Shown here: positions 1-64,000 of the stretch, in pieces
Layout: each line of letters opens with the position of its first letter
Position numbering within the stretch: position 1 is the stretch's first letter
Source of the DNA: Apilactobacillus zhangqiuensis
GTDB lineage: Bacteria > Bacillota > Bacilli > Lactobacillales > Lactobacillaceae
Assembly: GCF_019656215.1 (NCBI RefSeq)
Contig: NZ_BPLK01000002.1
Span: 62,001-126,000 of the forward strand
DNA: 64,000 bases
Direction of reading: 5' to 3'
Position numbers and translations under genes: made by a program
Notes under the pieces: generated by a model
Seen by the model: only the letters and a program-made list of their open reading frames with translations
The model's database searches: none
Told to the model about the DNA's origin: nothing

Positions 1-30
1 GAAAGAAAAGCTAAGAATAAATAAAAAAAC

Positions 31-59
31 TTGCAATCTCCATATATTTTCGGTAAGAT
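31..59 (+). promoter_or_regulatory. Sigma-A promoter for the leader-controlled permease
   Basis: A TTGCAA -35 box at 31-36 and a TAAGAT -10 box at 54-59 are separated by 17 bases. Transcription would begin near position 66, about 260 bases before the permease start, leaving room for the leader peptide and two hairpins described next. Confidence 0.7.
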
Positions 60-100
60 TATTACAAATAAATGAACGAATAAAAATTGGAGGTTCAATC

Positions 101-166
101 ATGGCTACTTGTTATATTCTGACAATAAAACAAGATAATAATAATTTCTTCTTTAATCTGAACTAG
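101..166 (+). CDS. Putative 21-residue leader peptide upstream of amino acid permease
   Basis: A short open frame of 21 codons begins with ATG ten bases after a GGAGG ribosome binding site (89-93 region) and ends with TAG at 164-166. The peptide starts MATCYILTIKQ and continues DNNNFFFNLN, so it carries runs of three Asn and three Phe codons just before the stop. It lies between a good promoter and two terminator-like hairpins, the arrangement expected of a ribosome-mediated attenuator. No homologous leader is recognised, and the amino acid sensed, if any, is not known; Phe or Asn are suggested only by the codon runs. Confidence 0.55.
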   Translation: MATCYILTIKQDNNNFFFNLN

Positions 167-216
167 TCGTTTAGTATAGTACGTAGAAGAGATTATTTCG
201 CTATGAAAACTTCGGA

Positions 217-265
217 AGCACTAGAAAAATGGCTGGTAAGCAGTTATTCTTTCTAGTGCTTTTTT
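217..265 (+). terminator. Terminator-like hairpin T1 in the permease leader
   Basis: An 11-base-pair perfect stem is formed by 217-227 (core GCACTAG) and 250-260 (core CTAGTGC), with a 22-base loop containing a small inner helix, followed by a run of T at 260-265. It sits inside the leader rather than after a gene, so readthrough must be controlled if the promoter at 31-59 drives the permease. Confidence 0.75.
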
Positions 266-266
266 A

Positions 267-298
267 CCGCACTAGTTAGGAGAACTAGTGCGGTTTTT
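267..298 (+). terminator. Second terminator-like hairpin T2 in the permease leader
   Basis: The stem CCGCACTAGTT (267-277) pairs perfectly with AACTAGTGCGG (283-293) across a five-base loop and is followed by TTTTT. Its 5' strand is also complementary over seven bases (GCACTAG) to the 3' strand of T1 (CTAGTGC), so forming a T1-3'/T2-5' helix would prevent both terminators at once. Confidence 0.75.
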
Positions 299-327
299 AT
301 TTATTCATGTAAAAAAGGGGGATTTTT

Positions 328-1719
328 ATGAATATTCTGTCTAAGGTGAATCGTAAGACATCATTGGCTAAGTTCATTGATAGGGATCAAAATTTACAAA
401 GAACTATCGGCATTAAAGATTTAATCATGATGGGAATCGGTGCGGTTATTGGTGCAGGAATTTTCGTAATACCAGGAACGGTTGCAGCTACTACTGCTGG
501 ACCAGGAATTATCCTTTCATTCGTAATTGCGACAGTCGTATGTTCACTTTGTGCAATGTGTTACGCTGAATTTTCTTCAGCGCTACCGGTTGCAGGGAGT
601 GCTTACACATTTGGTAATGTTATCTTCGGAGAAATTACTGGATGGATTATCGGATGGGGATTAATTTTGGAATACATGCTTTCAGTAGCAACTGTTGCAT
701 CAAGTTGGTCAGCTTACTTGCAATCATTACTGGCTAATTTCGGAATTCACATGCCAAAGGCACTATCAGCTAACTATGATCCGAATCACGGCTCATATGT
801 TAACTTGATAGCGATTCTAGTAGTGTTATTGATTTCATGGATTTTAACGAGGGGTGTTAAATCATCCACACGTTTAAACGACATAATGGTTTTAGTAAAA
901 ATTGCAATCATTATTGTCTTTGTAGTTGCTGGGGCATTCTTTGTTAAGCCAACTAACTGGAACCCATTTATGCCATTCGGAGTAAGTGGGGTCTTCACAG
1001 GGGCTTCATTAGTATTCTTTGCTTACCTAGGTTTTGATGTTATTGCTGCCTCTGCAGGTGAAGTAAAGAACCCTAAAAAAACGATGCCAATCGGAATTAT
1101 TGGGACATTGATCATTTGTACAATCTTGTACATATTAGTTTCAATCGTTCTTACGGGAATCGTACCTTATACTAAATTAAACGTTTCTGATCCAGTAACA
1201 TTTGCACTACAAATGATTCACTTGGACAAGCTTGGAATTTTAATTTCATTGGGAGCACTAGCAGGTATGTTTACAATGATGGTAAACATGGTATTTAGTA
1301 GTTCACGTCTAATTTACTCCATCGGTCGTGATGGACTTTTACCTAAGAATTTGAGTAAAATAGACACTAAGAAGAATGTTCCAATTCACAGTGTTATCTT
1401 TGTGACCATTGTGATCGCTCTAATGGGTGGAATTTTCTCACTAGATAAGCTAGCCAGTTTAGTTAATATTGGGACATTGATCGCCTTTACATTTATGTCA
1501 ATTGGGATTTTATTCCTAAGAAAACGTAAAGACATCAAAAATGATGGATTCAAAGTTCCATTATATCCAGTATTACCAATTGTATCAGCGGTGGCATGTA
1601 TTTATTTATTAACGCAATTACCACTTGATACATGGATTCTAGCAATCATTTGGTTTGCTGGAGGATTATGTATTTACTTCGGTTATGGAATTAAACATAG
1701 CCGTTCAAACAAATCATAA
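328..1719 (+). CDS. APC-superfamily amino acid permease (YfnA/CAT-like)
   Basis: The 463-residue protein is an integral membrane amino acid:proton symporter of the APC superfamily. The glycine-rich first helix GIGAVIGAGIFVIPG (residues 36-50) and the conserved block FAYLGFD (231-237) followed by GEVKNPKKTMP (244-254) match the cationic amino acid transporter/YfnA branch. About 12 hydrophobic segments are visible and the length is typical. Translation starts at ATG 328 after an AAGGGGG ribosome binding site. It is the first gene of an apparent operon with the EamA exporter that follows 39 bases later. Expression is probably set by the leader peptide and two hairpins upstream. The exact substrate cannot be read from the sequence. 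Confidence 0.85.
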   Translation: MNILSKVNRKTSLAKFIDRDQNLQRTIGIKDLIMMGIGAVIGAGIFVIPGTVAATTAGPGIILSFVIATVVCSLCAMCYAEFSSALPVAGSAYTFGNVIFGEITGWIIGWGLILEYMLSVATVASSWSAYLQSLLANFGIHMPKALSANYDPNHGSYVNLIAILVVLLISWILTRGVKSSTRLNDIMVLVKIAIIIVFVVAGAFFVKPTNWNPFMPFGVSGVFTGASLVFFAYLGFDVIAASAGEVKNPKKTMPIGIIGTLIICTILYILVSIVLTGIVPYTKLNVSDPVTFALQMIHLDKLGILISLGALAGMFTMMVNMVFSSSRLIYSIGRDGLLPKNLSKIDTKKNVPIHSVIFVTIVIALMGGIFSLDKLASLVNIGTLIAFTFMSIGILFLRKRKDIKNDGFKVPLYPVLPIVSAVACIYLLTQLPLDTWILAIIWFAGGLCIYFGYGIKHSRSNKS

Positions 1720-1758
1720 TAACGTTTCGTTGTTATGGACAAACGGGGAGTTTTAAAA

Positions 1759-2697
1759 ATGGAAAAACAACATACAACGACTGAAAACGTCATGAAAGGT
1801 ATTTTCTGGTCTGCGATGGCTTCAACCCTATGGGGTTTCTCAGGAGTTATCATGCAATTCGTTGCTCAAAACGAAGCAGTGCCTACTCAATGGTTCATTT
1901 CAGTTCGTACATTATTTGCAGGTATTTTATTGTTAGCTATTGGTTCAATTCACGTTGGTAAACATGTTTTTGATGTTTGGAAATCAAAAGAATCAATCAT
2001 TAGATTATTCATCTATGCAATTTTTGGTTTAGCAGTTAACATGTCAACTTTCTACGTAAGTATTCAAGAAGGTAACGCTGCTACTGCCACAATCCTACAA
2101 TACTTAGCACCAATTTTTATTGTTCTATACGGTTTAATCTTCATGAAGAAGAAGCCTCTAAAGGCTGATGTTATTTCATTCTTACTAGCTTTAGTAGGGG
2201 TATTCTTGATTATCACTAATGGTCACATCGGTGAACTATCAGTTCCATTTACTGCCGTTATCTTTGGTTTACTATCAGCTGTTTCAGCAGCCGTATACTA
2301 CTCAGTTCCAAAGCCACTATCAAAAGAAAACTCACCATTCGTTGTGCTAGGTTGGGGTACTTTAATTGCTGGTATCGGTTTTAACGCATACCACCCATTC
2401 TGGACTGATGCTCCTAAGATTACACCAGGTATCGTATTAGGTATCGGTGGTGTTATCTTAGTTGGTACCATCTTTGCTTTCTCAGCTGTTCTATACAGTT
2501 TGAAGTTTGCTCCATCAGAAGTTTCAAGTATCGTTGATGCCGTTGAACCAGTGGTTACTATCATCTTAAGTATGATTGTATTCCACCTAATTCCAACACC
2601 AATCGAAGCACTTGGTGCAATCATCATCATCGTATCTATCTACTTCCTACAAAGATCTCACCAAAAGAAAGATAAGGAAGACCCAGATATTAGATAG
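1759..2697 (+). CDS. EamA/DMT-family transporter, copy 1
   Basis: This 312-residue membrane protein has two EamA repeats of five helices each and belongs to the drug/metabolite transporter superfamily, whose members move amino acids, amines or other metabolites. The start ATG at 1759 is chosen over an in-frame ATG at 1735 because a CGGGGAG ribosome binding site (1743-1749) lies just before it. Landmarks are WGFSGVIMQF near the N-terminus and the NAATATILQYLAP segment that ends the first repeat. It follows the APC permease without a terminator and is closely related to the next gene, suggesting a tandem duplication. Substrate unknown. Confidence 0.8.
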   Translation: MEKQHTTTENVMKGIFWSAMASTLWGFSGVIMQFVAQNEAVPTQWFISVRTLFAGILLLAIGSIHVGKHVFDVWKSKESIIRLFIYAIFGLAVNMSTFYVSIQEGNAATATILQYLAPIFIVLYGLIFMKKKPLKADVISFLLALVGVFLIITNGHIGELSVPFTAVIFGLLSAVSAAVYYSVPKPLSKENSPFVVLGWGTLIAGIGFNAYHPFWTDAPKITPGIVLGIGGVILVGTIFAFSAVLYSLKFAPSEVSSIVDAVEPVVTIILSMIVFHLIPTPIEALGAIIIIVSIYFLQRSHQKKDKEDPDIR

Positions 2698-2717
2698 TTT
2701 GTATAAAAAAGTTATCG

Positions 2718-2761
2718 AAAAGACTGTTTTTACGCATTATTTCGTGGAAATGGTCTTTTTC
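2718..2761 (+). terminator. Intrinsic terminator after EamA copy 1
   Basis: AAAAGACTGTTT (2718-2729) pairs with AAATGGTCTTTT (2748-2759) and is followed by T residues. The stem contains two G-T pairs. It separates the two EamA paralogues into different transcription units. Confidence 0.75.
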
Positions 2762-2860
2762 TATTTTCAAGCTTTCTTACTTATGATATCTTTTTAATAT
2801 AGGTTTCAAGTAAGAAAACTTTACATCTGTTGGAATTATAGCTTTATATGGGGTGAAAAT

Positions 2861-3802
2861 ATGGAAAACGAAACAGGCCTTTTGGAAACTAATGTTATGA
2901 AAGGTATCTTCTGGGCTTTTTTGGCTTCAGCACTTTGGGGTGTTTCAGGTACAATTTTACAATTCGTATCTCAAACTGAACATTTGGAAGCTAACTGGTT
3001 CTTATCAACTAGAACCATGATTTCTGGAATTGTGTTATTAATTATTTCTGCAATTGTTTATAAGGGACACATTTTCAACGTCTTTAAGTCATGGAAATCA
3101 TTTATTTGCATCGTGGCTTACGGAGTATTTGGTCTAGGTGCTAACCTTTACACATTCTACATGAGTGTTCAAACCGGTAATGCTAATGCATCTACTATTT
3201 TGCAATACTTAGCACCACTATTTATTCTATTGGGATCAATCGTATTCCAACACAGAAAACCATTACCAATCGATATTATGGTTTTCGTAATTGCTTTGGC
3301 AGGGGTTGTATTATCTCTAACCAAGGGTGATTTCTCATCACTATCAATTACTCCTGCATCATTGATTTGGGGAATTTTATCTGGTGTAACTGCTGCGCTA
3401 TACGTGGTACTTCCACGTCCAATCGTTGGTCAAAGCTCACCAATGGTAATTTTAGGTTGGGGAACTTTGATTGCCGGAATTATCTTTAACTTAAAGCAAC
3501 CAATCTGGGTACACATGCCACACCTAACCGCTGGTGTCGTATTCGGAGTTGGTGGAATTATTCTATTCGGAACAATTCTTCCATTCATGCTATTACTACA
3601 TGCTTTGAACTTTGCACCATCAGAAGTTGTTAGTCTAGTTGACGCGACTCAACCAGTTGTTACTTTTATTTTAAGTATCATCTTCTTCCACATTTCAATT
3701 AGTTTTATTGAAATCATCGGTGCAGTTCTAGTTATCTTGGCAATTTTCATCTTACAAAAGTCCCATCGTAAGTTGACAATCGACAAACATAGCGAAGCTT
3801 AA
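2861..3802 (+). CDS. EamA/DMT-family transporter, copy 2
   Basis: A 313-residue paralogue of the preceding EamA protein. The N-termini align directly (MKGIFWAFLASALWG versus MKGIFWSAMASTLWG), as do the NASTILQYLAP and LGWGTLIAGI segments. Two EamA domains and about ten membrane helices are present. It has its own ribosome binding site (GGGGTG before ATG 2861) and is flanked by terminators on both sides, so it is probably transcribed alone. The pair looks like a local gene duplication that has diverged. Substrate unknown. Confidence 0.8.
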   Translation: MENETGLLETNVMKGIFWAFLASALWGVSGTILQFVSQTEHLEANWFLSTRTMISGIVLLIISAIVYKGHIFNVFKSWKSFICIVAYGVFGLGANLYTFYMSVQTGNANASTILQYLAPLFILLGSIVFQHRKPLPIDIMVFVIALAGVVLSLTKGDFSSLSITPASLIWGILSGVTAALYVVLPRPIVGQSSPMVILGWGTLIAGIIFNLKQPIWVHMPHLTAGVVFGVGGIILFGTILPFMLLLHALNFAPSEVVSLVDATQPVVTFILSIIFFHISISFIEIIGAVLVILAIFILQKSHRKLTIDKHSEA

Positions 3803-3822
3803 AAAATACTGATATTACACTA

Positions 3823-3857
3823 AGAAGCGACCTAATTTTAAGGTTCGCTTCTTTTTT
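3823..3857 (+). terminator. Intrinsic terminator after EamA copy 2
   Basis: AGAAGCGACCT (3823-3833) pairs with AGGTTCGCTTCT (3841-3852), with one bulged base, followed by a T run. Confidence 0.7.
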
Positions 3858-3904
3858 ATGTGGTAATATAAAACATGTAAATTATAGTTTAAGGAAGAAT
3901 ATCG

Positions 3905-5644
3905 ATGAAAAAAGCGATTAAGTTTTGGCCATACATGACAATCTTTTTGGTTGCCGTGTTAATTATGCTGCCACAAATTGTGACCGGATCATTTATTTTG
4001 GGAGTTGATTCAATCTTTCATATGAATCGATTCTATGATGCGGCTATGCAACTAAAAACTGGCCATTTAAGTTACTTTATATCCATTTATGGATACCAAC
4101 AGTCAGGGCGAATTATCAACGCGTTATATGGGCCATTAGCGGCTTATTTTAACGGTTTGATCCTCCTGGTTACCGGCAATTGGGTTAGGTTCCAAATTGT
4201 CACATCATTGCTAACGTTATCCGTCAGTGGAATTACGATGTATAACCTAGCAATCAGAACCCATATCAAGAAAATATATGCGGTCTTTGTCGGAATTGCT
4301 TACATGTCGTCTTATTTGATTATGGGATGGGTAGTAGGTATGCAGTTCACTGGTTGGGGCGCAGCTTTATTACCTTGGCTATTAGCTGCTGGTTTTGACA
4401 TGGTTGATTACAAATCAATTAACATATTAAAACTAGCCATTCCGATGTCGATTATGTTGCAAACTCACATGTTGAGCAGTTTGACCGGAGCATTGGCGTT
4501 GATTCCAATGTTTATTTATGGTGTTGTTCATAGTAATGAAAAGCTCAAAATGTGGCGTAATGCCATCTTATCAGTGCTACTAACACTATGTTTAACCGCC
4601 AACGTTTGGTACGGAATGATGCAAATATCATTCACCAACCACGCGTTGGGAGTGGCCCCACAATTAAATATGTATGAAGATTCGGTTGCCTTGTATGGTA
4701 AAAACGTCTTCGTATTGCCTCCGCTATATTCGATCGGATTTATCATTGTTGCCATTTACTTTGCGGTGAACTTTAGAAAGATTAGTTCATCTAGAAAGAT
4801 TATCTTTATTACCGGGCTATTCTTCATGTGGATTTCATCCGTGTTATTCCCATGGGGACCATTAGACAAGAAGTTTCCAAGTATTTCATACCTAATTCAA
4901 ATGCCACGTCGTTTTGTTGTGATTCCATTTGTCTTGTTATTAATCTGTGCTGGAATCATGATTAACGACACTTCTAAAAAACAATGGATTAATTCATTAA
5001 AGAATTATGCATTGTTGATATTAACTTTCTTCATTATCTACAATGCAGGTGGACCTGTGAGAAATGGTGTGCATCACTTCTTCTCGCCTAAGGTAGTTCA
5101 AAATGACTATAATCTTCATTATCAAACAACGGACACCAATGCAATTAGAGATAGTTTGTCATCTCACGACACTGGTGCCGTCTTAAAGATGTTAACGAAG
5201 GCAACACCGGATTACTTGCCAGTTCAATATAAGATGACAGCTTATAACTATTTTGATTATCATCCATATGGTAATTATGGTGATCAAATCATAAATTATA
5301 AGGGTGAAGTAACCAAGACGATTAAACGCAATGGACATCTATTACTAACTTGGGATAATGACTCAGACGACAATAAATCAATGCAATTACCAATCTTTAA
5401 GTATGACGATACTAAGCTGATTTTAAATGGCAAACATATTGGCGATGTTAAGCAAACCCAAATTGGTAGTGTAATCGTTAAATCAAAGCCTGGTCATAAC
5501 AAATTAGAAATTTACTATCACGCAACTCCAATGCTTCTAGCCTTACTATGGATTACAGTATTTAGTTGGATGGGATTGATTGCCGGAATTATGATTTATC
5601 TAATTCTAAGATGGAAAAAGCATATAAAAAGAAGCGTTTCGTAA
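3905..5644 (+). CDS. Large polytopic membrane protein (PTPS-related/YfhO-like)
   Basis: A 579-residue protein with an N-terminal membrane segment, the motif LGVDSIFHMNRFYDAA near residues 31-46, about ten further hydrophobic helices to residue ~380, then a soluble domain (roughly 385-540) and a final membrane helix with a basic tail (KKHIKRSVS). The layout resembles lactobacillar membrane proteins annotated as 6-pyruvoyl-tetrahydropterin synthase-related or YfhO-like, which are related in form to lipid-linked glycosyltransferases. The acidic pair in GVDSIFH could be catalytic in such an enzyme, but this is inference. It is a single-gene unit between terminators. I do not assign a reaction. 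Confidence 0.6.
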   Translation: MKKAIKFWPYMTIFLVAVLIMLPQIVTGSFILGVDSIFHMNRFYDAAMQLKTGHLSYFISIYGYQQSGRIINALYGPLAAYFNGLILLVTGNWVRFQIVTSLLTLSVSGITMYNLAIRTHIKKIYAVFVGIAYMSSYLIMGWVVGMQFTGWGAALLPWLLAAGFDMVDYKSINILKLAIPMSIMLQTHMLSSLTGALALIPMFIYGVVHSNEKLKMWRNAILSVLLTLCLTANVWYGMMQISFTNHALGVAPQLNMYEDSVALYGKNVFVLPPLYSIGFIIVAIYFAVNFRKISSSRKIIFITGLFFMWISSVLFPWGPLDKKFPSISYLIQMPRRFVVIPFVLLLICAGIMINDTSKKQWINSLKNYALLILTFFIIYNAGGPVRNGVHHFFSPKVVQNDYNLHYQTTDTNAIRDSLSSHDTGAVLKMLTKATPDYLPVQYKMTAYNYFDYHPYGNYGDQIINYKGEVTKTIKRNGHLLLTWDNDSDDNKSMQLPIFKYDDTKLILNGKHIGDVKQTQIGSVIVKSKPGHNKLEIYYHATPMLLALLWITVFSWMGLIAGIMIYLILRWKKHIKRSVS

Positions 5645-5656
5645 TGAAACGCTTCT
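5631..5656. terminator. Bidirectional terminator overlapping a stop codon
   Basis: GAAGCGTTTC (5631-5640) pairs with GAAACGCTTC (5646-5655), flanked by A and T runs. The TAA stop of the upstream membrane protein (5642-5644) lies in the loop, and the convergent gene on the minus strand ends at 5660, so one hairpin can serve both genes. Confidence 0.8.
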
Positions 5657-5659
5657 TTT

Positions 5660-6355
5660 TTATTTTTCAAAATGTTTTTGAATTTGGGTATTAATGTTTT
5701 CATTATGTTTTAGAGATGGGAAAATATACTTATCAGCTGTTTGAATCAAGATACCATTAAATGCAATTGAGAATAGTGTTCCGACACTTACAGAGTAGAT
5801 ACGGTGTAAGAAAATCGCGCAAATTAAAATGATTATAATAGGGGGCGTAAAATCAAGTAGTTGTGATTTAATGGCACTACCCTTTAAATAATCAAAACGA
5901 AGAATATTGGTTGTATCATCGTTTGGATGCATGAAGATATTGGCACGTTGGTATAGTGAGATGGCTGTGCAGAAGCAGCAAACACCGATTAATGCCATTG
6001 GCACTCTAATGTACAGTGACAAGTGATTCCAACCTAACGATTCAAAGTAGTTGGTAAAGATTTGAATGAATGAACTGAAGAAAATGATAAAGATTAATTC
6101 TTCAGCGAAACGTAAAATATCAATATGTTTAATCAATATTTGATTGGTTAAAGCATTGATAATTCCAAATGCAAAAATCATAATACCAACATCGACACCA
6201 AACAATTGATGGATGTTTACAGAGGCTGCGGTCCAAATACCAGAACCACAACTGGATACAATTGTGAGTGCGTTTCCGAAAGCGTTTAACAATAGTCCAA
6301 AAATTAACGCAATAATTCTAGTTTTTAATGTATTAACAGATCGAATAACGATCAT
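5660..6355 (-). CDS. YczE/YyaS-like integral membrane protein
   Basis: The 231-residue protein has about five to six membrane helices and begins with a segment like LLLNAFGNALTIVSSCGSGIWTA, the glycine- and serine-rich first helix typical of YczE/YyaS membrane proteins, which are distantly related to YitT. The family has no proven transport or enzymatic function; some members sit beside regulators or nonribosomal peptide genes, which is not the case here. It is convergent with the previous gene and divergent from the next. No catalytic motif is visible. Confidence 0.65.
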   Translation of the reverse strand: MIVIRSVNTLKTRIIALIFGLLLNAFGNALTIVSSCGSGIWTAASVNIHQLFGVDVGIMIFAFGIINALTNQILIKHIDILRFAEELIFIIFFSSFIQIFTNYFESLGWNHLSLYIRVPMALIGVCCFCTAISLYQRANIFMHPNDDTTNILRFDYLKGSAIKSQLLDFTPPIIIILICAIFLHRIYSVSVGTLFSIAFNGILIQTADKYIFPSLKHNENINTQIQKHFEK

Positions 6356-6433
6356 CTCCTAAAGTGAATTAAGTAACTTAATGATATCACATATTGCAAT
6401 ATAATATGGTAAAGTATAAGAAAGGTGATTGAT

Positions 6434-6745
6434 ATGAAGGGTAAATACGAAGTAAACAGATATATTGGTGTTGTGGTTGATGAAGATCAGTCTGGCCAAT
6501 ACATAATCAAGAAAGACGATAAAGGTGAATTTAAGCTTCATGACTGGAGAACCGGGAAGCATACTAAGGGTAAATTCAAGGGCATCGGTCAATTGTTCTT
6601 AACCGAAAACAACATGTTAGTAGCTGTTGTAGACTATGAACCAGTTAAGTTCAAGGATCGTCATGAATACACGCCGTTACAAAGATTTACCAGTGAAGTC
6701 CTAAGCGATGAACAATTAGAGCAAGCAAAAAAAAGACTTGATTAG
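6434..6745 (+). CDS. Hypothetical 103-residue protein
   Basis: A small basic, soluble protein beginning MKGKYEVNRYIGVVVDEDQSG. The start ATG at 6434 follows an AAAGGTGA ribosome binding site; an upstream in-frame GTG at 6425 overlaps that site and is unlikely. The sequence alternates charged and hydrophobic residues in a pattern expected for a small beta-rich fold (residues ~1-70) followed by a helical tail ending LEQAKKRLD. No signal peptide or membrane helix is seen. I do not recognise the family. It is a monocistronic gene closed by the terminator at 6728-6760. Confidence 0.6.
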   Translation: MKGKYEVNRYIGVVVDEDQSGQYIIKKDDKGEFKLHDWRTGKHTKGKFKGIGQLFLTENNMLVAVVDYEPVKFKDRHEYTPLQRFTSEVLSDEQLEQAKKRLD

Positions 6746-6760
6746 TATCAAGTCTTTTTT
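6728..6760 (+). terminator. Intrinsic terminator after the 103-residue gene
   Basis: AAAAGACTTGAT pairs with ATCAAGTCTTTT around the TAG stop codon region and is followed by a T run. The stem contains the last codons of the gene. Confidence 0.8.
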
Positions 6761-6837
6761 ATGGCGTTGTTATAACCAGTTGAGCTTATTAATAAGTAAG
6801 TTGAGCTTTGTTAAGCGTCGAATTTAATAGCAAATGC

Positions 6838-7071
6838 TTACTTCTTTAGAATCTTTTCAGCGTTTGCTGCTACTTCGTCATTAGACATGTCTAGGTAAGG
6901 GTGCATCTTAGCTTCAGTAGCCATGGTGTCCTTGCCATCTTCTTCCATGTAGTGATTCCATAAAGCGTCACGAACAGGTGTAGTATCTTCTGACCAATCG
7001 AATTCCTTGTTCATTGGTGTGTCCAATACTCTTTCTCTATCATTTACTTTTTGTTCAGCAGTCATTGCCAT
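6838..7071 (-). CDS. Small acidic hypothetical protein
   Basis: A 77-residue acidic protein starting [19 protein letters not shown] with a good AGGAGG ribosome binding site (minus strand). It is rich in Asp and Glu, has no membrane segment, and ends AEKILKK. Its strong consensus promoter (7107-7135) suggests an abundant transcript, possibly a growth-phase or stress gene, but nothing in the protein points to a specific role. Family not recognised. It diverges from the TetR-type regulator gene next door, which could control it. Confidence 0.6.
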
Positions 7072-7106
7072 AATAAATTTCCTCCTTATTTTTAAAGCTC
7101 AATTAC

Positions 7107-7135
7107 ATTATAATTCTTATGTTCACATTTGTTAA
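7107..7135 (-). promoter_or_regulatory. Promoter for the 77-residue acidic protein gene
   Basis: On the minus strand, TTAACA (7130-7135) and TATAAT (7107-7112) are separated by 17 bases. This is a near-consensus sigma-A promoter. Confidence 0.75.
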
Positions 7136-7182
7136 AAATTATGTTTCCGAAATTTAACAATAGGGAAGTAGGGCGACTTAAC

Positions 7183-7222
7183 TTGCATTTAAACCCAATT
7201 TCGTATATATTCATAAATATAT
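7183..7222 (+). promoter_or_regulatory. Promoter with overlapping palindromic operator for the TetR gene
   Basis: TTGCAT (7183-7188) and TATATT (7206-7211) are 17 bases apart. The -10 box is the left arm of the inverted repeat ATATATT-CATA-AATATAT (7205-7222). An operator that covers the -10 box fits autorepression by the TetR-family protein encoded directly downstream. Confidence 0.6.
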
Positions 7223-7241
7223 TGAAGTGAGGCAAAAGTTT

Positions 7242-7766
7242 ATGAGAGATAAATTTGCAACAAAGAATAAAATTGTTAATGGAATGTTCGAACTACTTAA
7301 GACAACGCCATTTGATGAAATTAATGTGAAAGATATCTGTGCACAAGCTGATGTTTCACGAATGACGTATTATCGAAACTTTCATAATAAAAAAGATATC
7401 ATTATTTACAGATTTGATAGCTCATTTACCACGTTTATCCAACGTTTAGCATCAAGTCAGTCACATAATCTAACTGATATCGCTACTATCTTCTTTGAAT
7501 TAGTGAAGGAAGATCAAGATATGATGGAAATGATTATGAAAAATGATTTATCCATGATTTTATTAGAACGACTAAAATACTATATTTCAGACTTAATCGA
7601 TGAAAATGTCTTGGAAACCCGTGAAGAATCTTCTAAGATGTTAGTTTCATTGATTGCTGGAGGATTAACAGAAATTATTATTACTTGGACCGAAGATGGC
7701 ATGAAAGAACCAATACAATCATTGGTTATCTTCGTTTCCAAGTACATGCATTTCAAAATTAACTAA
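7242..7766 (+). CDS. TetR/AcrR-family transcriptional regulator
   Basis: A 174-residue regulator. Residues ~5-50 form the TetR helix-turn-helix: TKNKIVNGMFELLKTTPF, then INVKDICAQADVSRMTYYR, then FHNKKDIIIYRF. The C-terminal part is a helical ligand-binding/dimerisation domain of the short TetR_C type found in lactobacilli and streptococci. The start ATG at 7242 is preferred to GTG 7227, since the GTGAGG at 7227-7232 serves as the ribosome binding site. A palindrome over its own -10 box suggests autoregulation. The divergent acidic-protein gene is a possible second target. Ligand unknown. Confidence 0.8.
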   Translation: MRDKFATKNKIVNGMFELLKTTPFDEINVKDICAQADVSRMTYYRNFHNKKDIIIYRFDSSFTTFIQRLASSQSHNLTDIATIFFELVKEDQDMMEMIMKNDLSMILLERLKYYISDLIDENVLETREESSKMLVSLIAGGLTEIIITWTEDGMKEPIQSLVIFVSKYMHFKIN

Positions 7767-7797
7767 ACTTCTAATCGTATGCGATTGGGAGTTTTTT
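7765..7797 (+). terminator. Intrinsic terminator after the TetR gene
   Basis: AAACTTCTAATCG (7765-7777) pairs with CGATTGGGAGTTT (7782-7794), followed by a T run. Confidence 0.8.
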
Positions 7798-7810
7798 ATT
7801 TTTAGGCAAT

Positions 7811-7845
7811 AAAAAAACACCCAAGATAATCTCGGGTGTTTTTTT
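7811..7845. terminator. Bidirectional terminator between TetR and csp genes
   Basis: AAAAAAACACCC pairs with GGGTGTTTTTTT around an 11-base loop. Symmetry of the A and T runs lets it end the cold shock gene on the minus strand. Confidence 0.8.
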
Positions 7846-7884
7846 GATCTCTTTTTAAACTAAAAGTTAACTAAGAGGTTATCC

Positions 7885-8082
7885 TTATGCAGGAGTAACG
7901 TTAGCAGCTTGTGGTCCACGGTCGCCGTCTTCAACGTCCAATGTAACCTTTTCGCCTTCTTCTAGAGTCTTGAAACCTTCTTTGTTGATAGCTGAGAAGT
8001 GAACGAATACGTCACCGTCTTCAGTAGTGATAAAACCGTAACCTTTATCAGCGTTGAACCATTTAACAGTACCTTGTTTCAT
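7885..8082 (-). CDS. csp: Cold shock protein, CspA family
   Basis: A 65-residue single cold-shock domain. RNP1 (KGYGFITT, residues ~13-20) and RNP2 (VFVHFSAI, ~25-32) provide the aromatic surface that binds single-stranded RNA and DNA. The role is an RNA chaperone that keeps mRNA open for translation at low temperature or in growth transitions. Length and residues are fully canonical. The ribosome binding site AAGGAGG precedes the ATG. A 125-base 5' untranslated region from the promoter at 8215-8243 is long for such a small gene, as is usual for cold-shock mRNAs whose leader is thermoregulated. Confidence 0.95.
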
Positions 8083-8214
8083 AATATGAAACCTCCTTGC
8101 ACATATCGTGCGTTATAAAATCTTAATGTATCAAAAGCCTGAATCAAGGGGTCATTTCATAAAACTATAAAACAAGTAACCTTAACAATCGAAACTATGT
8201 AACACATTGGTAAT

Positions 8215-8243
8215 AATATACCCGAAATAGGGGGTGATGTCAA
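8215..8243 (-). promoter_or_regulatory. Consensus promoter of the cold shock gene
   Basis: On the minus strand TTGACA (8238-8243) and TATATT (8215-8220) are spaced by exactly 17 bases. The transcript would start near 8208 and carry a leader of about 125 bases. Confidence 0.85.
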
Positions 8244-8446
8244 CTAATATAAGAATAATATTTTTATTTATTTTTAATAATAGACGACTAGTACAAACCG
8301 TTGATACAAAGGCGTTTATCGTCATATAAAGGGCGCTAATTCTTAAAAAGCAACGAAAAAATTTTTAAAAAATAATTTTAAAATACACGAACGATTATAA
8401 TTTTTTAATGTTAAATATACGTAAATTCTTTATAGTGTAAATTTGC

Positions 8447-8463
8447 TTCTAAATCATTTAGAA
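8447..8463. promoter_or_regulatory. Perfect 17-bp palindrome upstream of the NQO-like gene
   Basis: TTCTAAAT-C-ATTTAGAA is a perfect inverted repeat with 8-base arms and a single central base, ending 30 bases before the start codon. A weak TATAGT -10 box (8431-8436) lies just upstream, so a bound protein would block the promoter start region. The regulator is unknown. The rest of the 8244-8493 gap is AT-rich with no open frame or other structure that I can see. Confidence 0.5.
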
Positions 8464-8493
8464 TGGTGTTATTAAAGAAACGAGGGAACGAAT

Positions 8494-9198
8494 ATGAAAA
8501 CTTTGGTGTTAGTATCACATCCTGAATATGATAATTCAATGACCGAAGCATTCTTAAAACAATGCCAATCTGACATTGAAAATGTTGATTGGGTCGTATT
8601 GGATAAAATTCAAAATAATTTTAGTTTTGATAAAGAACAAGAACAAGACAGACTAACTCAATATGATCGCATACTATTTCAATTTCCTATGTATTGGTAT
8701 AGTGCGCCCGCATTGATGAAAAAATATGAAGACGATGTTTTTACCAAGAAATTTATCGCCTTTGAACAGGAAGGTAAGTTGGAGGGAAAAGAAATGGGGA
8801 TTATTACCACATTAGGTGATCCAATCAAAGACTACCAAGTCGGCGGTAGAGAAGGTTTTAGCATTTCAGAATTATTGAAACCTTATCAAGCGATTGCACA
8901 AAGAGGACAAATGAAATTCTTGAAACCATTTGTGATTTCACAATTCGCATACATGACTGATGTCCAAAAACAAAAGTTATTGATTGATTACCGAAGTTAT
9001 CTAACCAATGATAACTTCGATAGTTTCACTAGCATGCAAAAGTGGTACATCGAACAACTTCGTGTTTTAAAGGAATCCCTAGATGATGATAAAAAGGCAC
9101 AAATGGATATCTTAATCGACTACCTTCAATCTAACTATGATCAATTAGATGAATTAAAGTGGGAAATTGATCTAATCAAGAAGGAGGATGATGAATAG
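8494..9198 (+). CDS. NAD(P)H dehydrogenase (quinone)-like flavoprotein
   Basis: A 234-residue flavodoxin-fold protein of the NQO/MdaB/KefF type. The N-terminal beta strand LVLVSHPEYDNSMTEAFL (residues ~4-21) is the FMN/FAD phosphate-binding loop, and ILFQFPMYWYSAPALMKKYED (~60-80) is the classic active-site segment of two-electron quinone reductases. It likely reduces quinones or azo compounds with NAD(P)H. The C-terminal ~50 residues are a charged helical extension. The gene ends in TAG which overlaps the GTG start of a 59-residue ORF, so the two are translationally coupled. A perfect palindrome upstream may be the operator. Confidence 0.8.
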   Translation: MKTLVLVSHPEYDNSMTEAFLKQCQSDIENVDWVVLDKIQNNFSFDKEQEQDRLTQYDRILFQFPMYWYSAPALMKKYEDDVFTKKFIAFEQEGKLEGKEMGIITTLGDPIKDYQVGGREGFSISELLKPYQAIAQRGQMKFLKPFVISQFAYMTDVQKQKLLIDYRSYLTNDNFDSFTSMQKWYIEQLRVLKESLDDDKKAQMDILIDYLQSNYDQLDELKWEIDLIKKEDDE

Positions 9199-9377
9199 TG
9201 GCTAGTCAAAATGAATGGTTGAATCAACAAATTGAAGAAATGAAAAAATACGAAACCAGTTTTAAATTGTTATCCTTCCTAGATGGAATTAAGGATATTA
9301 ATCAAGAACAACAAAAAAGACTCCAACAAGCCCAAGACGAATTGGACGGTAGAATGTGGAGTCCTGATAAATGGTAA
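9198..9377 (+). CDS. Small 59-residue protein coupled to the NQO-like gene
   Basis: The GTG start at 9198 shares its first G with the TAG stop of the preceding gene, ten bases after an AGGAGG site at 9182-9187. The product is highly polar (ASQNEWLNQQIEEMKKYE at the start; QQKRLQQAQDELDGR near the end) and is likely one or two amphipathic helices. It ends with MWSPDKW. No family is recognised. The stop/start overlap and the shared terminator point to stoichiometric production with the flavoprotein, perhaps as a partner or stabilising subunit; this is inference. Confidence 0.65.
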   Translation: MASQNEWLNQQIEEMKKYETSFKLLSFLDGIKDINQEQQKRLQQAQDELDGRMWSPDKW

Positions 9378-9378
9378 T

Positions 9379-9408
9379 AAAAAAGACCCGCGGATGCGAG
9401 TCTTTTTT
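9379..9408. terminator. Bidirectional terminator
   Basis: AAAAGACCCGC pairs with GCGAGTCTTTT around a four-base loop. It lies between convergent genes and has A and T tracts on both sides. Confidence 0.8.
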
Positions 9409-9409
9409 A

Positions 9410-10210
9410 TTATTGAGCCCAGTGATTAATTGGACCAAATTTGTGAGCAACTGAAATTTCGTTTTTGATTGCCTTGTCGACATAGTCGTCAGCAATTCTG
9501 ATAGCATCGGCGATGGAAGTGCCTTTAGCAATTTCAGAAGTAATGGCTGCTGATAGAGAGTCACCAGTACCATTCTTATGTTCTGTATGATAGTAAGGTC
9601 CTTCAATCCAGAAGTTTTCTCCAGATTCTAATAGAACGTAATCCTTAACAACGTCGGTTTCACCAGCGACGTGTTTACCTTTAATAATAACGTTTTTAGC
9701 ACCTAATTCGCGAAGCTTTTTGGCGGCAACCTTGGTGTCTTCGTCTGAATTAATTTCCATGTCAGCTAACTTTTGAGCTTCATAGAAATTAGGGGTCAAG
9801 ACTGTGGCTAAAGGAATTAATTCTTCCTTCAAAGTGTCGTAAGCAGCTTGTTCTAATAACATAGCGCCGTGTTTAGTCATGATAACTGGATCAACAACTA
9901 ATGGACCAAAATCGTATTTCTTGTAGTTTTCAACTACGGTACGAATAAGTTCAGCATCGGCTAACATTCCTGTTTTTGATGCTAAAATCTTAAAGTCATC
10001 AGCTAAGTCTTTGAATTCTTGGTTGATGAATGAAACTGGCATAGAGACACTGTCATGAATACCAAATGAGTTACCTGCAACACACGCTGTAATTACGGAA
10101 GCTCCGTATGTATGGTGCATAAAGAAAGTATGTAAATCGGCTTGCATTCCTGCACTTCCATCACTGTCTGAACCTGCAATGGTTAAAACTTGGGGAAAAT
10201 CATTTGTCAT
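9410..10210 (-). CDS. thiD: Hydroxymethylpyrimidine/pyridoxal kinase (ThiD/PdxK type)
   Basis: A 266-residue ribokinase-fold kinase. It starts with the substrate-binding strand VLTIAGSDSDGSAGMQADLHTF (written in part) where GSDSDGSAGMQAD corresponds to the conserved GSDxSGGAGIQAD of the family, and carries NGTGDSLSAAI at 213-223 with Asp217 as the probable catalytic base in the anion hole. The family phosphorylates HMP(-P) for thiamine or pyridoxal for PLP; several Firmicute members (PdxK, formerly ThiD2) prefer pyridoxal. No other thiamine gene is nearby, which favours a salvage role. Monocistronic, TAA overlaps the shared terminator region. Confidence 0.85.
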   Translation of the reverse strand: MTNDFPQVLTIAGSDSDGSAGMQADLHTFFMHHTYGASVITACVAGNSFGIHDSVSMPVSFINQEFKDLADDFKILASKTGMLADAELIRTVVENYKKYDFGPLVVDPVIMTKHGAMLLEQAAYDTLKEELIPLATVLTPNFYEAQKLADMEINSDEDTKVAAKKLRELGAKNVIIKGKHVAGETDVVKDYVLLESGENFWIEGPYYHTEHKNGTGDSLSAAITSEIAKGTSIADAIRIADDYVDKAIKNEISVAHKFGPINHWAQ

Positions 10211-10305
10211 AAATTGCCACCTCTTATTATTAAATTGAAGTTATTTTAACACAAACTTGTAAATTGTAAACAATATCGATATAATAATGAGTGAATAATT
10301 CTAAT

Positions 10306-10335
10306 TTGCGTTAGGTACCGTCTTTATATTATAAT
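10306..10335 (+). promoter_or_regulatory. Promoter of the 40-residue basic protein gene
   Basis: TTGCGT (10306-10311) and a perfect TATAAT (10330-10335) are separated by 18 bases. The gene start lies about 35 bases beyond the expected transcription start. Confidence 0.7.
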
Positions 10336-10376
10336 GGTACTAATTAATTTATGGTTAACAGGAAGGGGTGTCTCTA

Positions 10377-10499
10377 GTGAGAATTTGTCATCCAAATGGT
10401 GTTCAAGGACGTCGTCCAATCAACAACAACAAGCGTAACAAGAAACAAAAAGAAGTTGCTGACTTACAAAAATTCTTGAAGTCAAAGCCTGCTAAATAA
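10377..10499 (+). CDS. Small basic 40-residue protein
   Basis: A GTG start at 10377 follows the strong GGAAGGGG ribosome binding site. The product begins MRICHPNGVQGRRPINNNK and continues with a lysine-rich stretch (RNKKQKEVADLQKFLKSKPAK), so it is strongly basic with a probable C-terminal helix. It has its own promoter with a perfect -10 box and its own terminator, which supports a real short gene. The composition suggests nucleic acid or ribosome binding, but this is not proven and no family is recognised. It directly precedes the RNase H gene. Confidence 0.65.
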   Translation: MRICHPNGVQGRRPINNNKRNKKQKEVADLQKFLKSKPAK

Positions 10500-10506
10500 T
10501 CTTTTG

Positions 10507-10532
10507 GACTCAGATTTTCTGGGTCTTTTTTT
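10507..10532 (+). terminator. Terminator after the 40-residue gene
   Basis: GACTCAGA (10507-10514) pairs with TCTGGGTC (10518-10525), with one G-T pair, followed by seven T residues. Readthrough could still feed the RNase H gene, which starts 20 bases downstream. Confidence 0.7.
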
Positions 10533-10552
10533 GTACATAAAAGGAGATAAAG

Positions 10553-11917
10553 ATGGCTAGTAAATTTTATGCAGTAAGAAAAGGAAAAAAGCCCGGTATC
10601 TATGGCACCTGGGACGAATGCAAAGCTCAAGTGAATGGATTCGCCGGTGCCGAATATAAAAGTTTTAAGACGCAAAGTGAAGCTAGAGAGTACATGGGAT
10701 TAGCTAAATCAGCAAAGAAACCGGCTACCAAGATGGCTAAGAGTGGATCAATTAGATTGTACAGTGATGGTGGTTCGCGTAACCACGGAAACAAGCTAGG
10801 TCAACACGTTAAAGATGATGATAAGGCAGCTTGGGCGTACCTAATTATCCGCAATGGAAAGAAACATTATGCCTCAGCCGGTGAGTTTGGAGCTACGAAC
10901 AACAAAATGGAAGTCTTAGGGCTAGTTAATGCTTTGAGATATATCATTGACCAGGGATGGCAAAACGAGTCTATCGACGCTATATTGGACTCTAAATACG
11001 TCTTGGATTCGATTACCAAGGGATGGCTAAACTCATGGCGTCGTCGAGGATGGAAGAAAAGCGATGGATCAGTCATTAAAAACAAGAATGAATTTGTGCA
11101 ATTATCCGCACTACTAGGTCAATTTAAGCACTTAAACTTTAAATGGACTAAGGGTCATGCTGAAAATGCTGGAAACAATTTTGTTGATAAACTTTTGAAC
11201 GACACAATGGATGATATGAAATTAAATCATTCAAACAAGACGACTGTTCACTCTTCATTTGAACAACCAAAAACACCTGAAAAAAAGGTCGAAGAAATCA
11301 TTAAGTTGTATGCACATGGCAAGCATATTAATGCTTCTGGTTTGAACCAATACGTCGCAAAAAATGGACCATCGATTTGGGCATACTGTATCGACTTCGA
11401 TGATGAAATGACAAGTGATAGTGGTGGAATGCTAGGAATCAGTAATTCTAAAATGCAATTGATTTCTGTTATCAATGGTTTAAAGAAGTTAATCGAAATG
11501 GACTTGAACCAAAAAACAGTTGAGGTCATCACATCTTCATTGTACGTTTCTCAAACTATAAATGATGGAAAGCTAGCTTATGCGAAAAATCATGGTTGGA
11601 AGGGATTTAATGGCGAAGTCATTACCAATGTTGAAGAAATTAAACAATTAGCGAATGTTTTGGATTCGTTTGAACACATTAAGTTTACTAATGCTAATTT
11701 TGATAATGGTGCTAAGCAAACTTCTTTGATTCAAAAATTGTTAGATGATGAAGTCCAAAAGATTGATCCAACTTTGATTAAGCAGCCTGAACCAAAGGTA
11801 TCGGAAGAAAAACCACAACCAAGAAAAACTGAAACGGCAAAGGAATACATCGACAAGGATAAATCGGTATCAGACATCGAAAAGAGCCTTCGTGATTTGG
11901 GGTTCTTTGATAATTAA
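10553..11917 (+). CDS. rnhA: RNase H1 with caulimovirus-VI domain and a second degenerate RNase H domain
   Basis: A 454-residue protein. Residues 1-50 (KFYAVRKGKKPGIYGTWDEC) are the caulimovirus-VI/RNase H1 hybrid-binding domain. Residues 66-220 are a canonical RNase H1 domain that cuts RNA in RNA-DNA hybrids, with Asp72 (YSDGGS), Glu120 (NNKMEV), Asp146 (LDSKYV), His202 (TKGHAENAGN) and Asp212 (FVDKL). Residues 248-408 repeat the same fold, but the corresponding positions are His255, Gln302, Ser328, Asn392 and Gln404, so this copy cannot be catalytic by the known two-metal mechanism. A charged linker and a C-terminal helix follow. Typical RNase H1 with this N-terminal domain is about 200-300 residues, so the extra domain is the unusual part. 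Confidence 0.9.
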   Translation: MASKFYAVRKGKKPGIYGTWDECKAQVNGFAGAEYKSFKTQSEAREYMGLAKSAKKPATKMAKSGSIRLYSDGGSRNHGNKLGQHVKDDDKAAWAYLIIRNGKKHYASAGEFGATNNKMEVLGLVNALRYIIDQGWQNESIDAILDSKYVLDSITKGWLNSWRRRGWKKSDGSVIKNKNEFVQLSALLGQFKHLNFKWTKGHAENAGNNFVDKLLNDTMDDMKLNHSNKTTVHSSFEQPKTPEKKVEEIIKLYAHGKHINASGLNQYVAKNGPSIWAYCIDFDDEMTSDSGGMLGISNSKMQLISVINGLKKLIEMDLNQKTVEVITSSLYVSQTINDGKLAYAKNHGWKGFNGEVITNVEEIKQLANVLDSFEHIKFTNANFDNGAKQTSLIQKLLDDEVQKIDPTLIKQPEPKVSEEKPQPRKTETAKEYIDKDKSVSDIEKSLRDLGFFDN

Positions 11918-11965
11918 TTTCATATGATACAATAATATTGAATAAGTTATGAAAGCTGGCAAAAT

Positions 11966-12517
11966 ATGAAAACAGAACGTGAAAAAATGACGGCAGGAGA
12001 ACCCTACGAACAATACGACGAAGAGTTACAACAAAGACGTACTTTTGTTCGTAAAGAGTTAAGCGCCATTAATTCACTCTCAGACAATAAAGAACAAAAC
12101 CAACGACTAGCCAAATTATTTGGCGACAGTGGTAAGAATCTATGGATTGAAACTGGCGTCGAATTCGACTACGGATACAACATCCATGTCGGAGACGATT
12201 TTTACGCTAATTACCACTTAACATTGTTGGACACATGCCCAATTACAATTGGAGATCATTGTTACTTTGGTCCAGATGTTGGATTGTACACACCGGTGCA
12301 TCCATTAGATCCGGACCAAAGAAAAGCCGATGTTGAAATGGGTAAATCAATTACAATCGGAGATAATTGCTGGCTAGGAGGACATGTGACAGTATTACCT
12401 GGTGTTACATTAGGTGAAAATGTTGTTGTTGGTGCCGGATCAGTTGTTACCAAATCATTTGGTGACAATGTGGTGATTGTTGGTAACCCAGCTCGTGTTA
12501 TTAAAACTGTAAAATAG
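11966..12517 (+). CDS. maa: Maltose/galactoside O-acetyltransferase
   Basis: A 183-residue trimeric left-handed beta-helix acetyltransferase. The N-terminal Mac domain begins EREKMTAGEPYEQYDEEL, followed by hexapeptide repeats (ITIGDHCYFGPDVGLY, ITIGDNCWLGGHVTVLPG, LGENVVVGAGSVVTKSF). His112 in TPVHPLD matches the catalytic histidine. It transfers acetyl from acetyl-CoA to the 6-hydroxyl of glucose, maltose or galactosides, with a proposed role in detoxifying non-metabolised sugars. Length is normal. It appears monocistronic; I see no clear terminator after it, and the next promoter starts 40 bases later. Confidence 0.9.
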   Translation: MKTEREKMTAGEPYEQYDEELQQRRTFVRKELSAINSLSDNKEQNQRLAKLFGDSGKNLWIETGVEFDYGYNIHVGDDFYANYHLTLLDTCPITIGDHCYFGPDVGLYTPVHPLDPDQRKADVEMGKSITIGDNCWLGGHVTVLPGVTLGENVVVGAGSVVTKSFGDNVVIVGNPARVIKTVK

Positions 12518-12557
12518 GAATTAAAAAAATGCTTTTCAAACGCCTGTACGACCACAT

Positions 12558-12585
12558 TTTACATAAATTGTTATTTGTGTATAAT
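12558..12585 (+). promoter_or_regulatory. Promoter of the BCCT transporter gene
   Basis: TTTACA (12558-12563) and a perfect TATAAT (12580-12585) are separated by 16 bases, giving a leader of about 125 bases that contains the hairpin at 12634-12689. Confidence 0.65.
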
Positions 12586-12633
12586 ATAATTGAAATGCAA
12601 AAATAATTCGAATTTAATTTGTATAACCGTAGA

Positions 12634-12689
12634 AAAGCTGTGCAGATGGTCATTCGTTATATACGAATCACTTATTTGTGCAGCTTTTT
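12634..12689 (+). terminator. Terminator-like hairpin in the BCCT leader
   Basis: AAAGCTGTGCA (12634-12644) pairs with TGTGCAGCTTT (12677-12687) with two G-T pairs, and an inner stem ATTCGT/ACGAAT stacks inside. A T run follows. It lies between the promoter and the gene, so it may attenuate transcription. It could also simply block readthrough from upstream. Confidence 0.6.
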
Positions 12690-12715
12690 GTGTTTAATCT
12701 CAGAGGAGGATTATT

Positions 12716-14341
12716 ATTTTTAAAAGTAAAAATATCGACAAGCTCGTCTTTATTCCTACTGTCGTATTATTTTTAGGGGTTTCAGTATTTTTGATAATTG
12801 GTGGTTCTTCACTTCAAGGACTTCTAAACACCGTATTGAACTGGGTAACCAGTAATATGGGTTGGGGTTACATGTGGATTTACATCATCAATTTCTTGTT
12901 TTTTGTATATTTGATGTTATCAAAGTATGGCAATATTCGTATGGGTGAACCAACGGATAAGCCGGTGTACAAGAACTTCCAATGGGGTTCAATGGTCTTT
13001 GCGACTGCCATCGATGCAAGTATTTTAATGCTTAGCATGGTGGACCCATTGAGATATGTTCAACATCCAGAAGGATCTGTTAAACCATACTCAGTGACTG
13101 CTTACAACTTAGCTCACATGTATGGTCAATACGATTGGGGTCCAATGGCTTGGTTGATGTTTGCGGCACCCACGATTGCTATTGGTTATATGATGTATAA
13201 CAAGAAACGCAAAATTCAATCTCTAAGTGATGCGATTACCATCTTAGATGGTGAAAAACTTTGGCAAAACATTGCCAGAAAAATCGTCAACCTACTAGTA
13301 GTATTTGGAATCATGGGAGGGGTAGGAGCCTCCGTAGGATTGGAAATTCCAATCATTTCTAAGGTCCTAAGTTCCTTAACCGGAATTCCTGATAATCTAA
13401 ATATGAAACTAGGACTATTCTTGGTATTATTCATTATCTTTGCACTAACGGTCTTTAAGGGACTAAATGGTGGGATTGATAAATTAAGTAATGCCCATAT
13501 CTGGACCGCCATTATTTTCCTAGCAATCGTCTTGCTAGTTGGTCCAACCGTATACATTCTAAATTCAGAAACAAACAGTGTCGGATTATTAATTCAAAAA
13601 TTCATTCCAATGAGTATGAATACCGTTCCAAACGGTCGTCCTGGAATCGCCCAACAAGAAACCATTTTCTATTGGGGTTGGTGGTTATCATACATGCCAT
13701 TCATGGGACTATTCATTGCTAAGATTTCCAAGGGACGCACAATCAGACAAATCGTCGTGGGAATGCTTACCTATGGTGCATTGGGATGTATGAGTTTTTA
13801 TGCCGTCTTTGGTGGTTATTCATTATGGCTACAAAAGACCGGTGCATTGAATTTAACGCGTATTTTAAATACGCAAGGTCAAGCTGCCGTTATCTCAGCG
13901 GTACTTGGAACCTTACCTATGAAGTATGTCATGTTTGCATTTTACTTTATTTCATGTTTCATCTTCTTGGCAACCACGATTTCATCGTCAGCATTCGTGC
14001 TTTCTTCATTTACCAGTTTGCCACTTGGTCCTGGTAAAGAACCTAGCCGTGTTAACAGAATGACCTGGGTAGTTGTATTCATCCTATTCTCATTCAGTTT
14101 AGTTGTCGTTGGGGGATTTGAGACAGTTCAAACGTTCTGTACCTTAGCTGGATTCCCATTGATGTTCGTCTGCATCTTGATCATTATGTCAGTCTTTAAG
14201 ATGATTAAAAATGATCCTACCGTAATTAGAAATCCAAGATGGACGCCACGTCGTGGGAAGAAACCAGTTACTGTTGAACGAAAGAGTGCCATCAAGGGTA
14301 AGCTAATCTTATGGCCAAAAAACACAATTAATAGACATTAA
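12716..14341 (+). CDS. BCCT-family betaine/carnitine/choline transporter, apparent ATT start
   Basis: A 541-residue osmolyte transporter of the betaine-carnitine-choline family with 12 membrane helices. The family aromatic box is visible as FYWGWWLSYMPFMGLFIAKISKGRT (written here only in outline: tryptophans around residue 320, then the conserved GRT). The reading frame is open from 12698. The first ATG/GTG/TTG is TTG at 12791, which would delete helix 1. The only strong ribosome binding site, AGAGGAGGA at 12702-12710, is spaced six bases from ATT at 12716, giving MFKSKNIDKLVFIP as the N-terminus. I therefore infer an ATT start. Substrate probably glycine betaine, carnitine or choline. Confidence 0.8.
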   Translation: MFKSKNIDKLVFIPTVVLFLGVSVFLIIGGSSLQGLLNTVLNWVTSNMGWGYMWIYIINFLFFVYLMLSKYGNIRMGEPTDKPVYKNFQWGSMVFATAIDASILMLSMVDPLRYVQHPEGSVKPYSVTAYNLAHMYGQYDWGPMAWLMFAAPTIAIGYMMYNKKRKIQSLSDAITILDGEKLWQNIARKIVNLLVVFGIMGGVGASVGLEIPIISKVLSSLTGIPDNLNMKLGLFLVLFIIFALTVFKGLNGGIDKLSNAHIWTAIIFLAIVLLVGPTVYILNSETNSVGLLIQKFIPMSMNTVPNGRPGIAQQETIFYWGWWLSYMPFMGLFIAKISKGRTIRQIVVGMLTYGALGCMSFYAVFGGYSLWLQKTGALNLTRILNTQGQAAVISAVLGTLPMKYVMFAFYFISCFIFLATTISSSAFVLSSFTSLPLGPGKEPSRVNRMTWVVVFILFSFSLVVVGGFETVQTFCTLAGFPLMFVCILIIMSVFKMIKNDPTVIRNPRWTPRRGKKPVTVERKSAIKGKLILWPKNTINRH

Positions 14342-14348
14342 AGTCGCT

Positions 14349-14393
14349 AAAAGCCACTAATGGATATAAAAAATCCATGAAGTGGCTTTTTTT
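14349..14393 (+). terminator. Intrinsic terminator after the BCCT gene
   Basis: AAAAGCCACT pairs with AGTGGCTTTT, with an inner TGGAT/ATCCA helix, followed by T residues. Confidence 0.8.
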
Positions 14394-14438
14394 GTGATAG
14401 TATTTATATGTTATAAAAAATTAGGAGTTGAAGAGAAT

Positions 14439-15377
14439 ATGGCTAAAAAAGTAATTATTCCCAAAGAATTTGCTCATTATTTAAGCGAACCACTTTGGAA
14501 TTATGGCTTTGAAGTAGTGGAATTAGAAGATCAATACGCAGACTCTCTACTTCAACACAAAGATGCTGATGGAATGGTGCTTAATGCTACTCCATTGAGC
14601 AATGATACTATCGACCAAATGCCTAATCTAAAGGTGATTGCGCGTTTTGGTGTGGGATACGATAATGTCGATTTAAACCACTGTAAGGAATGTGGTATCT
14701 ACGTTACTAATACACCTGGTGGAAATGAAGTTGCGGTTGCTGAATGTGCCGTTACCGATATCTTAATTTTATCTAAGAATCTATACGCAGTTTCTCAAAA
14801 AATGCACGAAGGTGATGACTCATATGCATTCCATCACCCATCACACGATATCAAAGGTAAGACAATTGGGATTGTTGGTTATGGAAACATTGGTCAACAA
14901 GCTGCCAAGATGCTTTCAGGTTTCGGTGTGAATACATTAATCTGGAACAGAAGTCCAAAAACATCAGAATATGGTGAATTTGTCGAATGGGATGAATTAT
15001 TCAAACGCTCTGATTTCGTTTCACTACATCTACCAGCAGTGAAGGGAACCATCGGTTCAGTTAATAAAGAAACATTCAAGATGATGAAGAACTCAGCATT
15101 CATCGTGAACTTTGCCAGAGGTGCGGTAATTAACGAACAAGACATGATTGAAGCCTTGAAGTCTGGTGAAATCGCCGGTGCAGGTCTAGATGTGTTCGAA
15201 AAAGAACCACTTCCTATGGATAGTGAATTAAGAAAACTACCAAACGTCTTTATGACACCACATAACTCAGGATTCTCAGTAGAATCATTTACTAAGATTT
15301 CTAATATGGCAAGTAGTGAAGTTAACCAAGTATTGAAGGGTGAAAAGCCTGAACATTGCGTTAACGGCTTGGATTAA
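14439..15377 (+). CDS. D-isomer-specific 2-hydroxyacid dehydrogenase
   Basis: A 312-residue NAD-dependent dehydrogenase. The Rossmann motif GIVGYGNIG is at 144-152 and the catalytic set is Arg227 (NFARGA), Glu256 (DVFEKEP) and His275 (TPHNSG). It is closest in form to phosphoglycerate dehydrogenase-like short versions without ACT domain, which reduce or oxidise D-2-hydroxyacids. The start ATG at 14439 is used because an upstream in-frame ATG at 14382 falls in the preceding terminator. No serB or serC is adjacent, so a serine-pathway role is unsupported; 2-oxoacid reduction is equally likely. Confidence 0.85.
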   Translation: MAKKVIIPKEFAHYLSEPLWNYGFEVVELEDQYADSLLQHKDADGMVLNATPLSNDTIDQMPNLKVIARFGVGYDNVDLNHCKECGIYVTNTPGGNEVAVAECAVTDILILSKNLYAVSQKMHEGDDSYAFHHPSHDIKGKTIGIVGYGNIGQQAAKMLSGFGVNTLIWNRSPKTSEYGEFVEWDELFKRSDFVSLHLPAVKGTIGSVNKETFKMMKNSAFIVNFARGAVINEQDMIEALKSGEIAGAGLDVFEKEPLPMDSELRKLPNVFMTPHNSGFSVESFTKISNMASSEVNQVLKGEKPEHCVNGLD

Positions 15378-15390
15378 TTAAATTAAAATA

Positions 15391-15430
15391 AAAAAATCCT
15401 CGTAAAAATTATCTTACGAGGATTTTTTTA
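15391..15430. terminator. Bidirectional terminator
   Basis: AAAATCCTCGTAA pairs with TTACGAGGATTTT between convergent genes, with A and T tracts on both sides. Confidence 0.85.
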
Positions 15431-15434
15431 TTGT

Positions 15435-16229
15435 TTATAGTTTGTATTTTTCGTCGATTTCATCGCCTTGAGAGGTTAGAATCTTTGGACCATCCTTAGT
15501 AATGGCAATTGTGTGTTCGTATTGAGCTGAGTTAGTACCATCTGATGATACGTAGTAAGTCCAGTCGTCCTTAGCATCGTATCTGTCAGTGATTTCCCAA
15601 GTTCCAAGGTTAACCATTGGTTCGATGGTAATAGTCATACCTTCCTTTAGACGAAGACCCTTACCAGGTTCACCGTAAGCAGGAACGTTTGGTTGTTCGT
15701 GCATGGTAGGTTGAATTCCGTGACCGATTAGTTCACGAACGTCACCCATGTGGTTTTGGTTTTCAATGAAGTCTTGGCAAGCAAAACCAATATCACCTAA
15801 ACGATTGCCGACAACTGCTTGATCGATACCACGGTATAGGGCTTCCTTACATACGTCCATTAATTTTTGGTCTTCTTCTGAAATGTTTCCAACTGCATAA
15901 GTCCAGCAAGAATCACTTTCGAAACCATCTTTGTTAACGGTCATATCAACCTTAACAATGTCACCATCCTTAAGCTTTAGACCTTTACGTGGAATTCCGT
16001 GAGCAACTTCGTCGTTAACTGAAACACAGGTAGCGAACTTGTAGCCTTCGAACCCTTTTTCCGATGCCTTAGCACCGTGTTCAGTAATGTACTTGTCAGC
16101 AAATTCTTCGATTTCCCAAGTATCTAGACCTGGTTTGATCATGTCACGTAAGCCAAGGTGAACGCCAGCTAAGACTTCACCAGATTTGGCCATCATTTCG
16201 ATTTCTCGTGGTGATTTAAGTGTAATCAA
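15435..16229 (-). CDS. map: Methionine aminopeptidase type I
   Basis: A 264-residue metalloenzyme that removes the initiator methionine from nascent proteins. The five metal ligands are visible: Asp95 (VKVDM), Asp106 (ESDSCW), His170 (LIGHGI), Glu203 (IEPM) and Glu238 (QYEHT), along with His77 (VAHGIP) and His177 (TMHEQP). The length is slightly above the 250 usual for type Ia due to a C-terminal tail. The gene stands alone, away from the ribosomal protein operon where map is found in many Firmicutes, as is common in lactobacilli. Confidence 0.95.
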   Translation of the reverse strand: MITLKSPREIEMMAKSGEVLAGVHLGLRDMIKPGLDTWEIEEFADKYITEHGAKASEKGFEGYKFATCVSVNDEVAHGIPRKGLKLKDGDIVKVDMTVNKDGFESDSCWTYAVGNISEEDQKLMDVCKEALYRGIDQAVVGNRLGDIGFACQDFIENQNHMGDVRELIGHGIQPTMHEQPNVPAYGEPGKGLRLKEGMTITIEPMVNLGTWEITDRYDAKDDWTYYVSSDGTNSAQYEHTIAITKDGPKILTSQGDEIDEKYKL

Positions 16230-16380
16230 AATAAATTCTCCTTTGTTCGTTCATATTTAGTTTATACCTATAATCTACTACAAATTAATGAATTTGGCTA
16301 ATTAATGCATATAATTATGGATGTAAATTTTCTTATTTTCTAGTATGATAGAGAGTAGAGTAAAAGAGAGGGGAATCATC

Positions 16381-17256
16381 TTGAGTAAAACAGCTAAGAC
16401 CAATATTATTTTGATTATTTTGACTTTGATTGTTGCCTTTTTCGCAATTTTCTTTGCAATTAGAAGTGATAACACATTAATGTCAGATTCTTATAGAGGT
16501 GGTCAAAACACTCCAACATTGTATGTCCATGGGTTAGGAGGTTCTAGTAAGTCAACTGATCACTTGGCAACAATTGCTTCTCGTGATGGAGGTAACCGTT
16601 CTTTAATTATCCTGGTCAATAAACGAGGGAAGATAAAGTATAAGGGAAATCTTAAACTAAATACCAGAAAGCCAATTATTCAAGTGATTTTTAAGAAAAA
16701 ATTCACACCAGTAGATCAACAAGTGAGTTGGTTACATGCAATTCTATTGAAACTAAAAGACCACTACGGATTTAAGTACTACAATGCAGTTGGTCACTCT
16801 ACCGGAGCCGTTACCATTCTGGATACAGCTGCTAGATATAACAGTGATGAAGAAATGCCAAAACTACAAAAATTTGTTTCAATCGCCGGACCATACGATG
16901 GAATTATCAAGTTAAGTAGCATGGGTTATGATAATTATGTTGATTCACAAGGTAAACCTATGATTTATTCACAAGCTAACAGGTGGTTCCCATCATATCA
17001 ATTGCTTTTAAATGATTGTAAGACATTCCCTAAAGACGTTTCTGTTTTGAACATATATGGAAATGATAATAGCAAACAAGAATCTGATGGAGTTGTTTCA
17101 GTCGCTTCAGCTAGATCATTGAAATACTTAATTGGAAAACGTGTTAAGGATTACGAAGAAATTCCGGTTAACGGAGTTAATGGTCAACACAGTCGTTTAC
17201 ACCACAACATCTTTGTTGATCACATTATCGCAAGATTCTTATTTGATGAAAATTAA
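16381..17256 (+). CDS. Membrane-anchored alpha/beta hydrolase (DUF915)
   Basis: A 291-residue protein with one N-terminal membrane segment (NIILIILTLIVAFFAIFF) that is probably an uncleaved anchor or signal peptide, followed by an extracellular alpha/beta hydrolase domain. The oxyanion strand TLYVHGLGGSS and the nucleophile elbow GHSTG (Ser140) are clear, and a late His in GQHSRLHHN is a likely triad member. It belongs to the DUF915 group of cell-surface hydrolases common in lactobacilli. TTG 16381 is chosen because GAGAGGGGAA lies just before it; ATG 16345 has no ribosome binding site. Substrate unknown. Confidence 0.8.
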   Translation: MSKTAKTNIILIILTLIVAFFAIFFAIRSDNTLMSDSYRGGQNTPTLYVHGLGGSSKSTDHLATIASRDGGNRSLIILVNKRGKIKYKGNLKLNTRKPIIQVIFKKKFTPVDQQVSWLHAILLKLKDHYGFKYYNAVGHSTGAVTILDTAARYNSDEEMPKLQKFVSIAGPYDGIIKLSSMGYDNYVDSQGKPMIYSQANRWFPSYQLLLNDCKTFPKDVSVLNIYGNDNSKQESDGVVSVASARSLKYLIGKRVKDYEEIPVNGVNGQHSRLHHNIFVDHIIARFLFDEN

Positions 17257-17346
17257 GCAAAGCAAAATAGTTTACTTATTAAACCTAAATCGATAAAATA
17301 GAAAAAGTATTAATTTATAATCATTCTAAATTAGGAGATGAAGGTT

Positions 17347-18747
17347 TTGAAGAATTACGATTTAAGTGGTAAGCCATACAATCGTTTTTTGTTCGTCATT
17401 GTATTGCTCTTAGGTAGTTTTACAATGTCGATGAGCCAATCATCAATTTCAACAGCCTATCCTACCTTAATGAGCTCATTTGGAATTGATGCTTCGACTG
17501 TCCAATGGTTAACTACCGGTTTTATGTTAATCATGTGTGTCATGATGCCGGTAAGTCCATGGCTACTTAACAATGTTAAGTTTAAGCAATTATTTTTATT
17601 GATTTTAGCAATCTTTGATATTGGAACTTTGATTGTGGTAATTGCTCCTAACTTCCCAGTGATGATGTTAGGACGTGCAATGGAAGCAATCGCGGTGGGT
17701 ATCTTATTCCCATCATATCAATCAGTATTGTTATACATTACCCCTGAAGAAAAGAGGGGAACTACCATGGGATTCGCTGGCCTAATCATGGGATCAGCGC
17801 TAGCCTGTGGTCCAATTCTTTCAGCAATTGTATTGCACTTCTCAGCATGGCGTGGATTATTCATCGTCTTTGCTGTAATCATTTCAGTGTTATTTGTAAT
17901 TTCATTATTCGCAATCAAGAATGTGATGCCACAAAAGGAAAGTCACTTAGACTTCCCATCAGTAATCCTATCAGTTGGATTAATTGGTATTTTGTACGTG
18001 GTTAATATGATTGGTAAGACCAACATTGATTTGACAGAAGCCATTATTATTCTAATTGTAAGTATTTTAATGGTTGCGATGTTTGCAATTCGTCAATTCA
18101 AGATGGATCAACCACTACTACAATTGAGAGTATTGAAGGACTTTAACTATGATTTATCAGTTGGTTTGACTGGTGCTTCATACATTGCTTTGATTGTTGT
18201 TACAATCATTTTCCCACTTTACTACCAAGATGTATTAGGGGTCAGCAAGACCGTTTCTGGTCTGGCATTAGCTCCTGGTGCCATCGTGTTGAGTTTATTA
18301 AACCCATTAACTGGTAAGTTAGCAGATAAGATTGGCTTTAAATCAACCATGTTAACAGGGATGTTTATGATTCTAGCCGGATGGTTGGTATTGAGCATCA
18401 CCGGTGCCACACTTGGTCTAGTCCCAATGATGATCATTGCAGCAATCATCGAAGGTGGAAACGCCTTTGTCATGATGCCAGCTGTTACAATGGGTGCTAA
18501 CTCATTACCAAATGATTTAATTTCAGATGGTACTGCGGTTATCTCAACATTTAGACAAATATTAGGATCAACCGGGGTATTGGTTGCAACCTTGATTTTA
18601 TCTAACGTGATGAATAACAACATTGCTAAAGGAATGAGCCATGCAATCGCCCAAATGGGTGGTTTCCATGTCGTCTTCATTACATTCTTTGTGATTGAAT
18701 TATTCGGTTTAGCAATGGCATTAATGCTTAAAAACACAAAAAAATAA
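17347..18747 (+). CDS. MFS drug transporter, DHA2 (14-helix) family
   Basis: An MFS exporter of about 466 residues with 13-14 membrane helices. Motif C-like GFAGLIMGSALACGPILSA and motif A-like GKLADKIGFKS are visible, and the N-terminal STAYPTLMSSFGIDASTVQWL is typical of DHA2 proton-drug antiporters (EmrB/LmrB/QacA type). TTG 17347 is favoured as start because the AGGAG at 17333-17337 abuts the ATG at 17338 but is nine bases from the TTG. Monocistronic, closed by the terminator at 18756-18788. Substrate range cannot be inferred. Confidence 0.85.
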   Translation: MKNYDLSGKPYNRFLFVIVLLLGSFTMSMSQSSISTAYPTLMSSFGIDASTVQWLTTGFMLIMCVMMPVSPWLLNNVKFKQLFLLILAIFDIGTLIVVIAPNFPVMMLGRAMEAIAVGILFPSYQSVLLYITPEEKRGTTMGFAGLIMGSALACGPILSAIVLHFSAWRGLFIVFAVIISVLFVISLFAIKNVMPQKESHLDFPSVILSVGLIGILYVVNMIGKTNIDLTEAIIILIVSILMVAMFAIRQFKMDQPLLQLRVLKDFNYDLSVGLTGASYIALIVVTIIFPLYYQDVLGVSKTVSGLALAPGAIVLSLLNPLTGKLADKIGFKSTMLTGMFMILAGWLVLSITGATLGLVPMMIIAAIIEGGNAFVMMPAVTMGANSLPNDLISDGTAVISTFRQILGSTGVLVATLILSNVMNNNIAKGMSHAIAQMGGFHVVFITFFVIELFGLAMALMLKNTKK

Positions 18748-18755
18748 ATCAAAAT

Positions 18756-18788
18756 AAAAAGGCCTGACATTTTGTCAGGTCTTTTTTT
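18756..18788. terminator. Bidirectional terminator
   Basis: AAAAGGCCTGACA pairs with TGTCAGGTCTTTT around a three-base loop, between convergent genes. Confidence 0.85.
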
Positions 18789-18789
18789 A

Positions 18790-20712
18790 TTACCAAATAT
18801 TTACTCGTTTATCTTCAGGTAAGTACATTCCGTCACCGGGTTGAACGTCGAAGGTCTTATAGAAGTCTTCTAGGTTCTTCACTTGAACTTGTGCTCTTAG
18901 TTCGGTAGGCGCGTGTACATCGATTGATAGAAGTAATTGCTTGTATTGTTCCGTTGATTTGGTACGCCAGATAGTTGCCCAGTTGATGAAGAAGTCACGT
19001 AGGTTCACGTCTGCTTCGCCCTTGGCAGCTTCTAGGGCACAGCTTAAACCACCGGCATCGGCAATATTTTCGGAAACTGTTAATTTACCGTTAACCTTTT
19101 GTCCGGCAAAGTCCAAACCATCAAATTCCTTAATCATGTTTTCGGCTAATGCATCGAAGTGCTTGTGATCATCTTCGGTCCACCAGTTGTTTAGGTTACC
19201 ATATTGGTCGAATTGACAACCGTTGTTATCAAACGCATGAGAGATTTCATGGGCGATAACGGCACCGATACCACCGAAGTTTTGACTTGATGATTGTTCT
19301 AGGCTGTAGAAAGGAGCTTGTAAAATGGCAGCAGGGAAGACAATCACGTTTTCTAGAGGTGAGTAGTAAGCGTTAACTGTGTTAGCACTCATATCCCAGA
19401 TACTCTTATCAACGGGTTGGTTCCATTTGCTGAACTTATCCTTGGTGATAATCTTGTCGATGTTTTCAACGTTGGTGTACAAGTCACCACCATCTTCTTT
19501 ACCAACGACTTTGAATTGATGGTAAAGTGGGTTGATTTCATCAGGGTAACCAACGTGGATAGCCAAAGCGTTTAGCTTAGTGATAGCCATCTTCTTAGTG
19601 TCTTCACTCAACCAGTCGTTTTGTGATAGACGTTTTTCGTAAACGTTAATCATCTTCACAACCATGTCGTGAACATCTCGTTTGGCCTTTTCACCGAAGT
19701 ACTTTCGACCGTAGTAGTCACCTACAACTTGGTCGAATAAACCAGATGCTAGATAGTAAGCAGCTTTTTTAGGCTTAGTAGCTTCTTTCTTTCCTGAAAG
19801 AGTACGTGAGAAGGTACCACCGATTTGGCGGAATTCTTCTGACAATAGACCAGCTGAACCCTTAACGACCTTCACAATCATCCAGTTCTTCATCTTGTAG
19901 AAGGTATCGTCGTTGACGATTTCATTGAAGGCCTTGAAGTAGTCTGGTTCAGTCACGATGACTTGATCTGGAACTTGGCCGATTAATCCCTTAACGTATT
20001 CATCCATGTCGAACTTGTCAATTTGACTAGCTAGGTCGCCGTAGCTCATTGGATTGTACATCTTGGTAAAGTCGGCATTTTCTTCAGCTGATTTAACGCG
20101 CGGCGCAATTGTACGATCGAATTCTTCGGCGGCATCAACAATGTTTTTAGCTTGTTCATCGTCATATCCGACCATTGCTAATAGTTTTTGTACCATGTCG
20201 CGAAAGACAGGCATTAGTTTAGCACCAGCAGGATTTTGTTTATCATAGTATATCTTATCTGGTAGGAAGGTTGAAGCACCACTGGCATACAAAGCATTGT
20301 ATTTAGCGTTCTTCATATCAGCTTCGATTCCAAAACCAAATGGAAGTGGAAGTCCCGATAGGGTCCAATCAGATAGTTGTTGGTTTAAGTCATCGAATGA
20401 TTTAACATCTTCAATTCTTTGAAGGGTGGCATTAAGTGGTTTGGCACCATCTTGTTCACGCTTATCAAAGTCCATTGCTAAATCGTATAACTTCTTGAAT
20501 TCTTGCATATCGTCATTTGATGGTTGCATTGATCCATCAAGTAGGGCGTCAAAGTCATTCATTAGAGTTTTGTCGATGTTATCGACTAAGTCCATAAAAC
20601 CACCGGTTGAAGAGTGGTCAGATGGGATAGTAGCATTCTTAACCCATTCACCGTTAACGGCTTGATAGAAGTCGTCTTTGATTAGAGATTCGTTAATCTT
20701 GTCGTTAGTCAT
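18790..20712 (-). CDS. pepO: Endopeptidase PepO, M13 family
   Basis: A 640-residue zinc endopeptidase of the neprilysin family, cytoplasmic in lactic acid bacteria, which cleaves oligopeptides of 5-30 residues. The zinc site HEISH is at residues 490-494 (VIAHEISHAFDNNG) and the third ligand lies in ENIADAGG about 60 residues later. The substrate-backbone motif NAYY (VNAYYSP) is also present. No signal peptide. Length equals typical PepO. The gene is monocistronic, with a promoter that must lie in or next to the terminator of the opu operon upstream. Confidence 0.95.
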   Translation of the reverse strand: MTNDKINESLIKDDFYQAVNGEWVKNATIPSDHSSTGGFMDLVDNIDKTLMNDFDALLDGSMQPSNDDMQEFKKLYDLAMDFDKREQDGAKPLNATLQRIEDVKSFDDLNQQLSDWTLSGLPLPFGFGIEADMKNAKYNALYASGASTFLPDKIYYDKQNPAGAKLMPVFRDMVQKLLAMVGYDDEQAKNIVDAAEEFDRTIAPRVKSAEENADFTKMYNPMSYGDLASQIDKFDMDEYVKGLIGQVPDQVIVTEPDYFKAFNEIVNDDTFYKMKNWMIVKVVKGSAGLLSEEFRQIGGTFSRTLSGKKEATKPKKAAYYLASGLFDQVVGDYYGRKYFGEKAKRDVHDMVVKMINVYEKRLSQNDWLSEDTKKMAITKLNALAIHVGYPDEINPLYHQFKVVGKEDGGDLYTNVENIDKIITKDKFSKWNQPVDKSIWDMSANTVNAYYSPLENVIVFPAAILQAPFYSLEQSSSQNFGGIGAVIAHEISHAFDNNGCQFDQYGNLNNWWTEDDHKHFDALAENMIKEFDGLDFAGQKVNGKLTVSENIADAGGLSCALEAAKGEADVNLRDFFINWATIWRTKSTEQYKQLLLSIDVHAPTELRAQVQVKNLEDFYKTFDVQPGDGMYLPEDKRVNIW

Positions 20713-20760
20713 GTTGACACCTCATTTTCTTTTATTTTTTCACTATAACTCTAGTATATA

Positions 20761-20795
20761 AAAAAGCTATTCTAAAGTTAATAGAATAGCTTTTC
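20761..20795 (-). terminator. Terminator of the glycine betaine operon
   Basis: On the minus strand AAAAGCTATTCTA pairs with TAGAATAGCTTTT and a T run follows. Confidence 0.8.
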
Positions 20796-20802
20796 TTTAT
20801 TG

Positions 20803-21711
20803 TTATTTATTGATTAAATCTTCGATTGAGTTGATGTTCTTCATGTATTTTGGAACAGCCAATCCAACCTTAGCACCATTCAAGTTTGGACCAACATCGT
20901 CGATTTTATCCTTGTATTGTTTCAAGTATAAACCGGCAGTGTTAGGTAACCAAGCTGATAGTGAAGCATCGGCAGCGTTAGTTGCGATTGATGCCCACAT
21001 TGGTTGCATTTCTAGTGCTTGGATAGTTGTCTTGTAACCCATCTTGTTTAGAACTTCAGCCATCACATTAGTTGATGCGATTTCTGAATCCCAAGCAACG
21101 TAAGTTAACTTAACTGCTTTACCATTGCCTCGAGCAGCACCCTTAGTCCATTCTTGGTATAACTTAGGGTTCTTCTTGATGAAGTTATCAGCAGCGACCT
21201 TAGGATCAACACCAGCATTGGTTTGTAGCATAACGTCTGACATTTGAGCTGGAGTCCAGTGGAATTGCTTTAGAATCTTGTAAGCACCAGGATTATCCTT
21301 GGCTAGACCCTTTCTAGCAATTGTATGGATTTGTTCTGAAGAACCGTAAACATTCTTAGGATCCTTTAGGAACTTAAGAGGGAACTTCTTGAACATCCAG
21401 TGTGGTTGCCATCCAGTAACAACAATTGGTTGTTTGTACTTAATTGCTTTAGCTAATGTAGAAGTCATTGCAGCAGTTGAACTAGTTTGTAGTTGCCACT
21501 TGTTTTGTGCTAAAGGATATTCCTTTAACGCATTTTGTGTAGAAGCCATAATACCGGCCCCAGCATCGATACCAGTGATGGTGTAGTTGATTTGAGGGCC
21601 TAACTTCTTATGAGGATTATATGGAGAAGTTAAACTACTACAAGCAGTTAGAACTGTTGCCATAAGAAACATGGTTAATGTTGCTAAAACATATCTAGTT
21701 TTCTTTCTCAT
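20803..21711 (-). CDS. opuAC: Glycine betaine/proline ABC transporter substrate-binding lipoprotein
   Basis: A 302-residue lipoprotein. The signal peptide MRKKTRYVLATLTMFLMATV is followed by the lipobox LTAC with lipidated Cys24. The mature part has the OpuAC/ProX fold, with tryptophans in VVTGWQPHWMF and TYVAWDSE that are typical of the aromatic betaine-binding cage. It captures glycine betaine or related osmolytes outside the cell and delivers them to the permease. Last gene of the three-gene opu operon, 14 bases after the permease. Confidence 0.92.
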   Translation of the reverse strand: MRKKTRYVLATLTMFLMATVLTACSSLTSPYNPHKKLGPQINYTITGIDAGAGIMASTQNALKEYPLAQNKWQLQTSSTAAMTSTLAKAIKYKQPIVVTGWQPHWMFKKFPLKFLKDPKNVYGSSEQIHTIARKGLAKDNPGAYKILKQFHWTPAQMSDVMLQTNAGVDPKVAADNFIKKNPKLYQEWTKGAARGNGKAVKLTYVAWDSEIASTNVMAEVLNKMGYKTTIQALEMQPMWASIATNAADASLSAWLPNTAGLYLKQYKDKIDDVGPNLNGAKVGLAVPKYMKNINSIEDLINK

Positions 21712-21725
21712 TTAAATCCTCCTAA

Positions 21726-22586
21726 TTAGTGTTTTTTGTTCTTGTTAAAGGCTTGAGTAACACGGTCTAGAATGATTGCTAGGATTACGATTGCAAAACC
21801 AGCAGTGAAACCAGAACCGGCGTTGTTTCTACCTACGGCGAAGTAAACTTCTGAACCAAGACCAACGGCACCAATCATTGAAGCGATAACTACCATTGAT
21901 AGAGCAAGCATCATACCTTGGTTAACACCAGACATTAATGTGTTCTTAGCGATTGGTAGTTCAACCTTGATTAGTTTTTGCCAACCAGTTGAACCAAAAG
22001 AGTCGGCAGCTTCAATTAAATCAGTAGGAACTTGTTCAATTCCTAGGTTAGTCATTCTAACTACTGGAGGTAGTGAGAAGATAACAGAAGCAATTACCCC
22101 GGGTACCATTCCGATACCGAATAAAGCAACGGCAGGGATTAGGTAAACGAACGCAGGCATTGTTTGCATAAAGTCTAGAATTGGTTTAACGATTACCTTA
22201 ACAGTGTGACTCTTTGCCATCCAGATTCCTAAAGGAATACCGATAACAACGATGATTAAACTAGAGGTAAGAACTAGTGTTAATGTTTGAGTCATATCTC
22301 TCCAGTAACCTTGGTTGTAAATTAATACAAGACCGATTAATTCAAAGACCATAAGTCCCCAGTGCTTACTGTCATGTAAAGCCCAGTAAGTAATACCTAG
22401 AACTAAGACGATGAATAACCAAACGGGTAGTAAATCAAATACCCATTGGAATGAGTTAACGATAGCACCAATAAAATCAGTGATACCGTTGAAGAAACCA
22501 ACGAATTGGGTTAGCCAGTTAACGAAATTGTTAACCCAGTCCGCAAATGGAATTGGTTGCATAGTTAAAGAAAATAGATTAGCCAT
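21726..22586 (-). CDS. opuAB: Glycine betaine/proline ABC transporter permease
   Basis: A 286-residue inner-membrane permease with about seven helices. The ABC-interaction (EAA) loop is visible as IEAADSFGSTGWQKLIKVELP. It forms the channel of the OpuA system. Its start overlaps the end of the ATPase gene by eight bases, indicating translational coupling. Unlike some lactococcal versions, the binding protein is not fused to the permease but is encoded separately. Confidence 0.92.
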   Translation of the reverse strand: MANLFSLTMQPIPFADWVNNFVNWLTQFVGFFNGITDFIGAIVNSFQWVFDLLPVWLFIVLVLGITYWALHDSKHWGLMVFELIGLVLIYNQGYWRDMTQTLTLVLTSSLIIVVIGIPLGIWMAKSHTVKVIVKPILDFMQTMPAFVYLIPAVALFGIGMVPGVIASVIFSLPPVVRMTNLGIEQVPTDLIEAADSFGSTGWQKLIKVELPIAKNTLMSGVNQGMMLALSMVVIASMIGAVGLGSEVYFAVGRNNAGSGFTAGFAIVILAIILDRVTQAFNKNKKH

Positions 22587-23778
22587 TATTTTGCACCTCG
22601 TTTCCAGAAATTGCGCCTAATACGGAACTTCTAATGATAATTCCTAGTAGTCGATCATTGTCATCCAATACCGCGAAAGGTACTGAAGTTTTGGAAATGT
22701 CGTTTAATAGTGACTTAATAGGTGTATCAGGTGTTGTTGTTGGAACGTCAGTTTTAAGAATTGATTCTAGGTCACGTTTGTCATCTTCGATTTGTTTGAT
22801 GACATCCTTAGCATCAATTAATCCCTTGAAGTGATGTTCTGAATCAACAACGTAAACACTTGAGTTGTGGTTATCTTTCATTAATCTTAGAGCAGTTCTT
22901 GGACCATCTTTTTCAATGTTGATAACATCAGGTCTAATCATTACACGGCTAGCAGTAAGAATCTTAGTTCTGTCCACGCCTTCGATGAATTTTTCAACGT
23001 ATTCATTCTTAGGGTGTTGTAAGATGTCTTCTGGTGAACCGATTTGAACAATTTCACCATCACGCATAATCATAATACGGTCACCAATACGTAGTGATTC
23101 GTTTAAATCATGTGAGATAAAGATGATAGTCTTCTTCAAGTGTGATTGAAGATCTAGCAATTCGTCTTGCATTTCTTTTCTGTTAAGTGGATCCAATGCT
23201 GAGAATGCTTCATCCATCAATAGAATTTCTGGGTCATTAGCTAAACCACGAGCTAATCCGACACGTTGTTGTTGTCCACCAGATAATTCGTTAGGGTATC
23301 TATCATCGTATCCGTGTAAGCCAACTAGTTCTAGACATTCATGTGCTTTTTGATGTCTAGTTTCCTTATCGACTCCTTGGATTTCTAAACCGTAAGCGGT
23401 GTTTTCGATAATGGTTCTGTTAGGGAATAGAGCAAAGTTTTGGAATACCATACTCATTTTCTTACGTCTAAATTCACGTAATTCTTTCTTATCGAATTTA
23501 GTAATGCTTTCCCCGTCTAGTAGAATTTCACCATCAGTTGGTTCGTATAAACGGTTTAACATTCTAATTAAAGTAGACTTACCACTACCGGAAAGTCCCA
23601 TGATAACAAAGATTTCATTTTCGTTAACATCGAAGTTGGCATCGTGAACACCAACAACGCTGTTAGTTTTAGCTAAAATTTCATCTTTGGATTTTCCTTC
23701 GTTGATCATTTCTTTAGCACGACCAACATGACGACCGAAAATCTTGGTTAGATGTTTAACTTCAACTTTTTTGGTCAT
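22579..23778 (-). CDS. opuAA: Glycine betaine/proline ABC transporter ATPase with CBS domains
   Basis: A 399-residue ATPase of the ProV/OpuAA type. The Walker A is GLSGSGKST, the signature LSGGQQQR and the Walker B LLMDEAFSALDP. The C-terminal third (from about residue 270) contains two CBS domains, which in OpuA sense ionic strength, and cyclic di-AMP in several Firmicutes. It energises osmolyte uptake. First gene of the operon, with an AGGAGGAAG ribosome binding site and promoter 23824-23852. Confidence 0.93.
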   Translation of the reverse strand: MTKKVEVKHLTKIFGRHVGRAKEMINEGKSKDEILAKTNSVVGVHDANFDVNENEIFVIMGLSGSGKSTLIRMLNRLYEPTDGEILLDGESITKFDKKELREFRRKKMSMVFQNFALFPNRTIIENTAYGLEIQGVDKETRHQKAHECLELVGLHGYDDRYPNELSGGQQQRVGLARGLANDPEILLMDEAFSALDPLNRKEMQDELLDLQSHLKKTIIFISHDLNESLRIGDRIMIMRDGEIVQIGSPEDILQHPKNEYVEKFIEGVDRTKILTASRVMIRPDVINIEKDGPRTALRLMKDNHNSSVYVVDSEHHFKGLIDAKDVIKQIEDDKRDLESILKTDVPTTTPDTPIKSLLNDISKTSVPFAVLDDNDRLLGIIIRSSVLGAISGNEVQNNG

Positions 23779-23823
23779 GATCTTCCTCCTTAAAATTGTA
23801 GTTTAATTAAAGCATAGGTACCA

Positions 23824-23852
23824 TTATTACAAAGAAAAATGTTATGTGTCAA
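23824..23852 (-). promoter_or_regulatory. Promoter of the glycine betaine operon
   Basis: On the minus strand TTGACA (23847-23852) and TAATAA (23824-23829) are separated by 17 bases. Confidence 0.7.
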
Positions 23853-24004
23853 ATAACTTACACTCGCAAAATGCCGATTTGCCGGTTTTAAACGGCATAA
23901 GCTTGCATGATTGAGCCATTTAAGATTTATTTAATTAAAGTGTGTTAAAATGGCTTAAAATGGATTTTTTGAGTTTAAAATATAAAAATTAAGAAGGAAT
24001 TATT

Positions 24005-25102
24005 TTGGGTAATTTATTGAAAAAATTTCCCATCAAAATGGTGGGGATTTTTGCATTGATTGGTGTAATTTTGATGATTTTTGTCAGTCATGATGACTTT
24101 TTATACACTCAACCAATTATGCAAATTCAAAAAGTAGAAGAACTTAGCAAGACTAAGGAAGTCGATACTTTTCAAAATGTTGACTATAGTTATGTACAAA
24201 AACTAAGTGGGGTTATCACCAACGGAAAACATAAGGGTGAACACATCACATTAAACAATACATATACGGATTCAAAGGCGATGGACAAGAAGTATAAGGT
24301 TGGTCAAAAAGCATTTGTTGTCTTACACGGGCAAGGCGAAAGCACGATTAAGGATGCTAAGCGAGATACGCCAGTCATCTTCTTAATTTATTTAGCAATT
24401 GCCTTGATGTTTATCTTCCTTAAGATGGCGGGAATTACAGCCATTGGAAGTATCATCATTAACACCATCTTATTTATGGTCGCCATCTACTTCGATGGTT
24501 TTAACAATGGATCAAACGTCCTATGGATTTTCTCCATTTTAGCGGTATTATTTTCCGCAATCACCCTTTGGTTAGTGATTGGTTGGAATCGCCAAATGTT
24601 TGTCACACTTGGATCGACAGTCGCTTGTACCTTTTTGTCGATTCTAATCAGTCTTATTGTATTTCGATTCACTCATGAAAAGGGGATTTTCTACGAATCG
24701 ATGCAATATGTCACTCAGCCACCACGCCCGTTATTCTTGGCGGAAACCATTATTGGTTCATTAGGGGCCGTAATGGATGAATCAACCGACATTATTTCAT
24801 CATTATTCGCGTTGAAAATGGAACGTCCAGACGTTTCAAGAAAGCAATTATTCTTATCTGGTCGAAACATTGGTAAGTCCATCATGGGACCACTAATTAA
24901 TGTTTTATTCTTCATCTTCATGGGGGAAACTTTGTCGATGACATTACTATTCCTAAAGAACGGTAATAGCTGGGGTTACTCATTTTCAATGAACATGTCA
25001 TTGGGAATGGTGCAAAGTCTAATCAGTGGAATTGGAATTGTCTTGGCAGTTCCTGTAGCCAGTGGATTAACTAGTTTTTTTGCAGAAAAGAGGCGTAAAT
25101 AA
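24005..25102 (+). CDS. YibE/F-family membrane protein, long subunit
   Basis: A 365-residue protein with one N-terminal helix, an extracytoplasmic beta-rich domain (about residues 35-115) and some seven further helices forming the YibE/F domain (LGAVMDESTDIISSLFALK is a landmark). The start is TTG after an AAGAAGGAA ribosome binding site. YibE/F proteins occur as adjacent pairs in Firmicutes; their transport substrate has not been established. The gene overlaps the next one at TAATG, a sign of tight coupling. Confidence 0.8.
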   Translation: MGNLLKKFPIKMVGIFALIGVILMIFVSHDDFLYTQPIMQIQKVEELSKTKEVDTFQNVDYSYVQKLSGVITNGKHKGEHITLNNTYTDSKAMDKKYKVGQKAFVVLHGQGESTIKDAKRDTPVIFLIYLAIALMFIFLKMAGITAIGSIIINTILFMVAIYFDGFNNGSNVLWIFSILAVLFSAITLWLVIGWNRQMFVTLGSTVACTFLSILISLIVFRFTHEKGIFYESMQYVTQPPRPLFLAETIIGSLGAVMDESTDIISSLFALKMERPDVSRKQLFLSGRNIGKSIMGPLINVLFFIFMGETLSMTLLFLKNGNSWGYSFSMNMSLGMVQSLISGIGIVLAVPVASGLTSFFAEKRRK

Positions 25103-25866
25103 TGAGTGCGATTATTGCTTTAGGTTTAGTCCTATTCGTCTTAATGGTATTAGTAGGTGGTAAGCAGGGATTCCAATCATTCTTAAGTTTAGTGCTTAAT
25201 TTCGGATTCCTGTTCTTCGCAATTGTCCTGATGGCATTTCATTTCCCACCAATCGTCGTCACATTGATTTCTGGGGTAATACTATTGGCGTTAACCATCT
25301 TCTTGAGTGGAACTAACGATGAAACCAGTCGTTTAGCTTTCATCGCCTCTGTGTTGGTATTACTAGCATTGGTATTGTTAATTATTCCGGTTGAACATTG
25401 GGCTCAAGTCCAAGGGTTCGGACTAGAAGATAGTGATGACTTGGAAGGTCTATCATTGCCAATCGGCATTAGTTTCATTGATATCGCCATCTCAACAGCC
25501 ATTCTAAGTACCTTAGGTGCGATTGCTGAAGCTACTATGGCGATTGCATCTGGATTAGATGAAATCAAGGAACAACATCCAGACATCAAACCAGATCGAT
25601 TATTCTTCGATGGAATTTATGTAGGAAAACAAATTATCGGAACCACTTTAAACACCTTATTCTTCGGGCTGTTTGGGGGATCATTGTCGCTATTTGTCTG
25701 GTTCCACGGCTTATCCTATTCATTAGGGGATATCTTAAATGACAAGGTATTTGATGCTGAGTTCGTCATCATATTGTTCTCACTAATCGGTGTCATCATT
25801 ACGATTCCAATTACTTCATTTGTGATTACGGAACAATTTAAAAAAACAAAAAAAGTCCTAACTTAG
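25102..25866 (+). CDS. YibE/F-family membrane protein, short subunit
   Basis: A 254-residue partner consisting only of the YibE/F membrane domain, with about seven helices. The segment STLGAIAEATMAIASGLDEIKEQHPD parallels the GAVMDESTDIISSLFALK region of the long subunit, so the two are related in sequence and probably form a heteromeric complex. The TAA/ATG overlap at 25102 ensures co-translation. The stop codon lies inside the terminator stem. Confidence 0.8.
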   Translation: MSAIIALGLVLFVLMVLVGGKQGFQSFLSLVLNFGFLFFAIVLMAFHFPPIVVTLISGVILLALTIFLSGTNDETSRLAFIASVLVLLALVLLIIPVEHWAQVQGFGLEDSDDLEGLSLPIGISFIDIAISTAILSTLGAIAEATMAIASGLDEIKEQHPDIKPDRLFFDGIYVGKQIIGTTLNTLFFGLFGGSLSLFVWFHGLSYSLGDILNDKVFDAEFVIILFSLIGVIITIPITSFVITEQFKKTKKVLT

Positions 25867-25879
25867 TTAGGACTTTTTT
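25849..25879 (+). terminator. Terminator overlapping the yibE/F stop codon
   Basis: AAAGTCCTAA pairs with TTAGGACTTT with the TAG stop at 25864-25866 in the loop/stem border, followed by a T run. Confidence 0.85.
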
Positions 25880-25937
25880 ATTGCATTTATGCCGATAAAA
25901 ATTAATACTAGACTTAAATCGAAAAGAGGCGTTGTTA

Positions 25938-27866
25938 ATGAATAAAAAAATAGAATCAAATGACCTATTTAAATTAAAATCCATTACGCAAGTTACTGCT
26001 ATTAGTGGAAATATTTTTGCTGTTTTAAATCGTGTCGATAAGCAGGAAAATACCTATTTCGCTGATATTATCAGCATTAACAACAAAAACGAAGTTAAAA
26101 AGTGGACCGATGGTGGCAAAAATACTAATCCCACCCAAGTTGGTGATTATCTAGTCTATCTACATAATGGAGACTTGATGAGAATGCCACTATCAGGTGG
26201 TAGTGCCGAACAACTTACAAGGGATGCTAAGATTGCTAAGTTGGTTAGTGGAAAAGACGGTCAAACCGTATTCTACCAAGCTTCTGACAGCAAGATTTCA
26301 GCTAAGTTTGAAACTGCCAAGTTCCCAGAAACTAGAAGAATACACCGCTTTGATAATCGTCATGACGGCATTGGATGGGTCGATGATCAAGCAACCAATA
26401 CCATTTACCGATATAACATTAAGATGAATCAACAAAATGTCGTTTACACTTCCAAGTATGATTTGAGTTTGCAAGATGCTAATGCCAAACAAAATCGTTT
26501 GCTAGTCATTAAACCAACGAATCCAACATTGGAAACTGAATCGGATGAGACTAGAGCGGTCTACGATGTTGATTTGACCAAGGATACCGAAGAACAAGTA
26601 ACCGCAAGTATCGCCAAGGGTGAATTTAGCTATGCTAGTTATTCCCCAGACGGTAAAAAGATTGCGACTGTCGGAAACGACGCTAAGTATCCTAATGCGA
26701 CAGTAAATGAGTTATATATTTATGATTTGGACTCCGATAAATTAGTTGGTATTACTAAAGACTTCAAAGGTGAAGTGTTTGGCTCAATTACCGCTGATTT
26801 TATCCAAAACGAGGGTAACCACCTAGTATGGATGTCAGATACTAATTTTGTCTTTAGTGGGGTTACTCATGGTCACAGCGTTGTCTTTGAATACAATGGT
26901 CACGACATTACGAAATTGTTTGAAGGTCACTGTCATGTCGTTGATTTAACAGCAATTGACGGCGAAGTCTACTTCAGTCTTTCAACACCAACAACACCTA
27001 GTCAGTTAGTGCAATTGGTCGACCAACAATTAGACGTGAAGTTTGATCCTAATGCTAACTTCTCAGCTCAACACGACTATGCAGATGTAACACCATTTCA
27101 AACTCCATCCAAAGACGATAAGACCACTGTTGAAGGATGGGTATTGAAGTATACCGGCAGTTCTAATCACTTACCAGTGATTTTATACGTCCATGGTGGG
27201 CCACAAGCTAACTATGGTGAAACTTTCTTCCATGAATTCCAAGTATTAGCTAGTCGCGGCTATGCCGTGGTCTATGTCAATCCACGAGGTTCTACTAGCT
27301 ATGGTCAAGAATTCGAAACTGGTGTCATCGGAAGATATGGTAAGGAAGACTTTGCCGATGTTCAATCCGGTCTGGATGCAGCATTGAGTCAATTCGCCGA
27401 TTTAGATGAACAAAACACATTTATCGCCGGTGGATCATACGGTGGGTTCATGTCCAGTTGGGCTATCGGTCACACCGACCGTTTCAACGCTGCGATTGTG
27501 CAACGTCCGGTATCTGATTGGCACTCATTATATGGAACTTCCGACATTGGGGTTCGTTTCATTAGAAAAGAACTTGGCAAGGATTTATACGATGAAGGCG
27601 GATTGGAATACTATTGGAACTGTTCACCATTGAAGTACGCCCACAACGTGAAGACACCTACCAGAATTCAACACGGAGAATTCGATATGCGTTGTCCAGT
27701 TAATCAAAGTGAAGCATTATTCACAGCGATTAAACAAACGGGGACACCGGTGGACTACATTCGTTATCCACAATCATTCCATGGATTCTCTAGAAACGGA
27801 TTACCAAATCTAAGAATCAAACGATTATCCGATATTTATGAATGGTTTGATAAATATTTAAGATAG
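25938..27866 (+). CDS. S9-family serine peptidase (acylaminoacyl-peptidase-like)
   Basis: A 642-residue prolyl-oligopeptidase-family enzyme. Residues ~1-390 form a beta-propeller gate and ~390-642 the alpha/beta hydrolase domain. The triad is Ser500 (GGSYGG), Asp583 (GEFDMRC) and His615 (SFHGFS). It acts in the cytoplasm on short peptides or N-acylated peptides. ATG 25938 is used, eight bases after AGAGG; the upstream TTG at 25932 is too close. Length is normal for the family. Monocistronic. Confidence 0.9.
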   Translation: MNKKIESNDLFKLKSITQVTAISGNIFAVLNRVDKQENTYFADIISINNKNEVKKWTDGGKNTNPTQVGDYLVYLHNGDLMRMPLSGGSAEQLTRDAKIAKLVSGKDGQTVFYQASDSKISAKFETAKFPETRRIHRFDNRHDGIGWVDDQATNTIYRYNIKMNQQNVVYTSKYDLSLQDANAKQNRLLVIKPTNPTLETESDETRAVYDVDLTKDTEEQVTASIAKGEFSYASYSPDGKKIATVGNDAKYPNATVNELYIYDLDSDKLVGITKDFKGEVFGSITADFIQNEGNHLVWMSDTNFVFSGVTHGHSVVFEYNGHDITKLFEGHCHVVDLTAIDGEVYFSLSTPTTPSQLVQLVDQQLDVKFDPNANFSAQHDYADVTPFQTPSKDDKTTVEGWVLKYTGSSNHLPVILYVHGGPQANYGETFFHEFQVLASRGYAVVYVNPRGSTSYGQEFETGVIGRYGKEDFADVQSGLDAALSQFADLDEQNTFIAGGSYGGFMSSWAIGHTDRFNAAIVQRPVSDWHSLYGTSDIGVRFIRKELGKDLYDEGGLEYYWNCSPLKYAHNVKTPTRIQHGEFDMRCPVNQSEALFTAIKQTGTPVDYIRYPQSFHGFSRNGLPNLRIKRLSDIYEWFDKYLR

Positions 27867-27869
27867 TAT

Positions 27870-27908
27870 TAAGAAAGACTGTAATGGGGACATTCAGCTT
27901 TTTTTATT
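27870..27908 (+). terminator. Weak terminator after the S9 peptidase gene
   Basis: AAGACTGTAATG and CATTCAGCTT can pair with mismatches, followed by a long T run. Confidence 0.45.
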
Positions 27909-27959
27909 AAATAAAAAATGACATAATAAAGTCATTACATAAGGAAAGCAGGACTGATA

Positions 27960-28451
27960 ATGGATACTGTTATTTATTTAATTTTATTTTTTGTTGTAAT
28001 TGCACTATTACTATTCGGTGCCTACGAAACACTACCAAAGATTCACAAGTTGAATAAGACCATCAACCAAAAGACACTTGATTCATTTGGTGGAGACAAG
28101 AAGCAAATTGAAGCATTTAAATCTGGTGAAAAGAAGTTAAACGTGGTAACTGGACAATATGTAATTCTAGCAATTGTTGCTACGGCGTTTGTCTTAAGTA
28201 TCATCTTCCCGGAAATGGCCAATAACTACTTGATCATTGTGCTATTCATTTTAGAAGCTATCTACATCTTCTTAGGTCTAAAATTACCTAGCCTAGAAAA
28301 GAAGCATGGTGAATTTACCGGGGATGTTTTAAATAAACGTCTTCAAGCAATTCGTCTTACATTTTTCGCATTCATCGGGTTCTTTGTAGCCGTTGATGTG
28401 TTGATTTTAATCATTGAATTAATGTTTTCTCAGAATGTAAGATTGCTATAA
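27960..28451 (+). CDS. Hypothetical 163-residue membrane protein
   Basis: A protein with four hydrophobic segments: at the N-terminus (YLILFFVVIALLLFGAY), around 70-85, 92-108 and 133-158. A charged loop (KIHKLNKTINQKTLDSFGGD) lies between the first two. The pattern is that of a small four-helix membrane protein. I do not recognise a family or catalytic motif. It has its own terminator and stands between the peptidase and the methionine operon. Confidence 0.6.
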   Translation: MDTVIYLILFFVVIALLLFGAYETLPKIHKLNKTINQKTLDSFGGDKKQIEAFKSGEKKLNVVTGQYVILAIVATAFVLSIIFPEMANNYLIIVLFILEAIYIFLGLKLPSLEKKHGEFTGDVLNKRLQAIRLTFFAFIGFFVAVDVLILIIELMFSQNVRLL

Positions 28452-28458
28452 AATGCTG

Positions 28459-28485
28459 AAAGAGTCGACGTTCGGCTCTTTTTTA
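28459..28485 (+). terminator. Intrinsic terminator
   Basis: AAAGAGTCG pairs with CGGCTCTTT (one G-T pair) and a T run follows. Confidence 0.75.
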
Positions 28486-28528
28486 TTTATTAAAAAATAT
28501 TAAATTAAAAAATGATGATAAAAATGTG

Positions 28529-28556
28529 TTGCAATATTAGAAAATGGGTGTAGTAT
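28529..28556 (+). promoter_or_regulatory. Promoter of the methionine T-box operon
   Basis: TTGCAA (28529-28534) and TAGTAT (28551-28556) are spaced by 16 bases, just before the start of the T-box leader. Confidence 0.55.
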
Positions 28557-28569
28557 ATAAAACAACTTA

Positions 28570-28843
28570 ACCGATACGAACTAAACAAGATGATCAGGAG
28601 AGTAATTATCCAATGATTGCGCAGAGAGTTCACGTTTGCTGAAAGTGAATGAATCAGAAGATAATGAATATGGCCTGTAATTTGGCATCGCTGATAATTA
28701 AGCGATGATGGGGTGGCAACCATTATTAATTGCACGCGTTTATATAGACGTTATTGAGGGTGGAAGTGCAAGCTTTCACTGAATTAGAATGGTACCACGG
28801 AACTCCGTTTCTAGATTATTTAATCTAGGAGCGGAGTTTTTTT
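28570..28843 (+). promoter_or_regulatory. T-box leader, methionine specifier (AUG)
   Basis: A tRNA-sensing transcription attenuator. Stem I base pairs CAGG (28595-28598) with CCTG (28674-28677), and ATTATC (28605-28610) with GATAAT (28660-28665), enclosing a specifier loop whose 3' side reads GAAT-ATG-G with the AUG codon at 28670-28672. The T-box sequence ATGGTACCACGGAAC ends in the terminator stem AACTCCG/CGGAGTT (28801-28838) with a T run. Uncharged tRNA-Met should favour the antiterminator and switch on metQNI. The rest of the gap 28486-28894 holds only this leader and the metQ ribosome binding site. Confidence 0.9.
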
Positions 28844-28894
28844 GTTGGCTAAGTTAAAAAATCCGGTACATATATTTTTTAGGAGGTCATTTTT

Positions 28895-29719
28895 ATGAAG
28901 AAGAATTACAAGAAATTATTATTGGCATTTACATTATTATTGGTTTTACCACTAACTCTATTGGCAAGTTGTGGTAAGAGTTCAGGACACGTTGTTAAGA
29001 TTGGTATCATGGGTGGAGACACACGTGTTTGGAAAGCCGTTCAACAACGTGTTAAAAAAGAAGGCGTTGATCTACAACTAGTTCAATTCACTGATTACTC
29101 ACAACCAAACAACGCTTTAACTAACAAAGAAGTAGACATTAACGCATTCCAAAACTATGCATTCCAAGACAACTGGAACACAGCTCACCACACTAAGATT
29201 GTAGCTATTGGTAAGACAATCTTCTCACCACTAACTCTATACTCCAAGAAGGTTTCAAGCTTAAAGGATCTAAAAGATGGTGCTTCAGTTGCAGTTGCTA
29301 ACGACGTTACTAACGAAGCTCGTGGATTAAAACTACTTGCTAGTGCTGGCCTAATTAAGCTAAAGAACACTGCACTACCAACTCCAAGTGACATTACTGA
29401 AAACAAGAAGCACCTAAAGATTGTTCCTCTAGATGCTGCACAAACTCCAAGAGCTTTATCTGATGAAGACTCTGCTGTTGTTAATGGTAACTTTGCCTTA
29501 GATTCAAACCTAAGCTCAAAGGACATCCTATTCAAGGAACCAACTAACAAGGCAACAATCCCATACATCAACATCATCTCAGCTAACAAGAGTGATGCTA
29601 ACAACAAGTACTACAAGAAGGTTGTAAAGGCTTACCAAACTCAAGCTACTAAGGATCTTCTAAAGAAACTTTACAAGGGTGAAAACATTCCTGCATGGGA
29701 CATCAACTTCAACAAGTAA
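28895..29719 (+). CDS. metQ: Methionine ABC transporter substrate-binding lipoprotein
   Basis: A 274-residue NlpA-family lipoprotein. The signal peptide ends in LLASC with lipidated Cys26. The mature domain starts VVKIGIMGGDTRVWKAVQ and carries the conserved DINAFQNYAFQDNW and VNGNFALDSN segments that contact methionine. It binds L- (and probably D-) methionine for import by MetNI. The AGGAGG site precedes the ATG by nine bases. First gene of the operon under the AUG T-box. Confidence 0.93.
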   Translation: MKKNYKKLLLAFTLLLVLPLTLLASCGKSSGHVVKIGIMGGDTRVWKAVQQRVKKEGVDLQLVQFTDYSQPNNALTNKEVDINAFQNYAFQDNWNTAHHTKIVAIGKTIFSPLTLYSKKVSSLKDLKDGASVAVANDVTNEARGLKLLASAGLIKLKNTALPTPSDITENKKHLKIVPLDAAQTPRALSDEDSAVVNGNFALDSNLSSKDILFKEPTNKATIPYINIISANKSDANNKYYKKVVKAYQTQATKDLLKKLYKGENIPAWDINFNK

Positions 29720-29753
29720 TGTTTAGAAACAAAATAGAGGTAGAGGTGAAATT

Positions 29754-30824
29754 ATGGCACAAATTAGTCTAGAGCACATTGATGTCACCTTTAAGCAAAA
29801 ACACCAAGTTTCAAAAGCAGTACAAGATGTAACACTGCAGATTGAAAAAGGTGATGCTTACGGTATCGTTGGTTATTCAGGTGCTGGTAAAAGTACTCTA
29901 GTACGAGTAATTAACCACTTGCAAAAACCAAGTGATGGTAAGGTAATTATCGATAACAAAGATATTGATAAATTCAGTCATGCGCAAATTCGTCAATTAA
30001 GAAAAAACATTGGATTTATTTTCCAACACTTTAACTTAATGAACGCCAGAACAATTGAAGACAACATCCTATACCCAATGGTTGGGACTAAGACTACAAA
30101 TGAAGAACGCAAGAAACGTGTTCAACATTTGATTAATTTAGTGGGCTTAAACGGGAAGGAAAAGTTCTACCCAGCTCAACTATCTGGTGGTCAAAAACAA
30201 AGAGTGGCAATTGCCAGGGCTTTGGCAAATAATCCACAAATCCTAATTAGTGATGAAGCAACCAGTGCGTTGGATCCAAAGACCACGCAAGCAATCTTGC
30301 AATTACTAAAGAAGATTAACAAGCAATTAGGCGTAACTATCGTCTTAATTACCCATGAAATGGATGTAGTGAAATCACTATGTAACAAGGTAGCGGTGAT
30401 GGATACTGGTAAGGTTGTCGAAAAGGGAAGTATCTTAGAGGTTTTCAGTAACCCTAAGACACAACTAACCAAAGACTTTATCGACACCACCAACAACGTT
30501 AAGGAAGCTGTCGAAACATTAAGTTCTCAAGAACGCTTTGTTGAATTATCACGTAACCAACAACTATTTAGATTGCATTACATCGGTGCTTCTACTGAAA
30601 CACCAATCATCGTTGATCTGTACCAAAAATTTGGTGCAGTTGCCAACATCGTTTACGGAAACATTGAATTCATTTCTAATGTTCCATTAGGTAACTTGAT
30701 TATCGAAATCGATGCTGAAGAATCAACTATCAAAGAAATTAAACAATACCTTGCTTCAAAAGATGTTCATTTAACCAACATCAATTTGGATCAAGAAAAA
30801 ATCAGAAATAGTAAGGAGGGATAG
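29754..30824 (+). CDS. metN: Methionine ABC transporter ATPase
   Basis: A 356-residue ATPase. Walker A is GYSGAGKST, the signature LSGGQKQR and Walker B LISDEATSALDP. The last ~90 residues form the NIL/C2 domain, which binds methionine in MetN proteins and causes trans-inhibition when intracellular methionine is high. Operon position between metQ and metI is canonical. Confidence 0.94.
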   Translation: MAQISLEHIDVTFKQKHQVSKAVQDVTLQIEKGDAYGIVGYSGAGKSTLVRVINHLQKPSDGKVIIDNKDIDKFSHAQIRQLRKNIGFIFQHFNLMNARTIEDNILYPMVGTKTTNEERKKRVQHLINLVGLNGKEKFYPAQLSGGQKQRVAIARALANNPQILISDEATSALDPKTTQAILQLLKKINKQLGVTIVLITHEMDVVKSLCNKVAVMDTGKVVEKGSILEVFSNPKTQLTKDFIDTTNNVKEAVETLSSQERFVELSRNQQLFRLHYIGASTETPIIVDLYQKFGAVANIVYGNIEFISNVPLGNLIIEIDAEESTIKEIKQYLASKDVHLTNINLDQEKIRNSKEG

Positions 30825-30827
30825 CAG

Positions 30828-31520
30828 ATGAGTTCATTTTTAACACACTATTTACCAAATGTTATGACAATGATTCCGGACTTTGAACAAGCCACAATCG
30901 AAACATTGTACATGACATTCGTAACAGCGCTAATTGGTGGGATAATCGGTTTATTTATCGGTGTTTTACTAGTCTTAACTGGACCTGAAGGAATCAGTGA
31001 AAACATTCCTTTCTACACAGTCTTAGATAAGATTGTGAACTTCTTCCGTGCGATTCCCTTCATTATCCTATTAGCTGTGATTGCTCCATTTACCAGAATT
31101 ATCGTTGGAACTGCCATCGGTACAACCGCTTGTATCGTTCCATTGGTAATCGCTGTAATTCCTTTCTACGCTAGACAAGTGCAAAATGCCCTTCTAGATG
31201 TGGATAGTGGAATCGTTGAATCAGCCCAAGCCATGGGTTCATCAACATGGGGAATCGTCTTTAGAGTATATCTAAAGGAAGGATTACCTAAAATTATCCG
31301 TTCATCCGTGGTAACATTAATTAGTTTGATCAGTTTAACTGCAATGGCTGGTACCGTTGCCGGTGGTGGACTTGGTAACTTGGCCGTCATGGTTGGTTAC
31401 CAAAGATATGAAAACGACGTTACCTTTGTATCATTAATCTTGATTTTGATTTTGGTATTCGTCATTCAAATCATTGGTGATATCTTAGCCAGATTAACCG
31501 ATCACGAAAACGCAAAATAA
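30828..31520 (+). CDS. metI: Methionine ABC transporter permease
   Basis: A 230-residue permease with five to six helices and the ABC contact loop VESAQAMGSSTWGIVFRVYLKEGLP (seen in part). It starts four bases after metN. Length and helix count agree with MetI. It completes the methionine importer. Confidence 0.93.
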   Translation: MSSFLTHYLPNVMTMIPDFEQATIETLYMTFVTALIGGIIGLFIGVLLVLTGPEGISENIPFYTVLDKIVNFFRAIPFIILLAVIAPFTRIIVGTAIGTTACIVPLVIAVIPFYARQVQNALLDVDSGIVESAQAMGSSTWGIVFRVYLKEGLPKIIRSSVVTLISLISLTAMAGTVAGGGLGNLAVMVGYQRYENDVTFVSLILILILVFVIQIIGDILARLTDHENAK

Positions 31521-31534
31521 GAAGGTAGATAATA

Positions 31535-32698
31535 ATGGAAAAAGAAGAACAATTACAGGTATTAAAGGACCTAGTGGCTTTTAATACGGTGGATGCCAAC
31601 GAAAGAGACATCGCAGATTATTTAAGCCAACTATTTAAAAAGCATGGGATCGCAAGTGAAATTGTGGACCAATTTGATAATAGAAGTAATCTAGTTGCTC
31701 ACATTGGTAGTTCTTCTGACAAGGTTTTGGCCTTTGCTGGTCATGAGGATACCGTTCACGAAAATAACTTGGCTGATTGGAAACACGATCCATTTATTCC
31801 GGTCGTCGAAGATGGCAAAATTTTTGGTCGTGGGGTGACAGACATGAAGTCTGGTCTAGCAGCCCAAGTGATTGCTCTAATCGAATTGCATGAACAACAC
31901 GCTGACTTAAACGGTCAACTAAGATTTTTAGCAACCATCTCGGAAGAATTAACCCAAGGTGGGGCCAACTTCCTATCGCAACGAGGGGATGTTGACGATG
32001 TCGACGCAATTGTGATTGGTGAACCAACCGGACAAAGACAAAGCAATCAAAACCACCATTACATCGTCTATGCTCACAAGGGAGCCCTTATCTACACCGT
32101 TAAGAGTGTCGGAAAGGCAGCTCACAGTTCGACTCCAGAATTAGGAATCGATGCGATCGATAACTTAATTAACTATCGTCAAGCTGAAAAGTAATACTTT
32201 GCTAAACAAACAGGAGTAGACGATATTTTGGGCAAGACCATTTACACACCTGATATCTTTGAGGGTGGTAAGCAGGTTAACTCCATTCCTGATTTTGCTT
32301 ATCAAAAGGTCATGGTTAGAACCATTCCACAATTAAATAACGACCAAATTATTGCTGATTTGCAAGAATTGGTAGATTCATTTAATCAAAAGGATGGTTA
32401 TAACCTAGAACTTGAAGTTAACTTCAGTGGTTATCCAGTCAAAAACGATCCTGATTCAGAAATCGTCTCAGCTGCTCAAGATGCCAGTGTTCAAGAACTG
32501 GGCGGTAAGTTGGACTTGAAGGCCTTATCAATGGGAACTGATGCTTCTAAATTTAAGGCTAGAAACGAAAATGTTGATGTCATCATCCTAGGTCCCGGAA
32601 ATGACACTGCGCATCAAACTGATGAATACGTTGATTTAGAATCATTTTATTCATTCATACGTCTATATAAACAAATTGCGATTAACTATTTGAAGTAA
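31535..32698 (+). pseudogene. M20-family peptidase/deacylase interrupted by one in-frame stop
   Basis: A 387-codon frame encodes an ArgE/DapE/M20 metallopeptidase, but codon 220 is TAA (32192-32194). The frame continues without shift: the 33 bases after the stop read YFAKQTGVDDI and run straight into GKTIYTPDIFEGG of the second half. The N-terminal part keeps the metal ligands (AGHEDTVH, GRGVTDMKSG, SEELTQGGA, GEPTG) and the C-terminal half keeps the last histidine (DTAHQTDEYV). M20 peptidases accompany metQNI in other lactic acid bacteria and streptococci, perhaps to release methionine from peptides or N-acyl forms. A sequencing error, a recent nonsense mutation or rare readthrough could explain the stop; TTG 32228 could also restart translation. 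Confidence 0.85.
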
Positions 32699-32700
32699 AC

Positions 32701-32735
32701 AAAAAAGCCTAAGCGATAACGCTTAGGCTTTTTTT
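32701..32735. terminator. Bidirectional terminator
   Basis: AAAAAAGCCTAAGCG pairs with CGCTTAGGCTTTTTT around a four-base loop, between convergent genes. Confidence 0.88.
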
Positions 32736-32737
32736 AT

Positions 32738-33430
32738 TTAGAATTCGTTCATTAATTTTCCCATGGCATAGTGAATGATCATGGTTAGAATTCCGATGAT
32801 AATGTTTCTGATGACTGCGACCTTGACCTTACCGTCGCCCAGCTTGGCACTCATAAAACCAGTAAGACCAACTGAGACGATAACGGCTAAAATGGTGGCT
32901 GGCCAGCGGTAAATGCCACTGGTTAGACTCATTGCAAGAAGTGGGAATAATCCACCTAGTGCGGCTGAAAATAGGGATGAGAAGGCTGCTGACCAAGGAT
33001 TCATGTAGTGGTTTAATTCAATGTTGTACTTGATGCTGACCATTGTTTCCAATGGCTTTTTTGCAATTAGTTCATCAGCAATTTGCTTAGCGGTGTCTTC
33101 GGTAATTCCACGACTCATGTAGAATTCTTGGACAATCTTTTTTTCACCTGATAAGTCATTCTTTAGTAGGTAGCGTTCTTTTTCAACGGAGGAGCTTTCA
33201 GCGTCACGTTGTGAACTTACTGATGCGTATTCACCTGATGCCATCGAAAAGGCACAAGCAAGTAAATCCGATAGGCCAGCGATGAAGATTGTAAAGATGT
33301 TTGGTGTTGCTACGGCCACTGAGAACAAGACACCTACGACGGTAAGGATTCCATCGTTAGATCCTAACACTCCAGCTCTTAGGGTGTTTAGCTTTTCGTC
33401 CATAGTGGTGGTTTGCTTTTTCTTTTCCAT
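32738..33430 (-). CDS. VIT1/CCC1-family divalent metal transporter, copy 2
   Basis: A 230-residue membrane protein of the VIT1/CCC1 (DUF125) family, which moves ferrous iron or manganese. The first helix LRAGVLGSNDGILTVVGV and the following SMASGEYASVSSQRDAE are signature segments; a cytoplasmic metal-binding helical region (about 80-135) separates helices 2 and 3, and five helices are visible. It lies 13 bases after a paralogue on the same strand, so the two are probably co-transcribed and may form a heterodimer. Confidence 0.85.
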   Translation of the reverse strand: MEKKKQTTTMDEKLNTLRAGVLGSNDGILTVVGVLFSVAVATPNIFTIFIAGLSDLLACAFSMASGEYASVSSQRDAESSSVEKERYLLKNDLSGEKKIVQEFYMSRGITEDTAKQIADELIAKKPLETMVSIKYNIELNHYMNPWSAAFSSLFSAALGGLFPLLAMSLTSGIYRWPATILAVIVSVGLTGFMSAKLGDGKVKVAVIRNIIIGILTMIIHYAMGKLMNEF

Positions 33431-33443
33431 TGTTATTCCTCCC

Positions 33444-34127
33444 CTAGGCTAGACTTCCGACTAGTAAACCAATTAGATAGGTTACTAGCATAGTTAACAT
33501 ACCTGATGCAACGTTTCTAATTGTTGATTTAAAACGGTTAGCGTTACTCAACATGGCAGCAGAATATCCGGTAAGTGATAGTGCGATTAGGACCGCAATG
33601 AAAGTTGCGATAATCTTAATTTTTGCAGGGAATAATGAGATGGCCACCAGTGGCAAGATTGAACCGGTTGGAAATGAAATCATCGATGCGATTGCGGCAG
33701 CATAAGGACTGGTGAATTGGTTGACGTTAAAACCGTATTTTTCACGAACGGTAGTCACTAGTGCGTCCTTGTTCATCATTTCAGTAGTGGCTTTTGTAGC
33801 TAGTTCATCAGAAATACCACTGCTGATGTATTTTTCTTTGACAATGTTAAATTCGGTCTCGTAGTTATTTTTTAATGCGTCCTTTTGTCTTTCGACCGCA
33901 TTTTTTTGAGAATCACTTTCGGAATTGACCGATACATATTCACCCATGGCCATTGAAACGGTTCCGGCAATCATACCGGCAATCCCTGAAATGAAAATTG
34001 AGAAGGTGTTGCTAGTGGCACCTGCAACACCAATAACGATACCGGCAACCGATAGGATTCCGTCGTTAGAACCCATGACACCGGCACGTATGATATTAAT
34101 ACGTTGTGCTAAAGTTTGCTTTTTCAT
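33444..34127 (-). CDS. VIT1/CCC1-family divalent metal transporter, copy 1
   Basis: A 227-residue paralogue of the neighbouring protein (IRAGVMGSNDGILSVAGI and SMAMGEYVSVNSESDSQ match the same positions). Five membrane helices and the Glu-rich cytoplasmic helical insert are present. Tandem VIT1-like pairs are frequent in lactobacilli. Likely role is efflux or storage control of iron or manganese. The promoter at 34172-34200 drives both genes. Confidence 0.85.
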   Translation of the reverse strand: MKKQTLAQRINIIRAGVMGSNDGILSVAGIVIGVAGATSNTFSIFISGIAGMIAGTVSMAMGEYVSVNSESDSQKNAVERQKDALKNNYETEFNIVKEKYISSGISDELATKATTEMMNKDALVTTVREKYGFNVNQFTSPYAAAIASMISFPTGSILPLVAISLFPAKIKIIATFIAVLIALSLTGYSAAMLSNANRFKSTIRNVASGMLTMLVTYLIGLLVGSLA

Positions 34128-34171
34128 ATTGAAGGCCCTTTCTAGTTTATAATGGTTATTAACTAGTAATA

Positions 34172-34200
34172 ATTATAATTCACTTTTTTTGTAAAGTAAA
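34172..34200 (-). promoter_or_regulatory. Promoter of the VIT1/CCC1 pair
   Basis: On the minus strand TTTACT (34195-34200) and a perfect TATAAT (34172-34177) are 17 bases apart. The remainder of the 34128-34441 gap is AT-rich and holds the divergent promoter and attenuator described next. Confidence 0.65.
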
Positions 34201-34319
34201 CCCTTCATTTTTAAGGTACTACCGAACAATTATTTTTTCAATGGCTAAGAAAATATTTATTGAAAATGTTGATATATCAATATCTTATACGATCTATAGA
34301 ATTAGAAAATGATTAAAAA

Positions 34320-34348
34320 TTGTATTGTAATTTTAATGAAGTTATATT
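34320..34348 (+). promoter_or_regulatory. Promoter of the aminotransferase-PEP carboxylase operon
   Basis: TTGTAT (34320-34325) and TATATT (34343-34348) are separated by 17 bases. Transcription would start near 34355. Confidence 0.6.
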
Positions 34349-34383
34349 ATAGTATTTAACAATATGATGCTCATTGAAAATTG

Positions 34384-34420
34384 GACTAATTGATTAAATA
34401 CAATCAATTGGTCTTTTTTT
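34384..34420 (+). terminator. Terminator hairpin in the aminotransferase-ppc leader
   Basis: GACTAATTGATT (34384-34395) pairs over 12 bases with AATCAATTGGTC (34402-34413), followed by seven T residues. It lies about 30 bases after the predicted transcription start and 21 bases before the start codon, so it must attenuate the operon unless another promoter is used. Confidence 0.7.
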
Positions 34421-34441
34421 GCATATTTAGGAGGAATTGTC

Positions 34442-35617
34442 ATGCCCAACTTATCATCATCACTTGTTGGTAAACATAACCAACGATTGAATGCATTAGC
34501 TCCATCAGGAATTAGAAGCTTTGATAAAAAGATTTCTTCCATTGATGGTTTAATTAAATTGACCATTGGAGAACCAGATTTGGATACTCCAGAACACGTT
34601 AAACAAGCAGGAATCGATAGCATTAAAAATAACGATTCCCATTATGCTGATCAAACAGGTAAAAAAGAATTGCGAGATGCAATCTCCAATCATTTATCTA
34701 ATAAATACGGTTTAAAATATGATGCTGATAGTGAAGTGATTGTGACAGTTGGTGCCACAGAAGCCTTATACTCAACATTCCAAACAATTATTAACAAGGG
34801 AGATAAGGTAATTGTTCCAACGCCGACTTTTGCTTTATACTTCCCAATTATTGAAATCCTAGGTGGAGAAGTTATTAAGGTCGATGTATCTGAAGACGAC
34901 TTCATCTTAAAACCAGAAAAATTAAAGGCCATCCTAGACGAACATGGTGACTCAGTGAAGGCCTTATTATTGAACTATCCAAGTAATCCGACCGGAGTTG
35001 AATATTCAAAAGAAGACTTAGCCGGACTTGCAGAAGTAATTAAACAACATCCAATGTATGTTTTATCAGATGAAATTTATAGCGACCTAACATATGGAGT
35101 AAAACATTACTCAATTGCCAACATGTTACCTGAACAAACAATTTATCTAAGTGGTTTATCAAAATCACACGCGATGACAGGTTATCGAGTTGGATACATT
35201 TGTGGACCAGCTGAATTCATTAAGAAGGTTGGAATGGTTCACGCGTTCGTAGTTACATCAGTTACAAATTCTGCCCAGGTTGCGGCGACTGAAGCATTGA
35301 TCAACGGTGAAAATGATCCGGTTGAAATGGCCAAAATTTACCAAGAAAGACGAGATATCCTATACAAAGGTTTGACCGAACTAGGTTTCTCAGTGCCAGA
35401 ACCAAAGGGAGCATTTTACATGTTTGCTAAGATTCCAGCTCAATATGGTAAAGACGATGAAAACTTTGCACTAGAACTAGCCAAAAAAGCTAAAATTGGT
35501 GTTATTCCAGGTAGCGCATTTGGACCTGGTGGAGAAGGGTACATCAGATTGTCATATGCTTCATCTAAAGAAGTTATTTTAGAAGCACTAAAACGATTAC
35601 AAATTTTTATGAAATAA
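34442..35617 (+). CDS. PLP aminotransferase class I, PatA-like paralogue
   Basis: A 391-residue fold-type I aminotransferase. The PLP lysine is Lys241 in LSGLSKSHAMTGYR, with the PSNPTG and SDEIY blocks typical of subgroup I-gamma. It is strongly similar along its length to the aminotransferase of the lysine operon at 47354 (both share TLGEPDLDTPEH-like and NDSHY motifs). Directly followed by ppc, its likely reaction here is glutamate plus oxaloacetate to aspartate, feeding lysine, methionine and threonine synthesis. N-acetyl-LL-diaminopimelate transamination is the alternative. Confidence 0.8.
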   Translation: MPNLSSSLVGKHNQRLNALAPSGIRSFDKKISSIDGLIKLTIGEPDLDTPEHVKQAGIDSIKNNDSHYADQTGKKELRDAISNHLSNKYGLKYDADSEVIVTVGATEALYSTFQTIINKGDKVIVPTPTFALYFPIIEILGGEVIKVDVSEDDFILKPEKLKAILDEHGDSVKALLLNYPSNPTGVEYSKEDLAGLAEVIKQHPMYVLSDEIYSDLTYGVKHYSIANMLPEQTIYLSGLSKSHAMTGYRVGYICGPAEFIKKVGMVHAFVVTSVTNSAQVAATEALINGENDPVEMAKIYQERRDILYKGLTELGFSVPEPKGAFYMFAKIPAQYGKDDENFALELAKKAKIGVIPGSAFGPGGEGYIRLSYASSKEVILEALKRLQIFMK

Positions 35618-35630
35618 AGGGGTAATTAAC

Positions 35631-37142
35631 ATGGACAGAAGAATTCCAAACATCATGGGGACTCAACACCCGGACAACGCTAACGTTCCGTTTTTTAAGA
35701 ACGATAACGACAAGTTCGTGTCCGCATTCAATGAAATTAACGAAGCGTATCAAAACTACTCCACATTAGACGCAGACGAATACATGTGGGATTGGGAAGG
35801 AAAACATGCTGATTCTTCCGTAATTGATCGTTTGTATTCTGAACATTACGATTACTTCAGTAAACATCCACTTGGTAACGACAAGTTCTTAACTTTCCGT
35901 TTGCCAAACATCTGGGAAGAAACTGGTTACAGCTTAATGCAAGCTATGACTACTATCTTATTAGCTGAAGATTTTGCTCAAGACTTAGGTTTCAAAGACC
36001 GTCCATTGTTTGAAGCAATCTTGCCAATGGCTAGAACCGCTGAACAATTGGTTAACATGGAAGAAAAGTTCTCAAGATTAGCTCACTTTAAATCAGAGGA
36101 ATTTGAAAATGGTCATGAAAACAGCGACCGCTTAAGAATGATTCCATTATTCGAAAGTTTTGAAGCTCAATTTAACGCTCCAGATATTTTGAAGAAGTAC
36201 GTTGAAATTTATAAAGAAGAATTTGGTGAAGACTTAACATACCTTCGTGTGTTCTTAGCTGGATCAGATTCAGCTTTATCAAATGGTTTCTTAAACAGTA
36301 TCATTGGTAACAAGTTAGCCTTAACTAAGTTAGGTGAATTTGAAAACGAGACCGGTATCGATGTTTACCCAATCGCTGGTACTGGTAGTGCCATCTTTAG
36401 AGGAGGACTATCTCCATTAATGGTCGACAGATACTTAGAAGAATTCCCGGGTCTAAAGACTGCTACCATCCAATCAGCATTCAGATACGACTTCGACTTA
36501 GAAACTGTTGTTAAACCAGCCGTAGCTAAGTTACGCGATGGATTACAACACAACGCCTTTAGAATCATCAATGACGATGACCAAAAGACATTACTATCTG
36601 TTGCCGATAAGGCTGCAAAACAATACCACGAAACACTAGATCCACTAATCAACGACTTACAATCAGTTTTTGATTCATTCCCTAAGCGTCGTGATAGACA
36701 CCAACACGTTGGTATCATCGGATACTCTAGAGATGTTGATGGATACAAGATGCCAAGAGCCATTACTTTCACTGGATCACTATACTCAGTTGGGGTGCCA
36801 CCAGAAGTATTAGGTACAGGTCGTGTGTTAAGTCAATTAACTGATGATGAAATCAGAGCATTGAAGCAATACTATCCAAACATGAAGCATGACTTTGCCC
36901 ATGTCCTGAAGTACTACAGCTCAGATGCCCTAGATTCACTAATCGAAAAGAATGCTGCATGGAAGGGCGTTAAAGAAGATATCCAGGCCATCGAAGACGC
37001 ATTCAACATTAAGGCTGGACCCACTAACGAAGAAGAAAAAGAACACGCTAAGTTAGCAAACGATTTAGTTCGTATTGATGACCAAGAAGTTCGTGAAATC
37101 TTAATTGAAAAGATGGGACGTCTAAGACATTTCTTAGGTTAA
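35631..37142 (+). CDS. ppcA: Phosphoenolpyruvate carboxylase, archaeal type
   Basis: A 503-residue enzyme that carboxylates PEP with bicarbonate to oxaloacetate and phosphate. It is the short archaeal-type PEPC (about 500 residues, against about 900 for the classical enzyme), recognised by the N-terminal IMGTQHPDNA and the GTGSAIFRGGLSP segment. In bacteria this type is known mainly from Leuconostoc, Oenococcus and some clostridia and lactobacilli. It starts 14 bases after the aminotransferase gene with an AAGGGG ribosome binding site, forming a two-step route from PEP to aspartate. Confidence 0.93.
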   Translation: MDRRIPNIMGTQHPDNANVPFFKNDNDKFVSAFNEINEAYQNYSTLDADEYMWDWEGKHADSSVIDRLYSEHYDYFSKHPLGNDKFLTFRLPNIWEETGYSLMQAMTTILLAEDFAQDLGFKDRPLFEAILPMARTAEQLVNMEEKFSRLAHFKSEEFENGHENSDRLRMIPLFESFEAQFNAPDILKKYVEIYKEEFGEDLTYLRVFLAGSDSALSNGFLNSIIGNKLALTKLGEFENETGIDVYPIAGTGSAIFRGGLSPLMVDRYLEEFPGLKTATIQSAFRYDFDLETVVKPAVAKLRDGLQHNAFRIINDDDQKTLLSVADKAAKQYHETLDPLINDLQSVFDSFPKRRDRHQHVGIIGYSRDVDGYKMPRAITFTGSLYSVGVPPEVLGTGRVLSQLTDDEIRALKQYYPNMKHDFAHVLKYYSSDALDSLIEKNAAWKGVKEDIQAIEDAFNIKAGPTNEEEKEHAKLANDLVRIDDQEVREILIEKMGRLRHFLG

Positions 37143-37150
37143 TTCTAAAT

Positions 37151-37186
37151 AAAAAAGCTAGTGATAATTTACTCACTAGCTTTTTT
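37151..37186. terminator. Bidirectional terminator
   Basis: AAAAAAGCTAGTGA pairs with TCACTAGCTTTTTT, between convergent genes. Confidence 0.88.
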
Positions 37187-37187
37187 A

Positions 37188-38594
37188 TTATGCGTATTTG
37201 TTTTGATTGTGTTTTAATAGCCAAATTAACATAATAGTAACGATTAACATGATGATGGCAGCCACCCAGTAGGTGAAGTGCATTCCATAGACGAATAAGG
37301 AATCGTTGCCAAATGGATAAGTGGTGATTTTCTTACCGTTCTTAAAGCTCATTGCACCGTATAGAATTGATGTCGAGAAGGATAGACCAAGTGTAAAGCC
37401 AATGTTTCGACTTAGCGCTAATATTGAACCGGCAATGCCTTGCTGATCCTTGGTTGCGTTTTCCATCACCATTGGGTTGTTTTGGAATAAACCGTTGGCA
37501 GTCGAGAAGACCACAAAACCTAATAGCATGACCATTAGTGTCCAGTTAGGTTGCATGATGGCAAAGATGACTTCTGCTGCCACGAAAATAAGTGAAGCAC
37601 GTAATGACATAATGACAGCACCGTACTTATCGCATAGCACACCACCCAAGTAAGCTGTAAAGACGTTTACCACCGGTAGGACACTCATTAATAGACCGGT
37701 GTGGGATGGTGAGAACTTCAAAGTGTCTTGAATGTAGAATGGAAGCAAGACGTTGTTGAAGTAGATAATGATGTACATGAACATCAAGGCAATAATACTG
37801 ATTGAAAAACCAGGATTCTTAAATAGGCTCAATGCTAGAATTGGGTCGTCGACGCGACGTTCTACTACGATAAAGGCGATCAGTAGAACTAGACTGGCGA
37901 TAAATGCCAAAATAACGCTGGTATTAGCGAATCCAATTTGTTGACCAGTAAATACACCAATAAAGAATAAACCGATTAAGACGGCCAAAATAATGAAACC
38001 TGGCCAATCGATATGAATAGATTGCTTTGTTTGAGTTGATTGCTTTTGGTAAACAAATTCACCAAAGACATATGCGAAGATGCCGATTGGCACATTGAAT
38101 AGGAATATCCAGTTCCAATTGGCGATAGATAAAATAATTCCAGCAACGGCAGGACCGGCAATGTAGCCAAGTTGACCGATAGTGGTGTTAATTCCTAAAG
38201 CACGACCACGGAGACTAAATGGTACTGATTCGGTAATGATACCTAAATTGGTAGCCATCGTCATTGAAGCACCTAGTCCTTGAAGACAACGGGCGATTAA
38301 TAAAACGACTAAATCTTGTGAGATTCCACAGATTAGTGAACTGATGGTAAAGATTAAAGTTCCAAGTTGAAATATTTTCGCCTTGCTTATTTGATCCCCA
38401 AGTTTACCGAATAAAATTAAAGACATGCAGATTAGAATTAAGTAGGCCGAAGATATCCATTCTGCTTGGTTCATTGGAATATGTAAGTCTTTAGATATCT
38501 GCGGTAAAGCGGTATTTACGATACTCATGTCAACGGTTCCTAGAAAGGAAACTAGAGCCACTGACAGGATGATAAAAAACTGTTTGCGATTCAT
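37188..38594 (-). CDS. MFS drug transporter, DHA2 (14-helix) family
   Basis: A 468-residue MFS exporter. The N-terminus shows LVSFLGTVDMSIVNTALPQISKDL (motif D1 of DHA2 proteins, seen in part), followed by motif A-like GKLGDQISKAK and motif C-like GQLGYIAGPAVAGIIL. 13-14 membrane helices are present. It is one of three DHA2 pumps in this window and the only one on the minus strand. Proton-coupled export of drugs or metabolites is the family role; substrate unknown. Confidence 0.85.
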   Translation of the reverse strand: MNRKQFFIILSVALVSFLGTVDMSIVNTALPQISKDLHIPMNQAEWISSAYLILICMSLILFGKLGDQISKAKIFQLGTLIFTISSLICGISQDLVVLLIARCLQGLGASMTMATNLGIITESVPFSLRGRALGINTTIGQLGYIAGPAVAGIILSIANWNWIFLFNVPIGIFAYVFGEFVYQKQSTQTKQSIHIDWPGFIILAVLIGLFFIGVFTGQQIGFANTSVILAFIASLVLLIAFIVVERRVDDPILALSLFKNPGFSISIIALMFMYIIIYFNNVLLPFYIQDTLKFSPSHTGLLMSVLPVVNVFTAYLGGVLCDKYGAVIMSLRASLIFVAAEVIFAIMQPNWTLMVMLLGFVVFSTANGLFQNNPMVMENATKDQQGIAGSILALSRNIGFTLGLSFSTSILYGAMSFKNGKKITTYPFGNDSLFVYGMHFTYWVAAIIMLIVTIMLIWLLKHNQNKYA

Positions 38595-38695
38595 TTGAGC
38601 ACTTCCTTAAATTGATAATATTAATTGTATCAGATGAGCGACAAAAGAAAAATTATGGAGTATAGTATCGTAAATGATAAAAAGAAGGTGTCGCC

Positions 38696-39292
38696 ATGGA
38701 CATAGTCACAAACGATCAATATATCGGAGATAGCCGATTAGCTGAATGGTACTTCAAATCCAGGGATGGATACGAGTTAGACAGCTTTTCATTAGGTTAT
38801 TTTTTAAAGGACTTAGGTGATTTTGTTGTTGTTAAGACCATCGATTTGAATGGTGCATTGGACACAGTGACAGCATTTTTAAAAAGTGATATTTTAGAAA
38901 TTAGGTATGAAACGGCATATACCGACATGCTTAATTCTTATATAGAACAGAATATGGAAAATGATTTATACGATCCTTATCATTTAATGAACCAGTGGGA
39001 TACGTTTAACGCTAACACGATTCAACAGGTCTTATTTAACTGCTTTGAGGCCGAAAAGGTGATTAGTGTTTGTGCATTAGAGGGTGAATACGTCGAGCAC
39101 GGCAAAATTGTCCTATTGACGGACAACGTCATGACCCTCAACGAATCCGAGTATCTCGCTGATTTAAACGAGCATGAGAACTGTAACACGACCATTAGGA
39201 TTAATAAGACCACCGAGATTAATTTCTTGAGTAAGAATAATCATTTATACGAGCAATACCTACTAAAGAAGACAAGTGAAAACAATCAATAA
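38696..39292 (+). CDS. Hypothetical 198-residue acidic protein
   Basis: An acidic soluble protein starting MDIVTNDQYIGDSRLAEWYFKSRDG. It contains mixed alpha/beta patterning (ELDSFSLGYFLKDLGDFVVVKTID) and a C-terminal segment with a Cys (HENCNTTIRINKTTEINFL). No signal peptide, membrane helix or recognised motif. The GAAGGTG ribosome binding site supports the start. Its end lies 19 bases before, or overlaps, the CHY zinc-finger gene, and the two are likely co-expressed. Function unknown. Confidence 0.6.
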   Translation: MDIVTNDQYIGDSRLAEWYFKSRDGYELDSFSLGYFLKDLGDFVVVKTIDLNGALDTVTAFLKSDILEIRYETAYTDMLNSYIEQNMENDLYDPYHLMNQWDTFNANTIQQVLFNCFEAEKVISVCALEGEYVEHGKIVLLTDNVMTLNESEYLADLNEHENCNTTIRINKTTEINFLSKNNHLYEQYLLKKTSENNQ

Positions 39293-39311
39293 AAGAAATC
39301 GGGATGATTCG

Positions 39312-39611
39312 ATGATTTATGGAATTCAATTAGATAGTGACAGTCGCTGTATTCACTATCATCAGCCAAACGATGTAGCGGCCATGGAATGTGGTCAGTG
39401 TCACCAATACTTTGCGTGTTATCAATGCCACAATTTAGTCGTTGATCACGACTTCGTACCAATTACTACCAAGGACACCACTCCGGTGATGTGTGGCCGC
39501 TGTAAACACAAATTAAACTATGAACAGTACCAAGAAAAGGTGTGTCCATATTGCTTCGCTAAATTTAATCCCAAGTGTGAACTACACGAGCACCTGTATT
39601 TTAAAGAATAA
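39312..39611 (+). CDS. CHY zinc-finger protein
   Basis: A 99-residue protein with a CHY-type zinc finger: Cys and His residues in DSRCIHYHQPNDVAAMECGQC, YFACYQCHN, PVMCGRCKH, KVCPYCFAKFNPKCELH bind probably three zinc ions. Small stand-alone CHY proteins of this kind occur in many Gram-positive bacteria with no proven role. ATG 39312 fits the family N-terminus (MIYGIQLDSDSRC). An upstream GTG at 39276 overlaps the preceding gene and would add 12 residues; it cannot be excluded. Confidence 0.8.
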   Translation: MIYGIQLDSDSRCIHYHQPNDVAAMECGQCHQYFACYQCHNLVVDHDFVPITTKDTTPVMCGRCKHKLNYEQYQEKVCPYCFAKFNPKCELHEHLYFKE

Positions 39612-39637
39612 AAAAGACTAGCATCAGCTAGTCTTTT
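39608..39637. terminator. Bidirectional terminator
   Basis: AAAAAGACTAGC pairs with GCTAGTCTTTTT around ATCA, between convergent genes. Confidence 0.85.
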
Positions 39638-40609
39638 TTATTGCTTAATTGTATCGATGAAAGTTAGGTAATCAGCTTCTTCACCGGATTCTACTAAGTT
39701 ATTTTCAACTGGTTCTGATAATAAATCGACTTCTTCGGCTTCGATGTAGCCAACAAATGTCGCATTTCCCATTAGTTGAATCCAACGATTGTCTAGTTTT
39801 ACGTGTACCTTAGTTTGTACCTTACCACCGGGGTTAAAGACATCGATTGGTTCGTTGACGTCGACTAATTCAGGATAGTTCATGGCAAATGCCATTGACG
39901 TAGCAGACATTCCAGTACCACAGGCGTTGGTAAAACCAACACCACGTTCGAATGTTCTAACGAAGATCTTGTTCTTGCCTAAAATCTTGGCAAAGTTAAC
40001 GTTTACTCCGTCAGGATAGTAGTCATTAGGTTGATTTAGACGGGTACCTAAGTTAAATAGGGGTTCTTCTAAAGCAGCGTCATCTTCAACAAAACTAATC
40101 AAATGTGGATTAGGAACGGCCATTGAAGTGAACTTTAGATGGTCACTAAATACTGGAATTTTTTCGTTAATAATTTGGTCAAAATCTAAATTGGTATAGG
40201 GTAAATCTGATGGTGCAAATTTAACTGGTGCGATTTGAACTCCGACCCATGAAACGCCCTTTGCAATGTTGGCAAAGACCTGGACATTTAAATTGGCTTG
40301 CATGGTTTGTACCTTAAAATCTGTTTGATTGTACTTTTCTGCCAAATAACGACCAACGCAACGAAGACCGTTACCACACATAGAAGCAACACTTCCGTCA
40401 GAGTTAAAGACCTTCATTTGACCGATACATTCAGCTTGATATGAGTGATCAACGACTAGTAATCCGTCTGAATAAGGTAGAACGTCGCTTTGTGCTAACT
40501 TTTGGGCAAGATGACTTAATTGAGTATCATCTAATGAATCTCTTAGTTCATCAACATCCAATAAGAAGAAATGGTTCTCTGAACCGTGTACATAATGTAA
40601 CTTTGTCAT
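39638..40609 (-). CDS. dapF: Diaminopimelate epimerase
   Basis: A 323-residue PLP-independent epimerase that converts LL- to meso-diaminopimelate for lysine and peptidoglycan. The two catalytic cysteines are Cys78 (MCGNGLRC) and Cys230 (NACGTG). Two pseudo-symmetric halves are clear. It is longer than the usual 275 residues because of an acidic C-terminal tail (VESGEEADYLTF). It follows lysC by four bases and both are read away from the lysine-riboswitch operon. Confidence 0.93.
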   Translation of the reverse strand: MTKLHYVHGSENHFFLLDVDELRDSLDDTQLSHLAQKLAQSDVLPYSDGLLVVDHSYQAECIGQMKVFNSDGSVASMCGNGLRCVGRYLAEKYNQTDFKVQTMQANLNVQVFANIAKGVSWVGVQIAPVKFAPSDLPYTNLDFDQIINEKIPVFSDHLKFTSMAVPNPHLISFVEDDAALEEPLFNLGTRLNQPNDYYPDGVNVNFAKILGKNKIFVRTFERGVGFTNACGTGMSATSMAFAMNYPELVDVNEPIDVFNPGGKVQTKVHVKLDNRWIQLMGNATFVGYIEAEEVDLLSEPVENNLVESGEEADYLTFIDTIKQ

Positions 40610-40613
40610 AATA

Positions 40614-41981
40614 TTAATCCTCCTTGAAGAATTGGTTGTAGATGCTTACAACAGCCTCATCTGTGTATTCTTGGTCGATTCCAATCATAATCGAAATCTT
40701 CGAAGCACCTTGGTTAATCATGTTAATTGGAATTTTCTTTTCAGCTAACGGCTTGATGATTTGGCTTATTGATCCAACTGATACCGCCATGTTTTCACCG
40801 ACAACCATAATCAATGCGTAGTTGTGAATCCATTCCAGTTTGTCTGGATGAATAGCATCTGAAATTTCCTTACATAGTGCATGAATAGTTTCGTCAGGTG
40901 CTTGATTTCTATCAAAGATGATGGTCAAGTCATCGATACCTGATGGCATGTGTTCATAAGAAATTCCGTATTTCTTGAAGATTGAAAGAATGGTCAATGT
41001 GGCACCAATTTGTTTGTTCAATAGGTATGAGTGAAGGTATAAAGCTGAGAAACGGTCATCGGCTGAGATCCCGGTGATGACGTGTGAGTGCTTTACTTCG
41101 TCTTCTGGAACAATCAATGTTCCTTTATCTTCTGGACGGTTGGTGTTCTTAACGTTAATTGTCACGTGGCCGTTGATGGCAGGGATGATTGCTTCATCAT
41201 TAAAGACTGAGAAGCCAGCATAGGCAAGTTCACGCATTTCACGATAACTCATCTTAGTAATCGGATAAGGGTTATCAACTAGGTGTGGGTTAATCGCATA
41301 AATTGAGCTAACATCTGTAAAGTTTTCATATGTATCGATATGTAAACCAGTAGCAACAATTGAACCTGTGATGTCTGAACCACCACGAGCAAATGTAGCG
41401 ATATTTCCTTGCTTTGTGTATCCGAAGAACCCAGGGAAAACTAATTTTTCATCGTCAGAACATTCGAAGTTTTCCAAATTGGTATAGGTCTCATCGAGTA
41501 GGTTGGCGGCATTCGGATTAATGTTGTCTAAGACGATTCCAGCTTCCTTTGGATCGACGAAACGAGCTGTCATACCACGACTGTTTAATACGGCAGCCAT
41601 TAACTTAGCATTCATTCGTTCACCATTAGCCTTGAAAGCGGCCATTAGGTATTCGTCATTTTTGTAATCGTTTGTGGCTAGATTAGTGAATGTGTCCTTA
41701 ATTCCGTTAAATTCATCTTCGTCAACGTTGTATGCGTTGGCGATTTCTGCATAACGATCAATGATTTCATCGAGTGTAGTTTGATAATCTTTCTTATCGA
41801 TTACTTGGGTTGCGTATTGAATTAATAAATCTGTGATTTTGACATCATCACTGAAGCGTTTACCTGGAGCGGAAACGACAATGACTTTACGTTGGTCATC
41901 TTCTGAAATGATGTTTATAACCTTGGCGTATTGTTCGCTATTAGCTAGCGAACTTCCGCCAAATTTTACTAACTTTGACAT
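40614..41981 (-). CDS. lysC: Aspartate kinase
   Basis: A 455-residue monofunctional aspartokinase that phosphorylates aspartate as the first step of lysine, threonine and methionine synthesis. KFGGSSLAN at residues 6-14 is the signature, and the C-terminal ~150 residues hold two ACT domains expected to bind an end-product amino acid. The start ATG at 41981 is chosen because MSKLVKFGGSS is the family N-terminus; an in-frame ATG at 42044 lies within the promoter. Co-transcribed with dapF. Confidence 0.92.
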   Translation of the reverse strand: MSKLVKFGGSSLANSEQYAKVINIISEDDQRKVIVVSAPGKRFSDDVKITDLLIQYATQVIDKKDYQTTLDEIIDRYAEIANAYNVDEDEFNGIKDTFTNLATNDYKNDEYLMAAFKANGERMNAKLMAAVLNSRGMTARFVDPKEAGIVLDNINPNAANLLDETYTNLENFECSDDEKLVFPGFFGYTKQGNIATFARGGSDITGSIVATGLHIDTYENFTDVSSIYAINPHLVDNPYPITKMSYREMRELAYAGFSVFNDEAIIPAINGHVTINVKNTNRPEDKGTLIVPEDEVKHSHVITGISADDRFSALYLHSYLLNKQIGATLTILSIFKKYGISYEHMPSGIDDLTIIFDRNQAPDETIHALCKEISDAIHPDKLEWIHNYALIMVVGENMAVSVGSISQIIKPLAEKKIPINMINQGASKISIMIGIDQEYTDEAVVSIYNQFFKED

Positions 41982-42016
41982 GTAAATCAACTCGCAATCT
42001 TGAATTATTGATTTGT

Positions 42017-42044
42017 ATTTTAACATTAAAAAATAATTAGACAA
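42017..42044 (-). promoter_or_regulatory. Promoter of lysC-dapF
   Basis: On the minus strand TTGTCT (42039-42044) and TAAAAT (42017-42022) are 16 bases apart, with a TG one base upstream of the -10 box (extended -10). The leader is only about 30 bases, too short for a lysine riboswitch. Confidence 0.6.
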
Positions 42045-42127
42045 GTTATCATTTTAAAAAATAAACGAAATTCAAGTTGCTCATATAGTAATAAAAAAAC
42101 TTTAAAAAATTTTATTAAAAAAATTCC

Positions 42128-42156
42128 TTGACGTAATCCAACTATTAGAATATAGT
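42128..42156 (+). promoter_or_regulatory. Promoter of the lysine operon
   Basis: TTGACG (42128-42133) and TATAGT (42151-42156) are separated by 17 bases, placing transcription start near 42163, at the 5' edge of the riboswitch. Confidence 0.75.
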
Positions 42157-42162
42157 TAACAT

Positions 42163-42430
42163 TAATCGAAGAGGTCGCAAGCGAGAATAGTAGATAAAGT
42201 CAGTCACTGCAATGACTAAGAGCTTTATTGAAAGGTGAACTTGCCGAAGTTAATGATTTTTTGCAGAGATCATTTGCTGGGACGTGTGTTAAGAATGCAC
42301 GGACTGTCACAAGAAAATATGTCTTGTGGAGCGCTTTCGACAATTGAATCCTAAAAATTAGAAATTGATTAGTAAAAATTTTAAAGGTTCTTTTGGATAG
42401 TGTGCCCACTCATCCAAAAGAACCTTTTTT
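42163..42430 (+). promoter_or_regulatory. Lysine riboswitch (L box) with terminator
   Basis: The aptamer (about 42167-42345) contains the conserved blocks GAGGTCGCAAG, AAAGTCAGTCACTG, GGTGAACTTGCCGAAG and GCTGGGACG followed by GGACTGTCAC. The expression platform ends in a 16-base-pair terminator, AAAGGTTCTTTTGGAT (42383-42398) with ATCCAAAAGAACCTTT (42412-42427) plus a T run. Lysine binding should favour termination and shut off lysA-dapH and the genes downstream. The 42045-42127 part of the gap is AT-rich and otherwise empty. Confidence 0.92.
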
Positions 42431-42491
42431 GTTTTCAATCTGTCGAGTTTAAAACGACCTAAAAATCATTCGATTAGAGAGGCTGTTTATT

Positions 42492-43808
42492 ATGACAAAT
42501 CAAATTACAGATAATGACATTAATGCAGATGGACATTTGCAGATAGATGGTTGCGATGCAATTGAACTTGCTCATCAATTTGGTACACCATTGATGGTTT
42601 ACAACGTTTCATCTATTCGCAATCAATTTCATCAGTTCAATAAGATTTTTGAACAAAACGATATTGATTACGAAATCTCATACGCCAGCAAGGCGTTCGC
42701 CAATACAGCGATGTATCAATTGGTGAACCAAGAGGGCGGACATATCGATGTTGTTTCCGGAGGAGAAATCGCAGTTGCACTACACGCTGGTTTTCCAGCT
42801 GCAAAGATGAGTTTCCACGGTAACAACAAGTCTTTAGAAGAATTAAGACTAGCAATTCAAAATCACGTTGGCGTCATCATGGTAGATAACTTCCATGAAA
42901 TTGACCTAATCAATCAAGTAGTTGAAGAATTAGACACAACTACCAACGTCATCATGAGAATTACACCAGGCATTACAGCTCATACTCATGAATTTATTCG
43001 AACCGGTCAGGTTGATAGCAAGTTTGGTTTTGATCTTGTGTCTGGTCAGGTTGAAGAAGGGTTTGAACTACTACATAAGAACCTACGAGTTCACGTATTA
43101 GGTTTTCATGCTCATATCGGTTCACAAATTTCATCTCCAGACGGATTCAACGCATTGGCTGTTAAGATGATGCAACTAGCCAACAAGTTCAAAATTGAAT
43201 ATGGCTTTACAACTGAAGTCTTGGACTTAGGTGGTGGATTTGGAATCAAATATGTTTCAACCGATGGTTACTTAGCGCCAGAAAAATTTGTTGAAAGTAT
43301 TATCAACACCATCAAGGAACAAGCTAGCGAGTTCAATCTACAAATTCCAGCTATCTGGATTGAACCAGGTCGAAGCATTGTTGGTTCAGCAGGGCTAACC
43401 CTTTACACCGTTGGATCACAAAAGAGAGTTGATGGCATCAAGCCATACGTTGCAGTTGACGGTGGAATGGGTGATAACATCAGACCAATGTTATACGACG
43501 CTGAATACGAAGTAGTATTAGCAAACAGTCCTCGTGCAGAACCTGTTGAAGAGGTTCGCTTGGTTGGTAAGTATTGCGAATCAGGAGACGTTTTAATCAA
43601 GAACGCATCAGTTCCAAGTCTAAAGGCCGGTGACGTTGTTGCTGTCTTAGACACAGGGGCTTATGGATATTCAATGTCTTCCAACTACAACTTGAACCTA
43701 AAGCCAGCAATTGTCTTTGTTGAAAAGGGCAAGGCGCAATTAGTTACAAAGCGTCAATCATTTGAAAACTTATATGAACTAGATAATACCTTAGAATTAG
43801 GAGATTAA
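42492..43808 (+). CDS. lysA: Diaminopimelate decarboxylase
   Basis: A 438-residue PLP enzyme that decarboxylates meso-diaminopimelate to lysine. The PLP lysine is Lys67 in [10 protein letters not shown], the glycine-rich phosphate loop is [11 protein letters not shown], and the substrate block GRSIVGSAG and CESGD are present. It is the first gene after the lysine riboswitch. Unusually the last enzyme of the pathway comes first in the operon, but this order is common in lactic acid bacteria. Confidence 0.95.
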
Positions 43809-43813
43809 TTATT

Positions 43814-44518
43814 ATGGCAGAACTAAACGCTCAAGAAATTATTAGCTACATTCAAAACGCAGAAAAGAAGACACCAGTTAAGGCATATATTAATGGGAGA
43901 ATTGCACAAATTGACTTCCCAGAATCAGTAAAAGTATTCGGTAATGATCAAAGCGCAACAGTCTTTGGAGACTGGAAAGACATCGAACCAATCCTAAAGT
44001 CAGACTTAGTAACTGAATACGAATTGGAAAACGATGCTAGAAACTCAGCTGTTCCATTATTAGACATTAAAAACGTTAATGCTCGTATCGAACCAGGTGC
44101 TACTATCAGAGACCAAGTTAAAATTGGTGACCGTGCCGTTATCATGATGGGGGCTGTTATCAACATCGGTTGTGAAATCGGTGAAGACACCATGATTGAT
44201 ATGGGAGTTGTCATGGGTGGTCGTGCCATCGTTGGTAAGCACAGTCACATCGGTGCAGGTGCAGTACTAGCGGGTGTGATTGAACCAGCTTCAGCAACTC
44301 CAGTTCGCATCGACGACAACGTATTAATCGGTGCTAACGCTGTTGTTATCGAAGGTGTTCACGTTGGTGAAGGTGCAGTTGTTGCTGCCGGATCAATCGT
44401 TTTACATGACGTTGAACCAAACACATTAGTAGCTGGAAACCCGGCCCGTAAAATTAAAGATATTGATGATCAAACAAAAGGAAAGACTCAATTAGAAGAC
44501 GCACTAAGAAAGTTGTGA
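43814..44518 (+). CDS. dapH: Tetrahydrodipicolinate N-acetyltransferase
   Basis: A 234-residue left-handed beta-helix enzyme that acetylates tetrahydrodipicolinate with acetyl-CoA, the defining step of the acetylase branch. The N-terminal alpha domain is followed by hexapeptide repeats ([22 protein letters not shown] seen in part, [31 protein letters not shown]). Length equals Bacillus DapH (YkuQ). Starts five bases after lysA. Confidence 0.95.
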
Positions 44519-44522
44519 TGAT

Positions 44523-45668
44523 ATGACCTTAGATTTAATCGCGGTGAGACGTCATTTGCATCAAATCCCAGAATTGGCGATGCACGAAAGTCAAACCCAT
44601 CAATACCTATTAGAATTAATCGACGAATTTGCTACAGATAATATGGAAGTTTTTACGCCTGAACAATTACCAACTGCAATCTTGGTAAAGGTTAAAGGAA
44701 GTAACTCAAGTAAAACCATTGGGTACCGTTGCGATATGGATGCCCTACCGGTTAGTGAAAAGACTGGTTTAGAATTTTCATCAAAGCACGAATCGGTGAT
44801 GCACGCATGTGGACATGATATCCACATGACGGTTGCAATCGGATTGTTGGAACACTTTGTGCAACACCAACCAATTGATGACTTGATTTTTTTCTTCCAA
44901 CCAGCCGAAGAAAGTGAAAGTGGAGCGAAGGCTGCTGTTGATAGTAACTTGTTTTCAGATGACTGGAATGTCGACGAATTCTACGGATTACACGACACAC
45001 CAGAACTACCAGCCGGAACCATCGGTTGTTGCTACCCAACATTATTTGCTGGAACCAGTGAGGTCGATATTACATTGATTGGTAAGAGTGGCCACGCTGC
45101 TTACCCACACCAAGCAAACGACATGGTGGTGGCCTCAGCAATGCTAATTACCCAATTACAAACCATTGTTTCAAGAAACGTTGATCCAATCCAAGGAGCA
45201 GTATTAACCTTTGGTCAAATCAATGGTGGAACGATTAGAAACGTAATTGCCGGTAGGGTAGATATCAAAGGAACTATTCGTGGTTTGAACCAAGAAATGA
45301 TTCAAACTGTTAAGACCAGAATTATTGAAATATGTAAGGGAATTGAAGTTGGGTTCAACTGCCAGGTTAAGGTTGATATCAACCAAGGTGGTTACTACCC
45401 AGTTAACAATAACCAAAAGTTGACCGACCGTTTTATGAACTTTATGCAAGCAAATCCAGATGTGGATTTCACAATCACAATGACCGCAATGACTGGAGAA
45501 GACTTCGGATACATTCTTCACCATTTTGATGGAACCATGTTTTGGCTGGGTGTTGGTAACACATCGGCACTTCACACCGATACATTCAATCCAGATGAAA
45601 GCTGCATTGAAAAGGGAATTAACGCAATCAGTTCATTTTTAGAATTCGAAATGAGAGAAGACGATTAA
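44523..45668 (+). CDS. N-acetyldiaminopimelate deacetylase (YkuR-like, M20)
   Basis: A 381-residue M20-family amidohydrolase that removes acetate from N-acetyl-LL-diaminopimelate. Metal-binding blocks [22 protein letters not shown] and a late His in [12 protein letters not shown] are visible, and the dimerisation insert occupies about residues 175-290. Its place directly after dapH fixes the function among M20 homologues. The start codon follows the dapH stop within a few bases. Confidence 0.92.
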
Positions 45669-45669
45669 A

Positions 45670-46584
45670 ATGACACAAAATATTGATATTATGACCGCCA
45701 TCATCACACCGTTTGATGGCAATGGCAACATTGATTACGATGCATTAGAAAGAGTCACTCAACACTGTCTAGAAAATGGCAGTCGTGGATTTGTGATTGG
45801 TGGAACTACAGGAGAAACACCAACACTAACCACAGAAGAAAAGATTGAACTATACACCCACTTTGGTGCCATGGTTGGCGATAGCGCCTACGTGATTGCC
45901 GGAACTGGTAGTAACAACACAGAAGCGACCATTGAGTTTAACCGTCAGGTACAAACCATTGATGGAATCGATGCCTTGTTAGTAGTCGTACCATACTACA
46001 ACAAGCCGGATCAACGTTCAATGATTGCTCACTTTACCGCAGTTGCTGATCAAGCAACGCTTCCAATCTACATCTACAACATTCCAGGACGAACTGGTGT
46101 AACCATGGCAAACGACACTGTGGTTGAACTATCACACCATCAAAACATCATCGGTTTAAAGCAATGTACATCAATGGAAGACCTAGAATACTTGGTAGAC
46201 CATACTGAAGATGGTTTCCACGTTTACAGCGGTGAAGATGCTCAATCACTATTCGCCAAGGCGATTGGAGCTGATGGAATCATCTCAGTAGCTGCTCACA
46301 TCTATGGCGCTCAAATGCGTGAAATGTATGAAGCACTAGAATCTGGTGATTACCGGCATGCCGGTGAACTACAAAGATGGCTAACCCCACGTATGAATTC
46401 ATTATTCATGTATCCATCACCATCACCAGTTAAGGCCGTGTTAAACGCACAAGGCTTTGCGGTTGGGGGATGCCGTCTACCAATCTTGCCATTGGACGAC
46501 GAAGAACGCAGAAACTTAGCACGTCACTTGCAACTACCAGAAGACGCATTACTACATGACTTAGGTTTGGAGATGAGAAACTAA
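45670..46584 (+). CDS. dapA: 4-hydroxy-tetrahydrodipicolinate synthase
   Basis: A 304-residue TIM-barrel lyase that condenses pyruvate with aspartate semialdehyde. The Schiff-base lysine is Lys164 (IGLKQCT) and Tyr136 ([11 protein letters not shown]) is the proton relay; GGTTGET at 44-50 binds pyruvate. It ends with ATG of dapB overlapping at 46584, so the two are coupled. Confidence 0.95.
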
Positions 46585-47342
46585 TGAATATTTTTCTTGC
46601 AGGAGCGACCGGATCAATGGGCCAAAAGGTGGTCCACTTACTAGCGGACAAAGAAGTTTATGACATCACAGGGATTCTAACTAGTAAAACAGATGTGAAC
46701 CCAAGTGATTACAACCTATCTGACGACGTTAATGTCTTTAATAGTTTAGATGCTATCGAAGGTGACTACGATGTCTGGATTGATTTCACTCAACCAAATA
46801 TTGTCTTTGACAATATCAAATACGCAATTCATCACCACATTTCACCAATCGTCGGTACTAGTGGATTATCCGAGGACCAAAAACAAGAACTAATCAGCTT
46901 AGCTGACCGCGAAAATGTTAACGGTCTAATCGCTGCTAACTTTGGGTTATCAGCAGTGCTACTAATGCAATTCGCACAACAAGCTGCTAAGTACTTCTCA
47001 GACGTAGAAGTAATCGAAATGCACCATGAAGACAAGACTGATTCACCATCGGGGACTGCAATTCATACAGTAGACATGATGAGTGAAACCAAACAAGGTG
47101 AAAACATCAACCAAGAAGACGAACCAGCCAGAGGGATGTACTACAAGGGCGTTCCCGTTCATGCCGTTCGTTTGCCAGGTTACGTGGCCCACGAACAAGT
47201 ATTATTCGGTGGTCCCGGTGAAGCATTAACCATTCGACAAGATTCATTCGATCGTGAATCATTCATGCAAGGAGTATGGGTAGCACTAGAAAAGCTTCCT
47301 GAACTACACGGTCTAGTCGATGGTTTAGAAAATATTTTGTAG
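46584..47342 (+). CDS. dapB: 4-hydroxy-tetrahydrodipicolinate reductase
   Basis: A 252-residue NAD(P)H-dependent reductase. The nucleotide motif GATGSMGQK is at residues 6-14, and the catalytic region HHEDKTDSPSGTA contains the histidine and lysine of the active site. The TAATG overlap with dapA is visible. Length is normal. Confidence 0.95.
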   Translation: MNIFLAGATGSMGQKVVHLLADKEVYDITGILTSKTDVNPSDYNLSDDVNVFNSLDAIEGDYDVWIDFTQPNIVFDNIKYAIHHHISPIVGTSGLSEDQKQELISLADRENVNGLIAANFGLSAVLLMQFAQQAAKYFSDVEVIEMHHEDKTDSPSGTAIHTVDMMSETKQGENINQEDEPARGMYYKGVPVHAVRLPGYVAHEQVLFGGPGEALTIRQDSFDRESFMQGVWVALEKLPELHGLVDGLENIL

Positions 47343-47353
47343 GAAGTGATTGT

Positions 47354-48535
47354 ATGCCAAGAAATAATCCACAGCTTTTGAGAACTTATAACCATCGTCT
47401 AAACGGAATCGCACCATCTAAAATTCGTCACTTCGACGACACGATTTCGCAAAATAAAGACTTGCTCAAGTTAACTTTAGGGGAACCTGATTTAGATACC
47501 CCTGAACATATCAAGCAAGCTGCGATTCAAGGAATTAACGACAACGATTCACATTACTCAGCTCAAGCTGGGAAGGTCGAATTAAGACAAGCAATTACCA
47601 ATTACTTATCTACTCGTTGGCACCTTCAATACGACGCCGAAGAAGTCGTGGTTACTAATGGTGCGACGCAATCAATTTATTCAGCACTACAAGCAATCGT
47701 GAACCCCGGGGATGAAGTCATCATTCCAACCCCAATCTTTTCATTATATGGACCAATCATTGAAATTTTGGGAGGCCACGTAGTTGATGTCGATACCAGT
47801 CAAACTGGCTTTAAATTAACACCAAAATTGCTTGAAGATGCCATAAAACAACATCAAGGCGTTGTTGCATTAGTAATTAACGATCCTAACAATCCAACCG
47901 GTGTATCTTACACCGAAGAAGAGATTAAACAGTTAGGACAAGTCATCGCAAAATCACCGATCTGGGTTCTTTCAGATGAAATTTATGGTGAATTGACTTT
48001 TGACCACGACCATTACTCATTAGCACGAGAAATTCCAGATCAAGTGCTATACATCAATGGTTTATCAAAATCACATGCAATGACCGGATGGCGTTTTGGA
48101 TACATATGTGGTCCAATCGAAATTATGCAACGAATCAAAATGATTAACGCATACATGGTGACCTGTGTTGCCGATAACGTTCAAGACGCAGCACTAGAAG
48201 CCATGACGAACGGTCAAGAAGACGCCTATGAAGCTAAGGCAATTTATCAAAAACGTCGAGACCTAGTATCAAACAGACTAGATGAAATGGGTGTCGACTA
48301 CGTCATGCCAACATCTACTTTTTACTGCTTCATCAAAATTGATGATAGCTATGGTAAAGATGACTATCAATTTGGTTTAGATTTAGCAGAAAAGGTCGAC
48401 TTAGGAGTAATCCCAGGTCGCATGTTTGGTAAGAGTGGGGAAGGCTACATCAGAATTTCCTTCGCAGCTAGTGAGAAAAAACTAACAGCCGGTCTCGATC
48501 GACTAAATAAATTTATCCAATTATTAGAAAAATGA
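47354..48535 (+). CDS. patA: N-acetyl-LL-diaminopimelate aminotransferase
   Basis: A 393-residue PLP aminotransferase of subgroup I-gamma. The PLP lysine is Lys239 in NGLSKSHAMTGWR, with NDPNNPTG and SDEIYGE blocks. Its place as the last gene of the lysine operon, and the lack of another candidate, assign it to transfer of the amino group from glutamate to N-acetyl-2-amino-6-oxopimelate. A close paralogue lies at 34442 beside ppcA. Confidence 0.9.
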   Translation: MPRNNPQLLRTYNHRLNGIAPSKIRHFDDTISQNKDLLKLTLGEPDLDTPEHIKQAAIQGINDNDSHYSAQAGKVELRQAITNYLSTRWHLQYDAEEVVVTNGATQSIYSALQAIVNPGDEVIIPTPIFSLYGPIIEILGGHVVDVDTSQTGFKLTPKLLEDAIKQHQGVVALVINDPNNPTGVSYTEEEIKQLGQVIAKSPIWVLSDEIYGELTFDHDHYSLAREIPDQVLYINGLSKSHAMTGWRFGYICGPIEIMQRIKMINAYMVTCVADNVQDAALEAMTNGQEDAYEAKAIYQKRRDLVSNRLDEMGVDYVMPTSTFYCFIKIDDSYGKDDYQFGLDLAEKVDLGVIPGRMFGKSGEGYIRISFAASEKKLTAGLDRLNKFIQLLEK

Positions 48536-48536
48536 A

Positions 48537-48564
48537 TTGACAAATCTGAAAAATAAAGTATATT
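48537..48564 (+). promoter_or_regulatory. Promoter of asd
   Basis: A perfect TTGACA (48537-48542) and TATATT (48559-48564) are 16 bases apart, so asd can be transcribed independently of the lysine riboswitch. This fits its extra role in threonine and methionine synthesis. Confidence 0.75.
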
Positions 48565-48633
48565 AATAATAAAGTGTATGTATATAAAAGACAGGTGTCT
48601 ATTCAAAATAGATAAAAAGTGAGGTTTGTAAAA

Positions 48634-49710
48634 ATGAGAGAGTATAACGTAGCGATTTTAGGAGCAACAGGTGCAGTTGGTAGGAGAATGGTAAGACAAC
48701 TAGAGGACTCCACCGTCCCAGTTAAGAATTTGAAATTACTTGCCTCAAACCATTCAGCCGGAACTAAGATTGAATTCAAGGGTGAAGAAATCGAAGTAGA
48801 AGAAACTACTCCGGATTCATTTGAAGGAGTTGATATCGTGTTAGCTTCAGCTGGTGGTTCAACTTCTAAGAAGTTCTTACCAGAAGCTGTAAAGCGTGGT
48901 GCAGTATGTATCGATAACACCAGTGCATACCGTATGGACCCAGATGTCCCACTAGTTGTTCCAGAAGTAAACGTTGATCAATTAGCTAACCATCGCGGGA
49001 TTATCGCCAACCCTAACTGTTCAACCATTCAAATGGTGGTTGCCTTACAACCTGTCTTTGAAAAGTTTGGTTTAAGCCAAATTGTTGTATCCACTTACCA
49101 AGCCGCTTCAGGTGCTGGACAATCAGCATTAAATGAATTTTATGGTCAAGCTCAAGATTACCTAGATGGTAAAGAAATGAGCGCTGATATTTTGCCTACT
49201 AAGGGTGACAAGAAGCACTATCCTTTAGCATTTAACTTATTACCACAAATTGACGTCTTTGAAGAAGATGGTTCTACCCATGAAGAATGGAAGATGGTTC
49301 ATGAAACTAAGAAGATTATGCTAAACGACATGGATGCTACCGGCATCAAGGTTAACGCTACCTGTGTTCGTGTCCCAGTTGCCATCTCTCATGGTGAATC
49401 CGTATACTTCGAAGTAGAAGACAAGTCAGCTACTAAGGAAGATATTCAACGCGTTATCAATCAATTTGATGGTGCAGTTCTACAAGATGACCCAGATCAT
49501 CAAGTATATCCACAACCAATTACCGCAGAAGGCAAGCGTTCAACTTTCGTTGGTCGTATTCGTGCAGACCAAGAAAATCCTGGATGCTTTAACATGTGGG
49601 TGGTAGCGGATAACTTGTTAAAGGGTGCTGCTTGGAACACTGTTCAAAACGCCGAAGAATTAGTAAAGCGTGATTTAGTTCGTGTCCCTGAAAACTACTA
49701 CCATGGTTAA
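48634..49710 (+). CDS. asd: Aspartate-semialdehyde dehydrogenase
   Basis: A 358-residue enzyme that reduces aspartyl phosphate to aspartate semialdehyde with [16 protein letters not shown] (10-20) binds NADP and Cys129 in NPNCST is the catalytic nucleophile. The start ATG at 48634 is preferred to ATG 48619 because GTGAGG at 48619-48624 is the ribosome binding site. It links lysC to dapA. Confidence 0.94.
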
Positions 49711-49719
49711 AGGGTAAAT

Positions 49720-49757
49720 AAAAAGAGCTACATTCAATTTGAATGTAGCTCTTTTTT
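49720..49757. terminator. Bidirectional terminator
   Basis: AAAAAGAGCTACATTCAA pairs with TTGAATGTAGCTCTTTTT, an almost perfect palindrome between convergent genes. Confidence 0.88.
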
Positions 49758-49761
49758 GTTG

Positions 49762-50223
49762 TTATTGATTATCTTCTTTAGCTAATTTTTCGCGGCAATT
49801 CTTGCACAAACCAAAGACTTCGATATGAATCTTATTGGTTTGAAAACCGGCTTGATCCATCGCTTCCTTGGCTAATTCTTGCTTTAATTGCTTGTAGTTA
49901 GGGAAGTCAATATCTTCGATTTCACCGCAATTATCACAAATAGCGTGGAAGTGAGGAGAACCAAAGAAATCGTATCTAATTCCACCGTCTTCAGCAGGTA
50001 GTGCAATGATGATATCTAACTTTTCGAATAATTGTAACGTGTTATAAATGGTTGCAATACTTAGGTTAGAAAATTCTTGCTTCAAAGCTTCGTAGATAGT
50101 ATCTACAGAAGGATGGTTATCATGATTAATTAAATACTTTAATATAATCTGCCTTTGAGGCGTAATTCTTACATTGTTACTGCGCAAGGTTTCCAATGCC
50201 TTTTCATACATTTCGTTAGACAA
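49762..50223 (-). CDS. perR: Peroxide-responsive regulator PerR (Fur family)
   Basis: A 153-residue Fur-family repressor. The regulatory metal ligands have the same numbers as Bacillus PerR: His37, Asp85, His91, His93 and Asp104; Asp at 104 (not Glu) is the PerR mark. The structural zinc site is Cys96/Cys99 and Cys140/Cys143. With iron bound it senses peroxide by histidine oxidation, with manganese it represses peroxide and metal genes. The start is TTG 50223 after AAAGGAGG; the ATG at 50211 is too far from that site. Monocistronic. Confidence 0.9.
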   Translation of the reverse strand: MSNEMYEKALETLRSNNVRITPQRQIILKYLINHDNHPSVDTIYEALKQEFSNLSIATIYNTLQLFEKLDIIIALPAEDGGIRYDFFGSPHFHAICDNCGEIEDIDFPNYKQLKQELAKEAMDQAGFQTNKIHIEVFGLCKNCREKLAKEDNQ

Positions 50224-50307
50224 ACACTCTACCTCCTTTGATTATTACTTTATAACTATTCTATCCTAATAATAAGGTTAAAAAGTTAATAAATCAAATA
50301 AAATCAA

Positions 50308-50727
50308 CTATAAAGCGTCAATTGCGCTCTTGATTTTATCGTTTAGAGGTGAAATGTTAAATTGGTCCGATTTTTCTGGCCAGTATTGATGCTTGAATTG
50401 AACAATTCGTCTAATTAATTCCAGTTCGGCATCATCAGAAATGTTTAAAACATTGACGTAAACAATGGGCGATTCGCTTTGTAGGTTAGAGATACCAGCG
50501 ACACCGATGAAATGCTTGGTGTTCTTATCCATGACACCCCATAGTAATCCTTTTTGGCTCATGATGTCATTCATGATTGCATTGATGAAATTGGAAGTGC
50601 TCATAATATCAGCTTTTTCATCTTGTTGTTTTTGAAAATCGATGACTGATTGAAGCTTAAATTCTGTTAACCAATCCATGTAAAAATGTTCAGTGATGAT
50701 TGGTCTTAATCCTTCAAAACTACGCAT
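50308..50727 (-). CDS. Putative GNAT-like acetyltransferase
   Basis: A 139-residue protein. A long N-terminal helical region is followed by LLWGVMDKNTKHFIGVAGISNL, which resembles strands 2-4 of a GNAT/RimJ acetyltransferase, but the acetyl-CoA P-loop (Q/RxxGxG/A) is not evident. It may be a shortened or non-catalytic member. It sits alone between perR and mmuM. Function uncertain. Confidence 0.5.
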   Translation of the reverse strand: MRSFEGLRPIITEHFYMDWLTEFKLQSVIDFQKQQDEKADIMSTSNFINAIMNDIMSQKGLLWGVMDKNTKHFIGVAGISNLQSESPIVYVNVLNISDDAELELIRRIVQFKHQYWPEKSDQFNISPLNDKIKSAIDAL

Positions 50728-50806
50728 AATAAGTCTCCTTAATTTTTCTAGACTTTATTATAGTAGAGAAAAAATATTTTTGAAAGGAATCAGGTGCTTT
50801 TATTAC

Positions 50807-51724
50807 TTAAAAAAACTTGTCGTGAATGTGTTGTTCTTGTGCCTCTGTCATGCAACAACAACCACCGACAAACTTAAGGTCTAGATCAAACCATTCATTA
50901 ATTAATGCATCGAATTCTTCAAATGATAAATCGTCATGATTCCATTCTTTGATTTCTGGATTGTAGGTTGCGCCAGAATTAGGAAAGGCAATGAATGGTT
51001 TGTGTGCAGGGTGACTTTGCTTTAATACCTTTAATGCAGGGGAAACTAGTTGTGGTTTGGTACAGTTTATACCATAAGCGATGACGTGTTCTTGTGATTC
51101 TAAAAATGATGCCACCTCGATTAGTGAACTGCCATCAGCTAGGTGTGATTCATCCCTCAACGACGCCGCTACAATCACCGGAACATCGAATTGCTTGGTG
51201 TACTCGGTGATTGCCTTTAGTTCTTTGACGTTAGGGAATGTTTCTAAGATTAACACATCGATGCCGGCTTCGACCATCGCCTTGATACGACCCTCGTGAA
51301 AGGCAACGTATTCTTCATCTGTCAATGAGTAGTCACCGGTGTATTCGGAACCGTTAGCAAGAAAGGCACCGTAAGGTCCAACACCACCCAATAGCCACTT
51401 GGGGTCAGGGTTAGTCGATTCATTGCGTCCACGGGTGGCTAGTTCAACGGCTTTTTTAATTAACGCGATAGCTTGTTCTTCACTGTAGCCGGCTTTAATT
51501 AAACCAGGCACACTGGCTTGGTAGGTGTTGGTGGTAGTCATTGATGAACCAGCGTCGAAGTACTTTTTGTGGACGTCGACGATTAGGTTCTCGTGTGATT
51601 CAAGAGCGGCTGCAGTCCATAGGTTTGAGTTTAGTTTTAATCCACGTTCTTCCAAACCGGTAGACATTGAGCTGTCGATTAAGATGTGGTCTCGTTGATT
51701 AATCCAGTTAATTACTTTATTCAT
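50807..51724 (-). CDS. mmuM: Homocysteine S-methyltransferase
   Basis: A 305-residue zinc enzyme that transfers a methyl group from S-methylmethionine to homocysteine, giving two methionines. The zinc cysteines are Cys221 (YGINCTKP) and the pair in VGGCCC (289-291). The N-terminal LIDSSMSTGLEERG and ETFPNVKE are family motifs. The gene overlaps the end of the permease gene by eight bases and is its metabolic partner. Confidence 0.93.
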   Translation of the reverse strand: MNKVINWINQRDHILIDSSMSTGLEERGLKLNSNLWTAAALESHENLIVDVHKKYFDAGSSMTTTNTYQASVPGLIKAGYSEEQAIALIKKAVELATRGRNESTNPDPKWLLGGVGPYGAFLANGSEYTGDYSLTDEEYVAFHEGRIKAMVEAGIDVLILETFPNVKELKAITEYTKQFDVPVIVAASLRDESHLADGSSLIEVASFLESQEHVIAYGINCTKPQLVSPALKVLKQSHPAHKPFIAFPNSGATYNPEIKEWNHDDLSFEEFDALINEWFDLDLKFVGGCCCMTEAQEQHIHDKFF

Positions 51725-53090
51725 GATGATCCTTCTTTCTATATACTAGTGCGTGCCATACATAACAGATGATGGCAAATGGCACTCCGATGATGATGGC
51801 GATACGTTGGTTAGGGTCAAACGCGATTCCGACCAATGAAAGCAAACAGATGATGATGACTAAAATTGGTAGGAGTGGAAATAGTGTAGCCTTGTATTTC
51901 AACTCGCTAGTGGAGTGGCCAACCTTGATAAAATGGCGTCTGAAGTTGAAGTGCGCCCAACCAATTACCAACCAGACGAAGACGACGGCAAACGCTGAAA
52001 TCGCGGTCAACGCTAGGTAAACGGTGTTGGGTGCGTAGATACTAGAGAATAGTGCCAATAATCCTCCAGCGATGGTTAGGATTAGACCATAAACGGGAAT
52101 GCCGTTCTTGGATAACTTGGCTAGTCCTTTTGGTAGGGTGTTCTTGTCGGCAAGTGACCAAAGCATTCTTGAAGCAGCATATACTCCTGAATTAGCACCC
52201 GAGAAGATGGTGATAAATAGGATTAGGTTCATGATGTCTGATGCATATGGAATATTGATGTTAGATAAGATAGTAACGAAAGGACTTTGTGCCAGTGATG
52301 AATCATTTTGTGGCAAAATTGAACCCAACGCCACGATGGTACCGATGAATAAAATTACCAAAATGATTAGAGTATGTTTGATTGATTGTGGGACGGTCTT
52401 TTCTGGGTTTTGACTTTCACCAGCCCCGACAGCAATCATTTCAGCACCTGAGAAGGCGAAGTTAGCTGATAGCACGATTGAAATGACTGGAATTAGACCA
52501 TTGGGGAAGATACCATTAGCGGTTAGTTGACCGAAGAATGGTTTGAACTGGGTGTGATGAATTGGGATGATCTTAAAGATGATTAAGATACCCAGTCCTA
52601 AGAAAACGGCCAAGGCTAATACCTTAATCAATGACATCCAGAATTCACTCGAAGAAAATAGGTTCATGTTGATGATGTTTAGCAATAAAATGATGACGGT
52701 GAAGATTAAACTGAAGCCCCAAACGGGGATGCTTGGAAAGTATTGTTGACCAATGGTGGAAAGGGCGATGAATTCGGAACCCAACGCAATTGTCCAAGTT
52801 AGCCAATACATCCAGGCGGTAATAAAACCAACTCCGGGATTTATGTATTTACTTGCGTATGTATGAAATGCACCGGTATTTGGATCGTGAACAGATAGTT
52901 CACCCAGACACGCCATTACCATACAGACCAGAATTGAACCAATTACGTAAGCTAAAATTGTCCCGATTGGGCCAGCCGTTTGGATTGAATATCCTGTACT
53001 CATGAAGATACCAGTACCAATTACACCACCAAGTGACATGGTGATTAGATTTCTGGCCTTTAAATTTTTTGAAAACTGATGTGAACTCAT
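51717..53090 (-). CDS. mmuP: S-methylmethionine permease
   Basis: A 457-residue APC-superfamily permease of the AAT branch with 12 helices. The N-terminal SLGGVIGTGIFMSTGYSI and FAFSGAEMIAVGAGESQNPEKTVP segments are typical. The pairing with mmuM and an AUG T-box makes S-methylmethionine the probable substrate. First gene of the operon. Confidence 0.88.
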   Translation of the reverse strand: MSSHQFSKNLKARNLITMSLGGVIGTGIFMSTGYSIQTAGPIGTILAYVIGSILVCMVMACLGELSVHDPNTGAFHTYASKYINPGVGFITAWMYWLTWTIALGSEFIALSTIGQQYFPSIPVWGFSLIFTVIILLLNIINMNLFSSSEFWMSLIKVLALAVFLGLGILIIFKIIPIHHTQFKPFFGQLTANGIFPNGLIPVISIVLSANFAFSGAEMIAVGAGESQNPEKTVPQSIKHTLIILVILFIGTIVALGSILPQNDSSLAQSPFVTILSNINIPYASDIMNLILFITIFSGANSGVYAASRMLWSLADKNTLPKGLAKLSKNGIPVYGLILTIAGGLLALFSSIYAPNTVYLALTAISAFAVVFVWLVIGWAHFNFRRHFIKVGHSTSELKYKATLFPLLPILVIIICLLSLVGIAFDPNQRIAIIIGVPFAIICYVWHALVYRKKDHHE

Positions 53091-53110
53091 AAATAAACCT
53101 CCTTAGAAAT

Positions 53111-53390
53111 AAAAAAAGCATCCGTCCCTTACAAAAGGGCGAATGCTTCGCGGTACCACCTTAGTTTTATAGCTAAAATGATACATTGATATCATTAACT
53201 ATCTTATCCAGAACCTGTTGATTCCTTCGTGTTGTAACATACACAAATGTCGGAAGCTAAATTATTCACTCCCGAAGGTTCAGAGACCATTTTCGATAAC
53301 TTTGAAACGTTCATTTCCACCAACCATGAACTCTCTTTGCAATCATCCATTATGTACTTTTCTCATCAAAACCTAATATATTATTATGTA
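53111..53390 (-). promoter_or_regulatory. T-box leader of mmuP-mmuM, methionine specifier (AUG)
   Basis: Reading the minus strand, the leader has the stem I elements AGAGAGTT and GGTTGGTGGAAATGAAC, a specifier loop reading GAAA-ATG-G with AUG at 53290-53288, the T-box GGTGGTACCGCGAAGC and a terminator GCATTCGCCCTT/AAGGGACGGATGC with a T run at 53111-53117. Uncharged tRNA-Met would induce S-methylmethionine uptake and use. It fills most of the 53091-53518 gap. Confidence 0.92.
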
Positions 53391-53396
53391 TTTTTA

Positions 53397-53424
53397 ATTA
53401 TAGATACATTATAAAATTTTTCAA
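53397..53424 (-). promoter_or_regulatory. Promoter of the mmuP-mmuM T-box
   Basis: On the minus strand TTGAAA (53419-53424) and a perfect TATAAT (53397-53402) are 16 bases apart. Confidence 0.7.
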
Positions 53425-53518
53425 GGATAAATTTTTGAATTAACTGTTTAGCATTATTGGCAAAATATGCAATAATAGAGGGGAGATATTAAATTTGAAG
53501 CGAAAGTGAGATTTAATT

Positions 53519-54553
53519 ATGACTGAAAAATTCTTAATTGGTACTTACACTAGAGATACAAGTGAAGGAATCTATGAAATCGAATTAGATGAAAATAAAA
53601 AGGAATTACAAAACTTACAATTGGTTGCCAAAGCAGGTAACCCAACATATGTAGCCGTTTCAAAAGCTAACCGTTTATACGCCATCGATAAGGGTGACAA
53701 CGGTAAGGGTGGTGCATTATCACTAGATAACTCAACTCGTCCTGCTAAGGAAATCAATGTTTGTTTAAATGAAGACACTAACCCTGCATACATTACTGTT
53801 GATGAAGGTCGTCAATTTGTCTACACTGCTAACTACCATACAGGGGAAGTAATGGTATACAAGATTGAAGAAGACGGTTCATTAACTTACCTAAACAAAG
53901 TCGTTCATGAAGGAAAAGTTGGCCCACGTCCTGAACAACAAAGTGGTGCGCATCCTCACTATGCCGACTTAACTCCAGATGGCCGTTTGGTTGTCGTTGA
54001 TTTAGGCCAAGACATGGTTTACGTATATGACATTGCTGATGATGGAGACTTATCTGAAGTTTCTACATTAAAGATGGAAGCGGGTTTTGGTCCTCGTCAC
54101 GTTGTCTTCGACGAACAAAAACACGTTGCATTCATCGTTGGTGAATTAAGCAGCAAGCTAGCCGTTGTTAACTATGACCAAAATGATGGTAGTTTCCACT
54201 TGGATCACATCGTGGCAACTATTCCTGATGATTGGACTGAACACAATGGTGCAGCTGCAATTCGTCTATCAAGTGATGGCAAATTTGTCTACGTTTCAAA
54301 CCGTGGAAACAACAGTATTGCGGTCTTTGAAGTTAATGACAATGCTAAAGTTAAGTTAATCCAATTAGCAAGCACTGAAGGTGACTTCCCACGTGACTTT
54401 AACTTCAGTAGCGATGAAAAGTTCATGGTCGTGGTTAACCAAAATACTAACGATGCTACTTTATACGAACGTGATACTAACAGCGGTAAGTTAACCGTTG
54501 TTCAAAAGGATGTTCATGTTCCAGAAGGTGTCTGTGTCGCTCGCGAAAAATAA
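53519..54553 (+). CDS. pgl: Lactonase-fold 7-bladed beta-propeller (6-phosphogluconolactonase type)
   Basis: A 344-residue cytoplasmic beta-propeller of the YbhE/Pgl lactonase family. Repeated blades carry NPTYVAVSKANRLYA, QSGAHPHYADLTPDGRL and FGPRHVVFDEQKHVA, including the conserved GAHPH and GPRH histidines. It probably hydrolyses 6-phosphogluconolactone in the oxidative pentose phosphate/phosphoketolase pathway, which would matter in a heterofermentative organism. Monocistronic. Confidence 0.85.
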   Translation: MTEKFLIGTYTRDTSEGIYEIELDENKKELQNLQLVAKAGNPTYVAVSKANRLYAIDKGDNGKGGALSLDNSTRPAKEINVCLNEDTNPAYITVDEGRQFVYTANYHTGEVMVYKIEEDGSLTYLNKVVHEGKVGPRPEQQSGAHPHYADLTPDGRLVVVDLGQDMVYVYDIADDGDLSEVSTLKMEAGFGPRHVVFDEQKHVAFIVGELSSKLAVVNYDQNDGSFHLDHIVATIPDDWTEHNGAAAIRLSSDGKFVYVSNRGNNSIAVFEVNDNAKVKLIQLASTEGDFPRDFNFSSDEKFMVVVNQNTNDATLYERDTNSGKLTVVQKDVHVPEGVCVAREK

Positions 54554-54560
54554 TTAATTA

Positions 54561-54597
54561 AAAAAAGACTTACGGATTTTCCGTAAGTCTTTTTTTA
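54561..54597. terminator. Bidirectional terminator
   Basis: AAAAAAGACTTACGG pairs with CCGTAAGTCTTTTTT around ATTTT, between convergent genes. Confidence 0.88.
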
Positions 54598-56955
54598 GTG
54601 TTGTTGCCAAAAGTGATTTAATTTTTGTTTAGTTTGATTGATGTTATACGAAGTCGATAGTTGTCCTTGATACCAATTACGTGGGAATAGTTGCTGATAG
54701 CGATTTTGCTTGAATCGTTGATCCATTAGCACAACATTTCCAACATCTTGGTTGGTTCGAATCAAACGACCAGCTGCCTGAAAGACGTTGTTTAATCCTG
54801 GTAGTTGATAGGCAAAGTCAAACCCATGACCATTTTCGGCATCAAAGAAGTACTTGATTAAATCGTTTTCTGGATTCAAACCGGGTAGACCAACCGACAC
54901 AATTCCGACACCAATCAAGTGACTTCCCTTAAGGTCGATTCCCTCACAGAAGATGCCACCGAGTAGGGCAAATCCAATGAGCGTATCGTCGTCATCGCGT
55001 TTAAAAGTATCTATGAACGATTGACGCTCTTCTGGACTCATTTCACTTTCCTGAACTAAGACATCGATGGTTGGATTCTGTTTCTCAAATGCTTCGACGA
55101 CATCGTTTAAATATTTCCCCGAAGGTAGAAAAATTAGGTAGTGTCCGTTCTTAGTGTTAATCATTGCATCAATAGTATCAACGATTGGTTGGATACTATT
55201 CTTTCTTTTAGCGTAGGTGGTTTGAATGTAGTTAGTAATAATCACCTGTTGATTTTGCGGATTAAACGGCGAATCGATTTCATAAACTAAGCTGTCTTCT
55301 TCATCGCCCAAGACTCTTTGATAGTAGTCCATTGGTGATAGCGTTGCTGAAAACAAAACGGCACTACCACCGAGTTTCAATGATTCACCGATAAATGGGC
55401 TGGGGTCCATACAGAAGAGTTTGATGATGACGTTTTGATCACGGTCATAGAACATTCTGGTTTTAAACGTGTCATCGTATAATTCAGCGATACGTTGGAA
55501 ACTAAGGAGGGTGAAGTAGTAATCGACAATTTCGTCGTTTAATTCTCCATCCTTTTCGTCCTTTCCCAACCAATCGGAGATGACATCACAGAGCTTGTTA
55601 AGTTGTTTCACGAATGCACTTGGTGGATTGTCCAAGTGGATGTATTCCTCCTCACTTTCGGTCAGTGGCTTGACGTTTAAGGAGTATGAACGGCGAAATG
55701 ATTTCAGCGCCTTATGCAATCTCTCGTTGTCCTCGCTATCTTTTGTTGCCTTGATTAAATCGGGTAACGACTTGTTAGAAATTGCCGCTGAGTACATATC
55801 GCGGGAACGGTTGACCAGGTTATGGGCTTCATCAATTAAGAAGATGTTATCTGAATCTTCAACTGTGAAGAAACGTTGGAGGTGTACTTGTGGATCGAAT
55901 AGGTAATTGTAGTCGCAGATGATGACGTCGCAGAATTGACTTAGGTCGAGTGAGAATTCAAACGGGTCAATCTTGTATTGTTCAGCGTATTGTTGGATGA
56001 CGTCAAAATCGATTTGATCGACGTGTTCTAATACATCCTTGATGGCAGGTTTCAAACGGTCGTAGTAACCAATCATGTAAGGATTATCTTCGGGCTTTAA
56101 GTCTTTTTCGGCATCAAAGGTAATCTTTTCCTTGGCGGTCAATGTGATAGTTTTGGCCTTTAGTCCTTTATCCATCATCAAGTCCATCGCTTCCTTGGCA
56201 ACGATACGCGTACTTTGTTTAGCCGTTAGGTAGAAAATGCGGTTGGCTAGTTCTTGGCCCATCGACTTAACAGCGGGGAAGAGGGTCGAAATAGTCTTCC
56301 CGGTTCCAGTTGGTGCTTGGGCAAACAAGTGCTTGTGATTGGCAATGGTCTTGTAGACGACGGCAGAAAAGTTGCGTTGACCATGACGGAATTCTTTGAA
56401 TGGAAATGCCATCTTATTGGCGGTTTTATTACGTTCCTTGATGATGTCGGTTCTTAGTTTTAACCATTCTTCGTACTCACTGATGAGTTCGTCGAAGAAC
56501 TGCTTGGCCTCATCACGACTGACGGTGATTTCATTATCGGTGATCACTTCATCTGGGGTTTGAACGTAGGTGAGAGTTATCTTGACTTCATCTAATTCCT
56601 CGAATTTTTGCATCAATAAGTAGGCGTAGACCTTTACTTGGCCCCAGTAGAGTGTCATGATGCTTTCCGGTAGGTCCTTGAATTCGACGTCAGATGTTTT
56701 AATCTCAATGATTTCTGCATCCTTACCGTCGATTAAAACACCGTCGGCACGGCCTTCAATATGAAAGTCGATGTCGTTAATTTTAAGCTTGGTATCTAAA
56801 TAGTATTCACTCTCAAAGTGCATGTACTTACTCTTTTGGAGTTTGCGGTGAATTTGGGCGCCCTTTCTGGCGGTGTTGGAGCTATTTAGACGGGCATTTA
56901 AATCACCGCTTCTCAGGGTAAACTCGACTAGGTCTCTGATTCCGATTCGATTCAA
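54595..56955 (-). CDS. Rad3/DinG-type DNA helicase with N-terminal PD-(D/E)XK nuclease domain
   Basis: A 786-residue superfamily 2 helicase. Residues ~1-170 are a RecB-like nuclease domain with Asp71 (EGRADGV), Glu84 and Lys86 (EIIEIKT). The helicase core has Walker A APTGTGKT (214-221), DEAH (375-378), SATLSPMDYY and QAAGRLIR. In the XPD/DinG families four cysteines between Walker A and DEAH bind a 4Fe-4S cluster. At the matching places here there are Thr279 (KEKITF), Asp/Asn in 285-291 and Asp330 (KIDPFEF), so the cluster appears absent. Likely role is ATP-driven unwinding and cutting of DNA in repair or recombination. Confidence 0.85.
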   Translation of the reverse strand: MNRIGIRDLVEFTLRSGDLNARLNSSNTARKGAQIHRKLQKSKYMHFESEYYLDTKLKINDIDFHIEGRADGVLIDGKDAEIIEIKTSDVEFKDLPESIMTLYWGQVKVYAYLLMQKFEELDEVKITLTYVQTPDEVITDNEITVSRDEAKQFFDELISEYEEWLKLRTDIIKERNKTANKMAFPFKEFRHGQRNFSAVVYKTIANHKHLFAQAPTGTGKTISTLFPAVKSMGQELANRIFYLTAKQSTRIVAKEAMDLMMDKGLKAKTITLTAKEKITFDAEKDLKPEDNPYMIGYYDRLKPAIKDVLEHVDQIDFDVIQQYAEQYKIDPFEFSLDLSQFCDVIICDYNYLFDPQVHLQRFFTVEDSDNIFLIDEAHNLVNRSRDMYSAAISNKSLPDLIKATKDSEDNERLHKALKSFRRSYSLNVKPLTESEEEYIHLDNPPSAFVKQLNKLCDVISDWLGKDEKDGELNDEIVDYYFTLLSFQRIAELYDDTFKTRMFYDRDQNVIIKLFCMDPSPFIGESLKLGGSAVLFSATLSPMDYYQRVLGDEEDSLVYEIDSPFNPQNQQVIITNYIQTTYAKRKNSIQPIVDTIDAMINTKNGHYLIFLPSGKYLNDVVEAFEKQNPTIDVLVQESEMSPEERQSFIDTFKRDDDDTLIGFALLGGIFCEGIDLKGSHLIGVGIVSVGLPGLNPENDLIKYFFDAENGHGFDFAYQLPGLNNVFQAAGRLIRTNQDVGNVVLMDQRFKQNRYQQLFPRNWYQGQLSTSYNINQTKQKLNHFWQQH

Positions 56956-57070
56956 GATGGTTCCTCCTTTCGTTTAAAATTGATATGTAATTTGTAACAG
57001 AATTGTAACTTATGAAAAAAATTTTAATATGCTAGGCTAAATTATAGAGATAAAAGAAAGGGGTATATTT

Positions 57071-57544
57071 ATGCCTAGAGGATTTAAAGAAGAATTAATG
57101 TTTACTGGGATGATGGCCGGACTTATGGTTATCGTGATGGAAGCATATAACATCGCGATGGCTAGCGGAATTCATGCCGGTTTTATCGTCGAAGTACTAG
57201 TGGGATACCCACTTGCATTGGTAGTTGCCGCCATCTTAGATTTAGTATTGGTTGGTCCCATCGTTAAAGCTATCTTTTTCAATTATATATTCAAACCAGA
57301 ATGGGAACAAACACCAATTAAGATTGCACTATGCATTTCAACCATGATGGTACTTGGTATGGTAACCTTGATGTCACTATTTGGTATCGTCGTTACTTTT
57401 GGTTTTGAAAACATCACATGGGCAATGTATGGTCGTGCATGGATCTTAAACCTATGCTTAGCATTACCATTACAATTAGTGATTGTTGGCCCAATCTGTC
57501 GTTTACTATTAGGTAAGATTCAAGCCGCAATTGATGAAAAATAG
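57071..57544 (+). CDS. DUF2798-type small membrane protein, duplicated
   Basis: A 157-residue protein made of two similar halves, each with two membrane helices: MAGLMVIVMEAYNIA followed by YPLALVVAAILDLVLVGPIVKAIF, and MMVLGMVTLMSLFGIV followed by LNLCLALPLQLVIVGPICRLLLG. The LVVGPI-like ends of each half are the DUF2798 signature. No function is established for the family. Monocistronic with its own terminator. Confidence 0.75.
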   Translation: MPRGFKEELMFTGMMAGLMVIVMEAYNIAMASGIHAGFIVEVLVGYPLALVVAAILDLVLVGPIVKAIFFNYIFKPEWEQTPIKIALCISTMMVLGMVTLMSLFGIVVTFGFENITWAMYGRAWILNLCLALPLQLVIVGPICRLLLGKIQAAIDEK

Positions 57545-57549
57545 TCATG

Positions 57550-57580
57550 AAAAGCTACCGGATATACGGTGGCTTTTTTT
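57550..57580 (+). terminator. Intrinsic terminator
   Basis: AAAAGCTACCG pairs with CGGTGGCTTTT (one G-T pair), followed by T residues. Confidence 0.8.
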
Positions 57581-57678
57581 ATTTCTTTGAATAAATCTAA
57601 ATTTAAATAAATAATTACTGAAAAATATTCTAAATACCGTTATTATATAGGTAGAATAAGAATTCGAGGAGATATAAC

Positions 57679-58527
57679 ATGATTAAAATTGTGACGGATT
57701 CAACAGCTCTAATTCCAGAAGAAACTGTTAACAAATTAGACATTAAAGTAATTCCATTGAACGTCAACATTGGTAACGACGCTTACCAAGATGGTGTTGA
57801 TATGAATGGTCAAAAATTAATTCAATACATCAAAGATAATCCAAAGGGTGACTTTCCTACTACCAGTCAACCTTCAATCGGTCAATTCGTTGAAGTATAC
57901 AATGAACTAACCAAGGATGGCGACACCGTCTTATCATTACACATGACCGATTTATTGAGTGGTACTGTTCACGCATCTACCCAAGCAAGTGAAATTGCTG
58001 ACGGTGACGTTAAAGTGGTTAACACTCACTACATCGACCAAAGTTTAGGATTTCTAGTCGTTGAAGCAGCTAAGATGGCTCAATCAGGTGACTACACCCG
58101 TGATCAAATCATCGACCACGTTAACCGTGACATTGAAAACTCTGAACTATACATCGGTGTAAGTACACTTGAAAACCTAGTAAAGGGTGGTCGTATCAGC
58201 AAGGCAACTGGTATCATCTCAAAGATGATGAATTTACACGTTGTTTTCCAACTACTACCGGATGACCTAAAGTTACAACTAAAGGGTCGTGGTAAGAAGA
58301 CCATTGCCAAGTGGCTAGACCAATTCTTCGAAACAAACGCCAACACCAAATACAAATTTATCGGTATCAGTTACACCGGTAGCGACGAATTTGCGATGGC
58401 ATTAAAAAAACGTCTGGAAGAACAATTCCCAAACGTTAACGTATTAGTTCAATATACTTCATCAATTGTTGCGGTTCATACCGGTGAAAATGCATTTGCC
58501 ATCATGACTTGTAGAGAAGATGACTAA
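57679..58527 (+). CDS. DegV-family fatty-acid-binding protein
   Basis: A 282-residue two-domain DegV protein. It starts IKIVTDSTALIPEE, with the conserved PTTSQPS at ~60-66 and LSGTVHAS at ~93-100, residues that hold the carboxylate of a fatty acid, as in the FakB subunits of the fatty acid kinase. It probably presents exogenous fatty acids to FakA. Its last 26 bases overlap the end of the convergent MIP channel gene, and no terminator separates the two. Confidence 0.88.
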   Translation: MIKIVTDSTALIPEETVNKLDIKVIPLNVNIGNDAYQDGVDMNGQKLIQYIKDNPKGDFPTTSQPSIGQFVEVYNELTKDGDTVLSLHMTDLLSGTVHASTQASEIADGDVKVVNTHYIDQSLGFLVVEAAKMAQSGDYTRDQIIDHVNRDIENSELYIGVSTLENLVKGGRISKATGIISKMMNLHVVFQLLPDDLKLQLKGRGKKTIAKWLDQFFETNANTKYKFIGISYTGSDEFAMALKKRLEEQFPNVNVLVQYTSSIVAVHTGENAFAIMTCREDD

Positions 58528-59218
58528 AGATAACTGAAAAGATAATTCCTAAAATGGCACCAATGATAGGTCCTAAGAAAGGGACCACCGCATATCTCCA
58601 TTGTGATAGGCGTTTGTCGTAAGTTCTAGAAAAGAAGAAACGAGGAACCAAATCACGAGTTGGGTTGAATGCGGCCCCAGTGATTGGAGCAACGATACTT
58701 ATGATAATCATCATTAGTAATGATGAGAATAAGGTCTTGATCCACCATTGGGCATTGATGTCATTTTGCATTTCTGTATTAACGATAATCAAGAAGGTCC
58801 CGATGATTTCCCACTTGAAGTTACGCTTCCAATTGTTGACGTCACGAGGGACGGTTGCATAGAAGTTCAAGTTCAAAGGAAGGCTAGCCAACCATTTTGA
58901 CCACACGACCTTAACGGTTAGGGATGCTAGCCAAGCACCGAGAATTTGGGTAATCACTTCACCAATCATTAGCCACCAGTGAATTTGGTGGTTAACTGCT
59001 AGGGTGAGTGAAACGACCGGATTGTATTCGGCGGTCCCAAAGAAGAAAGTCGTTAGAAGGGATGGAAGCAGGATACTAACGCCCCAGTAAAATCCGGTAA
59101 TAAAACGATTTTGACCTTTGGGAAATAAGAAGTAGTTAATGATAACACTGGTCACTAACCCCAAAGATAACATTATGTAGGTTCCGATAAATTCACCTAA
59201 TAATAGTTTCATTTCCAT
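58502..59218 (-). CDS. MIP-family channel (aquaporin/glycerol facilitator) with altered NPA motifs
   Basis: A 238-residue protein with six membrane helices and two half-helix loops. The usual NPA motifs read NPV (AEYNPVVSL) and NPT (AAFNPTRDLVPR). The Asp after Arg in the second loop and PR at its end are typical of glycerol facilitators rather than water channels. Substitution of the third residue in both NPA motifs is uncommon and may alter selectivity. The C-terminus overlaps the degV end by 26 bases. Confidence 0.75.
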   Translation of the reverse strand: MEMKLLLGEFIGTYIMLSLGLVTSVIINYFLFPKGQNRFITGFYWGVSILLPSLLTTFFFGTAEYNPVVSLTLAVNHQIHWWLMIGEVITQILGAWLASLTVKVVWSKWLASLPLNLNFYATVPRDVNNWKRNFKWEIIGTFLIIVNTEMQNDINAQWWIKTLFSSLLMMIIISIVAPITGAAFNPTRDLVPRFFFSRTYDKRLSQWRYAVVPFLGPIIGAILGIIFSVIFSHLLYKS

Positions 59219-59285
59219 CCCTCCTTTAGCTGTCTACAAATGATACATTATCACTTATTGAAATAAAATTAAAACCATATCAGAT

Positions 59286-59319
59286 AAAAAGTGAAATCAT
59301 TTTTTGGTTTCACTTTTTA
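59286..59319. terminator. Terminator hairpin including a stop codon
   Basis: AAAAAGTGAAA (59286-59296) pairs with TTTCACTTTTT (59308-59318). The TGA stop of the minus-strand 87-residue gene (59312-59310) is part of the stem. Confidence 0.75.
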
Positions 59320-59573
59320 TTTTGTTTGAGGTACTCGATTACATTAATCACGTCTTGTTTGTTGACCAGACGATGGTCTAAGGTGTTATAAAACATGGGT
59401 TGATGCTGCTCAATGATTTTACGATCGGACGCATCCCCTGATAAGTAGGCAACGTCACAGGCGTCCTCGATGTTGTCAATCTTAGGAAAGCCCGCAGCAC
59501 TCATGACACTACCTAAGACTGTATCGGCATCTTCGTATTCTAAATCATCCAAATATTTGTCGTACTTCATCAA
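59310..59573 (-). CDS. Hypothetical acidic 87-residue protein
   Basis: A small acidic protein starting MMKYDKYLDDLEYEDADTVLG with no membrane segment. It contains two predicted helices and the turn FPKIDNIEDACDVAYLSGDASD. A purine-rich ribosome binding site (GGTGG, minus strand) lies before it. No recognised family. It is separated from the MIP gene by its terminator. Confidence 0.55.
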   Translation of the reverse strand: MMKYDKYLDDLEYEDADTVLGSVMSAAGFPKIDNIEDACDVAYLSGDASDRKIIEQHQPMFYNTLDHRLVNKQDVINVIEYLKQNKK

Positions 59574-59673
59574 TCCACCACCTATACTTTAATAGAAGAT
59601 TATTATACAAATAGGTGGGCCAAGTTGCTAGCAAATAGCTTTTACTAGTCGAAAATATAATAATACGTTAATA

Positions 59674-59682
59674 TGATATATT
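59674..59682 (+). promoter_or_regulatory. Extended -10 promoter before the structured leader
   Basis: TGA-TATATT (59674-59682) is an extended -10 element without a good -35 box. It places transcription start near 59689, only a few bases before the outer helix of the RNA described next. Confidence 0.5.
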
Positions 59683-59688
59683 AGTTAA

Positions 59689-59776
59689 AACAGTATAGTG
59701 TTCCTCGGTGGGAACAATCGATAGGCATATCGATAGGTGGGTTCGCGTTAGCTAGACGCGAAGGAAATACTATACG
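59689..59776 (+). ncRNA. Unassigned multi-helix RNA leader upstream of a DHA2 efflux gene
   Basis: Four helices can be drawn with only perfect pairs: an outer helix GTATAGT (59693-59699)/ACTATAC (59769-59775); hairpin 1 GTTCC (59700-59704)/GGAAC (59711-59715); hairpin 2 ATCGATA (59717-59723)/TATCGAT (59728-59734) with a GGCA loop; and hairpin 3 TTCGCGT (59742-59748)/ACGCGAA (59756-59762). Unpaired junctions are AGGTGGG and GGAAAT. TTCCT (59701-59705) can instead pair with AGGAA (59762-59766), which excludes hairpin 1. The outer helix ends one base before the GAAGGAG ribosome binding site. I cannot match it to a known riboswitch class. Confidence 0.65.
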
Positions 59777-59789
59777 AAGGAGACTTGTT

Positions 59790-61289
59790 ATGCAAAGTCG
59801 AAATAAATGGTTTGCATTGGTTGCCGTCTGTCTAGGATTCTTCATGGGTCTGTTAGACGTTACCGTTGTAAACGTTGCTCTACCAACCATTCAAACTAGC
59901 TTTAACAGCAGTTTTAGCCAGTTACAATGGGTCATTAATGCTTATACATTAATGTTTGCGGCTGTGTTGTTCCTGATTTCTAAGTTAGGGGACTTAATAG
60001 GGAGAAAACGCATTTTTATCATCAGTTTGGTATTATTCTCTGCTTTCTCACTAGCATGTAGTGTCGCACCAAGTATTACTTGGTTAATCATCTTCCGTGG
60101 AATTCAAGGAATCGGTGGTGCCGGAATGCTTAGTCTTTCCATGAGTATTATTGCCGACATCTTTGAAGGACCATCTAGAGGTTTAGCACTCGGTGTTTGG
60201 GGAAGTGTGGCTGGTTTATCCACCGCACTTGGTCCATTATTCGGGGGAATCCTACTTAGCTTCTTTAGTTGGGAATCCATATTTTGGATGAACATCCCAA
60301 TCGGAGTAATCGCACTATTTATGAGTGCCAGATATATTCCAACTTCTAAGACGTTTAATAGTGGCAAAATCGATTTTATTGGAATGCTATTATCATTTGC
60401 CTTTATGTTCTGTATTATTTTAGGTTTAATTCAAAAAGAAAACCACTATGGATACTCTTGGTTCGATATGCACGTATTTGCCTTGTTGGCAGCTGGTGTT
60501 ATTCTAATCGCCATTTTTGCCGTTTGGGAAAAACACTTTTCAAGTCCAATGTTAGATCTTGGTTTGTTAAAAAACAGACAGGTTGTTGGAAGTGCCATTT
60601 CCAACCTAACATTAGGAATTGCCATCTACGCGGCATTTAGCTACATCATCGTGCTATCGCAAAACTATATGGGCTACTCAGCACTACAAAGTGGATCTCA
60701 ACTAATGCTAATTAGTGCGTTCTCACTTGTGATTGGACCAATATCTGGAAAGATTGCTACCAAAATCAATCCAGGTCTAATCATCAGCTTTGTGCTATTA
60801 TTGGCCGGTGTCGGAATGTTTGTCTTACCAATCTTCTTGGGGAACCAAAACCACTGGTATGGTTTGATTCCTACATTTGTCACACTTGGGTTAGCCAATG
60901 CATTCGTTAATCCACTCTCATCTAACATTGCCGTTAGTTCGGTTGAACCAAAGGAAATCGGGATGACTTCTGGATTACTAAACGTTGGTAAACAATTCGG
61001 AACTAGTCTAGGCCTTGTTGTTTTAGGTTTAGCATTGACCGATACCTACAACGATCACTTAGTTACTTCTAAGATGAGTGATTCATTCATGCACGTGTTC
61101 CAAAATGCTGGACCATTGGCGGGTAGTGAAATCGCTGAAAAGATGCATAACTCATCATTGTTATCAATTGTACACAATGCCTTTTACCGAGGAATTGATA
61201 GCGTTGCGATTACTGATGGTTTCATCTTTATCGTTGCTGGAATTCTTTGCTACATCTTGTTATGTGCCAAAAGAAAAAACAGTAAATAA
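59790..61289 (+). CDS. MFS drug transporter, DHA2 (14-helix) family
   Basis: A 499-residue exporter with 14 helices. The N-terminal LDVTVVNVALPTIQTSF is motif D1, GDLIGRKRIF is motif A, and GLSTALGPLFGGILLSF is motif C of the proton-drug antiporters. Its closest-looking group is the LmrB/EmrB/FarB pumps. It begins 14 bases after the outer helix of the structured leader, so translation or transcription may depend on that RNA. Closed by the terminator 61290-61318. Confidence 0.88.
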   Translation: MQSRNKWFALVAVCLGFFMGLLDVTVVNVALPTIQTSFNSSFSQLQWVINAYTLMFAAVLFLISKLGDLIGRKRIFIISLVLFSAFSLACSVAPSITWLIIFRGIQGIGGAGMLSLSMSIIADIFEGPSRGLALGVWGSVAGLSTALGPLFGGILLSFFSWESIFWMNIPIGVIALFMSARYIPTSKTFNSGKIDFIGMLLSFAFMFCIILGLIQKENHYGYSWFDMHVFALLAAGVILIAIFAVWEKHFSSPMLDLGLLKNRQVVGSAISNLTLGIAIYAAFSYIIVLSQNYMGYSALQSGSQLMLISAFSLVIGPISGKIATKINPGLIISFVLLLAGVGMFVLPIFLGNQNHWYGLIPTFVTLGLANAFVNPLSSNIAVSSVEPKEIGMTSGLLNVGKQFGTSLGLVVLGLALTDTYNDHLVTSKMSDSFMHVFQNAGPLAGSEIAEKMHNSSLLSIVHNAFYRGIDSVAITDGFIFIVAGILCYILLCAKRKNSK

Positions 61290-61318
61290 AAAAGTCGCTT
61301 GTAAAAGCGGCTTTTTTT
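61290..61318. terminator. Bidirectional terminator
   Basis: AAAAGTCGCTT pairs with AAGCGGCTTTT (one G-T pair) between convergent genes, followed by T residues. Confidence 0.8.
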
Positions 61319-61688
61319 AGTGGCGACTTGATTGGTGGCCACCGTTATTTGAAAGTTTAATGTTGTTTCTCTTGAACTTTTGTTGAGCTGAATCTGGTTG
61401 GAAATCAAAATGATGCATACGACCGTTGTAAGGCTTGCCCGCCATCTTGATTTGCACCCAGTCACCCATGATGCGTTGCATGTTTTGTGCTGCCTTAACG
61501 CGACTTTCAATGCCTTCGCTTTTAGCAGCTGGTTCGATATTATCCCTTAGTTGATTGATCAATTTTTGGTGGTAGACCAAAAGAGATTGAGTCAAAGGGG
61601 AGTCTTTGTATGAGTTGAATAGGCGTTCGATAAAACGCATTGCGTCTTTTGAGTTTTTAGGTTCGTAAAATCTTTCGTTATTATCCAT
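61317..61688 (-). CDS. Hypothetical 123-residue protein
   Basis: A soluble, mostly helical protein starting MDNNERFYEPKNSKDAMRF and ending in a basic, Asn/His-rich tail (FKRNNIKLSNNGGHQSSRH). The ATG at 61688 is used because GGAGG lies six bases before it; the in-frame ATG at 61715 is inside the terminator of the permease gene upstream. No recognised family, membrane helix or catalytic motif. Confidence 0.6.
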   Translation of the reverse strand: MDNNERFYEPKNSKDAMRFIERLFNSYKDSPLTQSLLVYHQKLINQLRDNIEPAAKSEGIESRVKAAQNMQRIMGDWVQIKMAGKPYNGRMHHFDFQPDSAQQKFKRNNIKLSNNGGHQSSRH

Positions 61689-61699
61689 AATTGCCTCCA

Positions 61700-61740
61700 A
61701 AAAAATAACCATCATGCATATTATACATGATGGTTATCAT
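61700..61740 (-). terminator. Terminator of the NCS2 permease gene
   Basis: On the minus strand GATAACCATCATG pairs with CATGATGGTTATT around a nine-base loop and is followed by a T run, immediately before the ribosome binding site of the next gene. Confidence 0.85.
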
Positions 61741-61750
61741 TTTACATTGA

Positions 61751-63058
61751 TTAGTCTTCCAATTCAATTTGACCAGTTAAGCTGAATAAGAAACTTAATA
61801 AAACAGCTAGGAAACCACCAACAACGATACCGTTGTCTAAGATGATTTGAGCAGCCTGTGGAAGAGCTCTAAAGATTTGTGGGTAAACTGTCACACCAAT
61901 ACCAGTACCAACTGATAGGGCAACAATTAATAGGTTAGCATTCTTGGTGAAGTCAACGCTTTGTAGAATACGGATACCTTGAACCCCAACCATACCAAAC
62001 ATTACGACCATGGCACCACCAAGTACTGAACTTGGGATAACGGTTGCCACAGCACCAGCCTTAGGAAGTAAACCTAAGATTAATAGGAATAATCCAGCGT
62101 AGTAGATTGGACGTTTTGTCTTAATACCTGATAGTTGAACCACACCCACGTTTTCTGAGAAAGTTGAGTATGGGAAGGTGTTGAAGACACCACCAAGCAT
62201 AGCGGCGATACCTTCAGCACGGTAACCATTAGCTAGGTCTTTTTCACTTAACTTACGACCAGTTAAATCAGCTAATGCCAAGAAGACACCGGTTGATTCA
62301 ACCATGGTAGTTAATGATACTAAAATCATGGTTAAAATAGCTGACCAACTGAAGTGAGGTGTACCGAAGTAGAAAGGTTGTGGGAAGTGGAACCAGCTAG
62401 CTTGTGCAACTGAAGCAAATGAAATCATGCCAAGTGCATATGCAATCACAGTTCCGACTACCATTCCAATTAATACTGAAATTGATCTGAAGAAACCTTT
62501 TCCAAAGATGTTAATCAATATAATAACGGCCATGGTGATTAGACCGACGATTAAATCGTGAGGGTCGGCGAAGTTCTTAGCTGAAGCATTTCCACCACCC
62601 AAGTTTTGCACGGCAACTGGTACCAATGAGAAACCAATAATGGTAATTAGTGAACCAGTAACTACTGGTGGGAAGAACTTACGTAGTTTTGCGAAAAGTC
62701 CTGAGATTAAGAATACGAATAAACCAGAACAAATAATAGCTCCATAGATATATGCGACACCTAGAGTACCACCGATAGTTTCAAGTGGTGTAATAACTTG
62801 TACCGCACATCCCAATACAACGGGAAGACCAATCCCAGTAATTGGGGTCTTCTTAAGTTGTAGTAGTGTGGCAATCCCACACATAAAAATATCTGCAGAA
62901 ACCAGGTAAGTCATTTGAGCTGCATTGAAGTGTAAGAAAGCACCGATTAGCAATGGAACGATAACGTCACCTGAATACATTGCTAACAAGTGTTGGAAAC
63001 CTAAAATGGCTGCTTTGACTTGGGACACCTGTTGCAAATTGCTTTCATGATTATCCAA
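61751..63058 (-). CDS. NCS2-family xanthine/uracil permease
   Basis: A 435-residue nucleobase:cation symporter-2 with 14 helices. The N-terminal LGFQHLLAMYSGDVIVPLLIG carries the QH motif of helix 1, and VESTGVFLALADLTGRKLS and NVGVVQLSGIKTKRP are typical of the xanthine/guanine branch (PbuX-like). A guanine-class riboswitch upstream supports a purine substrate. The start is TTG 63058, seven bases after AGGAGG. Confidence 0.88.
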   Translation of the reverse strand: MDNHESNLQQVSQVKAAILGFQHLLAMYSGDVIVPLLIGAFLHFNAAQMTYLVSADIFMCGIATLLQLKKTPITGIGLPVVLGCAVQVITPLETIGGTLGVAYIYGAIICSGLFVFLISGLFAKLRKFFPPVVTGSLITIIGFSLVPVAVQNLGGGNASAKNFADPHDLIVGLITMAVIILINIFGKGFFRSISVLIGMVVGTVIAYALGMISFASVAQASWFHFPQPFYFGTPHFSWSAILTMILVSLTTMVESTGVFLALADLTGRKLSEKDLANGYRAEGIAAMLGGVFNTFPYSTFSENVGVVQLSGIKTKRPIYYAGLFLLILGLLPKAGAVATVIPSSVLGGAMVVMFGMVGVQGIRILQSVDFTKNANLLIVALSVGTGIGVTVYPQIFRALPQAAQIILDNGIVVGGFLAVLLSFLFSLTGQIELED

Positions 63059-63099
63059 ACAAAATTCCTCCTAATATTTAATTATTACCCAGAAAAATA

Positions 63100-63212
63100 A
63101 AAAAGCCTCAATGCTAGAAAAAGCAAAGAGACCTTCATCTTTTTGCTTATAGTCCGAACTTTACGGTTTCGGGTAGAAACTTACCAACCTTATTATGGTA
63201 AATATATAGGCA
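63100..63212 (-). promoter_or_regulatory. Purine riboswitch, guanine class, with terminator
   Basis: On the minus strand the aptamer (63212-63144) has P1 TGCCTATA/TATAAGCA, the P2 TTACC/GGTAA helix, the core AAGTTTCTACC, and P3 CCGAA/TTCGG enclosing ACCGTAAA. The specificity base in GGACTATA is C, the guanine/hypoxanthine type, not the adenine type. A terminator GTCTCTTTGC/GCATTGAGGC with mismatches and a T run ends at 63100. Purines would repress the permease. The remaining gap to 63351 contains the divergent promoter only. Confidence 0.92.
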
Positions 63213-63284
63213 ATAACTGATTTAATTTTGTAATTCAATATTAGACGAATTTTGCGAAAAAAGCAATCCTTATCATTAATATAA

Positions 63285-63314
63285 TTGTTCAGTTTCACGA
63301 TTATAAGGTACAAT
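63285..63314 (+). promoter_or_regulatory. Promoter of the asparaginase gene
   Basis: TTGTTC (63285-63290) and TACAAT (63309-63314) are separated by 18 bases, followed by a GGGGGGAT ribosome binding site. Confidence 0.6.
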
Positions 63315-63351
63315 GGAAAGTACTATTTGATAGAAACAAGGGGGGATAATC

Positions 63352-64000
63352 TTGAAGCATATTTTAGCTATTCACACCGGTGGAACTATTTCAATGTCTC
63401 AAGACGAAAGCGGAGAAGTTGTTCAAAACGAACAAAATCCAATCGCGAATCAACAAGATAATTTATTAGATCAAGGAATCGATATTACTAACGAGGAGAT
63501 TTTTAACTTACCATCTCCTCATATGACCCCTGATAGAATGCTTGAAATTGCCAACAGAATTAAAGAAGCTAGAAAACAGGGATACGATGGTGTCGTTGTT
63601 ACCCACGGTACTGATACCTTAGAAGAAACTGCCTACTTCTTAGATTTAACATTGGCCAATGATTTTCCAGTTGTCGTAACTGGTGCCATGCGTTCATCTA
63701 ATGAAATTGGTTCAGATGGTCTATATAACCTATTGAATGCTGCAGCAACTGCTGCCAGTCCACAAGCTAAGAACAAGGGTGTCTTAGTGGCAATGAATGA
63801 TGAAATTCATACCGCTAGATACGTTACTAAGACCCACACTACTAACGTAGCTACATTTAGAACACCAACGTTTGGCCCAATCGGAATTATTTCCAAGCAT
63901 GAACCAACATTTTACCAAGAACTAATCCAAAGTGAAGTTGTTAACGTTGATTCACTAGTCGATCACGTGTACTTAATCAAGGCCTTTGCCGGAATGGACG
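63352..64000 (+). CDS. ansA: L-asparaginase type I, partial (3' end beyond window)
   Basis: The first 216 residues of an asparaginase that hydrolyses asparagine to aspartate and ammonia. The first active-site threonine lies in HTGGTIS (residues ~8-14) and the second, with its Asp partner, in VVVTHGTDTLEET (~81-93). The PVVVTGAMRSSNE segment is typical of the cytosolic type I enzyme. No signal peptide. The start is TTG 63352 after GGGGGG. The gene runs off the window end; about 110 residues are missing. Confidence 0.92.
   Translation, partial: MKHILAIHTGGTISMSQDESGEVVQNEQNPIANQQDNLLDQGIDITNEEIFNLPSPHMTPDRMLEIANRIKEARKQGYDGVVVTHGTDTLEETAYFLDLTLANDFPVVVTGAMRSSNEIGSDGLYNLLNAAATAASPQAKNKGVLVAMNDEIHTARYVTKTHTTNVATFRTPTFGPIGIISKHEPTFYQELIQSEVVNVDSLVDHVYLIKAFAGMD

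Follow-up and report, generated by a model that had tools for sequence, protein, structure and literature searches.

The gene at positions 59790 to 61289 of the DNA analyzed here (a window of 64,000 nucleotides) encodes an efflux pump, and a folded RNA with a core of about 75 nt lies directly 5' of it. The locus raises the question of what this leader is: an accidental fold, a structured RNA maintained by selection, or a switch that regulates the pump. The initial annotation, made from the letters alone, had described four helices closing a multi-branch junction, with one short segment able to choose between two partners. The features of the region, all on the plus strand, are as follows.

59674 to 59682, plus strand: putative extended -10 promoter element, TG-A-TATATT, identified by sequence
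59693 to 59775, plus strand: structured leader element, predicted P1-P2-P3 three-way junction, retained 5' of every close orthologue from the genera Apilactobacillus and Nicoliella
59693 to 59699, plus strand: 5' strand of the outer basal helix P1b, GUAUAGU, pairing with 59769-59775
59700 to 59715, plus strand: hairpin 1, GUUCC/GGAAC, an alternative to P1a, not conserved
59701 to 59705, plus strand: 5' strand of P1a, UUCCU, invariant, pairing with 59762-59766
59706 to 59716, plus strand: junction strand J1/2, YGGYGGG(U)AMMA, with GGYGGG at 59707-59712 and its five Gs invariant in 12/12 alignment rows
59717 to 59734, plus strand: P2 hairpin, variable in sequence, with double compensatory changes at four pairs
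59735 to 59741, plus strand: junction strand J2/3, AGGYGGG, the second copy of the motif, five Gs invariant
59743 to 59761, plus strand: P3 hairpin with the conserved loop GUUAGMUAGR, paired in every alignment cell
59762 to 59766, plus strand: 3' strand of P1a, AGGAA, its GGAA part invariant in the alignment
59769 to 59775, plus strand: 3' strand of P1b, ACUAUAC, pairing with 59693-59699
59776 to 59782, plus strand: Shine-Dalgarno sequence (SD), GAAGGAG, directly 3' of P1b
59790 to 61289, plus strand: downstream gene for a 499-aa DHA2 (EmrB-type) MFS efflux permease (TIGR00711, 253.9 bits)

The pump scores above the TIGR00711 (NCBIfam) cut-off for DHA2/EmrB efflux, 230.2 bits; among relatives with a solved structure, EmrB and an "antiseptic resistance protein" come closest. 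The leader starts about 10 bases 3' of the promoter-like element; the extended -10 named in the initial annotation is indeed there by sequence, and within the kunkeei group a TATATT-like -10 is kept but not the TG. All four helices described earlier are also present where they had been placed: the outer helix (59693-59699/59769-59775, 7 bp), hairpin 1 (59700-59704/59711-59715, 5 bp), hairpin 2 (59717-59723/59728-59734, 7 bp) and hairpin 3 (59743-59749/59755-59761, 7 pairs of which the last is U-G, extended to 8 bp in the MFE structure). The same is true for both copies of GGTGGG, and the pattern GGNGGG-N(12-35)-GGNGGG, scanned on both strands, occurs only once in the 64-kb window, in the leader. 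For the 83-nt element, the folding energy is -28.5 kcal/mol compared to -17.7 +/- 3.0 kcal/mol for dinucleotide shuffles (z -3.6, with 1/200 shuffles equally good), and a 127-nt span around the leader gave z -2.96, with 0/200 shuffles as good.

The distribution of the leader follows that of the pump. Among 16 Apilactobacillus genomes, the pump is encoded in nine and the leader precedes it in all nine (9/9), while the other seven carry neither. Outside Apilactobacillus, close orthologues (about 74% identity) were found only in two Nicoliella genomes, both with the leader. All orthologues that are at least 72% identical carry it, and the leader is absent from pump homologues that are at most 53% identical, which occur in other Lactobacillaceae, Weissella, Paenibacillus and others. 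In Apilactobacillus, the pump is flanked by a divergent 87-aa gene and by a small gene adjoining the xanthine permease gene; in Nicoliella, it is preceded by an acyltransferase-like gene. As leader and pump are kept together where the flanking genes differ, the leader moves with the pump rather than with the neighborhood. A plasmid search gave one match, which is the Nicoliella orthologue itself, in a plasmid record of Nicoliella spurrieriana with the stingless bee Tetragonula carbonaria as isolation source. The range of the leader is thus narrow, covering two related, bee-associated genera.

Regarding the surroundings of the pump in the window, the small proteins encoded on either side of it (61317-61715 and 59310-59573, both minus strand) matched no Pfam or NCBIfam family, and their genes are also found beside the pump in the Apilactobacillus MRS2 genome. 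An AT-rich inverted repeat at 59288-59325 (AAAAAGTGAAA...TTTCACTTTTT), 3' of the minus-strand 87-aa gene, is probably a terminator.

Homologues were sought with two covariance models. Model R1, built from four sequences that all came from outside the window's group, recovered 7/7 members of that group, always 5' of the pump (E 8.7e-13 to 2.9e-15), and its next best match over 398 Lactobacillaceae genomes (E 0.0016) was unconvincing. Model R2, for which all twelve aligned matches were used, yielded no credible homologue in 395 genomes of the order, 398 of the phylum and 300 of the class (the sets overlap); in the wide searches with either model, about a dozen candidates were scored per genome, and a diverged homologue could escape. 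R2 detected no second copy of the leader in its own genome. The other R1 and R2 matches (E 1.3e-4 to 1), most of which were read individually, were rejected as chance; many lie within coding sequence, and none has the whole core of P2, P3 and the two GGYGGG motifs. No match was obtained in the phages searched, and among viral contigs a pattern scan returned 76 raw matches, which were weighed neither way.

The structure was tested on an alignment of twelve rows, nine of them distinct. Paired cells amounted to 93.8%, and six pairs showed double changes compared to 0-1 in slid alignments and 0/500 shuffles, for an alignment that was fitted to the model and is biased towards its structure. However, the double changes can also be seen in the raw sequences, for example C-G to U-A in P3 and G-C to A-U in P2, and RNAalifold's own prediction recovered the same helices. 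In P3, two pairs show double changes and a third alternates between U-G and U-A. There is too little variation within the window's group for any covariation. Identity in the leader core between lineages is 61-80%, compared to 26-52% at the fourfold-degenerate sites of the pump gene. Covariation across orthologues, which the initial annotation had put forward as a check, is therefore present as compensatory changes in P2 and P3. Because of this conservation and covariation, a chance fold is ruled out, and comparative sequence analysis makes it clear that the leader should be regarded as a genuine, conserved structured RNA under selection for its shape.

As deduced from the alignment, what is conserved is a three-way junction in which the basal helix P1 (UUCCU/AGGAA) surrounds P2 and P3. 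P1a is the favored fold in 10/11 sequences, and it has no covariation support because it is invariant. P1b is a variable extension of P1: within the window's group, it shows A-U to G-U and G-C to G-U changes, the outer helices of other lineages differ in sequence, and such helices are individually marginal when compared to shuffles (p 0.03-0.63).

Hairpin 1 has no place in this conserved fold. The TTCC segment does have the two GGAA partners pointed out in the initial annotation, and in the window strain hairpin 1 and P1a are near-isoenergetic (-33.7 vs -32.9 kcal/mol, with pairing probabilities of 0.32 and 0.44), as a switch between hairpin 1 and the outer helix would have it. However, this balance is peculiar to the window strain. 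Among the ten remaining sequences, hairpin 1 is worse by 0.7-7.6 kcal/mol with a probability of at most 0.06, and pairing of TTCC with GGAA at 59763 in the basal helix is favored (P1a probability 0.59-0.95); moreover, the fifth pair of hairpin 1 is lost in 6/10 of them, and in 4/10 an inserted U breaks the helix. A switch operated by hairpin 1 is thus highly improbable, and the junction of four helices proposed earlier has to be replaced by one of three, since the fourth is disfavored or broken in the orthologues.

Within the alignment, nineteen unpaired columns are invariant, among them the ten Gs of the GGYGGG motifs, which every row shares. Invariant Gs of this sort in the junctions have the look typical of a ligand-binding or tertiary core. 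These columns also bear on the notion that the leader is a constitutive structured 5' untranslated region, protecting the mRNA or fixing the level of translation without sensing anything. P1 is predicted to be stable without ligand in most members, and there is precedent for structure 5' of an SD raising translation, as a structured aptamer or a tRNA at this position can do so by itself (PMC9142559). Even so, nineteen invariant unpaired columns, including the ten GGYGGG Gs, exceed the needs of a simple stabilizing fold, and we regard a constitutive element as unlikely. Conserved single-stranded motifs in a defined fold, adjoining an SD, would equally suit recognition by a regulatory protein that binds RNA and either represses or activates pump translation. 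However, no regulator gene conserved in both genera lies beside the pump, and the genome has one site only, making a protein site rather unlikely. Structural conservation alone would fit either a protein-binding site or a constitutive element acting on translation or mRNA stability.

The stretch from the leader to the start codon contains no U-run terminator, and no leader-peptide ORF is common to the lineages by start and frame. Control is therefore likely to be exerted at translation initiation. The geometry of the SD, however, differs between the two genera. In Apilactobacillus, P1 ends immediately before the SD, whose AGGAG can pair, weakly (probability 0-0.32), with UUCCU of P1a. In Nicoliella, the outer helix differs in sequence and includes the SD, for which the unpaired probability is 0 in one genome (G103) and 0-0.6 in the other (G069). 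In G103 (L192 1480-1600, minus strand), a CCCCUU located upstream pairs with the whole SD, AAGGGG, unlike the arrangement in Apilactobacillus.

The covered Nicoliella SD bears on a further alternative, namely that the leader senses a physical variable (temperature, pH or K+), for example by means of a K+-dependent G-quadruplex in the junction. In its favor, in addition to an SD that sits in a helix, four GG tracts (GGYGG twice) are invariant in every homologue. The linker containing P2 nevertheless exceeds the length allowed by standard quadruplex folding models, and a physical sensor is quite improbable. The same four tracts might form a natural two-layer G-quadruplex, with two GGYGG strands around P2 within the three-way junction, as the core of a new riboswitch class that binds planar aromatic or cationic pump substrates and controls translation; we hold this reading to be rather doubtful.

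We favor, with moderate confidence and from comparative analysis, the interpretation that the leader is a cis-regulatory orphan riboswitch tuning translation initiation of the DHA2 pump. In keeping with what is generally asked of riboswitches, it is a conserved structured 5' leader in cis with one gene, and a response to a ligand is plausible. A possible mechanism would be that: the ligand-folded core locks P1 and thereby sets access to the adjoining SD; in Apilactobacillus, the locked P1 would leave the SD free and keep UUCCU off AGGAG, turning expression ON, the sense expected for an exporter; and in Nicoliella, where the SD lies within the outer helix, the sign would be the opposite. Exporter logic together with the Apilactobacillus layout would thus suggest an ON switch and the Nicoliella layout an OFF switch, so that the two genera point to different signs of control. 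An aromatic or cationic pump substrate would be a natural guess for the ligand.

If the leader is a riboswitch, it would be a small one (about 75 nt), absent from Rfam and tied to one exporter in bee bacteria, and the inducers of the pump could be plant or host chemicals. The identity of the ligand would reveal the export substrate of the pump, and the ten invariant unpaired Gs constitute a specific, testable structural prediction.

How does this leader compare with known RNAs? In line with the initial annotation, which could match it to none of the families named there, the leader had no match in Rfam 15 at E up to 10 with either of two sequence lengths. Three homologous loci were compared with Rfam as well, and none of them matched credibly: an Apilactobacillus leader (L190) had no Rfam match, and a Nicoliella leader (L192) gave chance-level partial matches only. 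The same library detects four known leaders in the window, namely a lysine riboswitch (RF00168, 110.5 bits) at 42161-42345 on the plus strand, a purine riboswitch (RF00167, 75.7 bits) at 63130-63229 on the minus strand, in front of the gene for the xanthine permease (61751-63058), and two T-box leaders (RF00230) at 28581-28815 on the plus strand and at 53132-53378 on the minus strand. A match to the cspA thermoregulator family (83 bits vs a threshold of 78) was also seen at 7811-8184 on the minus strand. A search of the literature on Apilactobacillus or kunkeei riboswitches found no description of the leader; in PMC12121620, A. kunkeei is mentioned only through a listed RNA-seq set, GSE205998.

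ARAGORN found no tRNA-like gene in the leader. GGYGGG followed by UUCGCG loosely recalls a T-box sequence, but the pump leader is far too short for a T-box leader, which comprises a specifier hairpin, the T-box sequence, an antiterminator and a terminator, and it has no Rfam match to one. Purine riboswitches are three-way junctions as well, with P1, P2 and P3 and a conserved junction core; their junction sequences differ from those of the leader, however, and Rfam gives no match here either. The guanidine riboswitches (the ykkC, mini-ykkC, ykkC-III and mepA classes) are leaders of small-molecule exporters and share this placement with our leader, which nonetheless resembles none of the Rfam families credibly, even at E values as high as 10. 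The closest in logic is the yjdF riboswitch, which binds diverse azaaromatic compounds. It is a mainly Firmicutes leader RNA for which a role in detoxification has been proposed and which is reported to act on translation by SD pairing (PMC4793209, PMC9142559). Both have a multi-helix junction with a conserved junction strand, purine-rich in yjdF. However, yjdF is a four-stem, tRNA-like junction while the leader has three conserved helices and a duplicated GGYGGG; a different gene lies downstream; and the leader does not match the Rfam yjdF family. The leader is therefore best viewed as a good candidate for a new, riboswitch-like orphan class outside Rfam.
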